A stretch of 39,311 nucleotides of DNA from Leptospirales bacterium. GTDB taxonomy: Bacteria > Spirochaetota > Leptospiria > Leptospirales > Leptonemataceae. The stretch spans positions 1 through 39,311 of the forward strand of contig JAIBBN010000023.1 of the NCBI GenBank assembly GCA_019694655.1, given 5' to 3'. The translations under genes were made by a program, and so were the position numbers. This document shows positions 1 through 39,311 of this stretch, one piece after another (the first letter of the stretch is position 1; the number at the start of each line of letters is the position of its first letter). The notes beneath the pieces are model-generated. The model saw nothing but the letters and a program-made list of their open reading frames with translations. It was not told where the DNA came from and did not search any database.

Positions 1-356
1 AGCGACGATTTCCGCACATGCCGGGCGTACGTGACGCGTGGTTTGTGGGCCTCACGCCGCAGAATGTTGCCGTCGTCTGGCTTGGTCAGGATGAGGGAGC
101 GCCTTTTCAGGGTTCCGGTGCGCAGACTGCCAGCGTCTGGGCCGATTATGCCCAGGCCTCGCTGCGCGGCCGTATTGAGGGCGCCTTTCCCGAGGTCGAG
201 ATTGAGGATGAACCTATCGATGACCCGCAGCCCGAAATCGATCCGGCGCCGGAGCTGCCCGCAGCGCAGCCGCCTGCCGAGAGCAGCCCTCCGCCAACTG
301 GCGCAGCGCCAGCGCCCGCCGCCGAAAACAATACGCCGCCGGCCAGCGGTCCCTGA
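1..356 (+). CDS. Class A penicillin-binding protein, C-terminal end (partial)
   Basis: This is the end of a bifunctional peptidoglycan glycosyltransferase/transpeptidase whose start lies outside the window. The visible frame (codons from base 3, stop TGA at 354-356) carries the conserved transpeptidase tail: RDAWFVGLTP, then VAVVWLGQDEG, then an aligned SVWADYAQ helix, as in PBP1A-type enzymes. The last ~50 residues are a low-complexity Pro/Ala/Glu tail (PEIDPAPELPAAQPP and similar), probably disordered and extracytoplasmic. The first five codons of another frame (base 1) read SDDFR, which would also fit the family just before DAWFVG, so a frame change within the first 16 bases cannot be excluded. 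The family is fairly sure; the subtype is not. Confidence 0.75.
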   Translation, partial: RRFPHMPGVRDAWFVGLTPQNVAVVWLGQDEGAPFQGSGAQTASVWADYAQASLRGRIEGAFPEVEIEDEPIDDPQPEIDPAPELPAAQPPAESSPPPTGAAPAPAAENNTPPASGP

Positions 357-405
357 GCTGAGCTGAGCTGCCTGCGTCGCCGTCCAGGCCAATGGCAGGC
401 GTCGG

Positions 406-1566
406 CTAGAGGACGTCGTTGAGCGAGATCGAGGCGGAAGCGCCGCCGCCTGATTTGCGCCGGCGGTATTCGCGGATCTGGTTCTTGATAGCCAGCCAAC
501 GGCTATTGTACGCCCGGGCCAGTTCAAAGACCTCCTCCTGCTGGTCGCCGCGCGGCAGGCGCACCTCAAGGTTGTAGTCCCACTCGCGCAATCCTTTGTT
601 CATCACAAAGATTGGATCAGCTACGGTCTGCGCAAATTCTCGGGAGTAGAGCAGCATGTTGGCGCCTACCAGCGCCAGTATAGCCGCCAGGATAAAGAGA
701 TTCAGCCGTGCATGCTCCATGTCTGCGGAACGGTAAGAAATCTGGGCCATATAGCCGGTTACTCCAACCGGCTGCCATTCTCCCGACTGGTGTGAATTCC
801 AGAGCAGCTCCTGGTATTCTGGATGCTGGTAGACGATATTCTGGCTGGCGTCCCGCAGACGGATGACATCGCTCATCGCCGGGCTGCTGGCCAGGAATTC
901 CGCGATCCAGAGCATATCCGGAGCGCCTTGACCGCGCGGCCGCGTGCTTTTCAGTGCAGCCGCCAGCGAATTCAGACAGCGTTCGACGTGCGGTCCGCGA
1001 TCGCCGACGTGAAGAAAAGGAACGAATTGCGCAATGAATAGCGCCACAACCAGCGTGGCTACGCCAGTTGTGGCAATGGTCGCCACGTGACGGTTGGTCA
1101 TCGCCGATTCCGTATTCTGGATTTTTCCCAGCAGCTTGATGACCCGGATCAATCGCAAGATACGAGTGACGCGCACCGCCTTAGCAGTCTTCAAAATTGA
1201 CAGAAAGGCCAGCAGACCGCCGGCTGAGGCATCGCTGAATAGAATCAGATAGAGCGCCGGGCCTGACACCAGCAGCAGCAGCGGCAACGAGCTGATAAAA
1301 TCAATCCAGCCGCGCTGATCGCGGATGTAGCGCCAGAACTGTCCGTGACGGGCGCTGACAGCGCTACGACCCAGAAACTCAATGGAAAACAGAAAATCAA
1401 AGCTGAAAGCGGCAATCGTCAGGTAGACGTTGCTGCGGTGCGACCACGAGTATACGATGGCCAGTTCTTCGACAATGATCAGTCCTATGACGAGGACGAT
1501 CAATAGCAAGATGAAATACTCGATCGGTCGTGGAAAGTGATCGGTCGCAGCGCGCTTCGTTTGCAT
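406..1566 (-). CDS. Voltage-sensor domain protein with HAMP-like segment, no pore
   Basis: The 386-aa membrane protein opens with a four-helix voltage-sensor module: S1 ~15-40, S2 ~48-66 with FDFLFSIEFLGR, S3 ~84-103 with GWIDFISSLP, and S4 ~122-147 with a basic residue every third position (K129, R132, R135, R138, R141, K144). A fifth helix (~160-183) leads to a ~100-residue outer loop (184-286), a sixth helix (~287-306), and then a cytoplasmic HAMP-like segment (307-365, with DPIF and EEVFELARAYN). There is no K+/Na+ selectivity-filter sequence, and the chain ends after the HAMP-like part with no kinase, cyclase or MCP output. It is translated 2 nt after the upstream gene, with GAGAGGAAGG as ribosome site. 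The domain reading is confident; the role (membrane-potential or ion sensing) is inference. Confidence 0.75.
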   Translation of the reverse strand: MQTKRAATDHFPRPIEYFILLLIVLVIGLIIVEELAIVYSWSHRSNVYLTIAAFSFDFLFSIEFLGRSAVSARHGQFWRYIRDQRGWIDFISSLPLLLLVSGPALYLILFSDASAGGLLAFLSILKTAKAVRVTRILRLIRVIKLLGKIQNTESAMTNRHVATIATTGVATLVVALFIAQFVPFLHVGDRGPHVERCLNSLAAALKSTRPRGQGAPDMLWIAEFLASSPAMSDVIRLRDASQNIVYQHPEYQELLWNSHQSGEWQPVGVTGYMAQISYRSADMEHARLNLFILAAILALVGANMLLYSREFAQTVADPIFVMNKGLREWDYNLEVRLPRGDQQEEVFELARAYNSRWLAIKNQIREYRRRKSGGGASASISLNDVL

Positions 1567-1568
1567 AA

Positions 1569-2510
1569 CTACCAGCCTTCCTCTCCGGCAATCAAATAGA
1601 GATCCTCTAGAAATCGACTATCCAGGCCGGTGTTGCGCGCAATGCGCCGGTGAATGCTGAACCACGATTTATCGGGCGTCTCCGCGCCGCGGTCCTGCGC
1701 TGCCGGCTCTTTGCGCAGGTCCTGGGCTCGCGCCATCAGGATCGCCACCACGCGAGCAGAAGCGCTGAGCTCCGGGTTGTCGGCTGTCGGCAGAAAGCTG
1801 CCAATTGCCGGAAGCAACACCGCATCGGGCGCATAGCCGACAGCCTCGCGAAAGGATTCCATCGCCGCCTGCTGGGCCTTGCCAATCTCGCGCTGATTGC
1901 GTGCATGATCGGCTATAGCTGTATCGTGCAGGGGCGGGCGATCGAATTTGATGAAGAACAACGGACGAAATAGCGCAACCAACTTGAAGTATTCGCCCAG
2001 ATACCCGGCTTCAATGCCCACTCGATCGCGCCGCGTCAGTTCAAAGTGAATCGTGCGGCGATGGGCTTCGATGGCTTTGCCGTAGCGATCGAAAATCGGA
2101 CTCTCCATGGCGTCGAGGCTTTGCGCAATTTGCATGCGCACCCTGCGATCCTGGAGTTGAGACTCGTAGTATTCGCGAAGCTGGCCGAGGTCCACGCCGA
2201 TCCCGCCGTGATCTTTGAGCGCTTCACGGACTGCTGGATGGATGGCGCGATCCACAGCGCCTGCCAGCCGCGGACGCAGCTCAACGTCCAGTGCGTGGCT
2301 GAGTTCGGAGAGCAATAGCGTCATCGCTTTCTCCCACGAAGAGCCAGGAAAATATTCCGGCCTGGCAAAGGCCTCGCGCAGCCCGGCCTGGTTGGTTTTG
2401 ACAAAATTGAGGATGGCTGTCTCGCGCTCGGAGAGCGGCGCGCTGCGGATTGCCGGATTGGACCAGAGGCGCTCGACAAACTCGCGCATTTTTTGCTGTT
2501 CCGCGGTCAT
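1569..2510 (-). CDS. Hypothetical 313-aa soluble protein, paired with voltage-sensor protein
   Basis: I do not recognise this family. The protein has no signal peptide and no clear membrane helix, and looks helical and charged (for example REYYESQLQDRRVRMQIAQ and the C-terminal RRIARNTGLDSRFLEDLYL). A short hydrophobic stretch VALFRPLFFIKF occurs near residue 180. Its ATG is at 2510, facing the divergent trehalose operon, with GGGGG a few bases upstream. Its TAG stop lies 2 nt before the ATG of the voltage-sensor gene, so the two are almost certainly co-transcribed and may work together. That functional link is inference from spacing only. Confidence 0.7.
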   Translation of the reverse strand: MTAEQQKMREFVERLWSNPAIRSAPLSERETAILNFVKTNQAGLREAFARPEYFPGSSWEKAMTLLLSELSHALDVELRPRLAGAVDRAIHPAVREALKDHGGIGVDLGQLREYYESQLQDRRVRMQIAQSLDAMESPIFDRYGKAIEAHRRTIHFELTRRDRVGIEAGYLGEYFKLVALFRPLFFIKFDRPPLHDTAIADHARNQREIGKAQQAAMESFREAVGYAPDAVLLPAIGSFLPTADNPELSASARVVAILMARAQDLRKEPAAQDRGAETPDKSWFSIHRRIARNTGLDSRFLEDLYLIAGEEGW

Positions 2511-2601
2511 GAGCGCACCCCCGGAGCATGACGCCCAGCGCAGCGGCAGGCAGCAAACACATTCCTTGACTGATCTCGCTCTTCCTTCAGCTTGAACCCC
2601 A

Positions 2602-4803
2602 GTGCGCTATTTGATCGTATCAAATCGTTTGCCATTCTCCATTCAGCGCGCCGGCGCAGAATTCCGGCTTACTCCCAGCGTCGGCGGATTGGCCACGGGA
2701 ATTCGCGCATTTCTTGCCGGTCGGCCAGAGGCCGGCCGGCTCTGGATCGGCTGGCCCGGTCTGGAATTGGATGGCGAGAACCAGCTGCGCTTTGACGCCT
2801 TGCTGCGTCGGGAGCACGATGCGGCGCCGGTCTTCTTGACCGAGGCTCAGATGCGCGATTTCTATCATGGCTTCTGCAATTCCACTTTGTGGGCGCTGTT
2901 CCACTACTTTCCCAGCTACGCAGTCTATGACGCTGAATTCTATGAAGAGTACCGTCGGGTAAACCAGATCTATGCCGAGGCCATTCTGGCCGAGCTTGGC
3001 GAAGATGATCTATTGTGGATCCATGACTACCAGCTGATGCTGGTTCCGGGGATGATCCGGCAGCGTCGACCGGCGGCGCGCATCGGCTTTTTTCTACACA
3101 TTCCCTTTCCGGAGTTTGAACTTTTTCGTCTGCTGCCTCGACAATGGCGCAGCGATCTGATCAGCGGCGTGCTGGGCGCCGATCTGATTGGCTTTCATAC
3201 GCACGACTACGCTCGCTACTTCTTACGCTCCGCTTTGCGAATTCTGGGCGTGGAAAGCGAGGCCGGCAGGCTGCTGTATGGCGATCGGGCGGTCAAGGTC
3301 GACGCCTTCCCGATGGGCATTGATTTTGAGCGCTTTTTTCATTCGGATCGTTCGTCTGATAGCCTGCGCGAGGAGCAGCGCCTGTCTGAGGCGCGCGCCG
3401 ACCGCCGCTGGATCCTTTCCATTGATCGACTGGACTATTCCAAGGGGATTGCCCACCGCCTGCGCGCTTTTGAGCGCTTTCTGCAAGAACGCAGCGACTG
3501 GATCGGACGCGTTTCCTTGATCGTTGTAGTGGTTCCTTCGCGCGTGGAGGTGGATCAGTACCAGCTCTTGAAAAGCGAGATCGACGAACTGGTGGGCGCG
3601 ATCAATGGCCGCTTTTCTCGACCGGATTGGACGCCCATTACATATTTATTTAAGACATATGATTTCGATATGCTTACGGCGCTCTACCGTCAGGCCGACG
3701 TGGCATTGATCACGCCGCTGCGCGACGGTATGAATCTGATCGCCAAGGAATACGTGGCTGCTCGGGCCGACGGGGCTGGCGTACTGGCGCTCAGCGAAAT
3801 GGCTGGCGCCGCTCAGGAGTTGGGCGAGGCGTTGCTGGTGAATCCCAATGATATTGTCGGCATGGCCCAGACCATCGCCGACGCTCTGGAAATGCCCCTC
3901 GATGAGCAGCGTGCGCGTATGCGTCGCATGCAGTCGCGGATTCGAAGATATGATGTCTTCCGCTGGGCGGATGAATTTATGAGTGCGCTGGAGGCCTGGC
4001 AGGGCGAACAGCGGCAGCTGGAAATTCGTCCGCTGCGCGGCGCGGCCCGGCATTCGCTGCTGCAGGCATGGCGCGGCGCACGGCGGCGCCTGCTCCTGAC
4101 GGACTACGACGGCACTCTGGCCCCCTTCCATTCCATGCCAGAGCTCGCCCATCCCTCCGAAGAGATCCGAAGCTTGCTTTTGCAAATCGCCCAACAGTGT
4201 CAGCTGGTCATCATCAGCGGTCGCGACCGCGAAACGCTGCAACGCTGGCTGGGCGATCTGCCGCTGACATTGATTGCCGAGCACGGCGCTGCGACGCGCT
4301 TGCAAGGCGAGGAGTGGCGCGAGCTGCAGATGGCCGGCGCCGACTGGAAGTCGGTGGTGCGTCCAGTCTTTGACCTGGCCGCGGACCGCACCCCGGGCGC
4401 CTTTGTTGAAGAGAAAGAATTCTCGCTGGTCTGGCACTTTCGCAATGCCGATCTGGAGGCGGCGCGGGCCCGGGAACAGGAATTGCTCGATACGCTCACG
4501 GCGCTCACCGCCAATCTCGAGGTGCAAATCCTGCGCGGCAATCGCATTGTGGAGGCCAGAATGCTGGGCGCCAACAAGGGCGCGGCAGCGCTGAGGATGA
4601 TGGCCCGCGAGGACTATGATTGGATTCTTGCGATCGGCGATGATGCCACCGACGAGGACATGTTCCAGTCGCTGCCGCCCGAGTGCTGGACGGTTCGCGT
4701 TGGACTGCACGCCACGCGGGCGCGCTTCAATCTCGATTCGCAGTCGGACGTGCCGCCCTTTTTCAGCGAGCTGGCGGCCGCTGCTCAAGGAGCGTGGATT
4801 TGA
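2602..4803 (+). CDS. otsAB: Bifunctional trehalose-6-phosphate synthase/phosphatase
   Basis: This 733-aa fusion makes trehalose-6-phosphate from a nucleotide-glucose and glucose-6-phosphate and then dephosphorylates it to trehalose in the cytoplasm. The N-terminal GT20 domain (~1-470) has SNRLP (7-11), the VGG loop, [46 protein letters not shown] and the donor-site [13 protein letters not shown]. The C-terminal HAD phosphatase domain (~490-733) has the nucleophile motif [10 protein letters not shown] near 500, [17 protein letters not shown] and [10 protein letters not shown] near 679-688. The start is GTG at 2602, because a stop codon (TGA at 2593) lies just upstream in frame and the protein begins directly with the family motif. 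It is the first gene of a four-gene coupled operon. Family assignment is secure; the donor sugar nucleotide is not known from sequence. Confidence 0.93.
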
Positions 4804-4805
4804 CC

Positions 4806-6584
4806 ATGAGCTTACGTGATCTCGGCATCGTCGGCAATTGTCAGTTCAATGCGCTGATAGATTCCAGCGGGGCGGTACAGTGGCTCTGCTTTCCGCGATT
4901 CGATTCCAGTTTTGTCTTTGGCGGGCTCGTGGACGGCCAGTGTGGCGGGCATTTTCAGATTGAGGGCGCAGAGCCAGGCGGCGCGCCGGCGCCGCCCGGC
5001 CGATTGGATTACTTACGAAACACAAACATATTGCGCAACATCGTGGAGTCGCGCAGTGGTTGCTTCGAAATTCTGGACTTCGCTCCGCGCTTCATTCAAA
5101 ACGAACGCTCTTATCGCCCAACGATGTTGATTCGCATTGTGCGCCCGCTTGCCGGCCGGCCGCTCTTGCGCGTGCGCTGCCAGCCTGTCTACGACTATGG
5201 CGAGGTAAGACTGCAGGCCGAGGTAGGCAGCCATCACATTGAATATTCCGGGGCCAGCGGCCGGCTGCGTTTGACCACCAATCATTCGCTGGAGTATCTT
5301 CAGTCCGGCGCGCTCTTTGCTCTGGAGGGACCGGTCTATTTTGCCCTGGCATGGGGACCGCCGCTGGAGGGGCCGCTGGAGGAAAGCTGCGAGAATTTCT
5401 TTCAGCGCACGAGGCTCTACTGGCGCACCTGGGTAAAGCACACCACGCTACCCGCGGAATACCAACGCGAGGTCATTCGCTCAGCGCTGATTTTGAAGCT
5501 GCACCAGTTTGAAGATACAGGCGCGATCATTGCGGCGACAACGACCAGCATCCCCGAAGCGCCGGGCTCGGCGCGTAACTGGGACTATCGTTATTGCTGG
5601 GTGCGCGACGCCGCGCTGGCCATACGCGCTTTTCGTATGCTCGGTCATTTCGAAGAGATGGAGGGCTTTGCCAACTTCATGCGCGATCGCGCCGGGGCCG
5701 ATGGCGGACGTCTGCAGCCGCTCTACAGCGTGGCCGGCGAAAACGCTCTTACCGAGCGCGAGCTCCCATTGCTGGGCGGCTATTTGAAGCACCTTCCGGT
5801 GCGCGTAGGCAACGACGCCTGGCGTCAGATACAGAATGATGTCTACGGCGAAATGGCCCTGGCGCTCACCCCGCTTTATACGGATGAACGATTTCAGGCC
5901 GATGTTGGGCCCGATCTCTCCATCCTCAACGAGCTTTGCGAGCAAATCCAGCGCACGATCGGCGACTCGGACGCCGGCATCTGGGAATACCGCAGCATCA
6001 GCAAACGCAATGCCTTCACTCTGTTGATGCACTGGGTTGGCGCCACGCGCATCGCCGCTATTGCTGAAATGAGCGGCGAGCAGGGACTGATGCTGCGAGC
6101 CCGTCACCTGGCGGCGGAGGCAGGTCTGGCGCTGCAGGAGGAGTACTGGAACGAGCAGCTGGGCGCCTATGTTATGTGGCCCAACAGCGCCATGCTTGAC
6201 GCTTCGCTCCTGATGATGGTCAACCTTGGTTTTTTGCAGAGCGATGATCCGCGAGCGCGCCGCCATGTGGAGGCCATTGGCAGCGGCCTGGAGGCGCCCG
6301 GCGGCTTGCTCTATCGCTATCTGACGCCGGATGACTTTGGCCAGCCGGAGACGGCGTTTCTGATCTGCGCCTTCTGGTTGGCGGAAGCGCGCTGCCGCGT
6401 TGGCCTGCAACAAAAGGGGCGGGAGCTTTTCCAACGGTTGCTGGGTTGCGCCAATCCGCTGGGTCTTTTCAGCGAGGATTTTGATGCTCGTGATGCTTCG
6501 CTCTGGGGAAATTTTCCGCAGGCCTACTCGCACGTTGGCCTGATCAATGCCGCCTTCCTGCTATCCGGGCCGCATCCGGTTTGA
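4806..6584 (+). CDS. Glycoside hydrolase family 15 protein (trehalase/glucoamylase type)
   Basis: The 592-aa protein is a GH15 (alpha/alpha)6-barrel hydrolase acting on alpha-glucosidic bonds. Beside trehalose synthase it is most likely a trehalase, though glucoamylase-like action cannot be excluded. The N-terminal beta domain begins LRDLGIVGNCQFNALIDS and WLCFPRFDS. The catalytic barrel shows SARNWDYRYCWVRDA, the general-acid region GIWEYRS, and near the end LFSED followed by LWGNFPQAYSHVGLINAA. I chose ATG 4806 because the protein then starts exactly at the family's conserved N-terminus and AAGGAG lies at 4786-4791; the longer open frame upstream only overlaps otsB. Two nucleotides separate it from the otsAB stop, so translation is probably coupled. 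Confidence 0.88.
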   Translation: MSLRDLGIVGNCQFNALIDSSGAVQWLCFPRFDSSFVFGGLVDGQCGGHFQIEGAEPGGAPAPPGRLDYLRNTNILRNIVESRSGCFEILDFAPRFIQNERSYRPTMLIRIVRPLAGRPLLRVRCQPVYDYGEVRLQAEVGSHHIEYSGASGRLRLTTNHSLEYLQSGALFALEGPVYFALAWGPPLEGPLEESCENFFQRTRLYWRTWVKHTTLPAEYQREVIRSALILKLHQFEDTGAIIAATTTSIPEAPGSARNWDYRYCWVRDAALAIRAFRMLGHFEEMEGFANFMRDRAGADGGRLQPLYSVAGENALTERELPLLGGYLKHLPVRVGNDAWRQIQNDVYGEMALALTPLYTDERFQADVGPDLSILNELCEQIQRTIGDSDAGIWEYRSISKRNAFTLLMHWVGATRIAAIAEMSGEQGLMLRARHLAAEAGLALQEEYWNEQLGAYVMWPNSAMLDASLLMMVNLGFLQSDDPRARRHVEAIGSGLEAPGGLLYRYLTPDDFGQPETAFLICAFWLAEARCRVGLQQKGRELFQRLLGCANPLGLFSEDFDARDASLWGNFPQAYSHVGLINAAFLLSGPHPV

Positions 6585-6625
6585 TTTCCACTTGGCGTGG
6601 CGGCGCGCCACGGCGTCGATGTGCG

Positions 6626-8014
6626 ATGCCTGCAGAGCTGGAACAGATGCTGCGCATCCTGCGCGCCGGCCCCCTGCTGGAGTGCGAGTCGCCGTGGCTT
6701 CGCGACCATCCGCAGCAGTGCCGCGAGATCTTTGGAGTAGAGACTTCTGAACTTCGCTTCTGTCTGGAGCGCGATGGACGCCAGATCGCCGATGGGCCGC
6801 TGCAAGCAGGCGCCTCGCTGCGCGCCGATCTAAGCGCCGAACCGCACGGCGCCCTACAATTGACGCTCTATGCTTCGCGCTCCGAGGGCCGACGCGTTCT
6901 GTGGCGTCAGCAGATTTACGTGCAGCCATCCTTGCAGCGCAGTCCGGCGGCGATTGACGCCCTGGCTCGCCGTCATGCTCCAGTCTTCCTGTGCAGCGCA
7001 AAGGAACAGTATTTTCCTGTGGCGCTTGGCGATCTGTTCGAAAGCGAGCCGCTGCGCGAAGGCGCCAATACTGTTCGCGTACAAAGCATATTTGGCGAGC
7101 GACAAATCGCTGCGCCGCTACTGGACGACTTCCTTCGTTACAATGGCCACCAGGACTATCTGCTCGATCAGTCGTTTTTCGACTTTGGTCGATCGTCCTT
7201 CAAGGACGTGCATGGCGAAGCGCGGCGTTCGGTTGTTTACTACTCCTACATGGAAGAGGGCGACCGATTCTTTTTACACTACCATACCTTCTACGCCTTC
7301 GATCCCAAAACCGGCATAGCCCGCCTGCTCAATGTTGGGCCGCATATTTTCGATCGCGAAAGCATGACATTGTGCTTTGATGCCAGCGAAAAGCTGCTAT
7401 CGATTACGCTCTCCGGTCATCTGGAAGGACAACCGATTCTCTTTCTGGAAAAATTGAAAATCTGGAATACGGGACGCGTGCGCATCGATCTGCCGGATAG
7501 TAATATGCCGCAGATTCACGGCCATTTCAGCGCAGCCGTGGCGGAGGGTTCGCATGCTATCTATCCCTGCGCCGGCCTCTATCATATTTCCGCGCTGACC
7601 GAGCTGGCCGGACATATCATCCAGCGACTGTTGCCACTGGCCGGTCTTGGCGAAGAGCAGGGCGAAGAACTTGTGAACCATCAAGTATTACTGCCGCCGG
7701 ATCTGCAGTCGGATCGGTTCAGTAGCTACGAATTGCGTCCCTTGCGTTTGGATCTTCTGCGCAGCGATCCTTTGCCGCCGCAGACTTACTATGATCCGGC
7801 AACGGCGACGCTTTGCTTCAGCGGCTACTGGGTAGACGTACCGGGATTTCACAATGAACGTTTCCCGCCCTTTTCCAGTCGCGAGCAGCGACCGGGCGAA
7901 TGGTGCGATCAGGCCTATCGCTGGGATTGGTCCGATCTGCCGGCTTCGATCCTGCAACACAACAGGGCGCTGGCGCAGTCTATCAGTGAAGCCAGTCGGA
8001 AGGCCGGCCCGTGA
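6626..8014 (+). CDS. Vps62-like protein of unknown function
   Basis: The ~462-aa protein has no signal peptide or membrane helix. Residues beyond ~110 resemble the Vps62-related/DUF946 fold: RRHAPVFLCSAKEQYFPV, then VVYYSYMEEGDRFFLHYHTFY, a region in the place of the usual HEGDWE motif (NVGPHIFDRESMTL), then ITLSGHLEG, HGHFSAAVAEGSHAIYPCAGLYHI. The N-terminal ~100 residues look like a separate beta-rich part. A TTG at 6581 overlaps the GH15 stop (TTGA) and could be the true start, adding 15 residues; I prefer ATG 6626 because those residues look non-native, but neither start has a clear ribosome site. It lies inside the trehalose operon, so a role in sugar or stress response is inferred from context only. 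Confidence 0.7.
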   Translation: MPAELEQMLRILRAGPLLECESPWLRDHPQQCREIFGVETSELRFCLERDGRQIADGPLQAGASLRADLSAEPHGALQLTLYASRSEGRRVLWRQQIYVQPSLQRSPAAIDALARRHAPVFLCSAKEQYFPVALGDLFESEPLREGANTVRVQSIFGERQIAAPLLDDFLRYNGHQDYLLDQSFFDFGRSSFKDVHGEARRSVVYYSYMEEGDRFFLHYHTFYAFDPKTGIARLLNVGPHIFDRESMTLCFDASEKLLSITLSGHLEGQPILFLEKLKIWNTGRVRIDLPDSNMPQIHGHFSAAVAEGSHAIYPCAGLYHISALTELAGHIIQRLLPLAGLGEEQGEELVNHQVLLPPDLQSDRFSSYELRPLRLDLLRSDPLPPQTYYDPATATLCFSGYWVDVPGFHNERFPPFSSREQRPGEWCDQAYRWDWSDLPASILQHNRALAQSISEASRKAGP

Positions 8015-10038
8015 AACTCGAACGATCCGGCGGTCGCGCTCCATCGGATAATCGATGGCCATGGCGAAATCGCCGCAAGTCCTCGGGCCTGACTGCTCGC
8101 ATGCTGCTGCCGTTCTTGCTGCTTACTTGCCAGCTCTGGCGCTGCCAGCCACAGATGGCGGCAGAGTCGCCAGTCCCCGTGCGTACGCTGGAACTTTCTG
8201 CTCTGAACGAACGGCATGAAATCAATGCCGGCGAGGCGCAAGTACTGATCGATCCGGGGGCGACGCTCAGCGCCGACGATGCTGCGTCGAGTCCCGCCTG
8301 GCAAGACTGGCCCAGGCCCGCCGTCAATCTAGGATTGACCTCGGCGGCGGTATGGGTCCGTTTGCGCGTCGCTCATCACGGCAATGCGCCGCTTACGCGC
8401 TTACTGCTGGCGGAGAACGCCCGTCTCTGGGAACTGGAACTCTATCGCGTGGATCACAATCGTACGGCAATGCTGGCTCGCAGCGGCGCCAGCCAGGACG
8501 CCGCTACTGTTTCGCTGGCTTTCCCCTATTATGCATTTCCGCTTACGCTCCAGCCTCAGGAAAGCATAGAGCTTCTGCTTCGTGCGCAACATCGAACTAC
8601 GCTGCAATTGCCGCTGGCTATTGTACCACAATCAGCGCTCCTCGACGGCGGCCGCGCTTTTGCGTGGGGCTATGGTCTGATTTTTGGGGCTCTGGCAGCG
8701 CTGGCCCTCTATCACCTGTTCATTTACCTTGCTGTGCGCGATCGTAACAGCATTTTGTATGTACTGATTGTTGTATTTATGATATTATTTACGGCTGGCT
8801 TTGCCGGCCTGACCCAGCGCTGGCTGTTCCTGGGCCAGGCAGACCTGGATAGCAGATTTTTGCCGGCCATTGGCGCCCTTGGTCTGGCCCTGGTGGCATT
8901 TTTTACCGCCGACTATTTTCACGCCGCTTCGGCGCTGCCGCTTGGCGCGCGGCTATTGCACTGGATCATTGCCGGCCTGCTGCTGGCAGCAGTACTGTCA
9001 ATGGCCGGCTGGGTGCGTGCGGCTACGGGCCTGGCCATAGTATGCTCCTTTGTTCTGGCGCCAGCCTCGATCTGGATTGCTCTGACGCGCATGCGTCGCG
9101 GCTTTCGGCCGGCCCGGCCTTATCTGATTGCCTGGGGCGTATTTTTCCTGGCCACGACGCTGCATGGAGTTATGCAACTGGGCGGATTCACCTTGCTCTT
9201 CTGGCTGCAGCATGGTCTGGCAATTGGCGCCGTTGTCAGCGCCGCCCTGCTGTCGCTGGGCGTTGGTTCGCGGCTGCGTTCGCAGGAGCTGGAGCGCGCC
9301 GAAATCAGCGCCGAGCTATCTCTTGCACGCGAGATTCAGCTGGCGCTTTTGCCGGTGCAACTTCCAGATCAGGAACTGTTGGCCGTTGCGTATCATTATG
9401 AGCCAATGCATTTGATTGGCGGCGACCTGGTCGATGTTCATTTGCGCGGCGATCGAGCATTGTTCATTGTTGCCGATGTCTCCGGGCATGGCGTACCGGC
9501 GGCTTTGCTTTCCACGGCGATCAAGGCAGCGCTGCCCCCCTGCTATGAGCTGGCAGCCGATCCGGCGGCGCTATTGACGCGCCTGCATCGCGGCGTTCTG
9601 GACCGCATGGCCGGACGTCATTTTACGGCCTGTGTGGCCAGTTTCAGCGTCCAGGATGGGGCGCTCACGGTCGCGGCCGCCGGCGCGCCGCCGCCAATGT
9701 TGCTCAGTCGTGACGGAGACGTTGTAGAACTGGAAGCTCTCGGTCCGGTAATCCATCCGCAAATCGATCCAATCTGGGAGAACCAGCGGTTCCAGCTGCA
9801 ATCCGGAGATCGAATTCTGATGTATACCGATGGCGTCGTAGAGGCGGAAAACGAGTATGGCGATCGCTTCAGAGAAGAGCGACTGGTTTCGCTGCTGGAG
9901 CGCTGCGGAGCGCTGAGCCCGGACCAGGTATGCGAACGTATCCTGCGCGAGCTGCGGCACTTTGTTGGCTTTGAGCGCGGTTTGCAGGATGACGTGACTC
10001 TGATGTGCTTCGAGCGACGTCGAACATCGCTGGACTAG
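8011..10038 (+). CDS. 7TMR-DISM receptor with SpoIIE/PP2C-type phosphatase output
   Basis: This 675-aa transmembrane signalling protein has an N-terminal hydrophobic signal (MLLPFLLLTCQLW near residue 31), an extracytoplasmic DISMED2-type beta domain (~55-200), seven membrane helices (~215-420) beginning FAWGYGLIFGALAALALYHL, and a cytoplasmic PP2C/SpoIIE phosphatase domain (~440-670). Phosphatase motifs are AREIQLALLP, GGDLVDVH (~469), VADVSGHGVPAALLST (~487), YTDGVVEAENEYGDRF (~607) and DDVTLMCF (~660), which carry the metal-binding aspartates. GTG 8011 overlaps the previous stop (GTGA); ATG 8101 would remove 30 mostly basic residues and is an alternative start. As last gene of the trehalose operon it probably dephosphorylates an anti-sigma-antagonist-type partner, but no such partner is in this window. 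Confidence 0.88.
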   Translation: MKLERSGGRAPSDNRWPWRNRRKSSGLTARMLLPFLLLTCQLWRCQPQMAAESPVPVRTLELSALNERHEINAGEAQVLIDPGATLSADDAASSPAWQDWPRPAVNLGLTSAAVWVRLRVAHHGNAPLTRLLLAENARLWELELYRVDHNRTAMLARSGASQDAATVSLAFPYYAFPLTLQPQESIELLLRAQHRTTLQLPLAIVPQSALLDGGRAFAWGYGLIFGALAALALYHLFIYLAVRDRNSILYVLIVVFMILFTAGFAGLTQRWLFLGQADLDSRFLPAIGALGLALVAFFTADYFHAASALPLGARLLHWIIAGLLLAAVLSMAGWVRAATGLAIVCSFVLAPASIWIALTRMRRGFRPARPYLIAWGVFFLATTLHGVMQLGGFTLLFWLQHGLAIGAVVSAALLSLGVGSRLRSQELERAEISAELSLAREIQLALLPVQLPDQELLAVAYHYEPMHLIGGDLVDVHLRGDRALFIVADVSGHGVPAALLSTAIKAALPPCYELAADPAALLTRLHRGVLDRMAGRHFTACVASFSVQDGALTVAAAGAPPPMLLSRDGDVVELEALGPVIHPQIDPIWENQRFQLQSGDRILMYTDGVVEAENEYGDRFREERLVSLLERCGALSPDQVCERILRELRHFVGFERGLQDDVTLMCFERRRTSLD

Positions 10039-10676
10039 TTGGCTGGACAAGCGTTGGAAAAATCCACCACGCAAACGGGAGAATAGCGGCTGTGTTCAGC
10101 GCAAGCCGCGCCGGTGAAGCGGAATTCTTGATTGAACATATTGGCGCGGTGGCCCCGTTCAGGCACCCCATCATCTATCAAGAACTGCAGCGCAATTGCC
10201 AGTCCGCCATCGTCGCCAAAAAGAATGCCATAGCTGATGTTTTCAGCCAGAGCGCTGGCGCGCACGCCTTCCCGCATCATACGATCAAAGGGCGAACTGC
10301 CATCGGAACCCTCGTGGCCAAGGGCGCCGCTGCTGGATTGATCGCGAGCATGTCTCGTTGCCGACCGTTCCAGCGCCGGGCATCGTTGCAAAGGGGGCGC
10401 CGTTGCTTGCTGGCCGACAAAATCCAAAGCCTCCTGCACTGCGCTGGCCCCCTCATGCATTTGGATGCGACGTGTCCCGACGGTAAGAATGTTTCCGTCA
10501 AAGGCGCTCAGCAAGTTGCGCAGAGCCGATGAAATGGACCGCGGGTTAGTTCTCAGTGTGTTGCTGCGCGTTACAATGTCGCTGGAAATTTGCTGCAGGT
10601 TGGGGCCCGCCCACAGACCCGGCGCCGCAATTGCAAAAAATAGCATGGTTGCCGCCGCTGACCAAGCCCGTCGCAT
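10035..10676 (-). CDS. Secreted CAP/SCP-domain protein
   Basis: The 213-aa protein begins with a signal peptide (RRAWSAAATMLFFAIAAPGLWAG) and is predicted to be exported. The mature part carries a YkwD-like CAP (cysteine-rich secretory/allergen V5) domain: ALDFVGQQ, CPALERSATRHARDQ, LGHEGSDGSSPFDRM, AENISYG and PERGHRANMF. The two histidines (HEG and GHR) and the glutamate of AEN match the conserved CAP cavity residues. Enzymatic function of bacterial CAP proteins is not established. Its TAG stop overlaps the stop of the convergent phosphatase gene within a single CTAG. The ATG at 10676 is followed directly by the signal peptide, which supports the start. Confidence 0.85.
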   Translation of the reverse strand: MRRAWSAAATMLFFAIAAPGLWAGPNLQQISSDIVTRSNTLRTNPRSISSALRNLLSAFDGNILTVGTRRIQMHEGASAVQEALDFVGQQATAPPLQRCPALERSATRHARDQSSSGALGHEGSDGSSPFDRMMREGVRASALAENISYGILFGDDGGLAIALQFLIDDGVPERGHRANMFNQEFRFTGAACAEHSRYSPVCVVDFSNACPAN

Positions 10677-10917
10677 GTCTGCAACGAACTCAATGCGCGG
10701 CGCCTGTCAAGTGAATCGCGCTGCCCGGAGGCCATTCCGGTTAATAAGTGCCGGACATCTGTTGCAAATGAGCAATGGCCTACACATGTCCGTCGCGGCG
10801 CGGGACCCTCGATGTGCAATTTTGCTCTGAAGATTTCTGATAGTCGCGCAACGAGCCAGTTCATTCAAGCAATTGGCGGCCTTCGAGCCTAAGCTTCGTT
10901 CCAGAGAAGCAAAAACC

Positions 10918-11137
10918 ATGAACCTCAAAGCAGCCTTGCCAGAGCTGGACGATCGCTATCTGCGCCAGCTGCAGCGCGAATTTCCTGGCGTTTCACATTT
11001 TTGCGGATACGGAGCTGCCACATCCGATCTTTGCCGGCTTTGCACGCCATTTGCTCAATCGCAACTTGCGTCTGATTCGCGAGGGCCGGCGGAAGCCTCG
11101 TCAATATTCGCAGGGGGCCAGGTCGTCCGTCGCGTGA
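10918..11137 (+). pseudogene. Possible frameshifted small gene
   Basis: An ATG at 10918 follows a plausible ribosome site (AGAGAAG) and opens MNLKAALPELDDRYLRQLQREF in one frame. If the C at 10984 is skipped, the reading continues as LAFHIFADTELPHPIFAGFA and on to a TGA at 11135-11137, giving about 72 codons that look protein-like. The unshifted frame runs to 11181 but turns into unlikely sequence. I do not recognise the product, and the last ~80 bp overlap the convergent thioredoxin-like gene. The ~240 bp before it (10677-10917) holds the promoter side of the CAP-domain gene and no other supported gene. Confidence 0.25.
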
Positions 11138-11429
11138 AAATGCGCAGCAGCTTCGCCGCTGACGGCGCGCCGTGCGCCTGACCGTTTTCGTCGCGATAGA
11201 TGCGGCAGCAGTCAGCGGTAGGCGCGCCGCTGCCAGGCTCGACGTCTGCGCCATCAACAAGTATGCTTGGAGAGCCGAAGTTCATCGCATAGCCTGGCGC
11301 AGCCGGATCTTGCCGGCAATGTTCCAGGTATTCGATGGCAATGTTTGCCGCTGCTGCGGCAGATCGAATCGTCTGGCGCGCCTCTTCCAGGTGCGGACAA
11401 TCTGCATCAAAGATCAGTTCCACTTTCAT
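11055..11429 (-). CDS. Thioredoxin-like protein of the metal-resistance type
   Basis: The 124-aa protein resembles the small thioredoxin-fold proteins often found beside mercury and other metal-resistance genes. Visible features are VELIFDADCPHLEEAR with the first Cys at 11, the cis-Pro-like GSPSILVDGADV (52-63), and a vicinal Cys pair at 74-75 (TADCCRIY); another Cys lies at 38. The single Cys in DADCP in place of a CxxC motif argues against a general thioredoxin. The last ~25 residues beyond KLLRIF look like a run-on tail and overlap a possible frameshifted gene on the other strand. A role in binding or reducing thiophilic metals is inference from family context and from the neighbouring metal cluster. 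Confidence 0.7.
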   Translation of the reverse strand: MKVELIFDADCPHLEEARQTIRSAAAAANIAIEYLEHCRQDPAAPGYAMNFGSPSILVDGADVEPGSGAPTADCCRIYRDENGQAHGAPSAAKLLRIFTRRTTWPPANIDEASAGPRESDASCD

Positions 11430-11507
11430 CTAAATACAAATCCGTTGTACATAGTTTGCTTCACTCATCGAAGCTGAGGCCGAGCGTGTGGCCGGCGCAA
11501 GCAATCC

Positions 11508-13379
11508 TTACATCGGCTCAAGACGCGGACCATTGACCCACCACATGCGTATCTCCCCGCGGTTCTTGATGGCAATAGAACCGCGCGCCTCGCCTTCAAA
11601 AGCATGCTGAACAAGTCGCCAGGTGTCTTCAGAAACATTGACTCTGCCAACTTCGCCGGCGGCCTCCAGGCGATTGGCCACGTTCACGGCATCGCCCCAG
11701 ATATCGTAAGCGAACTTGTGCTCGCCGACAACGCCGGCAACAACCGGTCCAGAATGAAGGCCAACGCGGATTCGCCAGGGGGCCTTGCCAAAAAGGGTCC
11801 TGCGTCGCGCCTCCGCTTCGACATAGTCTTGCATATCCAGTGCAGCGCGTACCGCACTGGCGGCGCTGTTTTCACGAGGATGGGGGACCCCGCTCACGGC
11901 CATGTAGGCGTCGCCTATGGTCTTGATTTTCTCCAGGCCGTGGCGGGTCATGATGTGGTCGAAGGCCACAAAATAATCGTTCAATATGTGAACAATTTCC
12001 TCGGGCGACAGAGAACGGACGAGCGTTGTAAAGCCGGCAAAATCGGAAAAAAGGACCGTGGCGGCGCCGTAGCTTCTGGGCTCCGACCGACCGTGCAGTT
12101 TGAGTTCTTCGGCCGTATCGGCCGGCAGAATGTTTAGCAGCAGCTCCTGCGTTCGGTCCTTTTCGCGGGCCAGTTCAGCGGTCCTTTCGCGCACCTGCTT
12201 TTCCAGGTCTTCGACAAAAGCTTCTTGCAGGCGTATGATTTCCGCCTGCTTGGCATGTGCATCGCGCTCTGCCTCACGAAGCGGAGTAACGTCGCGACTC
12301 ATGCTGATGATACCCAGCGGATTTCCCTGGTCATCAAAGAGCAGGTCCATCGACTGGAAGGCCTCAAAGTCCCGTTCCTCGCCCTCGACGATCAGTCGCC
12401 TGTGCTTCGTTTCTCCCGACCAGTGTCCCAGATCGCGCAGGCCGGCCACGATCGCCTGGCTGAGCTCGGCCGAAGGGCGCGCCAGCAGGTCCAGGTTTTG
12501 ACCGGATATCTGAGCGGGGTCGCGACCATACAATCTTCCAGCCGCACGGTTGGCAAAGAGGATCGTACCGCTCAGGTCGGCCAGAACAATGGACTCCGAG
12601 CTTCCCTCTACAATCTGCCGGTACATCCGAAAATGCCGGGTGGCGTCGTCGCTCAAGGCGCTTTCCGCCTGGGCCGCGCCGCTATCGCTGCGAATATGCA
12701 CAACAATTCCCAGCGGATGTCCTGTTGGATCAAACACCAGGACGCATCGCGTCGTGAGGCGCAGACCGCTTCGCGTTCTGGCGACAAGATCGGCGGACCC
12801 TATTTCAGATAATTTTGCCGGAAGATCGATGCCGGGGTCTTCGAAACTCAGGCAGTCATCAAGCGTTCCGCCGTCGGTGGCGCCGGCAAAGAATTCGCAG
12901 ATTTCGTTTGCCGCCTGATTGGAGTAAAGCACGCGACCCTGAAGATCGGCGACCATCGCCGGTTCTGGAGTTGAAAGAGCAAATCGCTCAAGGAGCAGCG
13001 CCTTCATCTCCATCGTTTGCAGATCTTCCAGCTGCGGATGCCAGAAGATCAGCCACTGTCTGCGTCGCGCGTCCCAGGCGCCATGCAGGCGCGCCGGCAG
13101 CGCGCTTTGCCCATCGACTTGTGGAAAGCGGGCCTGAAGTTGGCCCCAGAGATCGGTGCGGTCCGGGGCCTGCAGCGCATAGCGAGCCTGATCCAGCTCC
13201 GCTTCAAGCACCAGGCCGCACTCCAGCAAATTGCCAGCATCTCCGCGCGCCGCCAGATAGGCCGATAGAGGACCGCCCGAAGAAACAATGACGCCCGATG
13301 GTTCGACAAAAGCAAAGGGCAGGCCAGGAAGGTCGCGTCGCAGCGAAAGTCTGATGGGCGATTCCGGGTCCTTATGCAT
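11508..13379 (-). CDS. PAS-PAS class III adenylate cyclase
   Basis: The 623-aa cytoplasmic protein makes cyclic nucleotide in response to a PAS-domain signal. After an N-terminal sensor-like part it has two PAS domains (around FALSTPEPAMVADLQGRVLY and EGSSESIVLADLSGTILFAN), a coiled coil (QEAFVEDLEKQVRERTAEL) and a C-terminal class III cyclase domain. Catalytic features are FSDFAGF near 445 and IGDAYMA (metal aspartates), the Lys of KIKTIGD and the Asp of YDIWGDAVNVANRL. Lys plus Asp at these positions point to ATP rather than GTP. The start is taken as ATG 13379 (MHKDPES); the frame runs further upstream into the divergent peroxiredoxin gene. No membrane helix is seen. The PAS ligands are unknown. 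Confidence 0.9.
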   Translation of the reverse strand: MHKDPESPIRLSLRRDLPGLPFAFVEPSGVIVSSGGPLSAYLAARGDAGNLLECGLVLEAELDQARYALQAPDRTDLWGQLQARFPQVDGQSALPARLHGAWDARRRQWLIFWHPQLEDLQTMEMKALLLERFALSTPEPAMVADLQGRVLYSNQAANEICEFFAGATDGGTLDDCLSFEDPGIDLPAKLSEIGSADLVARTRSGLRLTTRCVLVFDPTGHPLGIVVHIRSDSGAAQAESALSDDATRHFRMYRQIVEGSSESIVLADLSGTILFANRAAGRLYGRDPAQISGQNLDLLARPSAELSQAIVAGLRDLGHWSGETKHRRLIVEGEERDFEAFQSMDLLFDDQGNPLGIISMSRDVTPLREAERDAHAKQAEIIRLQEAFVEDLEKQVRERTAELAREKDRTQELLLNILPADTAEELKLHGRSEPRSYGAATVLFSDFAGFTTLVRSLSPEEIVHILNDYFVAFDHIMTRHGLEKIKTIGDAYMAVSGVPHPRENSAASAVRAALDMQDYVEAEARRRTLFGKAPWRIRVGLHSGPVVAGVVGEHKFAYDIWGDAVNVANRLEAAGEVGRVNVSEDTWRLVQHAFEGEARGSIAIKNRGEIRMWWVNGPRLEPM

Positions 13380-13400
13380 ATAGTGACTCAAGCACCTTAT

Positions 13401-13429
13401 TTGACGCCCAGACCTTTGATTGGTGATAC
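13401..13429 (+). promoter_or_regulatory. Possible sigma70-type promoter for the peroxiredoxin gene
   Basis: TTGACG (13401-13406) and a weak -10 TGATAC (13424-13429) are 17 bp apart, between the divergent cyclase and peroxiredoxin starts. The resulting leader before ATG 13443 would be very short, so this is only a candidate. Confidence 0.25.
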
Positions 13430-13442
13430 GGGAAACCTGTCC

Positions 13443-14159
13443 ATGAACCTGCAATCTGAACTTTCCAAATTTGCCGAACAGCTACAACAGAACGCCCCGC
13501 CGGAGCGCATCAGACTTTTTGAGACCTTTGTTGGCGCGCTGCAGAAGTCCGGAATAACGACCCTTGGACCGAAGAAGGGCGAGCAGATTGGCGATTTTGA
13601 GGTCGCCAATGTCTACAGTCTGCCAGCCGGCCGATCGCTGGGCGAGCGTATTCCCAATTTTTCGCTGCGCGACCACATGGATCGTCTGGTGCGTCTTTCA
13701 GATTTCCTGAGCAAGGGGCCGGTGGTGCTCAGCTTCTATCGCGGAAACTGGTGTCCTGCCTGCAACATTGAACTGCGTGCGCTGCAGCACAACCTGCCGC
13801 GCTTCAAGGAAGCGGGCGCGCAGCTGGTTGCAATCAGCAATGAAAGTCCCGATCAAAGCATTACTACGGCGGAGAAGCTGCAGCTTGAATTTGCCGTGCT
13901 TTCCGACCCTGGCGGACGGGTGGCGCGTCAATTCAAGCTGCTCTATCAATCTCCCGGTCAGGAACGTTTCTTCTCAGATGTGAACATTGCCGCCCACAAT
14001 GCGGACAGCGTGGCGCGCTTTGTGATTCCGGCGACCTATGTGATTGACCAGAACTATGTGGTTCGCTATGCCTTTGCCGATGCAAATTTCTTGCATCGCG
14101 CCGACATCGAAGAAGTGATTGCGGCGCTGCAATCTATCGCCGCCGGCGCGCCGCGCTGA
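13443..14159 (+). CDS. Peroxiredoxin, AhpC/TSA family
   Basis: The 238-aa thiol peroxidase reduces hydrogen or organic peroxides in the cytoplasm. The thioredoxin-fold core starts near GERIPNFSLRDH (67-78). The peroxidatic site is FYRGNWCPACNIELRAL, with Cys104 and Cys107 in a CxxC arrangement. QLVAISNESPDQ and FAVLSDPGGRVARQF follow, as in AhpC/TSA proteins. A helical N-terminal extension of ~65 residues precedes the core. I chose ATG 13443 (preceded by GGGAAA); an upstream ATG at 13374 overlaps the start of the divergent cyclase and adds unlikely residues. The gene is single on this strand, convergent with the radical SAM fusion, whose stop is 34 bp away. Confidence 0.88.
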   Translation: MNLQSELSKFAEQLQQNAPPERIRLFETFVGALQKSGITTLGPKKGEQIGDFEVANVYSLPAGRSLGERIPNFSLRDHMDRLVRLSDFLSKGPVVLSFYRGNWCPACNIELRALQHNLPRFKEAGAQLVAISNESPDQSITTAEKLQLEFAVLSDPGGRVARQFKLLYQSPGQERFFSDVNIAAHNADSVARFVIPATYVIDQNYVVRYAFADANFLHRADIEEVIAALQSIAAGAPR

Positions 14160-14193
14160 CTGCGAAGTCCGGGCGCCCGCGCAGCGCCCGTCG

Positions 14194-16656
14194 CTAGCAA
14201 CAGCCATCTTCCGTACTGCAGCAAACGTAGCTTTGAAATTCGGCGTCTGGATCGAGGATGGCGAAGCTGGAAGCATAGGGCGCTCGCGAGAGCTTGGCCA
14301 CGGTGTCGGTACAGATCTCGTAGGGTTCGCCGCGCAGGAACTGGTGGCCCTCTTCATCAACCAGCGCCTTCCCAGGTCCCAGGTAGACGGCCTTATGCCC
14401 GGCAAAAACACAGCCCGATTGCTTTTCAAATTTCCAGGCGCGCACTGTGACTGAGTAGAATGCGATGCCTTCGACAGTCTTCCAGTATTGCTTTGCCAGA
14501 AGTTCCAGTCCAAAGAAGCCGGCTCGCTCCAGCGTGGCATAGAGCTCGGGCTCGGTGAGCGCCCCGACCAGGCACTCGCCCCACAATTGCGGGTTCACTT
14601 TGAGATGAGCTGGAGCGTCAACCTCCGAAACGATATCGGAGAATACGATACGACCGTGATCGCGCAGCGTCTGCCACATGCCTTCAAAGACGCGCAGCTT
14701 GTCCGGCGAAAGATTGATCACACAATTTGACGTGATCAGGTCGACGCTGCGCGGCGGCAACGGAATCGATTCCAAAAACCCGCGCCGAAACTCAATATTG
14801 TCATAGCCCAGCGCCGCAGCCACCGTGGGTCGGTGTAGTTGAGCTACCTCCAGCATTTTGTCGGTCATATCGATGCCAATGGCGCGTCCCTGCGCGCCGG
14901 TCAGGCGCGAGGCGATAAATACATCGATGCCGGCGCCGGAACCCAGATCGACAATCGTCTCGCCCGGCTGAATGCCCGCTCGCGTGACCGGCGATCCACA
15001 GCCGTAAAATCGATCGATCACTTCTTTCGGAATGTGATCGATTACCGATGGATCGAAGCTGGTGGGGCAGCACAGTTCTGCCTGAGGAGTCGCGGCGGCA
15101 GCGCCATAAAACTCGCGCACTTTGGCCCGCGGCAGATCCACGTCAAAGGACAGGACGCAATTGGAATGTAGAGTAAGCACGCTCTTGTCCGCCAGACGCT
15201 CGTCAGCGGCGCCACAAGCTATAGCGCCGGCGCCCATGGCGTGCAGAATCAGAGGAGAGACATGACCGGAACGACGATTGACCCGATCACGCTTTTCGCG
15301 GCCAAGCTCGGTCATGGCATGGCGAATCAAGCTTCGAGTAAGCGGATAGTAGGGATCCTCGCCCAGAAAGGAGCCGCTGTAGAGATAGGCGTGCTCCAGA
15401 TCGCCGCCGCCGGTCAGGAAGCGAAAGGGGTCGGCGGCAACTCCTGGCTGATGAATCAGGCTGCACTGTCGCAGCTCCTGACAGATCTGTGACGCGCTCC
15501 AGATCCGGGCGAGCTCCGTTTCCAGAACGCTGCCGCAGATCAGCGGATCAAGGCCCGCCAGAGCGGCCGAGGGAAAAACGCGGCCGTCCGCGCCGACGCA
15601 AATCGATTCCCATCCCTGGTTGCCCAGGTCATAGCGCACGTGTGGAACGCCGTTTACACGACGGCGCGCGGCCTCCAGATTGTCGAAGGCAATGCCAGCG
15701 CTCTGCGCCGCACGAATTACAGCAGGCAGTCGCTCTCCAATTCTGGCGGCTGCCGGAAAAAAGCCGTTCTGTGCAGCAAGCGCTCGACCGCGTCGCAAGG
15801 ACCACATCAGATGAAAGCTGCTGGCGCCATGGCTGGCGACAATGGCCGGGATTTGCTCCAGCTCTGCAAGATTCTCCTCCGCCGCGACGCAGGTGGCCGA
15901 TACGGAGAATCCCATAGCGCTGAAGCGTTGCATCCCGGAGAGCGCTTGCTGCAACGCGCCCGGGCCGCGCATGGCGTCGTTGACCGCCGCAGAGGCGCCA
16001 TCGATTGAAATTTGAATCTTAAGGAGCTGTGTATCAAGCTCCTTAAGCCCGGCGACAATGGAGGGGCCCCATAGGCTGCCATTGGTCAGTACAATCGTTT
16101 CCAACTGCGCGTCGTGGGCGCGCCGCAGATGCTTCGTCAGATCTTTTCGTAGAAAGGGTTCGCCGCCAGTTATATAAAGACGCTCAATTCCAAGATGAAT
16201 TGCGTTCTCAACCAGCGCATCAATGCGTTCCTCGGAAAGACCGCGGTCGCCGCCGGGGCCGGACTCCACCAGGCAGTGCTGGCAGCTCAGATTGCAGTTG
16301 TTGTTGATTTGCAGCCACAATTCGCGCAGCCTCTCCGGAGGCGCGCTGGCCAGGCGGCCGGCATAGGATGCGACGTCCGTTGGCCTCTGAGCGGCCATTT
16401 TTGAGCGCTCCAGACTTGCTGCAAAATCATGGGCTTCAATCATGGCCCGCGCCGGCTCGATGCCCTCGCTGGCAATTCGCAAACCGGCCAGTTGGCCCAC
16501 GCTCAAGCCGGGCGTAGCAAGCAATGCCTGAATGGTTCGATGGCCAGCCTCTTCGACTACAATCCAGTTGGGCGCTTCCGGCGCCACGTAGTAGTGGAGG
16601 CCATCGTCGACAAAGTGGTAGACCGGGGCCATGAATAGCTTTGTACTACTTTCCAC
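14194..16656 (-). CDS. PqqD-like / radical SAM-SPASM / ArsM-type methyltransferase fusion
   Basis: This 820-aa protein joins three modules. Residues ~9-85 resemble a PqqD-type peptide-recognition domain. Residues ~108-400 form a radical SAM enzyme with the cluster motif CNLSCQHC (121-128), GGEP (164-167) and a SPASM-like region (~345-400, Cys353, 374, 392, 398). Residues ~500-745 are a SAM methyltransferase of the arsenite methyltransferase (ArsM) type: ELCC (529-530), FYGCGSP (Cys553), DLGSGAGIDVF, GIDMTDKMLEVA, SNCVINLS (Cys645) and GECLVGAL (Cys695), so the usual As(III)-binding cysteines are present. The C-terminus ends in two CC pairs (812-813, 819-820). GTG 16656 follows CGGAG with 7-nt spacing. 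Methylation plus radical modification of arsenic, as in arsenosugar synthesis, is inferred; a peptide substrate is an alternative. Confidence 0.82.
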   Translation of the reverse strand: MESSTKLFMAPVYHFVDDGLHYYVAPEAPNWIVVEEAGHRTIQALLATPGLSVGQLAGLRIASEGIEPARAMIEAHDFAASLERSKMAAQRPTDVASYAGRLASAPPERLRELWLQINNNCNLSCQHCLVESGPGGDRGLSEERIDALVENAIHLGIERLYITGGEPFLRKDLTKHLRRAHDAQLETIVLTNGSLWGPSIVAGLKELDTQLLKIQISIDGASAAVNDAMRGPGALQQALSGMQRFSAMGFSVSATCVAAEENLAELEQIPAIVASHGASSFHLMWSLRRGRALAAQNGFFPAAARIGERLPAVIRAAQSAGIAFDNLEAARRRVNGVPHVRYDLGNQGWESICVGADGRVFPSAALAGLDPLICGSVLETELARIWSASQICQELRQCSLIHQPGVAADPFRFLTGGGDLEHAYLYSGSFLGEDPYYPLTRSLIRHAMTELGREKRDRVNRRSGHVSPLILHAMGAGAIACGAADERLADKSVLTLHSNCVLSFDVDLPRAKVREFYGAAAATPQAELCCPTSFDPSVIDHIPKEVIDRFYGCGSPVTRAGIQPGETIVDLGSGAGIDVFIASRLTGAQGRAIGIDMTDKMLEVAQLHRPTVAAALGYDNIEFRRGFLESIPLPPRSVDLITSNCVINLSPDKLRVFEGMWQTLRDHGRIVFSDIVSEVDAPAHLKVNPQLWGECLVGALTEPELYATLERAGFFGLELLAKQYWKTVEGIAFYSVTVRAWKFEKQSGCVFAGHKAVYLGPGKALVDEEGHQFLRGEPYEICTDTVAKLSRAPYASSFAILDPDAEFQSYVCCSTEDGCC

Positions 16657-16892
16657 CTACAGACTCCGTATTGTCACTTGAGATGAATGGGCAAAAATCG
16701 CAGACCAAATGGCAGCGAAGCGCCGGTCAGCAATGATTTGGAAGGCGCCTGCGCACCACAGGTTACAGCATTTTTTCAGGACGGCAAATTGATGAATTCC
16801 TGCCAGCGTTCTGTCAACTCCACGGTCGGCAGAGTTATTCTTTCCGACCGTCCCATCGGTCGCAGTCGTAGTTCCAAATGAACTGGAAAGGA
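16657..16892. other. Gap between YnfA-like and radical SAM genes
   Basis: This 236-bp gap has lower GC than its neighbours. On the minus strand it is open for 79 codons (TTG at 16896 overlapping the YnfA stop; TAG at 16657-16659 directly before the radical SAM GTG), with a CCNLWC cysteine cluster. The frame has no ribosome site and third positions near 50% GC, so I do not call it a gene. A TTGACA (minus strand, 16812-16817) could be a -35 element for the fusion gene, but no good -10 follows. Confidence 0.35.
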
Positions 16893-17234
16893 TCAAGGAG
16901 TGCGCCCGCCGGCGCGCAAAATCAATATCCCGGCAAACACTGTTACGACGCCAATGAGATCCGTTGCTCGTATTTTTGCGCCGTCAACCATCCAGAACCA
17001 GATGAGCGACAGGACAACATAAACTCCGCCGTAGGCCGCATACACCCGGCCGGCGGGGGCCGGATGCAAGCTGAGCGACCAGGCGAATACAAACAGAGCG
17101 AGCGCAGCGCACGGGAGCATCCATGGCGACGCTGCCTTCCGCAGCCAGAGGTAAAGAAAATAGCAGCCCAGGATTTCAGCTGCAGCCGAAAACAGGAAGA
17201 GCAGCAGCGTTTTACCGAATTCGCCGGCATTCAT
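16893..17234 (-). CDS. YnfA/UPF0060-family small membrane protein
   Basis: The ~113-aa protein has four membrane helices and matches the YnfA (UPF0060) family, distant relatives of small multidrug-resistance transporters. Family signatures are AEILGCYFLYLWLR, SPWMLPCAALALFVFAW, LHPAPAGRVYAAYGGVY and LIWFWMVDG, ending ILILRAGGRTP. ATG 17234 places the start eight residues before the first helix, as usual for the family; ATG 17276 would overlap the preceding gene by 20 bp. It is the second gene of the MerR-controlled minus-strand operon. Some family members are linked to export of cationic compounds. A metal or toxic-cation efflux role here is inference. Confidence 0.85.
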   Translation of the reverse strand: MNAGEFGKTLLLFLFSAAAEILGCYFLYLWLRKAASPWMLPCAALALFVFAWSLSLHPAPAGRVYAAYGGVYVVLSLIWFWMVDGAKIRATDLIGVVTVFAGILILRAGGRTP

Positions 17235-17256
17235 GGCGGAAATTTGCGTCGTGGAT

Positions 17257-17835
17257 TCAGCAGGCGCAGCTTTCATCCTTGCTATCGCCGCGATTTGCAG
17301 ACCGACTCTTCCACCAGCTTCGACCAAAATACAATGCGATCACGCCTGCAGCGACTGCCATGTATGTTCCCTCGCCTGCGTTCCAGGCTGCCGGAAGCAG
17401 ACCCCGTGCGACCAGTATGCCGCCCACAAGTGGAAACAGGCAGGCGAGGCACATTGCCCCCGCAGCGACCAGCATTTGCTTCCAACCGGGGCCGGTCGAA
17501 GGCTGCGGAGTCTGAGCGCTGGTGTTTGCCATGAACGCGCTGATCCACGCGGCTCTGCCCTCGGGAGTTGCGCGCAAAATCATGACGCTTCGCTGCGCTT
17601 CCTCTCGAACAAATATCTCTTCGATCCAGCTACAGCAACGCTGCTCCTGTCGTGCGAACTCACGCAGCGCTGAGATGTCCATCCCAGCTGGAAAGTAGAA
17701 TTCTGTTCCCCCATCGACCTCCTGCAGGCCAATCAGTGAGCCGCGCAGGTGAGCGGCTTTGGCGAGGTGCGCTTTCCGCTCCTGCTCCGTGAGTGCAGTT
17801 AGATCGCAGGCCAGTTCTGAACTTTTTGTGGACAT
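17257..17835 (-). CDS. Cys-rich membrane protein of a MerR-regulated metal operon
   Basis: The 192-aa protein starts at ATG 17835 behind an excellent ribosome site (GAGGAGGT, 5-nt spacing). Residues 1-105 form a small soluble domain of a kind I associate with MerR-linked operons (ACDLTALTEQERKAHL, then RQEQRCCSWIEEIF with Cys67-Cys68). Two membrane helices follow: ~111-135 containing CLAC (Cys119, Cys122) and ~146-163. The C-terminus ends ESCAC. The CC pair, the CxxC inside a helix and the terminal CxC resemble the cysteine relay of MerT/MerC-type mercury importers, but the overall family is not one I can name. It is the first gene after the MerR-type operator and so the most likely direct target. 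Confidence 0.72.
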   Translation of the reverse strand: MSTKSSELACDLTALTEQERKAHLAKAAHLRGSLIGLQEVDGGTEFYFPAGMDISALREFARQEQRCCSWIEEIFVREEAQRSVMILRATPEGRAAWISAFMANTSAQTPQPSTGPGWKQMLVAAGAMCLACLFPLVGGILVARGLLPAAWNAGEGTYMAVAAGVIALYFGRSWWKSRSANRGDSKDESCAC

Positions 17836-17865
17836 ATGCCACCTCCTCAATTAGGTTTCACCTCA

Positions 17866-17896
17866 GGATAAGGCCTGGAGCTAACTCCAGGGTCAA
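17866..17896 (-). promoter_or_regulatory. MerR-type promoter/operator with 19-bp spacer
   Basis: Read on the minus strand, TTGACC (17891-17896) and TTATCC (17866-17871) are separated by 19 bp. The spacer contains a perfect inverted repeat, CTGGAG-TTAG-CTCCAG (17875-17890). An overlong 19-20 bp spacer holding a dyad is the hallmark of promoters that MerR-family activators untwist on binding metal. The site sits between the divergent merR-type gene and the Cys-rich membrane protein gene. Confidence 0.82.
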
Positions 17897-17913
17897 GACC
17901 CAGGAGCAAAAAA

Positions 17914-18318
17914 ATGCGCAGTTCACCGGCCGAAAAAAGCCCCATGACCATTGGCTCATTTGCTCGCCGGGCCGGGGTAAGCGCAGACACGGCTCGATTC
18001 TACGAGCGGATTGGTCTGCTCAAGCCTGTGCGGCAGGAAAACAACTACCGCCTATATGGCGCCGACGAGCTGGCAAGGATCGAATTCATTACCAGGGCGC
18101 GCGCTTCCGGATTCACGCTTTCAGAAGTGCGCGCCTTCTTGGCGATGGTTGCCAGGGGAAAGAAAAGCTGCATCGACTACTCGGCCGTAGTTCAAAAGAA
18201 GTTGAGGGATCTAGACGAACAGATTCGCAGTCTTCAGACCGCACGCCGCGAACTCCGCAATGCGCTGCGCTCCTGCGGCGGGGGAGACCAGGAGTGTCCG
18301 CATGCGCCGGCCAATTGA
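17914..18318 (+). CDS. MerR-family metal-responsive regulator
   Basis: The 134-aa regulator has the MerR winged-helix DNA-binding domain (TIGSFARRAGVSADTARFYERIGLL, then NNYRLYGADELARIEFI), the helix SGFTLSEVRAFL, and a dimerisation coiled coil (~90-115). Three cysteines occupy metal-site positions: Cys86 (KKSCIDY), Cys121 and Cys128 (CGGGDQEC). The 35- and 7-residue spacing is closest to what I recall for CadR-type Cd/Pb/Zn sensors, while Tn501 MerR has a 9-residue second gap, so the exact metal is uncertain. ATG 17914 follows AGGAG at 17902-17906. It is divergent from the operon it probably controls through the operator at 17866-17896. Confidence 0.9.
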   Translation: MRSSPAEKSPMTIGSFARRAGVSADTARFYERIGLLKPVRQENNYRLYGADELARIEFITRARASGFTLSEVRAFLAMVARGKKSCIDYSAVVQKKLRDLDEQIRSLQTARRELRNALRSCGGGDQECPHAPAN

Positions 18319-18613
18319 CTCCTGCTCAAGCCGCCCGTGCTTACGGCAAGTTCATCCGCTCAGACAAAGACGGAAGTGCGCATGAACCAACACATGCGCA
18401 CACGCTTTCGGAGACTCAAGGCTCGCTGCGCGAGCGCGCGGAAACTCCCGTCGCTTTGCTCCGGGAGTTGGGAGGGATTACTCCGGCAGCTGCGCGCACG
18501 ACGAGATCGAAGCCTGCGAGGGTTCTCACCCTCCCTCCTGGCGTGCGCATCGCGGGGCGCCGTGCATCAGGAGCCGAGTATGCTGCGCACATGCGCACAG
18601 GCTCACACGCTTT
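18319..18613. repeat. Hairpin- and repeat-rich patch next to tRNA-Ser
   Basis: I see no gene in this ~295-bp stretch. It holds hairpins: GCTCGC-TGC-GCGAGC (18420-18434), ACTCCCG...CGGGAGT (~18445-18470) and GAGGGT-TCTC-ACCCTC (18518-18533). A direct repeat lies at each end: CACATGCGCA plus CACGCTTTCGGAGA at 18391-18414, and again at ~18588-18620 with a 6-nt insertion. The right copy runs into the 3' end of the tRNA. A GGGAGGGATT block (~18471) also echoes the tRNA T-arm region. It may be a remnant of tRNA-associated duplication. Confidence 0.45.
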
Positions 18614-18700
18614 CGGAGAGGGAGGGATTCGAACCCTCGGTGAGTTTGACCCCACACACGCTTTCCAAGCGTGCACCATCGACCACTCGGACACCTCTCC
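18614..18700 (-). tRNA. tRNA-Ser (GGA anticodon)
   Basis: An 87-nt class II tRNA. The acceptor stem is GGAGAGG (5', 18694-18700) with CCTCTCC (18615-18621). The anticodon loop reads CTTGGAAA, giving GGA, and the T-arm holds GGGTTCGAATCCC. A long variable arm is present. The 3' CCA is not encoded. Confidence 0.93.
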
Positions 18701-18807
18701 AGGCAACGCCGCAGGCATCCTGCAGCGGCGGTCAGCATTGCCCGGGAAAGCGCCCGGTCAAGCCAAAGGTCAGTGCTAGCGGCGGTCGACCGGCGCCCCG
18801 TCGCAAC

Positions 18808-18846
18808 TTGCATTTGGCTTGCCAAAGTAGCTATAGGTAGCTACTT
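18808..18846 (+). promoter_or_regulatory. Promoter and palindromic operator of toxin-antitoxin pair
   Basis: A 9-bp inverted repeat, AAGTAGCTA-TAGG-TAGCTACTT (18825-18846), ends 7 bp before the antitoxin ATG. A possible -35 TTGCAT (18808-18813) and -10 TATAGG (18832-18837) are 18 bp apart, the -10 lying inside the palindrome. This fits autorepression by the antitoxin or toxin-antitoxin complex. Confidence 0.65.
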
Positions 18847-18853
18847 CAAAGTC

Positions 18854-19141
18854 ATGCGCGCCGTGGGAATCAAGAAGCTCAAGGACCGGCTGAGCGAGTA
18901 TGTGCGTATTGCGGAAGCGGGAGAAACGGTGCTGGTGATCGACCGCGATCGAGTCGTTGCTGAGCTGCGGCCGCCGGCGGCCGGTCGCCCGAAAAGTGCG
19001 CCGGCGGCGGTCCTGGCTGACCTGGTGCAGGACGGTTTGCTGCAATTGCCTACGCTCAAACTGGCTTCAGTTCCGGAAGTCCCTGCCATGGCGCCGCTTC
19101 CGTTGATCCTGGAAGAACTGGGCCGGGATCGCGACGACTGA
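18854..19141 (+). CDS. Type II antitoxin, Phd/YefM-like
   Basis: The 95-aa protein carries the Phd/YefM antitoxin N-terminus: VGIKKLKDRLSEYVRIAEAGETVLVIDRDRVVAELRP, which forms the DNA-binding dimer domain. The C-terminal part (from ~50) is loop-like and acidic near the end (EELGRDRDD), as expected for the toxin-binding tail. ATG 18854 was chosen because the conserved domain begins at once; the longer open frame runs back through the operator and the tRNA-Ser gene. Its TGA overlaps the ATG of the PIN toxin (TGATG), giving tight coupling. Confidence 0.88.
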   Translation: MRAVGIKKLKDRLSEYVRIAEAGETVLVIDRDRVVAELRPPAAGRPKSAPAAVLADLVQDGLLQLPTLKLASVPEVPAMAPLPLILEELGRDRDD

Positions 19142-19533
19142 TGGTCTACCTGGATACCTCCGTCGTTCTTGCCGCCTTGCTGGCGGAAGACCGCCGCCCG
19201 CCAGTCGAACTCTGGAGCGAGGAACTCATTTCCAGCAGACTTCTGGAGTATGAACTCTGGAATCGACTGCATGCTCGAAAACTGGAGCGGAGTCATGGCG
19301 ATGCCGCACTGGCGATCCTGTCTTCGGTGGCCCTGCTTGAACTCTCGCCGACCGTGCTTTCCCGCGCCATCAATCCCTTTCCATTTGCGGTGCGGACGCT
19401 TGATGCGCTGCACCTCGCTTCCATGCTTTTCTTGATGGCTCACAATCAAGAAGTGCAGCTGGCCTGCTATGATGAGCGGCTGAGCAGATGCGCTCAGGCA
19501 ATGGGTATTGCCGACTATTTTCCGGGGACGTAG
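19141..19533 (+). CDS. vapC: PIN-domain toxin, VapC family
   Basis: The 130-aa protein is a PIN-domain ribonuclease toxin. The acidic active-site residues are visible: Asp5 (VYLDTS), Glu36/Glu38 (LLEYEL), Asp88 (RTLDALHLAS) and Asp111 (CYDERL). Length and order match the VapC family, and no residue appears missing, so it should be active. It is translationally coupled to the upstream Phd-type antitoxin. VapC toxins usually cut tRNA or rRNA. The tRNA-Ser gene nearby is not evidence of the target. Confidence 0.9.
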   Translation: MVYLDTSVVLAALLAEDRRPPVELWSEELISSRLLEYELWNRLHARKLERSHGDAALAILSSVALLELSPTVLSRAINPFPFAVRTLDALHLASMLFLMAHNQEVQLACYDERLSRCAQAMGIADYFPGT

Positions 19534-19546
19534 CGCCGCTATTCGC

Positions 19547-20032
19547 TCAGCGTCGTTCTTGAAAGAAATCGCGCAATTGACGACGGGCGCGCGCAGCATA
19601 GTCATCCAGTTGCGCTACGTCTGGAAAGTGGTTCAGTCGCGTCGGACCCTCGCGATGCAGATCCAGCAAACGACGCAGTCCCGGCCCCTTTTCCGCCGGC
19701 GCCAGGAAGTACACGGCGCGCAGTCTGGCATGGACAATGGCGCCGGAACACATCAGGCAGGGTTCCAGGCTGGCGACCAGGCTCACTTCGCCCAGTCGCT
19801 CGTTGCCGATTGCCTGGGCTGCGGCCTGAATGGCCAGCAGTTCGGCATGCGCAGTGGGATCGCGACGTTCGATAATCCGGTTCCGCTCGGCGGCGACGAT
19901 GCGCAGTTCTTCAGGCGAGGCGATCAGACTGACGGCGCCGATGGGAGTCTCGCCAGCTTGCGCCGCCTCCGCGGCCAGCGCCAGACATTGCTCCGCTGCC
20001 GTTTGAAGCAGCGCCGCCAGCGCTTCGCTCAG
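19547..20032 (-). CDS. tadA: tRNA-specific adenosine deaminase TadA
   Basis: TadA converts the wobble adenosine of tRNA-Arg(ACG) to inosine. The zinc and proton-shuttle motif TAHAEL (His62, Glu64) and PCLMCSGA (Cys92, Cys95) are present, with the substrate-side IVAAERNRI. The frame has no ATG, GTG or TTG between the acyl-CoA dehydrogenase stop and the conserved core; the nearest usual start, at 20173, lies 142 nt inside the upstream gene in another frame. A CTG at 20032 overlaps the upstream stop (CTGA) and gives a normal 161-aa protein, so I take it as the start. The C-terminal QLRDFFQERR tail is typical. Confidence 0.85.
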   Translation of the reverse strand: MSEALAALLQTAAEQCLALAAEAAQAGETPIGAVSLIASPEELRIVAAERNRIIERRDPTAHAELLAIQAAAQAIGNERLGEVSLVASLEPCLMCSGAIVHARLRAVYFLAPAEKGPGLRRLLDLHREGPTRLNHFPDVAQLDDYAARARRQLRDFFQERR

Positions 20033-21183
20033 AGTCCCAGACCGCCGCCGGCGATGATCTCGCGCATGATCTCCGAGGTTCCGGCATAGATCGTCTGTAC
20101 GCGGGCGTCGATGTAGGCGCGCGCAATCGGATACTCCATCATAAAGCCGTAGCCGCCAAAGAACTGCAGACACTCATCCACATGACGCTTCAGCATCTCT
20201 GAACAGAGCAGCTTGGCCTGCGATGCCACCACAGCATTGCTCTGACCGTTGACGTGCGCCATCAGGACTTGATCCAGAAAAGAGCGACCAGCCGCTTGCT
20301 CGGTGGCGATGTCGGCAAGTTTGAAACGAATGTGCTGGAACTTGCCAATGCTCTTGCCAAAGGCCTGGCGTTGTTTCACGTACTTGAGCGTCTCATCAAG
20401 CACCGCCTCCGCACCGCGCATGTTGGACAGCGCCAGCACCAGGCGTTCCTGAGCCAGCTCCGACATCAGGTAGCGAAAGCCATATCCGGCCTTGCCCAGC
20501 AGGTTCTCTTTGGGAACGACCACGTCATTGAAGTAGAGCTCCGACGTATCCTGAGCATGCAGGCCAATTTTGTCCAGCTTGCGGCCGCGCTCAAAGCCCT
20601 TCATGTCGCGTTCTACCATAAGCAATGATATGCCGTGGATGCCCTTGTCCGGGTTGGTCTTGGCGACGGTGATCACCAGGTCCGAGAGGTAGCCGTTGGA
20701 AATAAAGGTCTTCTGTCCGTTGAGAACGTAGTGATCGCCCTTATCGATGGCGGTAGTTTGCACAGCAGCCAGGTCTGAGCCGGTGTTGGGTTCAGTCATG
20801 GCAATGGCCAGAATCTTGCTGCCATCGATGATCCCCGGCAGCCAGCGCTGCTTTTGCTCATCATTGGCATAGTGCAGAACATAAGGGGCGATGACGTCGC
20901 CATGCAGGCTGTGAAAGAATCCGCTGTTGCCGACGCGCGCGCCTTCCTCAATTACGATGGCGTTGTAGTAGAAGTCGACGCCGGCGCCGCCGTACTTCTC
21001 CGGAAAGCTGGGGCAAAGCAGACCAAGTTTGCCGGCCTTGCTCCAGATTTCGCGCGGTACGATTCGATCCTGCTCCCATTGGGCGTGGTGCGGGGCGACT
21101 TCGCGGTCAAAGAAGTCGGCCGCCATATCGCGATAGCTGTTGTGTTCTTCAGTAAAGGGGATAGCGCGCGCCAGGGCTTTCAT
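20029..21183 (-). CDS. Acyl-CoA dehydrogenase, long-chain/isovaleryl-like
   Basis: The 384-aa flavoprotein catalyses alpha-beta dehydrogenation of an acyl-CoA, passing electrons to ETF. Motifs are LCPSFPEKYGGAG, AIAMTEPNTGSDLAA, GQKTFISNGYLSDL, and KQRQAFGKSIGKFQHI, FGGYGFMMEYPIARAYIDAR and IYAGTSEIMREII. The catalytic Glu is not in the YxGTS loop (Ala stands there) but most likely Glu246 in LAQERLVLA, as in long-chain and isovaleryl-CoA dehydrogenases. ATG 21183 has GAGG about 8 nt upstream. It precedes tadA with overlapping codons. A perfect 14-bp palindrome 32 bp upstream may be its operator. Exact chain-length preference cannot be read from sequence. Confidence 0.92.
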   Translation of the reverse strand: MKALARAIPFTEEHNSYRDMAADFFDREVAPHHAQWEQDRIVPREIWSKAGKLGLLCPSFPEKYGGAGVDFYYNAIVIEEGARVGNSGFFHSLHGDVIAPYVLHYANDEQKQRWLPGIIDGSKILAIAMTEPNTGSDLAAVQTTAIDKGDHYVLNGQKTFISNGYLSDLVITVAKTNPDKGIHGISLLMVERDMKGFERGRKLDKIGLHAQDTSELYFNDVVVPKENLLGKAGYGFRYLMSELAQERLVLALSNMRGAEAVLDETLKYVKQRQAFGKSIGKFQHIRFKLADIATEQAAGRSFLDQVLMAHVNGQSNAVVASQAKLLCSEMLKRHVDECLQFFGGYGFMMEYPIARAYIDARVQTIYAGTSEIMREIIAGGGLGL

Positions 21184-21214
21184 CTACGGACCTCGTGGGG
21201 CGTCGGCACAATTG

Positions 21215-21228
21215 CGTGTATATACACG
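21215..21228. promoter_or_regulatory. 14-bp perfect palindrome, possible operator
   Basis: CGTGTATATACACG is fully self-complementary and lies 32 bp upstream of the acyl-CoA dehydrogenase start. It would suit a dimeric repressor such as a TetR-type fatty-acid regulator, but no such gene is in the window. Confidence 0.45.
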
Positions 21229-21367
21229 AAATGATCCGGAAAAAAGCCAGAGCATTTTGCACCCTGGCTTCGCTTGCCGGACAACGCCGACCTGCCATTG
21301 ATTCTGGAGTCAATTTCGCCTTCTGGCGCCGCCCGGGCAAGTCGTTTTCTGCCTGGGGGCCCGTCCC

Positions 21368-22939
21368 TTAAGACTCAAGGACGGAGGCTGTGACAAAGCG
21401 ACGGAAGATTTCCAGTTTGCGCAGGCCAAAGACCCGCGTGCGATTTTCGCGCAGCCATTTTTCGACGCCCAGATAGCTGGACCCCGGCTGTTCCTTTTTG
21501 CGCAAGGCTACCCCTTCTTCATGCAGCGCACGATACTCGCGTCTAACCATCTCCAATTGCCGTGAATAACTCAGGTAGGAGTCCACTTCCTCGCCCGACA
21601 GTTTGCGAAAGCGATCATTCCACCAATCAATCAGTATTTTCTGGAGCAGCTCTTGCGGGTATTCGCGAATCGAGTTGTTGTTGTCGTCCAGATAAAAGAT
21701 TTCGCCCAGACCGCTTTGTTTCAATTCGGCAACAAGGATGCGATCCAGCACGCGCGGGCCGCAATGATAGAGAAACACATCCGGCCGGTCCACCCCTGGG
21801 AAATCGTCCACCAGGCACATAATAGCGGCGTTGTTGATGATATCGACGATCATTTCGTGGTATTCGCCGAGCATCATTTCGCCGACTCCCTTGCGCACAA
21901 TGGCGGCTGCCGTGGGCAGCGGCATGTGCAGCAATTTGTCCGGGCTCATATTAACATGGTAAGCGCTGCGAAATTGCGTCACGCATTCATCGAAGTAACG
22001 AATAGGAATTTCGAGAATATAGTCCGGACTTCGGTTCCAGTCGCGGCTTCCCAGAAGCGGAGTGGCGATGATGCTTGCCCGATTGAGCTTATGCTCGCGA
22101 GTTTCCAGCACGATGAATTGAGCGATCGATGATTCGCTGGCATTGACGTTGCGCTGTTCCTCAACGGCGGCGGGCTGCTGTGCAACTTGCTCGGTCTCTC
22201 CCGGTGCGTCGCCCAGCAGGGCGGCGATGGTATAGCGCTTCTCTGGATTGAATTCGCAGGCGATCTTGGCGCTGCCGGTGATGCGATCGATTGATTCGCT
22301 GCTTACTTCCAGGTAGAGCTTGAGATCATCCAGAAAAGATTCTGTCTGACGCACCAGCTTGTGTACGCCGCGCACAAATTCGCGCTCCAGTTCGGCCGCC
22401 ATCGAACGCGTATCTTTCAATACCAGCAGCGTATCGAGGACCTTCTGGATTTCGCGCCACTCGCGCTTGGCCGTCTCGTTGAACGTACGAATCTTCTCGT
22501 AGTAGCGTCGAAGCTTTACGTATTCGATTTGATTGCGCTGGCCAAGATCGCGAAAGTAGCGGCGCTCCAGTCGTTCCGCTTCTCGCTCCAGGCTTTCGCT
22601 GGCAGCAGTCTCGACGTAGATGCGAAAGGATTTCTGCAAACGGTCAAGCGCCTGGTTGAGTCGGTCGGCGGTGGGCGCAATGCCTTCCTGGATCTCCGGC
22701 GGCAGGATGGGCGAGAAGAAGCGCTGTCGCAGCAGGTCGGCGACGCTCCAGTGCGGTCGCAGTGCAAGCTCCGCCGATTTTCGGAAATTGCTGTGGTCCT
22801 TGAGTTCGCGCGAAGTAAGTTCGCCGCCCTCCGCGCCGCGCGACTCCTCGGTGCGCTCCAGCAGCGCCTGGCGCCGTTGCTGGCGAGCCTCGTCGGGATC
22901 GTCGCCAAAGGGGTGCAGGATGGCATCGCCGGCGCTCAT
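21368..22939 (-). CDS. Hypothetical 523-aa coiled-coil protein
   Basis: I do not recognise this family. The N-terminal half (to ~235) is charged and helical, with probable coiled coils (ESLEREAERLERRYFRDLGQ, AAELEREFVRGVHKLVRQT). A low-complexity linker near 250-270 (GETEQVAQQPAAVEEQRNV) leads to a more globular second half with hydrophobic strands (SIAQFIVLETREHKLNRASI, MIVDIINNAAIMCLVDD, VFLYHCGPRVLDRILVAEL). There is no signal peptide and no convincing membrane helix. ATG 22939 has no clear ribosome site. It follows ftsH on the same strand after ~120 bp with no obvious gene, so it may be co-transcribed with ftsH. No function is assigned. Confidence 0.75.
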   Translation of the reverse strand: MSAGDAILHPFGDDPDEARQQRRQALLERTEESRGAEGGELTSRELKDHSNFRKSAELALRPHWSVADLLRQRFFSPILPPEIQEGIAPTADRLNQALDRLQKSFRIYVETAASESLEREAERLERRYFRDLGQRNQIEYVKLRRYYEKIRTFNETAKREWREIQKVLDTLLVLKDTRSMAAELEREFVRGVHKLVRQTESFLDDLKLYLEVSSESIDRITGSAKIACEFNPEKRYTIAALLGDAPGETEQVAQQPAAVEEQRNVNASESSIAQFIVLETREHKLNRASIIATPLLGSRDWNRSPDYILEIPIRYFDECVTQFRSAYHVNMSPDKLLHMPLPTAAAIVRKGVGEMMLGEYHEMIVDIINNAAIMCLVDDFPGVDRPDVFLYHCGPRVLDRILVAELKQSGLGEIFYLDDNNNSIREYPQELLQKILIDWWNDRFRKLSGEEVDSYLSYSRQLEMVRREYRALHEEGVALRKKEQPGSSYLGVEKWLRENRTRVFGLRKLEIFRRFVTASVLES

Positions 22940-23058
22940 AGCATCGATCTAACAGGCTGCCTTTTCAGCTTCCTGACAATTATCGGCCGCCCGGCGCCCT
23001 GCCTTCATCCGCAGCCAGCGCGCCAACGCCGTCGCCGGTTCGGCTGCAGCGTGGAGAA

Positions 23059-25050
23059 TTACAGCGCTGGCGCCGGCGTTGGGGCCGGGCCGATGCCGCC
23101 ATGGTCTCCGCCCGGCGCGGCCGTCTGCGGCGCATCGCCAGGCGCCGACGGATGGATGATTGCGTTCAGCTCCTCGCCGTTCATGCTTTCCTGACTGAGC
23201 AGGGTCTTGGCGATGCGTTCCAGCTTTTCGCGATTGTCGCGCAACATGTGGCGTCCGCGTTCCAGCTGCTGGGTGACAATGCGTTTTACTTCCTCGTCAA
23301 TTGCCGCAGCGGTATCATCGCTGTAGTGCCGGGAATGGGCCAGTTCTCTGCCCAGGAATACATTGTTGTTCTCATCGGTGTAGGATATTGTGCCCAGTCG
23401 ATCAGACATGCCCCATTCGCAGACCATGCGACGGGCAATGCGCGTGGCCTGCTGGATATCATTGGAGGCGCCGGTTGAGGTATCGCCAAACACCAGCTCC
23501 TCGGCCAGAAAGCCGCCCATCGCCATGCAGATGCGATCCTCCCAGTACTTGCTGGGATAGAAGTGCCGATCCTCTTCCGGCAGATAGTGCGTCAATCCGA
23601 GCGCCCGTCCGCGAGGAATGATCGTTACCTTGTGCACCGGATCGGAGTAGGGCAGCAGCGTGCCCAGCAGGGCATGGCCGCCTTCGTGGTAGGCGGTAAC
23701 CTCTTTTTCCTTGGGCGTAAGCATCAGCGACTTGCGCTCCGGCCCCATCATCACTTTGTCTTTGGCTTCTTCGAGCTCATCCATAGTAACGCGTCGCTTG
23801 TTGCGCCGCGCCGCCAGCAGTGCGCCCTCATTGATCAGGTTGGCTAGATCGGCGCCGGTGAAGCCAGGCGTGCCGCGGGCGATCTGTGCCAGCACCACAT
23901 CCGAAGTGAGCGGAATCTTGCGAGCGTGGATCTTGAGAATGGCTTCGCGACCTTTCACATCCGGCACATCGACGACGACCTGGCGATCAAAGCGGCCCGG
24001 ACGGAGCAAAGCCGGATCGAGAACATCGGGACGGTTGGTGGCGGCCATGACAATGACGCCCTCGTTTTCCTCAAAGCCATCCATCTCCACCAGCATCTGG
24101 TTTAGAGTTTGTTCGCGCTCGTCGTGCCCGCCGCCCAATCCGGCGCCGCGCAAACGACCGACCGCGTCGATCTCATCGATGAAGACAATGCAGGGCGCAT
24201 TCTTCTTGGCCTGCTCAAAAAGATCGCGCACGCGCGAGGCGCCAACGCCAACGAACATTTCCACAAAATCGGATCCGGAAATTGTGTAGAAGGGAACGCC
24301 AGCCTCGCCGGCAACGGCCTTGGCCAGCAGCGTCTTGCCGGTGCCCGGCGGGCCCACCAGCAGTACGCCCTTGGGAATGCGGGCGCCAATCGCCTGAAAC
24401 TTCCGCGGATCTTTCAAGAAGTCGACCACTTCTACCAGCTCCACTTTGGCTTCGTCGCAGCCCGCTACATCGATGAAGGTTACTTTGTTTTTGTCATCGG
24501 AAGTAAGGCGCGCTTTACTTTTGCCAAAGGCCAGGGCGCGGTTGCCTGTGCTTTGCAACTGGCGCATCATGAAGAGCCAGAATACAATGAACAGCAGCGC
24601 CACGGGCAGGTAGGGCGCCACCATGCTGAAAAAGCCGCCGTCTTCTTCGTTCACGAACTTATAAGCAATGCCGTTCGTATCGAGGGCGCGCGTCAGGTCA
24701 TCCGGAAGCGAGCCAGGGATCAGATCGACTGCAAAGGGGCGCGACTTCACGCGCAGCTTGGCCGGGGTATCATCCGGTTCGCGACGCAGATTGTGCGGCA
24801 AATAGTAGCCGCTGATCTGCTGCGGCTTGATCTGCAGCGTCAGCGAGGTTTCTGTCGGGTTGCTTTCCGATTCCGGGAGCGATAAAATTTCGCCGAAGCT
24901 TTCGCGACCCTCAGGGCTCAGCATCTGCCGGAACTGCGAGTAGCTCAGGTTTACCGGTTTGTTGCTTTGCTCGGGATGATGCGTCATCACGTACATAACG
25001 ACCAGCAGAACGAGCACGGCAAAGAGCAGGTATTTCAGACTACGATTCAT
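23059..25050 (-). CDS. ftsH: ATP-dependent membrane zinc protease FtsH
   Basis: The 663-aa hexameric AAA+ protease degrades misassembled membrane proteins and unstable regulators. An N-terminal helix (5-22) and a second one (~145-165) flank a periplasmic domain. The AAA domain shows Walker A GPPGTGKT (~232-239), Walker [10 protein letters not shown] (~286-294), the pore motif [17 protein letters not shown] and the [23 protein letters not shown]. The zinc site is HEGGH (~453-457), with the third ligand expected in [12 protein letters not shown]. The start is ATG 25050, with GAGG just upstream. The C-terminal ~25 residues are a Pro/Ala/Gly tail. All catalytic elements are intact. Confidence 0.97.
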
Positions 25051-25148
25051 CAAACCTCGGCGCCGGAGAGGCGCGTGCAGGCAATGTAGGCGCCTTTCCC
25101 CGTCCCGTCAATGCTAAGAGCCCAATTTGAAAGCCGGCGGCTCAGGGC

Positions 25149-25829
25149 TCAGACGACGATGCCAAGTTGGCGGCCCTTCTCGATGGCAGCGGAGCGCGCG
25201 CGAACTTCCAGCTTGCGGTAGATGCGCTCGACGTGATTTTTCAGGGTGTGCGTCGATATTCCCAGTTTTCGAGCGGCCTCGGCGTAGGTCATTCCAAGGG
25301 CCAGAAGCTTGAGGACGCGAGTTTCAGCGGCGGTCAGCGGACTTTCGCCAGCGGCTGCGCCGGCGCCCATGAAGCGGGCCAGTACGGCGCGGGCCAGGCG
25401 CGGCGCAATGGGACTGGCGCCCAGATGGACGCTCTGGATTTCAGCCAGCAGCAAATCAAGCGGCGTATCTTTCAGCAGATAGCCATCGGCGCCGGCTTCC
25501 AGGGCAAAGAGCAGTCGTTCTTCGTGCTCGAAGGCAGTGAAGATCAGAATTCGCGGTCGTCGATTGGAGCTGCGCTGACGAAGCTGACGAATCACTTCCA
25601 GAGCATTGCCGTCTGGCAGTTCAAAATCCAGCAGCAATACGTCGCATTGGAGGACATCGCTGTCCGCCATGCACTGCTGGGCGCTGGAGTAAACGGGACC
25701 AAGCAGCAAATCCTCGCTTGCCTGGATCTCGGCGCTGACCGCCTCGCTCATTTGCTGATCGTCTTCAGCGATGGCGACGCGGATCTTACGGCGCACACTG
25801 CGGGCCGCTGTGCTCTGCTCGGCTGCCAT
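25149..25829 (-). CDS. NarL/FixJ-type response regulator
   Basis: The 226-aa transcription factor has a receiver domain (acidic pair AEDD at ~21-24, phospho-acceptor Asp68 in VLLLDFELPDG, Thr98, Lys120 in YLLKD) and a LuxR-type helix-turn-helix (~163-222: LTAAETRVLKLLALGMTYAE, ISTHTLKNHVERIYRKL). A short basic N-terminal extension precedes the receiver. Its ATG lies 8 nt after the stop of the 7TMR-DISM histidine kinase, so the two form a two-component pair. The receiver has all expected residues. Target genes are unknown; ftsH follows downstream on the same strand about 100 bp away. Confidence 0.93.
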   Translation of the reverse strand: MAAEQSTAARSVRRKIRVAIAEDDQQMSEAVSAEIQASEDLLLGPVYSSAQQCMADSDVLQCDVLLLDFELPDGNALEVIRQLRQRSSNRRPRILIFTAFEHEERLLFALEAGADGYLLKDTPLDLLLAEIQSVHLGASPIAPRLARAVLARFMGAGAAAGESPLTAAETRVLKLLALGMTYAEAARKLGISTHTLKNHVERIYRKLEVRARSAAIEKGRQLGIVV

Positions 25830-25837
25830 GACGCATC

Positions 25838-27706
25838 CTAACTCTTGTGCGGGCCGTCTACAATCGGGAATTTTTCCCCAGGTCGCATTGCCGGCAGCCT
25901 GATGTGCAGCAAGACGCCCCGCTCGCGCCGGCTCCAGATACGCAGCCGGGCCCCCAGCTGGGCGGCGCGCTCGCGCAAATGCGCCAGTCCGGCCCCGGCG
26001 CGCGCGTCCGGAGCAAATCCGCGACCGTTGTCTGCAATCTGAAGATACGGTCGTCCGCGGCTATCGGCCCCCAGTAGAACGCCGACGCGGCTGGCTTCTG
26101 CGTGGCGCAGTACGTTGGCAATGGCTTCATAAAAGATACGCTGCAGATGAAAAGCCTGGCGCAACTCGAGGGCAACGGGCGCAATTTGGGACCGTGTTTC
26201 GATGCCGGCGGCCTCTTTCAATTCGGCCAGCCGTTGCTCCATTTCGGACGGAAGCTTTTGCGGAAGATCGGCCTCGGCGGCGTTGAGATGCACCAGGTCG
26301 CGAAGCCGGCGCAAGGCGCGGGCAATCTGTCGGTGCAAACGTTGCGAGCGTTGCTCCGGGCTGGCGGCGGCTTCGCGTAACATCAGCGAAAGATCGGAAC
26401 CGATCACATCATGCAGCTCGCGATTGATGCTGTCGCGCTCCTGTTGCAGCTGGCGCTGAAACTCGGCTTTTTCATGCTGACGCCGCAGCTCCATCTGACG
26501 GTAGCGATCGCCCAGGGCAAAGGAAAGCAGCAGGATTTCGATCGTGCAGGCCGCCGGCATGCCGCTATAAAGGACGAAGTCAGTAAAGAACAAGGACGAG
26601 CTGACTGTGACAACGCGCGTAATTCCAAACAGCGTCATATAGGACAGCGTCGTCGCAAAGGCCAGAACGAAGAAGCGTCCAGCGCGATAGCCGCGTCGCA
26701 GCGCCAGCGCGCCGGCAATCAGAGCAAGCATTGAACCTGGCAGCAGCATCGCCGCGCCAAGTGCATTGGCATTGCGCGGACCAAGCAATGCTGCCAGCGG
26801 GGCCAGCACAACCAGCGCCGCTGCGCCGTATTGAAACAGGGCCGCCAGGCGCGACCCTGTCGAATGCAGGGGCAGGAAGCTGGCGCTGAATTTCCAGAGC
26901 GCCGCCAGCATCAAGAGGGTCAGCGGTCCAGGCAGCGCCAGTTCAAGGCCCGGATGCTGCTGCAATCCAAACTCCAGTAGAAATCCGCCAATGGTCATTT
27001 GCAGCAAAACAAAAAATGCAGCATAGGCGGCGTAGTAGAGGTAGCTGCGGTCGCGAACGGAAAAGAAGAGAAAGAGATTGTATAGCGCCATGATCCATTG
27101 CGCCCCGAGGAAGAGTCCGCCGAAATACAGCTCGCCGCGGTCTCGTTCCACCAGCTGTCGACAGGAGCTCAAGCGAAGGTGCGGCTTGATCGGCGACTGA
27201 CTGGAGATATGCAACAAGGCCAGTCCCCGGGTTGCAGGCAGAAGACGAAAGGCGTGAGGACGAATGTGCAGATCGTCGCCAGCCCTGGCCAGGGCGCCGC
27301 CATGGGATTCGCTCAGAATCTGCGCCCCGTCGCGCTGCTGCACGTCGATATGACTGAGCCGCTGGGCGAGGGCTGCCAGGCAGGTATCGCCGCTGGCATC
27401 GCTGCTGGCGTAGGGCAATGCAAAGTAAAAATGTCGTGAGCTGAAACCGCGATGCAGCATCGCTTCAGTGAGGCGACGACCATTGCCATTGCTATAACTG
27501 GCAAACAGTTGATCAAAGCCAAGCAGTTGGACGCTGGAGGGAAGCTCAATCAAGTAGGGCTCCAGCGGCAGAGCCTCAGAGGGCGCTGCGTCAAGTTGCA
27601 GCAACGGCGCCTGGTCTTTTGGCAACGGCCGCGACGCTGCCTCACATTTCAGGACGAAGGCCGCAAGGGCAATGAATGGCAGAAGAGTCGAAGCAAGGCG
27701 GCGCAT
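25838..27706 (-). CDS. 7TMR-DISM sensor histidine kinase (HisKA_3 type)
   Basis: The 622-aa membrane kinase begins with a signal peptide (LASTLLPFIALAAFVLKCEA), followed by an extracytoplasmic beta domain (~30-190), seven membrane helices (~190-405: GGLFLGAQWIMALYNLFLFF, YYAAYAAFFVLLQMTIGGFL and others), a coiled coil and a NarL-type kinase core. The phospho-acceptor is His432 in RELHDVIGSDLSLM. The ATPase domain shows FYEAIANVLRHAEASRV, ADNGRGFAP and GAGLAHLRERAAQLGA. It overlaps no gene but is followed by its response regulator after 8 nt. The DISM periplasmic domain in this protein class is thought to bind carbohydrates or small ligands; the actual ligand is not known. Confidence 0.93.
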   Translation of the reverse strand: MRRLASTLLPFIALAAFVLKCEAASRPLPKDQAPLLQLDAAPSEALPLEPYLIELPSSVQLLGFDQLFASYSNGNGRRLTEAMLHRGFSSRHFYFALPYASSDASGDTCLAALAQRLSHIDVQQRDGAQILSESHGGALARAGDDLHIRPHAFRLLPATRGLALLHISSQSPIKPHLRLSSCRQLVERDRGELYFGGLFLGAQWIMALYNLFLFFSVRDRSYLYYAAYAAFFVLLQMTIGGFLLEFGLQQHPGLELALPGPLTLLMLAALWKFSASFLPLHSTGSRLAALFQYGAAALVVLAPLAALLGPRNANALGAAMLLPGSMLALIAGALALRRGYRAGRFFVLAFATTLSYMTLFGITRVVTVSSSLFFTDFVLYSGMPAACTIEILLLSFALGDRYRQMELRRQHEKAEFQRQLQQERDSINRELHDVIGSDLSLMLREAAASPEQRSQRLHRQIARALRRLRDLVHLNAAEADLPQKLPSEMEQRLAELKEAAGIETRSQIAPVALELRQAFHLQRIFYEAIANVLRHAEASRVGVLLGADSRGRPYLQIADNGRGFAPDARAGAGLAHLRERAAQLGARLRIWSRRERGVLLHIRLPAMRPGEKFPIVDGPHKS

Positions 27707-27758
27707 GGGTCAGAGCTGCGGCACTGTGCTGGCAAGGATTGGCTGGACCGTCCTCTTC

Positions 27759-27824
27759 GCAAGAGCTTCGTTGCAATTTCAAGGCTTCCTGGCGGGGGAG
27801 TGGGGAATTATGGCCCCTTGACAG
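27759..27824 (+). repeat. Leader repeat, copy 1, upstream of beta-propeller gene
   Basis: A 66-nt block beginning GCAAGAGCTTCGTTGCAATT and ending TTGACAG recurs at 29619-29684 with about seven differences. It can form two small hairpins: CTTCCT-GGCG-GGGGAG and GGGG...CCCC. It contains a Shine-Dalgarno-like GGGGAG before a three-codon ORF (ATG GCC CCT TGA, from 27810). It lies 31 bp before the lipoprotein start. Confidence 0.8.
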
Positions 27825-27855
27825 GCATGTGGAAATAGTCCAGCGTGTAGTGCCG

Positions 27856-28953
27856 ATGAATGGGATCAGGACTTTGCTGCTTGGGCTGCTGGCGACCATT
27901 GCAGCTCTGCCGCAATTGCAATGCCAGCGCGCCGATTGCCGTCTGACCGACGCAGGATGCAATCCGCTAACAGCTTTGCTGGTCTGGCAGCCGCGCCCTC
28001 GATTCCTGTATGTGGCCGCCTCCAATTCGATTCTACAGTTTGCATTCGACGCCAGCGGCGCCTTAAGTCTGGCCGGCAGCCTCAGCTTGAACGCAACGCC
28101 CTCGGCCATGGCGGCAAGCAAGGGCGGGGGCCTCGTTGCCGCCGTTGCGGGCCAGACACTGCACTTGATCGCTCTGGACCCATTGCGGGGAGCGATGAGC
28201 TTAGGCTACAGCTTCGATTTAGGATCAACATCCTTTGCACTGCGCTTTTCGCCGGATGATCGCTTCCTTTACGTAGCGGAGAGCGTGAGCAATACTCTGG
28301 ACGTGTTCAGGGTGGAGGGCGGCGCAGCACAACGCATTGCCCAGGTTGCCACAGACCTGGGTCCCTATGGCGTGCTTCTGGATTCAAGCGGCCGTGATCT
28401 GTATCTATCGCAATACGATGCGGCCAGCGTACGCCACTTCCGGGTGGATGCCAGTAGCGGACTTTTGACCCAGGTTTTGCCAGATTGGACCCTGGGCAGC
28501 GATACCAGTTTGCTGCTGCTTTCGCCTGACGAATCCTATCTTTACGCGCTCAATTCCACATTCATCAGCGTTGGTCTGCTGGCGCGCGATGCGCAAACAG
28601 GTAATCTGACTGATCAAGGCGCATTTACTTATACGCACTCCGACGTCTCGGACATGAAGATCTCCGCGGACGGCGCCTGGATCTATTTTCTGGACCGCGG
28701 CGACAATCTGCTCTATCGCTGCGCACGCAATTCACAAAATGGAACCATCGGTGCGCAACAGGATTCGACGGCCGTGCCAACCAATCCACAGGCGCTGGTT
28801 CTACTCAGCGAACGAGGCATGCTCTATACCGCCTCGGGCACAGCATCGCTGGTCGAGTCGCGGGCGCTCTATACGGGCGACGGCAGTATTGGCCCCGCGA
28901 TCCAACAGTTGGCCGCGCCTTCGGCGACTGCGCTGGAGCTGGTTGTTTACTGA
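27856..28953 (+). CDS. Beta-propeller (lactonase-like) lipoprotein, paralogue 1
   Basis: The 365-aa exported protein begins with a short hydrophobic signal ending in LPQLQC, a relaxed spirochaete-type lipobox, and then the motif CRLTDAGCNPL, which the second paralogue shares. The body consists of repeated beta-propeller blades of the YncE/lactonase type: RFLYVAASNSILQFAFDASG, SPDDRFLYVAESVSNTLDVF, DSSGRDLYLSQYDAASVRHF and SPDESYLYALNS. No catalytic role is evident; such propellers often bind partners at the envelope. ATG 27856 starts the signal peptide; the longer open frame upstream only reads through the leader repeat. It is divergent from the 7TMR-DISM kinase gene. Confidence 0.82.
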   Translation: MNGIRTLLLGLLATIAALPQLQCQRADCRLTDAGCNPLTALLVWQPRPRFLYVAASNSILQFAFDASGALSLAGSLSLNATPSAMAASKGGGLVAAVAGQTLHLIALDPLRGAMSLGYSFDLGSTSFALRFSPDDRFLYVAESVSNTLDVFRVEGGAAQRIAQVATDLGPYGVLLDSSGRDLYLSQYDAASVRHFRVDASSGLLTQVLPDWTLGSDTSLLLLSPDESYLYALNSTFISVGLLARDAQTGNLTDQGAFTYTHSDVSDMKISADGAWIYFLDRGDNLLYRCARNSQNGTIGAQQDSTAVPTNPQALVLLSERGMLYTASGTASLVESRALYTGDGSIGPAIQQLAAPSATALELVVY

Positions 28954-29002
28954 TACATTGATTCCATTTGAGGCCGGCGCCGGACAGCACCGACGACAAG
29001 AA

Positions 29003-29401
29003 CTACCAGAGCTGGCGCAGACCCGCTCGTTCGTACCGCTTCATCTCCTGATCTCTGGACAACAGACGGCGCCTGTCCTAGATACAATGCCAGATGATCA
29101 TTCGATCAAATGGATCGCGGTGTTTTGTCTTCACCAGACGGTGGTAGGAACTCAGCACATCAGCATCGAGGCCCAGGATCTCGAATCCGGATTTGTTTGC
29201 GGCTTCCGGAATGTCCTCCGGCTCGGCGCCTTTCAACTCCAACTTGCCCAGTGCGTATTTCAGAGAGATTTCCCAGAAAGTTGCTGCTGATACGTAGACG
29301 CCGATTGCTCTGTCCCCAATGATCTCTTTGACGCCTTGGGACAGTGCATCCGGCTTAAATAATGCCCACAGTAGCGTATGCGTATCGACGACGTAGGTCA
29401 T
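29003..29401 (-). pseudogene. vapC: vapC-like PIN toxin gene with in-frame amber codon
   Basis: The frame encodes a PIN-domain toxin (VVDTHTLLWALF with Asp6, TFWEISLKYALGKL with Glu44, HRDPFDRMIIWHCI with Asp96/Asp99) but meets TAG at 29078-29080. Directly after the TAG the same frame continues with the expected family C-terminus DRRRLLSRDQEMKRYERAGL, ending RQLW before a stop at 29003-29005. A single CAG-to-TAG change would explain it. The truncated 107-aa product lacks the last acidic residue and final strand, so it is probably inactive unless the amber codon is read through. It overlaps the stop of the antitoxin remnant. Confidence 0.85.
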
Positions 29402-29543
29402 CCGAGCATCTCTTGATCGGTCATCTTGAAATCCGCACGCAGCTTGAACGTCGCGACTTACCGTAGCAGACGGCTACTTCCTCGCCCTTCTGAATCGATG
29501 CCAGGACCTCGGAGAACTTGGCCTTGAACTCGGCCACCGTCAT
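29398..29543 (-). pseudogene. Antitoxin gene remnant (internal deletion and frameshift)
   Basis: From ATG 29543 the frame reads TVAEFKAKFSEVLASIQKGE then EVAVCYGKS, a Phd-type antitoxin N-terminus, but it drifts into nonsense and stops at a TGA far short of normal length. In another frame the expected C-terminal end is visible, TFKLRADFKMTDQEMLG, with a TGA overlapping the toxin ATG (ATGA). The two pieces are out of frame and the middle ~20 residues are missing, so a deletion has joined them. Confidence 0.75.
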
Positions 29544-29618
29544 GTTTTCATAACAACATGCAACGGTTTACCCGTCATAGTATCGGTAGTATTTTGGAGC
29601 GACGGGGGGAGCAGCCTG

Positions 29619-29684
29619 GCAAGAGCTTCGTTGCAATTTCCAGGCTTCCCAGCGGGGGAGTGGGGAATAATGGCCCATTGACAG
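29619..29684 (+). repeat. Leader repeat, copy 2, upstream of beta-propeller gene
   Basis: This is the second copy of the 66-nt block at 27759-27824. The first hairpin is kept with U-G to C-G type changes (CTTCCC-AGCG-GGGGAG), and the second becomes TGGG...CCCA. The SD-like GGGGAG and a three-codon ORF (ATG GCC CAT TGA, from 29670) are also kept. It ends 12 bp before the lipoprotein ATG. Confidence 0.8.
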
Positions 29685-29696
29685 CTGGCTGGAATC

Positions 29697-30842
29697 ATGC
29701 ACTCTCTAAGACGAATGTTCCCGGCCCGGTCCAGGTTACTTGCAGCTCTGGTATCGCTACTTTGTGGGGCGCAGTGCGTAGAATACGAGTGTCGCCCCAC
29801 CGACGGGGCCTGCAGTCCGCTGGCTTTCCTGGCGGTCTACGCGCAACGTTTGCCGCGTTACGTCTACGTTGCCGGGATTACGACTCCGACGGAGGTAGTA
29901 GCCTACGCCGTCGATGCAGCAAGCGGCTCGCTAACTTCAAGAAAAGTCGTTGCCGCTACCGGCGACAGTTATCGTGCCATTGCCATACATCCATCCGGCG
30001 GCCTGCTATTTCTGGCGATTCAGGGAAGCGGTCAAATTGAGAGCTATCGCATCGACCGCAGCACCGGCGCTCTGAGCCTGCTCAGCACAATTGTAGCCGA
30101 TACTGGCCTTGAGGACATCATTCTCAGTCCCGATGGACGGCGCCTCTACGCATTGACAATCAGCGCCGGCGAGGTAATCAGCTTTGTTGTGAATGAAGCC
30201 AGCGGCGAATTGCAGGCCGTTCTGCCGACGGAAGTAGTTGGAATCGATTCGCATCGCCTGGCAATTGATTCCAGCGGCGCATTGCTGGTTACCGCCGATC
30301 ATGGCTCGAATCAAGTCGATTCATTTCCAATTGATGCTGCTTCGGGCCGCGCATCGTCGCTGGCAACGCTGGAGTTTTCGCTTGCGGTTCGCAACACGCT
30401 GCGCTTTCATCATAGCCGACCTGTGCTCTACATGGCCGATAGCTCTGGCGCATACACTGGCGTCGTAGATACTGCCGCGCCGACCATGGCGCTTGTAGGG
30501 ACGGCGTCCGCCGGCAGTCAGTCCTCCGATGTTTTTCCCGCTCATTCCGGCCGATTTGCGCTGGTCAGCGATTCCATGGACGGTCTGGTTTACCAGTACG
30601 CAATATCTGCCGTCGATCAAAGCCTGCAGTCCAACGGCAATATAGCCGCCGGATCGGGCGCGGCAGGAGCAGGTCCCATTCGCATCGCCATCGATGAAAG
30701 CGACCGGCTGGTCTATGTGGCTAACGCTACCGATGGGACGCTGCTGGCTTACCGCGTACAGACCGCGAGCGGAATCTTACAGCAAAGCGGAGTATACGCA
30801 GCGACGCCGGCGGCCGGCGTTGTCGCCATCGCCCATTTCTAG
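29697..30842 (+). CDS. Beta-propeller (lactonase-like) lipoprotein, paralogue 2
   Basis: The 381-aa protein has a signal sequence (SRLLAALVSLLCGAQC) with Cys at the likely lipid-attachment site, followed by ECRPTDGACSPLAFL, the same cysteine motif as paralogue 1. Propeller blades are clear: RYVYVAGITTPTEVVAYAVD, HPSGGLLFLAIQGSGQIESY, SPDGRRLYALTISAGEVISF, and near the end DESDRLVYVANATDGTLLAY. Two starts are possible (29697 and 29715); both keep the signal peptide. Its TAG overlaps the stop of the convergent pth gene in one CTAG. Shared leader, signal motif and fold show that the pair arose by duplication that included the upstream region. Confidence 0.84.
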   Translation: MHSLRRMFPARSRLLAALVSLLCGAQCVEYECRPTDGACSPLAFLAVYAQRLPRYVYVAGITTPTEVVAYAVDAASGSLTSRKVVAATGDSYRAIAIHPSGGLLFLAIQGSGQIESYRIDRSTGALSLLSTIVADTGLEDIILSPDGRRLYALTISAGEVISFVVNEASGELQAVLPTEVVGIDSHRLAIDSSGALLVTADHGSNQVDSFPIDAASGRASSLATLEFSLAVRNTLRFHHSRPVLYMADSSGAYTGVVDTAAPTMALVGTASAGSQSSDVFPAHSGRFALVSDSMDGLVYQYAISAVDQSLQSNGNIAAGSGAAGAGPIRIAIDESDRLVYVANATDGTLLAYRVQTASGILQQSGVYAATPAAGVVAIAHF

Positions 30843-31402
30843 AACTTAAACTTCTCCACCACTTCTTCAATCTCGCCGTGTGTGATGGAGCGGATGGCCG
30901 CCTCGGCGTCGTTGATGATTGTGATCAGCTGAAGATTTTCCAGCGGCTCAAACTCCTGCATTACGTACTTGGTTCGCACGGTGCCATTTGTCGCCGGGCC
31001 CTGAATGCCCACGCGCACGCGGATGAACTCCGGAGATTTCAGATTGATGCGCAGATTTTCGACGGCCGGGTGGGCGTAGTCCTCGCCGCCCTTTTCCACG
31101 ACCAGACGGCCAAGGTTCAAACTGAAGTCGTCGAGGATTACGATGATATCGTCGGGTTTGATCCGCAGAAAGGATGCAATGTACAGCGCCGCTTCGCCGG
31201 ACAATTCGGAGAAAGTTTGCGGCTTGAGCAGAACGACTTCCTCGCCCTCAAAGTCTCCGCGTCCAATCAGCGACTTCTTCTTCTTGGTTCGGATGTCGAT
31301 GTTGTTGTTGTTGGCAATTACATCCAGGATTTTGAAGCCGATATTCGCCCGGTAGTTGACGAACTTCTCTCCTGGATTGCCGAGTCCGATGATAAGTTTC
31401 AT
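30839..31402 (-). CDS. pth: Peptidyl-tRNA hydrolase-family protein lacking catalytic residues
   Basis: The 187-aa protein matches the Pth family in fold-defining parts: KLIIGLGNPGEKFVNYRANIGF, VVLLKPQTFSELSGEA, DDIIVILDDFSLNLGRLVV and EFIRVRVGIQGP. However, the catalytic His (E. coli His20, in RHNxG) is Ala19 here, the Asn68 position (usually MNLSG) is Glu66, and the region of His113-Asn114 (usually GHNG) reads AHPAV. Asn9 and one Asp (91 or 92) remain. ATG 31402 gives the exact family start. It is the last gene of the housekeeping cluster. Either this is a non-hydrolytic paralogue or the lineage uses different residues; nothing else in the window replaces it. Confidence 0.85.
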   Translation of the reverse strand: MKLIIGLGNPGEKFVNYRANIGFKILDVIANNNNIDIRTKKKKSLIGRGDFEGEEVVLLKPQTFSELSGEAALYIASFLRIKPDDIIVILDDFSLNLGRLVVEKGGEDYAHPAVENLRINLKSPEFIRVRVGIQGPATNGTVRTKYVMQEFEPLENLQLITIINDAEAAIRSITHGEIEEVVEKFKF

Positions 31403-31438
31403 AGGGCCCGCCCCGCTATCAAGTTTCGGCAACCTGCC

Positions 31439-31485
31439 CCCCTGAAATTCAGGGGCCGGCGGCCGGGCGGGGCGCCAGGCCCCGC
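31439..31485 (-). other. Two strong hairpins between rplY and pth
   Basis: CCCCTGA-AAT-TCAGGGG (31439-31455) and GCGGGGC-GCCAG-GCCCCGC (31467-31485) are perfect 7-bp stems in the 130-bp gap between rplY and pth. Neither is followed by a T-run on either strand, so a simple intrinsic terminator is unlikely; RNA processing or stability control is possible. Confidence 0.5.
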
Positions 31486-31532
31486 ACTCATCCCCGCGCC
31501 GCACCAGGCGCAACGGGGATCGATCCTGAGCC

Positions 31533-32129
31533 TCAGCTCTTTGCCGCCGCTCCGGCTTCCGGCGAATCCGCCGTTGCCGTGCGACCCTGTGCAACCTTGA
31601 CCACAATCGGATTGCCTTCCAGCAGCAACTCCCAGCTGGACGGCGCGCCCAGATCGCGGAGGTGCACGGACTGAGCGACATCCAGCTCGGTGACATCGAC
31701 CGTGATGACATCGACAAAAGTTTCCGGCGTGGCGCGCACCTTGATCTTGTTGATGTACTGTTCCAGCGCTCCGCCGGCCTTCACGCCCTTGGACTGGCCG
31801 GTCAGTTCGACGGCCACCGTCAGCAGAACCTTTTTGCCATTGACTACTTTCAAAAAGTCGATGTGCAGGATTTGATTGCTGACCGGATCGCGCTGGATTT
31901 CCTTTACGATGACGCGTTCCTTCTGGCCGTTGGCGTTGAGTTCGATCAGCGAACTCTGACGCAATCCGCTCTGGATCAAGCGCGAGAATTCGCGATCGTT
32001 GATGCTCAAGAGCGTACTCTTGCCGCCATCCAGCAGATTGCAGGGGATCAGACCCTCGCGACGAAGCCTGCCGGCCTCGTTTTTGCCGAATTCTTTGCGG
32101 ACTTCGGCGTTCAGATTGTAGTGGCTCAT
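31533..32129 (-). CDS. rplY: 50S ribosomal protein L25/general stress protein Ctc
   Basis: The 198-aa protein binds 5S rRNA in the large ribosomal subunit. The N-terminal L25 domain is clear: VRKEFGKNEAGRLRREGLIP, KERVIVKEIQRDPVSNQILHIDFL. The C-terminal TL5/Ctc domain follows: VELTGQSKGVKAGGALEQY, VDVITVDVTELDVAQSVHL. The Ala-rich end (SPEAGAAAKS) is typical of the long form. ATG 32129 is preceded by GGGAG with 7-nt spacing. The gene lies between prs and pth, an order known from several bacterial groups. Confidence 0.93.
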   Translation of the reverse strand: MSHYNLNAEVRKEFGKNEAGRLRREGLIPCNLLDGGKSTLLSINDREFSRLIQSGLRQSSLIELNANGQKERVIVKEIQRDPVSNQILHIDFLKVVNGKKVLLTVAVELTGQSKGVKAGGALEQYINKIKVRATPETFVDVITVDVTELDVAQSVHLRDLGAPSSWELLLEGNPIVVKVAQGRTATADSPEAGAAAKS

Positions 32130-32187
32130 CTCTATACTCCCAAATATATAAGAACTTCGGTCTCTCTGCGACTGCAAAATTGCTCTT

Positions 32188-33147
32188 CTATAGAAAGAGC
32201 GAACTCACTGATTCCTCGTTGTGGATGCGCCGGATTGCTTCGCCGACCAGTCTGGCCACGGATAGCGTGGTTATCTTATCGATACGCCGCTCCGCAGGCA
32301 GCTGGATGGAATTGGTCAAGACGACCTCGTCCAGCGCCGAGTCGCGCAAGCGTTCCAGCGCCGGTCCGCTGAGCACCGCATGCGTAGCACAGGCGATGAC
32401 GGAGCGCGCTCCGTTTTCCTTCAGCGCAGCAGCGGCCTTGGCAATCGTCCCCGCCGTGTCGATCATGTCGTCGTAGAGAATACAGGTGCGATCCTTCACG
32501 TCGCCGATCACGTTCATCACTTCGGCGACATTGGCGCGCGGCCGCCGCTTATCAATGATCGCCAGGCCGGCGTTGATCTGACGGGCCAGGAAGCGCGCAC
32601 GTTCAACGCCGCCGGAGTCCGGCGAAACAACTACCGCATCGCTGAGCTGTTTTTCCTTCAGATAATTTACAAACACGGGCGCTGCGTAAAGGTGATCGAC
32701 TGGAACGCGAAAGAAACCCTGGATCTGGTCAGCGTGCAGGTCCATACACAGCAAGCGGTGCGGCGCCATCTTCTCGATCAGGTCCGCCACCACTCGCGCC
32801 GATATCGGCACGCGCGGCTCGCTCTTGCGGTCCTGACGACCGTAGCCGTAGTAAGGAATGACCGGAGTGATGCGAGCGGCGGAGGCGCGCCGCAGGGCGT
32901 CGATCATCAGCAGCAGTTCCATTACATGATCGTTGGCCGGCGCCGAGGTCGGTTGAATCAGAAAGACATCGCGGCCGCGGACGTTTTCGTCCAGTTTCAC
33001 CGAGATTTCGCCGTCGGAAAAGCGGCGCACCACGGCGCGACCCAGCGGAATCGAAAGGTAGGCGCAGATCTCTTCCGCCAGCGGTTGGTTGGCGGCGCCT
33101 GAAAAAATCAGCATTTCGTAGGCCATCGTCGTCTTGCTCTCCGTCAT
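32188..33147 (-). CDS. prs: Ribose-phosphate pyrophosphokinase
   Basis: The enzyme makes PRPP from ribose-5-phosphate and ATP for nucleotide, His and Trp synthesis. Motifs are [32 protein letters not shown] (the catalytic flexible region), [12 protein letters not shown] (metal/ATP site) and the PRPP loop [17 protein letters not shown] 33147 overlaps the glmU-like stop (ATGA); a second ATG at 33126 (MAYEML) has GGAG about 12 nt upstream and would give a more usual N-terminus. Length is normal at ~312-319 residues, and no active-site change is seen. Confidence 0.95.
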
Positions 33148-33905
33148 CCAGCGCGGGCGGCCAGCCTGCTTTCCAGCGCGGCCAGCTCCTCTGGCGAATT
33201 CACGCCCTGGGCCTCGGAGCTGTCTTCCAGTTGCAATGCCCCGACTTTCTGACCCTGCTGGCGCGCCACGGCAATGGCGTCCGGAAGGTAATACTCGTTT
33301 TGTGCATTGCTTTTGCCGATTTGTTGGATCAGATCAAAGATCGCGGGCGCATTGAAAACATAAACGCCAGTGTTCACTTCGCGAATGCGGCGAATTTCCT
33401 CGCTGGCATCCTTTTCTTCAACGTTTCTCAACAATGCGCCCTTGCTATCGCGAACGATTCGTCCGTAGCCAGCGGGGTTATCCAGCTGTGCGGAAAGCGC
33501 GCTCACGGCGTTGCCCTCGCGGCGATGAAAATCAAGCAGGGCCTGAAAGCTTTGCGGCCGGATCATCGGCATGTCGCCGGCCGTGCAGAGCGTTGGACCC
33601 TGAAAGGTCTGCAGCGCTTCGCGAGCGCAGAGAAAGGCATGGCCGGTGCCATGCTGCTCGGCCTGCACCGCAAAATCCAGCTGCAGGCCGGCATTCAACT
33701 TGGCGAGGGCGCGGACTTCTTCCTGGCGATAACCGACAATGATTACCTGGCGGCCTACGCCTGCTGCCGCCAGATTGCTGATGACGTGATTGATCAGCGC
33801 TCGACCGCCAAGCACAGCGGCCACCTTGGGATGTTCGGAGCGCATCCGCGTACCCTTGCCGGCAGCCAGCACCACAGCGGCGGGTAATTGTTCGACCTGA
33901 TTCAT
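33144..33905 (-). CDS. glmU: GlmU-like UDP-GlcNAc pyrophosphorylase, N-terminal domain only
   Basis: The 253-aa protein is a nucleotidyltransferase of the GlmU N-terminal type, converting GlcNAc-1-phosphate and UTP to UDP-GlcNAc. Motifs are [62 protein letters not shown] and NEYYLPDAI. Full GlmU proteins are ~450 residues with a left-handed beta-helix acetyltransferase; that half is absent and the chain ends at the normal domain border with LAARAG. The start is ATG 33905; the upstream open frame covers tRNA-Gln and is not coding. Its stop overlaps prs. The acetylation step must then be done by another enzyme. Confidence 0.9.
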
Positions 33906-33928
33906 TAGTTGCAGTCTTACAATATCTG

Positions 33929-34000
33929 CTGGGACGGGAGGATTCGAACCTCCGTATGGCTGGACCAAAACCAGCTGCCTTACCGCTTGGCGACGTCCCA
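33929..34000 (-). tRNA. tRNA-Gln (TTG anticodon)
   Basis: A 72-nt cloverleaf with acceptor stem TGGGACG/CGTCCCA, D-arm region CGCCAAGCGGTAAGGC, anticodon stem-loop CTGGTTTTGGTCCAG (anticodon TTG) and T-arm GGAGGTTCGAATCCTCC. The 3' CCA is not encoded. It sits between ispE and the glmU-like gene with gaps of 17 and 23 bp, so it is probably processed from the operon transcript. Confidence 0.95.
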
Positions 34001-34017
34001 ATTCTGGTTTTGCGGCG

Positions 34018-34929
34018 CTAGCGCCGCCCGGTCCGCTCATCCGTCGCCCCCAGAATCTGGAAGGAACGAAGGAACGCCTCCGGCAGTTGTGATTGCAGGC
34101 GAGTGAGCATTGTATTGCACTCCGCGGCGTCAGTCGCCAGGCCAAAGAGCGCGGCGCCCGAACCGCTGAGCGATGCGTATGCGGCCCCACAATCAAAAAG
34201 AGCGGCCTTGAGCCGCTCCAGATCAGGTCGCATAGCAAATACGGCCGCTTCAAAGTCGTTCTTGAGTTCGCTCAATGCGGACCAATCAGACTGTGCCAGC
34301 GATGCGCGCACGCTTGCAGTCAACGCTGACAACGATTCGGGAGGAGGGTCTGGCCGTAAAGCTCTTTTGAGAGCGGCATACGCGGCGGCGGTCGGCGACG
34401 GAGCGCCGCTGTAGATCAACACTCCGTGGCCCGGTCCCACAACCAACGGCTTGATTATGTCTCCTATTCCGCTTACTTCCGCCGGCCGGGGGTCCAGAAA
34501 GAAGGGGACATCTGCGCCCAGTTCGCCGGCCACGCTGCGCAGGGCATCGATGGGAAGCCCAAATTGCGCTGCAAGCAAGCGCAAGAGCGCTCCGGCGTCG
34601 GCGCTGCCGCCGCCAAGGCCGGCGCCGGTAGGACAGCGTTTCCTCAGGCGGACTTCCAGTCGCGGACGCTCCATTGTCGCCGTGGCCTGCAGCGTTTGCC
34701 AGACCAGGTTGCGTTCCATTCCGGCGCCGCTGCTGACGGCGGAATAATCGGCATCATAAGGAGGCGGCAATTCGTTGATGCTGACAAAGCGGTCTTCGGC
34801 GGCCTCTTCGATCAAGAGCTCATCGCCAAAGGAGATCGGTAGAAAGATGCTGTTGATGTAGTGATAGCCGTCGCTGGCGCGCCGATGGCGCACCTCAAGG
34901 CCCAGATTGACTTTTGCAGGGCAGAGCAA
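34018..34929 (-). CDS. ispE: 4-diphosphocytidyl-2-C-methyl-D-erythritol kinase
   Basis: IspE is the ATP-dependent GHMP kinase of the MEP isoprenoid pathway. The 303-aa protein shows the substrate motif PAKVNLGLEV at its very start, GYHYINSIF, the ATP-binding loop PTGAGLGGGSADAGALL (~101-117), GADVPFFL and the C-terminal ASLSGSGAALFGL. The frame is closed by TAA just upstream, so TTG 34929 is the only start that keeps the family N-terminus. It lies 15 bp after the rpmG stop. All expected kinase motifs are intact. Confidence 0.93.
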   Translation of the reverse strand: MLCPAKVNLGLEVRHRRASDGYHYINSIFLPISFGDELLIEEAAEDRFVSINELPPPYDADYSAVSSGAGMERNLVWQTLQATATMERPRLEVRLRKRCPTGAGLGGGSADAGALLRLLAAQFGLPIDALRSVAGELGADVPFFLDPRPAEVSGIGDIIKPLVVGPGHGVLIYSGAPSPTAAAYAALKRALRPDPPPESLSALTASVRASLAQSDWSALSELKNDFEAAVFAMRPDLERLKAALFDCGAAYASLSGSGAALFGLATDAAECNTMLTRLQSQLPEAFLRSFQILGATDERTGRR

Positions 34930-34944
34930 GGCCGCGCTTTAGCC

Positions 34945-35103
34945 TTACTTGCTGAGTTTCTTTTCTACAAAGAGGGCGTGCTTACGGGCGCGGGGGTCGT
35001 ATTTTTTGACTTCCAGCTTGCCTTGTTGCTTCTTCTTGTTCTTGGAGAAGACGTAGAAGTATCCGGTTCCGGCCGTCGATTCCAGCTTGAATGCTTCGCG
35101 CAT
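34945..35103 (-). CDS. rpmG: 50S ribosomal protein L33
   Basis: The 52-aa protein is ribosomal L33 of the zinc-free type: [52 protein letters not shown]. No CxxC pairs are present, so it does not bind zinc. ATG 35103 gives the normal length; the larger open frame further upstream is non-coding and overlaps the divergent DUF3147 gene. It heads the minus-strand cluster leading into ispE. Confidence 0.93.
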
Positions 35104-35178
35104 TTGGCCAAAAAGCGTCTGGCACGCCCCCTGTCGAGGCGGAAAATGGCGCCTGCAGGCTTCGCTTGCCCGGTGACA

Positions 35179-35532
35179 ATGAGCTTCTATCTGGCTGTTA
35201 AGTATCTGAGTACGGCGGCGATCGTGGTCGTCGTATCGGAAGTTGCGCGCCGCTCGGACCGGGCCGGGGCCTTGATTGCATCGCTTCCCCTGGTCACAGT
35301 TCTGACGCTGCTCTGGCTGCACTTTGAAAAACAAAGCGCCGGGAAAATCCAGAACCACGCCTACTATACTTTTTGGTACGTGCTGCCAACGCTGCCGATG
35401 TTCTTGGCCTTTCCAACTCTGGCATCGCGCCTTGGATTCTGGGGGGCCCTTGCCGGCGGCGCTCTATTGACGATCGTTTGCTTCCTGCTGCTTGCCCTTG
35501 TGCTGCGGCGCTTCGGCCTTGAACTTTATTGA
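35179..35532 (+). CDS. DUF3147-family small membrane protein
   Basis: The 117-aa protein has four predicted membrane helices and matches the DUF3147 family: [39 protein letters not shown], a polar loop [20 protein letters not shown], and [22 protein letters not shown] 35179 is preferred (GTG 35173 is an alternative); the longer open frame upstream overlaps rpmG and ispE on the other strand. It is a single gene divergent from rpmG. No function is established for this family as far as I know. Confidence 0.8.
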
Positions 35533-35556
35533 AGGCCGAAGTCCGTGAATCGCGCC

Positions 35557-35970
35557 TCAACCGCGCTTCATGCGAATGGCGCCGGCCAGCATCAACGACA
35601 GTGCAAGGGCCAAACCAAGCACGCCTGGCAGTCCAAGCGGCGGAAAATCGGACGGCGCTCCGGCTGCGCCTTTCATGGCCAGAGCCAGCGGCAGGATCAG
35701 CGAACAAATCGCCGACCACGAGACCACTTGCTTGAGCGTCCGGGAAAGCTCGACGCGGTCCACCCACAGCGCAATCAGCATATTGAAAATGGCCAGCGGC
35801 ATGCCGTGCGAATGGCCTTCGCGCAAATAGAAACGTACCAGCGAAAGTACGTGGTCGTTGCCGCGCACGGCAAATGCGTCAAAGGTAAAGGCCAGGGCCA
35901 GGCCGCCAAACATGGCCAGCAACATGGCTACAATTCCGGCTATCAGATTCTTTTTTCCTGTGTCGATCAT
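35557..35970 (-). CDS. Hypothetical four-helix membrane protein
   Basis: The 137-aa protein has four hydrophobic segments (~8-30, ~56-70, ~80-100, ~112-132). Polar features between helices 1 and 2 include HVLSLVRFYLREGHSHGMPL, a His-containing stretch. I do not recognise the family with confidence. Its ATG lies 10 bp after the ArsR-AHSA1 stop, so it is the second gene of that operon and probably regulated with it. Confidence 0.65.
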   Translation of the reverse strand: MIDTGKKNLIAGIVAMLLAMFGGLALAFTFDAFAVRGNDHVLSLVRFYLREGHSHGMPLAIFNMLIALWVDRVELSRTLKQVVSWSAICSLILPLALAMKGAAGAPSDFPPLGLPGVLGLALALSLMLAGAIRMKRG

Positions 35971-35980
35971 CTCTTGCTCC

Positions 35981-36769
35981 TTATCCCTCTGTGGGAAACT
36001 GCAATGCGCGGCCGGTTTCCAGCCACGTTTTCAAATTGCTGAGGAAACGCGGCCATCCTTGCGATGTACCCTGAAAGGTTGCGGTCTCAGCGTCAAAGTC
36101 GTCGTGGATCACAGTCAGCTTCATCAGCTCGCCCTGTGATTCCAGTTCATAGCTTACGCGCGATTCGCGATCGGCGGCGGCCGCCGGTTCGCAAAGCAGT
36201 TTGAAGCTATAACTGATTCGTTTTGGCGGCTGAAATTCTATCACCCGGCCGCCCACCAGATTCACCGGCTGGCCATCTTCGCTTACCCGCGTGTAGTGCA
36301 GCTCGGCGCCGACGCGCGGCTCAAAGCGCAGGCTCATGCCGCCAAACCACTCCGGCGTAAGCTCCGCCTGTACCAGCGCATCCCACAGGGCCTGCTCGGT
36401 AGTGCGAATGTAGACGGTATAGACCTGTCGCACAGCAACGTTCATATTCTTTTCCTCCAGCGAGTATTTCAATCGAGTCAGCGAACGCGACCAGTGGCGA
36501 CTGTAGCGCGTGATCCAGCGGTCCTGAATCATCTGAATTGGAATGGAATTCAGATACAGTCGGTTGTAGCGTCCTTCCTTACGGGTCTGCAACAGATTGG
36601 CCTCTTCCAGCAATCGCAGATGTTTCATCACCGCGAAGCGACTGAAGGCAAACTGTTCGGCCACCTCGCCCACGCTCAGACCCGGCGCATCTCGAAGCAG
36701 GTCAAGGATGCGCCGACGGCTGGCGTCAGCCAGGGCCCGGAAGACCCGATGGAGCTCGTCATCTGACAT
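35981..36769 (-). CDS. ArsR-type HTH fused to AHSA1/SRPBCC domain
   Basis: The 262-aa protein joins an N-terminal ArsR winged-helix regulator (1-~100: VFRALADASRRRILDLLRDA, LSVGEVAEQFAFSRFAVMKH, RLLEEANLLQTRKEGR) to an Activator of Hsp90-like START/SRPBCC domain (~110-262: YTVYIRTTEQALWDALVQAE, TPEWFGG, WPRFLSNLKTWLETG). No metal-binding Cys is seen in the HTH part, so the ligand is more likely a hydrophobic small molecule held by the SRPBCC cavity; this is inference. In many genomes these are two adjacent genes. The fusion is in frame without an obvious internal stop. ATG 36769 starts at the family N-terminus. Confidence 0.88.
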   Translation of the reverse strand: MSDDELHRVFRALADASRRRILDLLRDAPGLSVGEVAEQFAFSRFAVMKHLRLLEEANLLQTRKEGRYNRLYLNSIPIQMIQDRWITRYSRHWSRSLTRLKYSLEEKNMNVAVRQVYTVYIRTTEQALWDALVQAELTPEWFGGMSLRFEPRVGAELHYTRVSEDGQPVNLVGGRVIEFQPPKRISYSFKLLCEPAAAADRESRVSYELESQGELMKLTVIHDDFDAETATFQGTSQGWPRFLSNLKTWLETGRALQFPTEG

Positions 36770-36783
36770 GTTACCAAAAAGTC

Positions 36784-36812
36784 ACTAAATATTTTAAATA
36801 AAATCAGGTCAA
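36784..36812 (-). promoter_or_regulatory. AT-rich promoter of the ArsR-AHSA1 operon
   Basis: On the minus strand TTGACC (36807-36812) and TTTAGT (36784-36789) are 17 bp apart. The spacer is strikingly AT-rich (ATTTTATTTAAAATATT) in a GC-rich genome and contains small palindromes (AAATATTT, TTTAAA) that could be the repressor site. The predicted transcript would start only ~8 nt before the ATG. Confidence 0.5.
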
Positions 36813-36884
36813 GCGCTAAGCGCCGGCGGCCCGGAATCTGGGCCGGGGGGCGATTTGAGATCGGGGGAGGCGGCTGCCGGCCTT

Positions 36885-38441
36885 TCAGGCGCCGCCGGCC
36901 AGCAACTGAACGGCGTTGGACAGCTCCGCCGCCTGTTCTCGGTTGCCGTCCATGATATTGCGCATTTGCAGCGACGCGGCGACCAGCCTCTGTGACATGT
37001 CGGCCAGGGTCTGGACGGCCTCGGCGATATGTCGTACGGTCGCCGCCTGTTCCGACAGCGAGGACAGGGTGCCGCGCACCTCGTCGGTCATGCTGCCAAT
37101 TTCGCCCAGGCTGTTGGCGTAGGCCTGGATCTGGGAATCCATCGAGCGGCCAATGCTGCCCAGCCGATCGGCCACGGCGTTGATCTTGTCCACCAGCGCG
37201 CGGATCACTTCGACGCCTGCTGATACGCTCTTGCGACCGCCCTGGACCTCGACGCTGTTGTGATCGATCAGGGAATTGATTTCGTCGACGCTGCTTGCCG
37301 TCCGCTCCGCGAGTCGCGCAATTTCCTGGGCGACTACGGAAAAGCCGCGTCCGTATTCGCCGGCGCGCGCCGCTTCGATCGACGCGTTCAGGCTGAGCAG
37401 ATTGACGCGATCGGCAATTTCATTGATGACGGAGACTATGGTGCGCACTTTGCGAGAATTGGCGTCAATCGCCTCCATTGATCCAATGATCAGGTCCAGC
37501 GCCGAGCCTGCGCGCTGTGCATGCTCCTGGGCGATCGCCGCCAGCTGAGAAGCCGCTGTCATTTCCAGATTCAAGTGCCGTCCGGAATCGAGCAGAACGC
37601 CGTGGCGATCCTGAATACTGGCCAATTCGCCCTTTTGCTTGCGCGCGATGGCCGATAGGCTGTCCATGCCGGCGCCGATTTCCTCAAAACTTGCCGAGAT
37701 TTCTTCGATGCAAGCAGATTGATCATGCGCCACCGTCGACACCGTCTGCGATGCGCTCAAGATCTCGTCCGAGGAGCGCACAATCGATTGCCCGATCTCG
37801 CCGGCCTGCGCCGCCGTCCGCGCCCCGCGTGAACGAAGCTCGATTGAGTACTCCAGCTGCTGGACGAATTGGTTTCGAAACTGCAGCGCGTAGTAGATCA
37901 GTACGCTGGTCTCAAATACGACAAAGAAGGCGTGCAGTAAGACGATATCCAGGCCGGCGCCGTAGTTGAATACGACCAGCGGAAATCCCAGAAATGTTAT
38001 GCCATAGACCTGACAGTAGTTCAGGGCGGTGTGGTACAGAACCACAAGCGGCGCCGGGGCCAGCAGCACGCGCCAGTCGCGGTAGATTGCCAGAAAGGCA
38101 ATCGAGCCGAAGACATGAAAGTGCATTTCAATGCGGCCAAATTGCTGCAGAATAAAGGTGGCCGAATACACGGCCAGCATGTTGGCCATGATGAATCGGC
38201 TGAGCAATGTCCCTCGCGCAAAGAGATAGGCCAGCGTTCCGACCAGACAGGCAAGGGAAGCGCCAATGACGCCATACAGCCACGTTCCATAACCGTAAGG
38301 CGCGGCAAAGAGCGCAAAGGGGGCGTGCAGGAACAGCAGGGCCAGCATGAATCGATCGAACTTGACCATCTCCAGGCGCCAGAGGTCCTGGATCTGCGGT
38401 GAAATTGCTTTTTCGCGCAGGCCGTTGAAAAAGTCAGTCAT
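36885..38441 (-). CDS. Methyl-accepting chemotaxis protein with six-helix membrane sensor
   Basis: The 518-aa chemoreceptor has no large periplasmic domain. Its N-terminal ~190 residues form about six membrane helices, with a conserved-looking HFHVF motif (His107, His109), YRDW (120-123) and His137, features also seen in other membrane-embedded sensor modules. The cytoplasmic part is a long coiled coil ending in the kinase-control hairpin: [20 protein letters not shown] and [19 protein letters not shown] (339-378). No HAMP domain is evident. Its ATG overlaps the stop of the SCO1/SenC gene by 8 nt, giving tight coupling. The three histidines suggest heme or metal binding; that is inference. 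Confidence 0.9.
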
Positions 38442-39030
38442 TGTCGTGGTCCTTGATCCGTTGCAGGTCGTCGGGTAATTGTCGGCGCAGGGCGCCAGGA
38501 TCCGGGTAGGCGCAGCGGATGTAGCCCTGATCGTCGATCAGCGTAATTGTAGAGGTATGCTCGAATTGGTAGCCGGGCTCGCGCAGCCGCAGCGGGTTTT
38601 TCTGGTGCCAGACATGATAGTCCATCGCCGCACGTTCTACGGCCGATCGTTCGCCGCGCAGAAAACGAAGATGGGGGTCCAGTCCGGTCTCCACGGACTG
38701 TAGCGCCGCCGGCGTGTCGCGTTCCGGATTGAGCGTAATCAGCAGCGCAAAAAGCGATTCTCCCCGTTGGCGGGCGGCGCGTAGCTGCTGGTTCAGCTCC
38801 GCCCACAGCGCCGGGCACTGCCCGCGGCAACTGGCGTAGGCAAAGCCCAGCAGCAACGGGGCGCCGTGAAAACTTTGCAAAGTTCGTTGCTGTCCGCTGG
38901 AATCAAGCAATGAGAAAGCGGCGGCCGGCCGTTTGTCGCAGTAGGCCGCGCGACCAACTGCGCTGCAGCAGGTGATTGAAATGGCAAGCGCCACATGGCT
39001 CCGGCGTCGTCGGGCCGGCGCCACAATCAT
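38434..39030 (-). CDS. SCO1/SenC-family copper chaperone
   Basis: The 198-aa protein has a basic N-terminus and a hydrophobic export signal ([19 protein letters not shown]). The thioredoxin-like SCO domain has the copper-binding CRGQC pair (Cys68, Cys72) in [17 protein letters not shown] and the third ligand His158 in [18 protein letters not shown] proteins deliver copper to the CuA site of cytochrome oxidase or act as thiol-disulfide proteins. No oxidase genes are in this window. It lies 6 bp after the MATE gene and overlaps the chemoreceptor gene, forming one operon. Confidence 0.88.
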
Positions 39031-39036
39031 TCATTC

Positions 39037-39311
39037 TTACACTTGCGCGCGTTTCCAGCGTCCTAACTTGAAAAGCCAGAGCGTAAACAGTCCGACTGAG
39101 GTCTCCGACGCAAAGGCTGCCCAAAAAACTCCCGAATGATCCCAGCGCAGGCGAACCCCGAGGAAGTAGCCCAGCGGAATCTGTATCAGCCAGAAGAAGA
39201 CCAGATTGATATAAGTGGGCGTCATCGTATCGCCAGCGCCATTGAAAGCCTGGACGGAGACCATCCACCAGCCGTAAACGATGAAGGAGATTGCCAGGAT
39301 GCGCAACCATT
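39037..39311 (-). CDS. MATE-family efflux transporter, C-terminal part (partial)
   Basis: The visible 91 codons are the C-terminal end of a MATE (NorM-like) cation-coupled multidrug transporter; the start lies beyond the window. Characteristic sequence is SVQAFNGAGDTMTPTYIN followed by FFWLIQIPLGYFL and GVFWAAFASETSVGLFTLWL, spanning the last membrane helices. The chain ends KLGRWKRAQV with TAA at 39037-39039. It is the most upstream gene seen in the operon with SCO1 and the chemoreceptor. Confidence 0.88.
   Translation of the reverse strand, partial: WLRILAISFIVYGWWMVSVQAFNGAGDTMTPTYINLVFFWLIQIPLGYFLGVRLRWDHSGVFWAAFASETSVGLFTLWLFKLGRWKRAQV

Follow-up and report, generated by a model that had tools for sequence, protein, structure and literature searches.

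The question raised by this locus is whether arsenic methylation and radical transfer to arsenic, chemistries that the initial annotation proposed to be coupled in one chain of PqqD-like, radical SAM/SPASM and ArsM-type modules, can be carried out by a single protein. The gene occupies positions 14194..16656 of the window (the whole stretch of 39,311 nucleotides that was analysed), starts with GTG and encodes 820 amino acids; like the parts of the protein located below, it lies on the reverse strand. The open reading frame is real and intact. Specifically, chance, an assembly artefact or a foreign contig can be ruled out as the source of the fusion, because the composition of the window contig matches that of the rest of the genome, a neighbouring gene is 70-77% identical to same-family genomes, and full-length homologues exist in other phyla.

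Eleven full-length members are known from our searches, found in the window genome, eight Gemmatimonadota and two Omnitrophota, and the relatives are 45-58% identical to the window protein. L013 (Gemmatimonadetes, 56%) as well as L014 and L015 (both Omnitrophota, 48%) came from one scan of genome contigs, and a search profile built from these three and the window protein was run on 395 Gemmatimonadota genomes. This returned seven full-length copies (including G061, which is L013), one longer copy of 906 aa (G149) and contig-edge pieces in G101 and G392; no relative of the fusion was found in the viral contigs searched. Among 393 genomes of the window's own phylum the fusion is present in the window genome (G000) only, which points to horizontal acquisition. 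The tetranucleotide profile of the gene is nevertheless near that of its own genome (0.85-0.89) and far from those of two Gemmatimonadota loci (0.49-0.56), and together with the identity of the neighbouring gene this indicates that the contig is native and that the fusion gene has adapted to its genome.

The C-terminal half (aa 506-820, 14197..15141) is, judged by its sequence, a true and complete long-type ArsM, for which methylation of As(III) is predicted. This rests on profile scores, on the best solved-structure matches, all of which are ArsM/AS3MT, and on a tree position inside the ArsM set, so that the grouping with non-arsenic methyltransferases that would have spoken against the annotation was not observed. 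The methyltransferase model PF13847 matches aa 563-713 and the ArsM model PRK11873 scores 205 bits at aa 526-727, below its curated cut-off of 263; no curated cut-off of an ArsM model is passed by the fusion. The ArsM-type methyltransferase spans about aa 510 to the protein end and is closer to ArsM than to other SAM-binding methyltransferases. The criterion for ArsM taken from PMC5552862 is the presence of three or four cysteines equivalent to C44, C72, C174 and C224 of CmArsM. Indeed, all four As(III)-binding positions that had been recognized at the outset (C529/530, the first, placed approximately, C553, C645 and C695) are invariant in 11/11 members, and C749 and C782 are additional invariant cysteines of this domain. 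The tail ending in CC (14197..14226), initially singled out as a special feature, proved to be ordinary, as it also closes the stand-alone long ArsMs of L005, L009, L016, L017 and L018. Two of these, from Nitrospira (L017:2276-3502 and L018:4529-5713, 395-409 aa), have an apparent repeated C-terminal segment, and in L018 an ArsS gene directly follows the stand-alone ArsM.

The radical SAM core (aa 105-345, 15622..16344) is recognized by PF04055 (aa 117-268, E 5e-21) and by NCBIfam models, and its fold matches SkfB/CteB with a Z of 24. Its [4Fe-4S] motif CxxxCxxC (C121/C125/C128, 16273..16296) is identical in all full-length members, so this part of the annotation holds and the protein belongs to the radical SAM superfamily as defined by PF04055 and the motif. 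The claim of intact SPASM cysteines does not hold. The SPASM-like segment (aa 347-440, 15337..15618) matches PF13186 weakly at aa 347-396 (15.6 bits, below the cut-off of 21.5); C374 is invariant, C353 is kept in 9/11 members (missing in L075 and L078), and the other ligands are replaced (D409, T415; D419). In 10/11 members the cysteines of the CX2CX5CX3C pattern are replaced (V/M/A/L, D, T), C406/C409/C415 being kept only in L079, the deepest relative, and the CRSC...GGC region of PqqE falls on DPFRFLTGGGD of the window protein. Most of the auxiliary-cluster cysteines by which SPASM proteins are defined, CX2CX5CX3C included, are thus missing from the family, and its SPASM fold is degenerate. 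A conserved linker (aa 441-505, 15142..15336) contains C481 and C500, both invariant in the 11-protein alignment, and with C374 these could hold another cluster. In the L079 protein (L079:1501-4218), which keeps the three SPASM cysteines, an inserted stretch of roughly 65-80 aa separates the SPASM-like segment from the linker.

According to the predicted structure, the first 86 residues are PqqD/RRE-like. The PqqD model PF05402 has no match in the window protein; it exceeds its cut-off only in L077 (25.2 versus 23.4 bits), and seven other relatives give sub-threshold matches. In the AlphaFold model of the 820-aa protein (mean pLDDT 75) the domain (aa 6-86, 16399..16641) is modelled as strands followed by three helices with a pLDDT of about 90, while a poor single-sequence model of this domain by itself (pLDDT 56) was left out of the analysis. 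The full model can be superimposed on CteB, an RRE-containing maturase, over aa 10-453 (Z 24) and on TigE over aa 4-467.

In both trees the fusions form one clade, with support of 97/93 for the radical SAM half and 99/98 for the ArsM half, and L079 is the deepest branch of each. The simplest reading of these trees is therefore that the fusion is ancient and arose once, and that both halves share one history. The stand-alone ArsM nearest to the fusions is that of L016. ArsS sequences sit apart on a long branch as a clade of their own, and their grouping with the fusions (91/78) is not relied on since few outgroups were used. Both main halves have dN/dS values of roughly 0.07-0.16 in three pairs, with several dS values near saturation, and this indicates purifying selection on both.

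Genes flanking the relatives tie the family, by context, to an arsenosugar-associated gene set. In five of the nine multi-kb relative loci (L013, L014, L015, L074 and L076) a TIGR04282 match over the cut-off lies no more than about 2 kb from the fusion, and none lies within that distance in L075, L077, L078 and L079. TIGR04283 lies near the fusion in L074 and L076, the FAD oxidoreductase NF004991 in part of the relative loci (below its cut-off in L074), VTT/TVP38 genes in some and DUF547 in L014; PHO4 phosphate transporter genes are found 3′ of the fusion in L013, L064, L076 and L080, and another precedes the ArsM of L016. Named ArsS genes on plasmids have neighbours of these types too, in sets that differ from record to record. 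Beside the Gemmatimonadetes fusion, L013:12010-16029 carries MerR-like and MerT-like genes, named from sequence reading only, and an rve_3 integrase domain. In the window no arsenic genes adjoin the fusion, whose neighbours encode a peroxiredoxin and a UPF0060 protein; the AhpC/TSA peroxiredoxin gene (13374-14159) converges on the fusion gene with 34 bases between them. ArsS is on contig 9 of the window genome, and TIGR04282 and TIGR04283-like genes are on other contigs, unlinked to the fusion. On contig 1 (146701-147633, L041) TIGR04282 and a TIGR04283-like match share one 458-aa open frame.

The radical SAM half is not an ArsS orthologue, as it scores 61-72 bits (61 for the window protein) against a cut-off of 300 for the ArsS model TIGR04167 and lies in a separate clade. 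ArsS over the cut-off is present in 0/13 genomes (12 carrying the fusion, whole or in part, and G453 with ArsM alone), an absence to which the incompleteness of MAGs adds doubt; the window genome is the exception in carrying both. A test for mutual exclusion within Gemmatimonadota was not significant (of 395 genomes 34 have ArsS, 10 have the fusion and 0 have both, P = 0.40), ArsS being rare there (33-34/395).

Since family members in other bacteria adjoin arsenosugar-associated genes, the fusion may build arsenic sugars or a new organoarsenical, and for the same reason the coupling of methylation and radical transfer, as initially suggested, is the best reading. We put at roughly 45% the probability that this one chain acts as an organoarsenical synthase of arsenosugar type. 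In the scheme that we infer, from methylation activity and radical transfer through the order of steps to the product, the ArsM domain would bind As(III) via its conserved cysteines and use SAM to methylate it; cleavage of SAM by the radical SAM domain would then give a radical (most likely 5′-deoxyadenosyl, as in ArsS) for transfer to methylated As(III), forming the next C-As bond. In the relatives the product may pass to the neighbouring TIGR04282/TIGR04283 glycosyltransferases. The ArsM features, the genes around the relatives, the shared history and purifying selection of both halves and the lack of ArsS over the cut-off in fusion genomes other than G000 argue for this; against it stand a radical SAM half outside ArsS, a fold and RRE-like domain resembling peptide-modifying enzymes, a true ArsS and the glycosyltransferase genes elsewhere in the window genome, the lack of arsenic genes beside the fusion in the window, and the P of 0.40 in Gemmatimonadota. 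More tentatively, a non-ArsS, RRE-bearing radical SAM enzyme might make C-As bonds in the methyltransferase's own chain, replacing ArsM plus ArsS in Gemmatimonadota and Omnitrophota and possibly yielding a new arsenical.

It is unlikely that the halves serve different steps of one pathway. In this reading the ArsM would feed dimethylarsenite to a separate ArsS such as that of the window genome, and the fused radical SAM domain would modify a later intermediate or make a different C-As bond, e.g. with 3-amino-3-carboxypropyl. The window genome does have ArsS, the fusion is its sole ArsM-like match at E 1e-5, the radical SAM half falls outside the ArsS clade, and ArsL, which transfers a 3-amino-3-carboxypropyl group, is a precedent for a non-ArsS radical SAM enzyme making C-As bonds (PMC8552651). 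However, the other fusion genomes seem to be without ArsS, so that there the ArsS step would fall to the fusion or not take place at all. Improbable, too, is an arsenic-modified peptide, in which the RRE-like domain would bind a leader and the radical SAM domain would link methylated arsenic to the peptide. A peptide-linked product, already raised by the annotation, is conceivable given this domain, and the solved folds closest to the radical SAM half in the model search belong to RiPP maturases, sactipeptide ones among them (SkfB, CteB, SuiB and TigE). Yet no conserved precursor gene was found within 3 kb of the fusion across 11 loci, where no small ORF is conserved beyond pairs of loci (the matches being mostly antisense to, or within, long genes). 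Also against this reading, most of the auxiliary-cluster cysteines usual in such maturases are missing, and the relatives' neighbours are of the arsenosugar type. Least probable is detoxification only, with a working ArsM and a radical SAM domain whose role has become regulatory, reductive or unrelated to arsenic by drift, which would fit the lost SPASM cysteines and the lack of ars genes beside the window gene but sits badly with the invariant CxxxCxxC and with dN/dS of roughly 0.12-0.16 (three pairs) in the N-terminal plus radical SAM half.

In the literature searched, ArsS and ArsL are the only radical SAM families named for C-As bonds. An organoarsenical synthase of this kind, if confirmed, would add a third that carries its methyltransferase in the same chain; it would widen the sources of organoarsenicals to phyla for which that literature reports no arsenosugar synthesis, and would offer a one-protein system for studying C-As chemistry. 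No report of a radical SAM-ArsM fusion was found in the same literature, nor is one mentioned in the passages found in PMC5552862 and two selenoprotein papers. The annotation's premise that ArsM and ArsS are separate proteins may not always hold, as a genome of the window genome's family (G020) has an ArsS-type radical SAM domain and ArsM in one 692-aa open frame (L004:1435-3513, reverse strand); this frame has no ATG, GTG or TTG before CxxxCxxC, and is thus either an independent fusion or a frame error.

Compared with known systems, the C-terminal half resembles ArsM/AS3MT (PRK11873, NF040538; CmArsM 4fr0, 6cx6) in sequence, fold, SAM motif, the four As-site cysteines and the long-type C-terminus with CC, and differs in sitting behind a radical SAM protein and in having C749 and C782. 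ArsS (TIGR04167), which adenosylates arsenic (PMC12159101), shares with part of the relatives the kinds of neighbour (TIGR04282, TIGR04283, VTT/TVP38, FAD oxidoreductase and DUF547) and, like the fused radical SAM half, is a proposed partner of ArsM; apart from its low score, that half differs at its ends, being RRE-like at the N-terminus and SPASM-like at the C-terminus. RRE-containing SPASM maturases (CteB, SkfB, SuiB, TigE; PqqE/PqqD) have the same domain order and fold over aa 10-455, whereas the fusion has mostly lost the auxiliary-cluster cysteines, has no precursor peptide found and has ArsM attached. ArsL of arsinothricin synthesis, compared by its description in PMC8552651 and without alignment, is likewise a radical SAM enzyme that acts on arsenic together with an ArsM, but as a separate protein. 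A precedent for a fused ArsM is the ArsM-SelD protein of Naegleria gruberi, described in PMC5552862, in which the partner is a selenophosphate synthetase instead of a radical SAM enzyme.
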